From assembly GCA_016188625.1 (NCBI GenBank), contig JACPHL010000006.1, positions 1-5,482 of the forward strand: a stretch of 5,482 nucleotides of DNA. The letters run 5' to 3'. Under the pieces are notes generated by a model. The model searched no databases. It was not told the DNA's origin and was given only the letters and a program-made list of their open reading frames with translations. The position numbers and the translations under genes were made by a program. Positions within the stretch are counted from its first letter, which is position 1. The number at the start of each line of letters is the position of its first letter. Source of the stretch: Candidatus Rokuibacteriota bacterium (GTDB lineage: Bacteria > Methylomirabilota > Methylomirabilia > Rokubacteriales > JACPHL01). Positions 1 through 5,482 of the stretch are shown in pieces.

Positions 1-86
1 CCCGGGCCGTGCTGGTCGGCGAGGCCCTGTCCCGGAGCCCGGATCCGGTCGCCAAGCTCCGCGAGTTGGCCCTCCTCGATGGCTAG
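1..86 (+). CDS. trpC: Indole-3-glycerol-phosphate synthase, C-terminal end (partial)
   Basis: Only the last 27 codons are present; the frame begins at base 3 and ends at the TAG at 84-86. The peptide contains AVLVGEAL followed by SRSPDPVAKLREL, which matches the last beta strand and helix of the TrpC TIM barrel (family pattern AVLVGE-L-R--DP---L--L). The enzyme closes the indole ring, converting carboxyphenylaminodeoxyribulose phosphate to indole-3-glycerol phosphate in the cytoplasm. This is the step between TrpF and TrpA, and trpF is the next gene, which supports the call. The catalytic residues lie outside the window. The stop codon is only 5 bp from the edge of an intergenic repeat, so the gene end and the repeat nearly touch. 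Confidence rests on a short but characteristic motif plus gene order. Confidence 0.85.
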   Translation, partial: RAVLVGEALSRSPDPVAKLRELALLDG

Positions 87-92
87 TTACCC

Positions 93-120
93 TGGGAGGG
101 GGGCTCCGCCCCCCTTCCCA
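93..120. repeat. Hairpin B of repeat copy 1
   Basis: The inner stem GGGGGGC (98-104) pairs perfectly with GCCCCCC (108-114) around a 3-nt loop. The outer stem TGGGA (93-97) pairs with TCCCA (116-120), leaving T115 bulged. This gives 12 pairs in all. The outer pair 94:119 is flipped relative to copy 2 (2931:2956), with pairing kept. There is no T-tract on either side, so it does not look like a standard intrinsic terminator. Confidence 0.88.
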
Positions 121-138
121 AACCTCCCCCCAAGGGTT

Positions 139-157
139 GCGCCGGCAAAGCCGGCGC
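139..157. repeat. Hairpin A of repeat copy 1
   Basis: A perfect 8-bp stem, GCGCCGGC (139-146) with GCCGGCGC (150-157), closes a 3-nt loop (AAA on the + strand, TTT in element orientation). The pair 143:153 is flipped relative to copy 2 (2898:2908) while pairing is kept, so the stem rather than its exact sequence is conserved. Confidence 0.9.
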
Positions 158-191
158 GCGAAGTGGACCCTCCATCCGCGAGCCGAGGGTC

Positions 192-195
192 GAGG
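192..195 (+). promoter_or_regulatory. Ribosome binding site of trpF, formed at the repeat edge
   Basis: GAGG lies 5 nt before the trpF ATG and is the only Shine-Dalgarno-like sequence near it. Three of its four bases (192-194) are the terminal bases of repeat copy 1, so the repeat appears to supply the trpF translation signal. Confidence 0.6.
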
Positions 196-200
196 TAGTC

Positions 201-812
201 ATGGTTCGGGTGAAGATCTGCGGGATCACGAACCTGGAGGACGCCCTCCTGGCCGCCGAGGCCGGCGCCGACGCCCTGGGCTTCATCTTCGTCGCGGGGA
301 CTCCCCGCTACGTCGAGCCGGCCCGGGCCCGGGCGATCATCCGCGAGCTCCCCCCCTTCATCTGCCCGGTGGGAGTCTTCTGGGACCATCCGCCCGAGGT
401 CATCCGCGAGGTCGCCGAGGCCTGCGGGCTCGGGGCGCTCCAGCTCCACGGCGACGAGCCGCCCGAGGCGACCGTCGGCTTCCGGCTCCCGGTGATCAAG
501 GCGGTCAAGGTCGCGGGTCCCGATGATCTCGCCCAGCTCGACCGCTACAAGGTCGAGGCCTTCCTCCTCGACAGCCCCGCGCGCTGGAGCGAGGGCTCCC
601 CCCGGCCTTCCATCCCCTGGGAGCTGGCGCGCCAGGCGGCCAGCCGGGGACGGATCGTCCTCTCCGCCGGGCTGACCCCGGACAACGTCGGCGAGGCGAT
701 CCGGATCGCGGCCCCGTACGGGGTGGACGTCAACTCGGGCGTGGAGGCGGCGCCCGGCCGGAAGGACCCGGCCAAGGTGCGCCGCTTCATCGAGGTCGCC
801 CGCCGTGGCTAA
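201..812 (+). CDS. trpF: Phosphoribosylanthranilate isomerase
   Basis: This 203-aa single-domain TIM barrel catalyses the Amadori rearrangement of phosphoribosylanthranilate to carboxyphenylaminodeoxyribulose phosphate, the substrate of TrpC. Visible motifs are KICGITN at residues 5-11 with the catalytic Cys7, LQLHGDE at 80-86, the general-acid Asp in LLD at 122-124, SAGLTPDNV at 155-163, and GVDVNSGVE at 174-182, which with the preceding loop binds phosphate. The length is normal for the family. The ATG start puts the KICGI motif at its usual distance from the N-terminus. One oddity is that the loop after Asp124, usually GG(S/T)G-x-x-FDW, reads [10 protein letters not shown] here, losing the second conserved glycine pair and the Asp of FDW. 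The gene follows the trpC tail across a repeat and overlaps trpB by 8 nt, implying coupled translation. The identity is firm; the loop change could alter kinetics. Confidence 0.96.
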
Positions 813-2025
813 GCGGGCGCGCCTGCCGGACCGCGCCGGGCGCTTCGGCCCCTTCGGCGGGCGGTTCGTCCCCGAGACCCTCATGACCCCGCTGATGGAG
901 CTGGAGCGGGTGTACCTCGGGGCCCGGCGCGACCCGACCTTCCGCCGGGAGCTCCACGCGCTCCTGACGACCTACGCGGGCCGCCCCACCCCGCTGACGC
1001 CCGCCCGCCGCCTCGCCGGCCACCTGGGCGGGGCCGAGATCTCCCTCAAGCGAGAGGACCTCTGCCACACCGGCGCCCACAAGATCAACAACACCCTGGG
1101 GCAGGCCCTCCTGGCGAGCCGGATGGGGAAGCCGAGGATCATCGCCGAGACCGGGGCCGGCCAGCACGGCGTCGCGACGGCCACGGCGGCGGCGCTGCTC
1201 GGGCTCCAGTGCGAGGTCTACATGGGGGAGGAGGACACCCGGCGGCAGGCCCTGAACGTCTTCCGGATGGAGCTCCTGGGCGCCCGGGTGATCCCGGTGA
1301 CCTCCGGGAGCCGGACCCTGAAGGACGCCATGAACGAGGCGCTCCGGGACTGGGTCACCAACATCCGGACCACCTACTACTGCATCGGCTCCACCGCCGG
1401 GCCGCACCCCTACACGATGATGGTGCGCGACTTCCAGGCGGTGATCGGCCGCGAGGCCCGCGCCCAGTTCCTCCGCGCCGCCGGGGTCCTCCCCGACGCG
1501 CTGGTCGCCTGCGTGGGCGGCGGCTCGAACGCCCTGGGGCTCTTCACCGCCTTCCTCGGCGATCCGGTCCGGCTCATCGGGGTCGAGGCGGCCGGGGAGG
1601 GGCTCGAGACCGGCCGCCACGCCGCGACCCTCGCCGCCGGCTCCCCGGGGATCCTCCACGGCAGCCGCTCCTACCTCCTCCAGGACGGCGACGGTCAGGT
1701 CCTGGCCGCCCACTCCGTCGCGCCGGGCCTGGACTACCCCGGGGTCGGCCCCGAGCACAGCTACCTCAAGGAGACCGGGCGGGCCGAGTACGTGACCGTG
1801 ACCGACGGCGAGGCCCTGGAGGCCTTCCGGCTCCTGGCCCGCCTCGAAGGGCTCATCCCGGCCCTGGAGTCGGCCCACGCCGTCGCCTACGCCCTCCGCC
1901 TCGCCCCCGCCCTCGGCCCGGGGCGGCGGCTCCTCGTCTGCCTGTCGGGGCGGGGGGACAAGGATGTCCAGAGCGTCGCCGGCCTGGCGGGCGCGACGGA
2001 CGGAGGGGGCCGTGGGGCGCATTGA
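805..2025 (+). CDS. trpB: Tryptophan synthase beta chain
   Basis: This 406-aa PLP enzyme condenses indole with L-serine to give L-tryptophan, acting in the alpha2-beta2 complex with TrpA. The N-terminal signature [16 protein letters not shown] (12-27) is canonical. The PLP-binding Lys is K93 in HTGAHKINN. The catalytic Glu is E116 in AETGAGQHG. The phosphate-binding loop is GGGSNA (238-243), and SGRGDKD (381-387) contributes to the cofactor ring site. The start is GTG, overlapping the trpF stop (GTGGCTAA), with GAGG 9 nt upstream at 792-795. It leaves only about 11 residues before the conserved GRFGPFGG, as expected, and the next in-frame ATG would delete that motif. The length and motifs fit the standard TrpB1 type that pairs with TrpA, rather than the longer TrpB2. 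The Gly-rich last 15 residues overlap the trpA start and are probably dispensable. Confidence 0.97.
2002..2006 (+). promoter_or_regulatory. Ribosome binding site deciding the trpA start
   Basis: GGAGG, inside a longer GGAGGGGG run, lies 5 nt upstream of the GTG at 2012 and within the 3' end of trpB. It is the best Shine-Dalgarno in the operon. It favours GTG 2012 over the in-frame ATG at 1964. Confidence 0.75.
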
Positions 2026-2821
2026 GGAGACCTTCCACCGCCTCCGCCGGCGGGGGGAGCGGGCCCTGATCCCGTACTTCACCGCCGGGGACCCGGGGCT
2101 CGAGGTGACGCGCCAGCTCGTCGAGGAGGCCGCGGCCCGGGGGGCCGACCTCATCGAGCTGGGGCTGCCGTTCTCGGACCCCCTCGCCGACGGCCCGACC
2201 ATCCAGCGCGCCTCTCAGCGCGCCCTGGCCCAGGGGGCCAGCCTGGCCAAGCTCCTCCCCGTGGTCGCCTCGCTCAGAGGCCGCGTGAGCGCGCCCCTCA
2301 TCCTGATGAGCTACCTGAACCCGCTCCACCGCCACGGTCTCGCCGCGGCGGTCCAGGAGCTCGTCCAGGCCGGCTTCGACGGCCTGATCGTCCCCGACCT
2401 CCCCCCCGAGGAGGGTCGCCCCCTGGACCGGCTGGCGCGCGCGGCCGGCCTCGACCTGATCCCCCTGGTGGCCCCCACCAGCGGGCCGGAACGCCTCCGC
2501 CTCATCGCGCGCCGGGCCCGGGGCTTCCTCTACCTGGTGGCCCTCACCGGGGTGACCGGGGCGCGGGCGGAGCTCCCCCCCGATCTCCTCCGGCAGATCC
2601 GGGAGCTCCGGGCCGTCACCTCGAAGCCGATCTGCGTGGGCTTCGGCCTCTCCACGCCCGAGCACGTCCGGGAGGTGGTCCGCTGGGCCGACGGGGCGAT
2701 CGTCGGGAGCGCCATCGTCCGGCGGATCGAGGAGCTCCAGGGCGACCCGGGCATGGTGGGCAAGATCGGGGGTCTCATCGCCGCCCTCAAGGGCGCGACC
2801 CGGGACGGCGGGCAGGGCTAG
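2012..2821 (+). CDS. trpA: Tryptophan synthase alpha chain
   Basis: This 269-aa TIM barrel cleaves indole-3-glycerol phosphate to indole and glyceraldehyde-3-phosphate, and passes indole through the tunnel to TrpB. The motifs run in order: [11 protein letters not shown] (19-29), [18 protein letters not shown] (48-65), YLNP (101-104), [11 protein letters not shown] (124-134), LTGVTGAR (178-185), [10 protein letters not shown] (210-219) and GAIVGSAIV (228-236). With the GTG start the catalytic acids fall at Glu49 and Asp60, the same numbers as in the E. coli and Salmonella enzyme, which supports this start. An in-frame ATG at 1964 would add 16 residues with no family similarity and lies deep inside trpB. 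The 14-nt overlap with trpB and a strong internal Shine-Dalgarno suggest coupled expression of the two subunits. The stop is followed after 35 bp by repeat copy 2. Confidence 0.97.
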
Positions 2822-2893
2822 AAGCCCGTCCGAGTACACTATGCGGCTCGCGCGTTCTCGACCCTCGGCACACGGATGGTTGGTCCGCTCCGA

Positions 2894-2912
2894 GCGCGGG
2901 CTTTGCCCGCGC
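2894..2912. repeat. Hairpin A of repeat copy 2
   Basis: A perfect 8-bp stem, GCGCGGGC (2894-2901) with GCCCGCGC (2905-2912), closes a TTT loop. Relative to copy 1 the fifth pair is G:C instead of C:G, a compensatory double change. Confidence 0.9.
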
Positions 2913-2929
2913 ACCCTTGGGGGGAGGTT

Positions 2930-2957
2930 TCGGAAGGGGGGCGGAGCCCCCCTCCGA
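2930..2957. repeat. Hairpin B of repeat copy 2
   Basis: The inner stem GGGGGGC (2936-2942) pairs with GCCCCCC (2946-2952) around a GGA loop. The outer stem TCGGA (2930-2934) pairs with TCCGA (2953-2957), leaving A2935 bulged. The pair 2931:2956 is C:G where copy 1 has G:C. No T-tract follows. Confidence 0.88.
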
Positions 2958-2969
2958 GACAGTTAGCCG

Positions 2970-3830
2970 ATGGCCTGGTGGTTCCGCCGGAGGGAGGGGG
3001 AGGGGCGCTCCCGGAAGGTGGTCATCGCCGAGGGGCTCTGGATCAAGTGCGAGGCCTGCCGGGAGATCGTCTACCGGGCCGAGGTCGAGCGGAACGCCCG
3101 GACCTGTCCCAAGTGCCGCGCCCCCTTCCGGATCGGCGCCCGCGAGCGCCTGGAGCTGCTCCTCGACCCCGGGAGCTTCGAGGAGCGGGATGCCGGGCTC
3201 CGCTCACAGGACCCCCTGGGCTTCAAGGACACCCGCCGCTACCGCGACCGCCTCAGGGCGGCCAGGGAGAAGACCGGGCAGGAGGAGGCGGTCGTCTCCG
3301 GGACGGGCCGGATCGAGGGGCACCAGATCGCCATCTGCGTCTTCGAGTTCGCCTTCATGGGGGGGAGCATGGCCTCGGCGGTGGGGGAGAAGGTCACCCG
3401 GGCCGTCGAGTTTGCGGCCCGGAAGCGCCTCCCCCTCGTCATCGTCAGCTGCTCGGGCGGGGCCCGGATGCAGGAGGGGATCCTCTCCCTCATGCAGATG
3501 GCCAAGACCGCCGCGGCCCTCCACCGGCTGGCGGAGGAGCGGGTCCCGTACATCGCGGTGCTCACCGACCCGACCACGGGCGGGGTCATGGCGAGCTTCG
3601 CCTCCCTCGGCGACATCATCGTCGCCGAGCCGAAGGCCCTCATCGGCTTCGCCGGCCCCCGCGTCATCGCCGAAACGATCCGCCAGCCCCTCCCCGACGG
3701 GTTCCAGCGCTCGGAGTTCCTGCTCGAGCACGGGATGGTGGACCTGGTCACGGAGCGCAAGGAGCTCCGCGAGCTCCTCCGCCGCATCCTGGCCTTCTTC
3801 GCCGAGCCCTCCGCCCTCCCGCTCCCCTGA
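2970..3830 (+). CDS. accD: Acetyl-CoA carboxylase carboxyltransferase subunit beta
   Basis: This 286-aa subunit forms the alpha2-beta2 carboxyltransferase with AccA. It transfers the carboxyl group from carboxybiotin on AccB to acetyl-CoA, making malonyl-CoA for fatty acid synthesis. The N-terminal zinc ribbon is complete: C27-x2-C30 and C46-x2-C49. The crotonase-like core follows, with MGGSMASAVGEK (130-141), SCSGGARMQEG (160-170), LTDPTTGGVMASFASLGD (198-215), IGFAGPRVIAETI (225-237) and LPDGFQRSEFLLEHGMVD (241-258). All are typical of bacterial AccD, and the length is normal. The ATG is the first possible start because an in-frame TAG (2964-2966) lies just upstream, and the start MAWWFRR matches family N-termini. 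No good Shine-Dalgarno precedes it; the nearest is a weak GAG at the edge of repeat copy 2. It probably shares a transcript with folC, 1 nt downstream. Confidence 0.97.
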   Translation: MAWWFRRREGEGRSRKVVIAEGLWIKCEACREIVYRAEVERNARTCPKCRAPFRIGARERLELLLDPGSFEERDAGLRSQDPLGFKDTRRYRDRLRAAREKTGQEEAVVSGTGRIEGHQIAICVFEFAFMGGSMASAVGEKVTRAVEFAARKRLPLVIVSCSGGARMQEGILSLMQMAKTAAALHRLAEERVPYIAVLTDPTTGGVMASFASLGDIIVAEPKALIGFAGPRVIAETIRQPLPDGFQRSEFLLEHGMVDLVTERKELRELLRRILAFFAEPSALPLP

Positions 3831-3831
3831 G

Positions 3832-5112
3832 ATGCCCGGCCGCGAGGCCCTCGACCGCCTCCTGGGCCTCCAGCGCTTCGGGATCCAGCCGGGGCTGGAG
3901 CGGATCCGCGCCCTCCTCGAACCCCTCGGCCACCCCGAGGCCCGGATGGCGATCCTCCACGTGACCGGGACCAACGGGAAGGGCTCCGTCGCCGCCATCG
4001 CCGCGGCGATCCTCCGGGCCGCGGGCCACCGGGTCGGGCTCTACACCTCCCCCCACCTCCTCGACTTCCGGGAGCGGATCGAGATCGACGGCCGGCCGAT
4101 CCCCGACACGGACCTGCTCCGTCACCTGGAGCGGCTGCTCCCGCTCCTGGACCGGGTCGGCTCGACCTTCTTCGAGGCCTCCACGGCCCTGGCGCTCCTG
4201 GCCTTCGCCGAGGCCGGGGTCCGGCTCGCCGTCCTCGAGGTCGGGATGGGGGGGCGGTGGGACGCGACCAACGTCGGGACCCCGGTGGTCTCGGTGATCA
4301 CCCGGATCGACTACGACCACGAGGCCTACCTCGGCGACACCCTCCCGGCCATCGCCCGGGAGAAGGCGGCGATCATCCGCGGGGGGACGGCCCTCTCGGC
4401 GCGGCAGGCGCCCGAGGTCGCTGCGGTCATCGCCGCCCGCTGCCAGGCGGTGGGGGTCCCGCTCCTGGTCGAGGGGCGCGAGCTCTCGGTCGAGGTCGTC
4501 CGGAGCGACCTCGGCGGCCAGCGCCTCCACCTGGCGGGTCCGGGCTGGGCGCACCGGGATGTCGAGCTCGCCCTGCTCGGGACCTTCCAGCCCGCCAACG
4601 CCTGCCTGGCCGTCGGGGCTGCCCACCTCCTGGACCGGGCCGGCTTCCCCGTGCCCGAGCCGGCCCTCCGCGCCGGCCTGGCCGGGGTCCGCTGGCCGGG
4701 GCGCTTCGAGATCGTCCGGAAGGCCCCCTGGCTGGTGCTCGACAGCGCCCACAACCCCGGGGGGGCGCGGGCCCTCGCCGCCTCGCTCCGCCACTACTTC
4801 CCCGACGCCCGCCGAACGCTCGTCGTCGGGATCTCGGCCGACAAGGACAAGGCCGGGATCCTGGAGGCCCTCGCCCCCCTGGCCGCCCGGGTCCTCCTCG
4901 TCGCCTCCTCGAGCCCCAGGGCCACCCCGCCGGAGGAGATGGCCCGCCTGCTCCCGCCCCTCGAGGCCGAGGTGGCCTGCCTCCCGACCGTCGGTCAGGC
5001 CCTGGAGCTGGCCCTGGCCGATCCGGGGGCGGAGGTGGTCTGCGTGACGGGCTCGATCTTCCTCGTCGGCGATCTCCTCCGGTGGCTGGGGTCGGCCGGG
5101 CCGGCTCCCTGA
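3832..5112 (+). CDS. folC: Dihydrofolate synthase / folylpolyglutamate synthase
   Basis: This 426-aa Mur-ligase-type ATP-dependent enzyme adds L-glutamate to dihydropteroate and/or to reduced folates. Motifs: P-loop TGTNGKGS (45-52), TSPHLLDFRERI (72-83), FFEASTALAL (113-122), EVGMGGRWDATN (136-147), and ITRIDYDH...LGDTLPAIAREKAAII (156-182) with K178, expected to be the lysine carbamylated in this family. Then follow TFQPANA (251-257), WPGRFE (288-293) and LDSAHNPGG (303-311) at the entry to the C-terminal glutamate-binding domain. Length is normal. Small departures from the usual pattern are EKAAI for EKAGI and DSAHNP for the commoner DGAHNP, neither expected to be inactivating. Motifs alone do not settle whether it is bifunctional. 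The ATG lies 1 nt after the accD TGA, and the upstream 20 nt are pyrimidine-rich with no Shine-Dalgarno, suggesting translation by reinitiation after accD. Confidence 0.96.
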   Translation: MPGREALDRLLGLQRFGIQPGLERIRALLEPLGHPEARMAILHVTGTNGKGSVAAIAAAILRAAGHRVGLYTSPHLLDFRERIEIDGRPIPDTDLLRHLERLLPLLDRVGSTFFEASTALALLAFAEAGVRLAVLEVGMGGRWDATNVGTPVVSVITRIDYDHEAYLGDTLPAIAREKAAIIRGGTALSARQAPEVAAVIAARCQAVGVPLLVEGRELSVEVVRSDLGGQRLHLAGPGWAHRDVELALLGTFQPANACLAVGAAHLLDRAGFPVPEPALRAGLAGVRWPGRFEIVRKAPWLVLDSAHNPGGARALAASLRHYFPDARRTLVVGISADKDKAGILEALAPLAARVLLVASSSPRATPPEEMARLLPPLEAEVACLPTVGQALELALADPGAEVVCVTGSIFLVGDLLRWLGSAGPAP

Positions 5113-5118
5113 GCCTGG

Positions 5119-5145
5119 CCGGGAGCCCGAGTTCGGGGGTCCCGG
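5119..5145 (+). terminator. Possible terminator hairpin after folC
   Basis: CCGGGA (5119-5124) pairs with TCCCGG (5140-5145), and inside it CCCG (5126-5129) pairs with CGGG (5134-5137) around an AGTT loop. It begins 6 bp after the folC stop. The downstream tract is only mildly T-rich (CTTCTGTT at 5154-5161), so it is not a canonical intrinsic terminator. Position and structure make it the best candidate for ending the trp-accD-folC transcript. Confidence 0.45.
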
Positions 5146-5165
5146 GAACACGCCTTCTGTTGAGC

Positions 5166-5180
5166 CCCGGCGGGACCGGG
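5166..5180 (+). other. Second small hairpin in the folC downstream spacer
   Basis: CCCGG (5166-5170) and CCGGG (5176-5180) form a 5-bp stem with a 5-nt loop, just before the AT-rich promoter region. It could assist termination or be chance in GC-rich DNA. Confidence 0.25.
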
Positions 5181-5203
5181 CCAAATGCATGAGAAATTTC
5201 CCA

Positions 5204-5231
5204 TTGACAAGGTGGTGGCGACTCGTATAAG
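5204..5231 (+). promoter_or_regulatory. Sigma70-type promoter for the Tat-signal gene
   Basis: A perfect -35 hexamer, TTGACA (5204-5209), is followed after 16 nt by TATAAG (5226-5231), five of six matches to TATAAT. The upstream stretch 5183-5203 is unusually AT-rich for this window and contains short palindromes (ATGCAT at 5185-5190 and GAAATTTC at 5193-5200) that could act as UP-element or operator sequence; that role is inference. Transcription would start near 5238, leaving a leader of about 50 nt before the ATG at 5289. Confidence 0.82.
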
Positions 5232-5276
5232 TAGGAGGCGGAATATCGGGTCTCCTTTCTTCACCGGTCTCACCGA

Positions 5277-5283
5277 GGGAGGG
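5277..5283 (+). promoter_or_regulatory. Strong ribosome binding site of the Tat-signal gene
   Basis: GGGAGGG lies 5 nt before ATG 5289 and fixes that start. The strong promoter plus strong site suggest high expression of the downstream protein. Confidence 0.75.
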
Positions 5284-5288
5284 TCACT

Positions 5289-5482
5289 ATGGGTGAAGTC
5301 ATTCGCCGTGAGTTTCTGAACCGGTTGGGCGTCACCGTGGGCGGCGCGGCCCTGGGGGCGGCGGGGTATGTCGCTGGCCGGGCCCAGGCGGAGGCCGCGG
5401 AGCCGCCCAAGGGGAAGATCCCCGACACCCCCTACAAGACGGGCCACATGACCTTCTTCACCGGGCCCGCCGCGGTGCTCGG
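5289..5482 (+). CDS. Tat-exported probable ABC transporter substrate-binding protein (N-terminal part)
   Basis: Only the first 64 codons and two bases are in the window. The N-terminus carries a twin-arginine signal: IRREFLNR with R6-R7, then a small-residue hydrophobic core (about residues 13-30), and an Ala-rich cleavage region with likely cuts after A34 (AQA) or A36 (AEA). It should therefore be exported folded across the inner membrane. The mature start, from about residue 48, reads PYKTGHMTFFTGPAAVLG. This resembles the first beta strand and ligand loop of type I periplasmic binding proteins of the branched-chain amino acid (LivJ-like) family, where a pattern such as K-G---P-TGP-A--G is usual. 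The substrate cannot be inferred. It has its own promoter and is not part of the trp operon. Another Tat-dependent periplasmic protein remains possible, because most of the gene is missing. Confidence 0.6.
   Translation, partial: MGEVIRREFLNRLGVTVGGAALGAAGYVAGRAQAEAAEPPKGKIPDTPYKTGHMTFFTGPAAVL

Follow-up and report, generated by a model that had tools for sequence, protein, structure and literature searches.

Short GC-rich palindromes in high copy number, intergenic and 3′ of tandem or convergent genes, characterize the GTAG- and CGTC-tagged REPs and BIMEs; their termini adjoin or provide stop codons, the GTAG terminus often supplying the TAG stop, and the CGTC type lacks a dedicated transposase (PMC3733652). 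TnpAREP depends on the tag together with an unpaired bulge, and its cleavage sites are CT or CA (PMC8266576). In other bacteria, ribosome termination structures (RTS), stable hairpins that are centred about 5 nt past stop codons, prevent re-initiation (PMC7518266). MITEs of DDE insertion sequences are non-coding, 100–150 bp long, flanked by a short target-like duplication and missing at empty sites in relatives. PATEs (IS200/IS605-derived palindrome-associated elements), to which the element described here may be related, combine a subterminal hairpin, a short spacer and a junction tetranucleotide with the absence of terminal inverted repeats (TIRs). Here we compare with these systems an inverted repeat pair around trpFBA in a window of 5,482 nucleotides (the whole stretch of DNA analysed) from a soil/groundwater bacterium, represented by a Ca. 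Rokubacteria MAG (2.6 Mb, 84% complete). With RTS it shares a stable hairpin a few nucleotides past the stop codon, and with REPs, MITEs and PATEs the structural and positional features just listed; the differences are set out below.

An inverted repeat pair flanks trpFBA

The window contains the end of a TrpC-like open reading frame (TAG at 84–86), a call made by visual inspection of its C-terminus (AVLVGEALSRSPDPVAKLRELALLDG) and by comparison with relatives, followed by trpF (201–812), trpB (805–2025), trpA (2012–2821), accD (2970–3830) and folC (3832–5112). A preliminary description of the sequence had given the same gene map around trpFBA and had placed the only two operon gaps of more than 20 bp at the two ends of this block; from trpC to folC, we find gaps of this size at the trpC–trpF and trpA–accD junctions alone. 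The inverted pair that it reported in these gaps is real: the reverse complement of 92–194 aligned with 2857–2958 over 103 bp with 11 substitutions and one gap. The local score was 144, compared with 29 for the best alignment elsewhere in the window, and a repeat search of the window returned the same pair, with a 46-bp hairpin half that was 96% complementary. Chance GC-richness was rejected on the strength of this score difference and of reversed-pattern controls.

The extents first assigned to the pair (92–194 and 2857–2958) hold for the alignment, but copy 2 is longer, and the full element spans 2822–2962. This full-length copy (+ strand; 5′ AAGCCCGTCCGAG ... CCTCCGAGACAG 3′; covariance-model positions 1–148) occupies the trpA–accD gap entirely. 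Copy 1 (87–194, − strand) sits in the trpC–trpF gap and runs against the direction of the genes. It is without the canonical 5′ module and belongs, with loci L002 and L003, to a TGGGA-stem subfamily. Unstranded tetranucleotides bracket both copies. Copy 2 is preceded by CTAG (2818–2821), which includes the trpA TAG stop (2819–2821), and followed by TTAG (2963–2966), then CCG and the accD ATG at 2970; this 3′ junction resembles the empty sites of relatives, CTAG-CC-ATG. Copy 1 has CTAG on its 3′ side (83–86), including the TAG that terminates the trpC-like gene upstream, on the basis of sequence and flank statistics, and GTAG (CTAC on the element strand) on its 5′ side (195–198), as read from the sequence. 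With CTAG-type 4-mers also found around other family copies, the earlier statement that no target duplications are seen does not hold for such short flanking ones; its companion, that there are no TIRs, stands.

The element contains three covarying hairpins

The complete element is about 141 bp long and has three hairpins, running from GAGCCCGTCCGAG to GGGGGGCggaGCCCCCCTCCGAG and a four-nucleotide NNNN, with CTAG directly outside both ends; the 103 bp originally described are part of it. In copy 2 (all + strand), hairpin 1 (2873–2887) has a CGGA/TCCG stem, which is GCGGA/TCCGC in most copies, and hairpin 2 (2894–2912) consists of GCGCGGGC-TTT-GCCCGCGC, with one pair that swaps between G-C and C-G among copies (14 versus 18 of 33). 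A conserved linker, (TT)GGGGGGAGGTT (2918–2929), joins it to hairpin 3 (2930–2957), the 3′ hairpin, TCGGA-A(bulge)-GGGGGGC-GGA-GCCCCCC-TCCGA, and a variable spacer, about 4 nt long and reading ACAG in this copy (2959–2962), leads to the YTAR flank. Hairpin 3 is common to other element types in the host genome, the full-length form also occurs in other families (G026, for example) and in the main family many copies are without the canonical 5′ end.

The stems covary: we counted 19 two-sided compensatory cells (0 of 500 shuffles). Core sequences from different genera are up to 97% identical. Among stem mispairs G-U was no commoner than A-C, giving no sign of RNA-level pairing, and we rejected RNA-level structure for this lack of a wobble excess. 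Rfam yielded nothing above the gathering threshold, the only match being a sub-threshold chance match to mir-3547.

The family is dispersed, order-specific and inserted at trp loci

The host genome contained 43 BLAST and 143 covariance-model matches, and relatives contained hundreds, which identifies a dispersed family rather than a lone pair and rules out a local inverted duplication. Density was about one copy per 18 kb, and the 17-mer hairpin (≤1 mismatch) had 51 forward matches, compared with a reversed-pattern control that gave 1 and 5. The element was present in most of 58 relatives of the same order and nearly absent in the same class outside it; exact core matches across 84,980 species genomes fell in Rokubacteria exclusively. 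Searches for a phage, plasmid or IMG/VR origin gave no matches, and the open-access literature on Rokubacteria repeats nothing relevant. Several contigs end within element copies.

Copy number varied widely within genera: G026 of genus g11 has at least 53 copies and its sisters 0, 1, 1 and 16, and genomes of genus g22 have 50, at least 53 and 0. Among 36 relatives with both trpA and accD in reach, the spacing between these genes was −4 to 7 bp in about half, and others had the element in between. Within g11, G026 reads TAG, the element, GTAG-CCATGG at this junction, compared with TAG-CC-ATGG in G054, so that the filled site has one extra TAG. Comparison of orthologous trp loci with and without the repeat thus defines an insertion. 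Empty orthologous trpA–accD junctions and large copy differences within genera together demonstrate that the element was gained by insertion, and the genome-wide copies and empty loci support the original view of a mobile or amplified non-coding family.

Copies lie at gene ends between CTAG flanks

We assigned gene context to 82 copies in about 430 kb of host loci, using a home-made codon-model gene caller that was checked on the window genes alone: 56 were tandem, 20 convergent and 2 divergent, and 3 overlapped a called gene. The 76 of 82 copies in tandem or convergent settings follow the distribution by which REPs are recognized among dispersed short palindromes. Stops adjoining copies were TAA or TAG in 39 cases and TGA in 9, compared with 129 and 184 elsewhere (p = 2e-7). 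The host genome has 163 occurrences of CTAG, where a Markov model predicts about 522, and of 134 distinct CTAG sites 16 lay inside genes and 55 at stops. Away from stops this genome has few CTAG sites, and copies accordingly fall on TAG/TAA stop codons.

CTAG also accompanies copies where no stop is expected. On such 3′ sides, 14 of 25 copies had CTAG or a one-mismatch form exactly 4 nt past the 3′ hairpin (6 exact), and any other offset occurred in at most one copy; on the corresponding 5′ sides, such a tetranucleotide was present in 12 of 23 (5 exact; binomial p < 1e-9). Among the 150 matches listed for 26 other genomes, CTAG lay 3, 4 or 5 nt from the 3′ hairpin in 34, 83 and 13 and never at 8–14 nt. 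Full-length copies have CTAG on both sides. Beyond this common bias, left and right 4-mers did not match each other significantly more often than shuffled pairs did (p of about 0.05), and at canonical copies an extension of the duplication past CTAG was not significant.

Copies might be retained for function, as post-stop hairpins that insulate translation in the manner of RTS, terminate or stabilize transcripts, or adjust the expression of trp and accD. The strong hairpin of antisense copies does begin about 4 nt past the stop, and the conservation and covariation of the stems, with cores so similar between genera, are compatible with such a role. We nevertheless consider function an unlikely explanation: copies are inserted in either orientation relative to genes, orthologous junctions in relatives lack the element, numbers range from 0 to at least 53 inside one genus, and CTAG persists at the distal side as well, away from any expected stop. 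RTS, moreover, are unrelated sequences shaped by selection (PMC7518266), whereas the rokubacterial copies are homologous and dispersed. An intrinsic terminator was rejected, since no U-tract follows the hairpin and both orientations are used.

No tested transposase accounts for mobility

The RAYT partner suggested in the preliminary description was searched for in the host genome (G000; 84% complete) and not found; Y1_Tnp, DDE_Tnp_1, DDE_5 and RVT_1 each gave 0 matches there. Y1_Tnp (PF01797) occurred in 11 of 59 relatives, never flanked by the hairpin. DDE_Tnp_1 and DDE_5 are missing from many high-copy relatives as well, and the transposase loci of relatives lack the ends of the element; RVT_1 is absent from G000 and 8 other high-copy genomes. 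None of the tested DDE and Y1 loci carries the hairpin, and over 40 genomes none of the tested transposase types tracked copy number. On these grounds we rejected RAYT, DDE_Tnp_1, DDE_5 and RVT_1 as the partner.

It is possible, if doubtful, that this is a REP/BIME-type element whose RAYT (TnpA-REP) or other IS200/IS605-like single-strand transposase, since lost from this genome, recognized the hairpin and cleaved CTAG at its CT. The bulged GC-rich hairpin, the lack of TIRs, a G-rich GGAG motif immediately 5′ of the 3′ hairpin, the constant short spacer to CT(AG) and a placement at ORF 3′ ends like that reported for REPs all agree with this, and a subterminal hairpin and junction tetranucleotide at fixed spacing without TIRs are what distinguishes IS200/IS605-derived elements. 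However, the distribution of Y1_Tnp and the independence of copy number from it do not fit, nor do long flanking duplications, which are unexpected for such chemistry. The element also differs from REPs in being a unit of about 141 bp with three hairpins and two defined ends, CTAG outside both, and in a 3′ stem that is preceded by GGAGG(TT/CT) and followed by CTAG 4 nt beyond, with no GTAG or CGTC tag at its foot. From PATEs it differs in the lack of a host Y1 transposase and in the few copies with long duplications.

Descent from a DDE insertion sequence that duplicates a 4-bp CTAG/YTAR target (IS5/IS427-like or IS701-like), as in a classical MITE, would explain the CTAG at both ends, the full-length copies with defined ends and the extra TAG at filled sites. 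We think this improbable, as the termini are not inverted (GAGCCCGTCC versus the reverse complement GTGCCTCGGA; the ends in G026 match less), the most variable part is the nucleotides beside the 3′ duplication, although a DDE enzyme needs fixed tips, and a partner insertion sequence was not found.

A minority of copies have direct duplications of 12–46 bp at their flanks, lengths not expected if a fixed 4 bp were duplicated. Perfect examples measure 34 bp (L210, ending in a TGA stop), 46 bp (L196), 21 bp (C59) and 12–14 bp (L012 and L066), and L197 and L303 have diverged gene-end duplications. In duplicated copies the right repeat always begins 3–6 nt past the 3′ hairpin, but neither the left end nor the 5′ filler is constant. 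Both the duplications and the constant 3′ but variable 5′ ends would suit RNA or nick-primed copying (SINE-like target-primed reverse transcription or template switching), with the 3′ end joined at a nick just past the stop and the other nick variable. This is nonetheless very improbable, given the missing RVT_1, the full-length copies that have CTAG in common and no longer duplication, and stems without a G-U excess over A-C.

Discussion

With a probability of roughly 60%, we conclude that the repeats are a non-autonomous mobile DNA element of Rokubacteria, about 141 bp long, mobilized in trans and targeting CTAG (YTAR). In kind it is best read as a new REP/MITE-like palindromic element, mobile but non-autonomous and specific to the order. 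It is a dispersed high-copy family with conserved, covarying stems and CTAG at a fixed distance at both ends regardless of gene context, and it shows empty orthologous sites, lineage-specific amplification and CTAG depletion. We infer that an enzyme acting in trans reads the hairpin and transposes the element, whose role would be neutral or selfish and not regulatory.

Each copy has three stem-loops, the last a GGGGGG/CCCCCC hairpin with a bulged A. The putative enzyme would recognize the folded ends, mainly this 3′ hairpin, and attach the element at CTAG (YTAR) targets such that CTAG remains on both sides. In these GC-rich genomes CTAG is strongly avoided except where TAG stops create it, and insertions would consequently fall just past stop codons, whether inside closely packed operons, trpCFBA-accD among them, or between genes that converge; such spots are probably harmless. 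A long shot is an order-wide bacterial short interspersed element that settles at stops through a conserved, unrecognized rokubacterial enzyme of no known transposase type, with CTAG avoidance making stop codons a safe harbour; copying in that reading would possibly be nick-primed, with variable duplications.

Rokubacteria are abundant and uncultured, and a structured repeat at their operon junctions bears on their gene expression, and also on MAG assembly and annotation. Why small mobile repeats gather at stops in GC-rich genomes could be explained, in a way open to testing, by the CTAG rule, and the conservation of the element across genera without a recognized transposase points to a mobilizer that may be novel.

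The inverted repeat pair belongs to a dispersed, order-specific family

The gene order in the window is the end of a TrpC-like open reading frame (ORF), trpF, trpB, trpA, accD and folC. Just two of the gaps in this series are sizeable, and they are the sites of copy 1 (87–194, reverse strand; trpC–trpF) and copy 2 (2822–2962, forward strand; trpA–accD). The inverted pair bracketing trpF-trpB-trpA in a preliminary description was confirmed: over 103 columns the copies differ by 11 substitutions and one gap, with an alignment score of 144 compared with at most 29 elsewhere in the window. The match itself stood, but copy 2 had been reported only partly, and comparison with other copies extended it to 2822–2962. 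Elsewhere in the window, we noted by eye a sigma-70-like promoter (TTGACA, 16 nt, TATAAG; 5204–5231) upstream of an ORF (5289–5482) beginning MGEVIRREFLNRLG, an N-terminus that looks like a twin-arginine signal.

The proposal that the repeats form a dispersed non-coding family was borne out: copy 1 as a BLAST query matched 43 places in the same genome, and a covariance model based on 33 copies gave 143 matches in the 2.6 Mb host genome. The 17-bp 3′ hairpin, allowing one mismatch, had 51 forward matches there; the reversed control had 1 and 5. A search of 84,980 species genomes, from Bacteria and Archaea, for exact matches to a 39-bp core gave 29 loci, all of them in Candidatus Rokubacteria/Rokuibacteriota. 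With a full copy as the DNA query, nearly every genome of the same order matched, whereas only 1 of about 36 genomes did so in other orders of the class. Phage, plasmid and viral contig collections held no match, and Rfam has no family for the element. On contigs 212, 239 and 250, copies form head-to-tail pairs with a period of about 97 bp. Several host contigs (C58, C281 and C330) start or end within copies; C70 starts with Illumina adapter-like sequence (ACACTCTTTCCC...GCTCTTCCGATCT; L042:1–32) joined to a copy, which is an assembly residue.

Three hairpins and a common 3′ end

Read 5′ to 3′ in the orientation of copy 2, the element comprises a 5′ module (GAGCCCGTCCGAGTAACGC), hairpin 1 (GCGGA/TCCGC), hairpin 2 (GCGCSGGC-TTT-GCCSGCGC), a linker (TTGGGGGGAGG) and the 3′ hairpin (TCGGA(A)GGGGGGC-gga-GCCCCCCTCCGA), followed by about 4 variable nt. 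Hairpins 2 and 3 carry compensatory changes (19 two-sided cells; 0/500 shuffles; 0–4 in slid controls). Stem mispairs have no G-U bias (9 G-U versus 12 A-C) and therefore give no specific sign of pairing at the RNA level. The host genome has two or more further element bodies with the same 3′ hairpin. Body B (GGGGGGAGGCAGGCCCCGAAGCC...GGGCCGTCGGAA; L032, L044, L045, L047, L048, L057 and L059) ends with this hairpin and likewise sits next to stop codons; the bodies look modular around a common 3′ end. Body C (GGAGGGGCCCCGCCCGGCGAGCC...GGAGCGTGTGGAGCGAGGGG) was seen at L034, L039, L053, L058 and L060, and its reverse complement also recurs on its own upstream of certain copies (as a 32-bp repeat in L053).

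Copies lie beside stop codons and between CTAG flanks

We called genes with a codon model, trained on the window together with fetched loci, and placed 82 copies: 56 between tandem genes, 20 between convergent and 2 between divergent genes, with 3 overlapping a called gene. The gene facing the 3′ hairpin typically has its stop codon 2–5 nt away (mode 4), because CTAG lies beyond the roughly 4-nt spacer; full-length copies read CTAG|GAGCC...CCGAG-NNNN|CTAG. CTAG or a one-mismatch form, expected at a chance rate of 5%, occurred exactly at offset 4 on the 3′ side in 14 of the 25 copies whose downstream gene starts there, and on the 5′ side in 12 of 23 copies where a stop would not be expected (p below 1e-9). 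Among the 150 matches listed from 26 other genomes, CTAG lay 4 nt from CCCCCCTCCGAG in 83, 3 nt in 34, 5 nt in 13 and 8–14 nt in none. CTAG is scarce in the examined host DNA (163 observed, 522 by Markov expectation); just 16 of its 134 distinct sites fall inside genes, and 55 are at stops, with sites adjoining copies counted in all these figures. Stops adjoining copies are TAA or TAG in 39/48 cases, compared with 129/313 elsewhere (p = 2e-7).

Insertion at empty sites and amplification

The trpF-trpB-trpA-accD synteny is conserved across the order. About half of the relatives have a trpA–accD spacing of −4 to 7 bp, and about a dozen others hold the element or a relative of it there, always in identical orientation. 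The comparison of orthologous trp loci advised in the preliminary description yielded empty sites (CTAG-CC-ATGG and TAG-CC-ATGG, for example), with filled counterparts in a relative (G026, TAG-[element]-GTAG-CCATGG) and in the window (CTAG-[copy 2]-TTAG-CCGATGG). Copy number in genus g11 was at least 53 in one genome and 0, 1, 1 and 16 in others, and in genus g22 at least 53 and 50 versus 0. Such large differences within a genus are the behaviour of an amplifying mobile element.

Different tandem repeats, of about 50 bp, lie in the trpC–trpF gap of other Rokubacteriales (L099, L102, L109 and L110), just upstream of trpF, and end with a GGGGGGGGCGTCTCGCCCCCCCC hairpin directly before the start codon. 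Most relatives have overlapping trpB and trpA genes; in G025 (L080), a 248-bp stretch with an apparent small ORF (ATGACTGAAATGTTCAAAGCC...) lies between the two.

Possible routes of mobilization

Canonical copies show no duplication past CTAG. A few others have long flanking direct duplications, the right copy beginning 3–6 nt past the 3′ hairpin: perfect ones of 34 bp (L210, about 5990–6160, the unit ending exactly at the upstream gene's stop codon) and 46 bp (L196, reverse strand), others of 21 bp (host contig C59, L150), 14 bp (L066) and 12 bp (L012), as well as diverged gene-end duplications at L197 (a queA-tgt-like junction, named by eye) and L303. An anchored score of 11 was reached by 10/133 copies, where shuffling the pairs gave about 0.9 per offset; a few of those 10 copies represent tandem elements or different repeats, not target duplications. 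Spread by nick-primed copying would suit these variable lengths, but no reverse transcriptase (RVT_1) was found in the host genome.

The element has two defined ends with CTAG outside both, has been gained at empty sites and has amplified. A trans-acting enzyme would recognize the folded end or ends, chiefly the 3′ hairpin, and would also join the element to CTAG. An HUH-like, hairpin-reading enzyme would account better than a DDE enzyme for the variable 4-nt spacer and absence of inverted termini; however, Y1_Tnp was not found in the host genome, and neither were DDE_Tnp_1 and DDE_5. Copy number across 40 genomes tracks none of these three families or RVT_1, and the 3′ hairpin is absent from the fetched DDE and Y1 loci of relatives.

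Relation to known elements

In its workings the element comes closest to REPs and MITEs. Like it, the REPs described in the literature favour 3′ flanks in tandem and convergent settings, and TAG stops are often provided by their GTAG ends (PMC3733652). TnpAREP requires an unpaired bulge as well as the GTAG tag, and cleaves at CT or CA (PMC8266576). We looked for the REP-defining tag and, in the host genome, for a RAYT and found neither, and therefore do not file the element as a REP; inverted termini and a partner IS were likewise sought and not found, so it is not filed as a MITE. Antisense copies such as copy 1 may, as a side effect, act like ribosome termination structures, in which a hairpin lies just past the stop codon (PMC7518266). 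We conclude that this is a real, order-specific family of mobile palindromic elements, non-autonomous and inserting by a CTAG/stop-codon rule.
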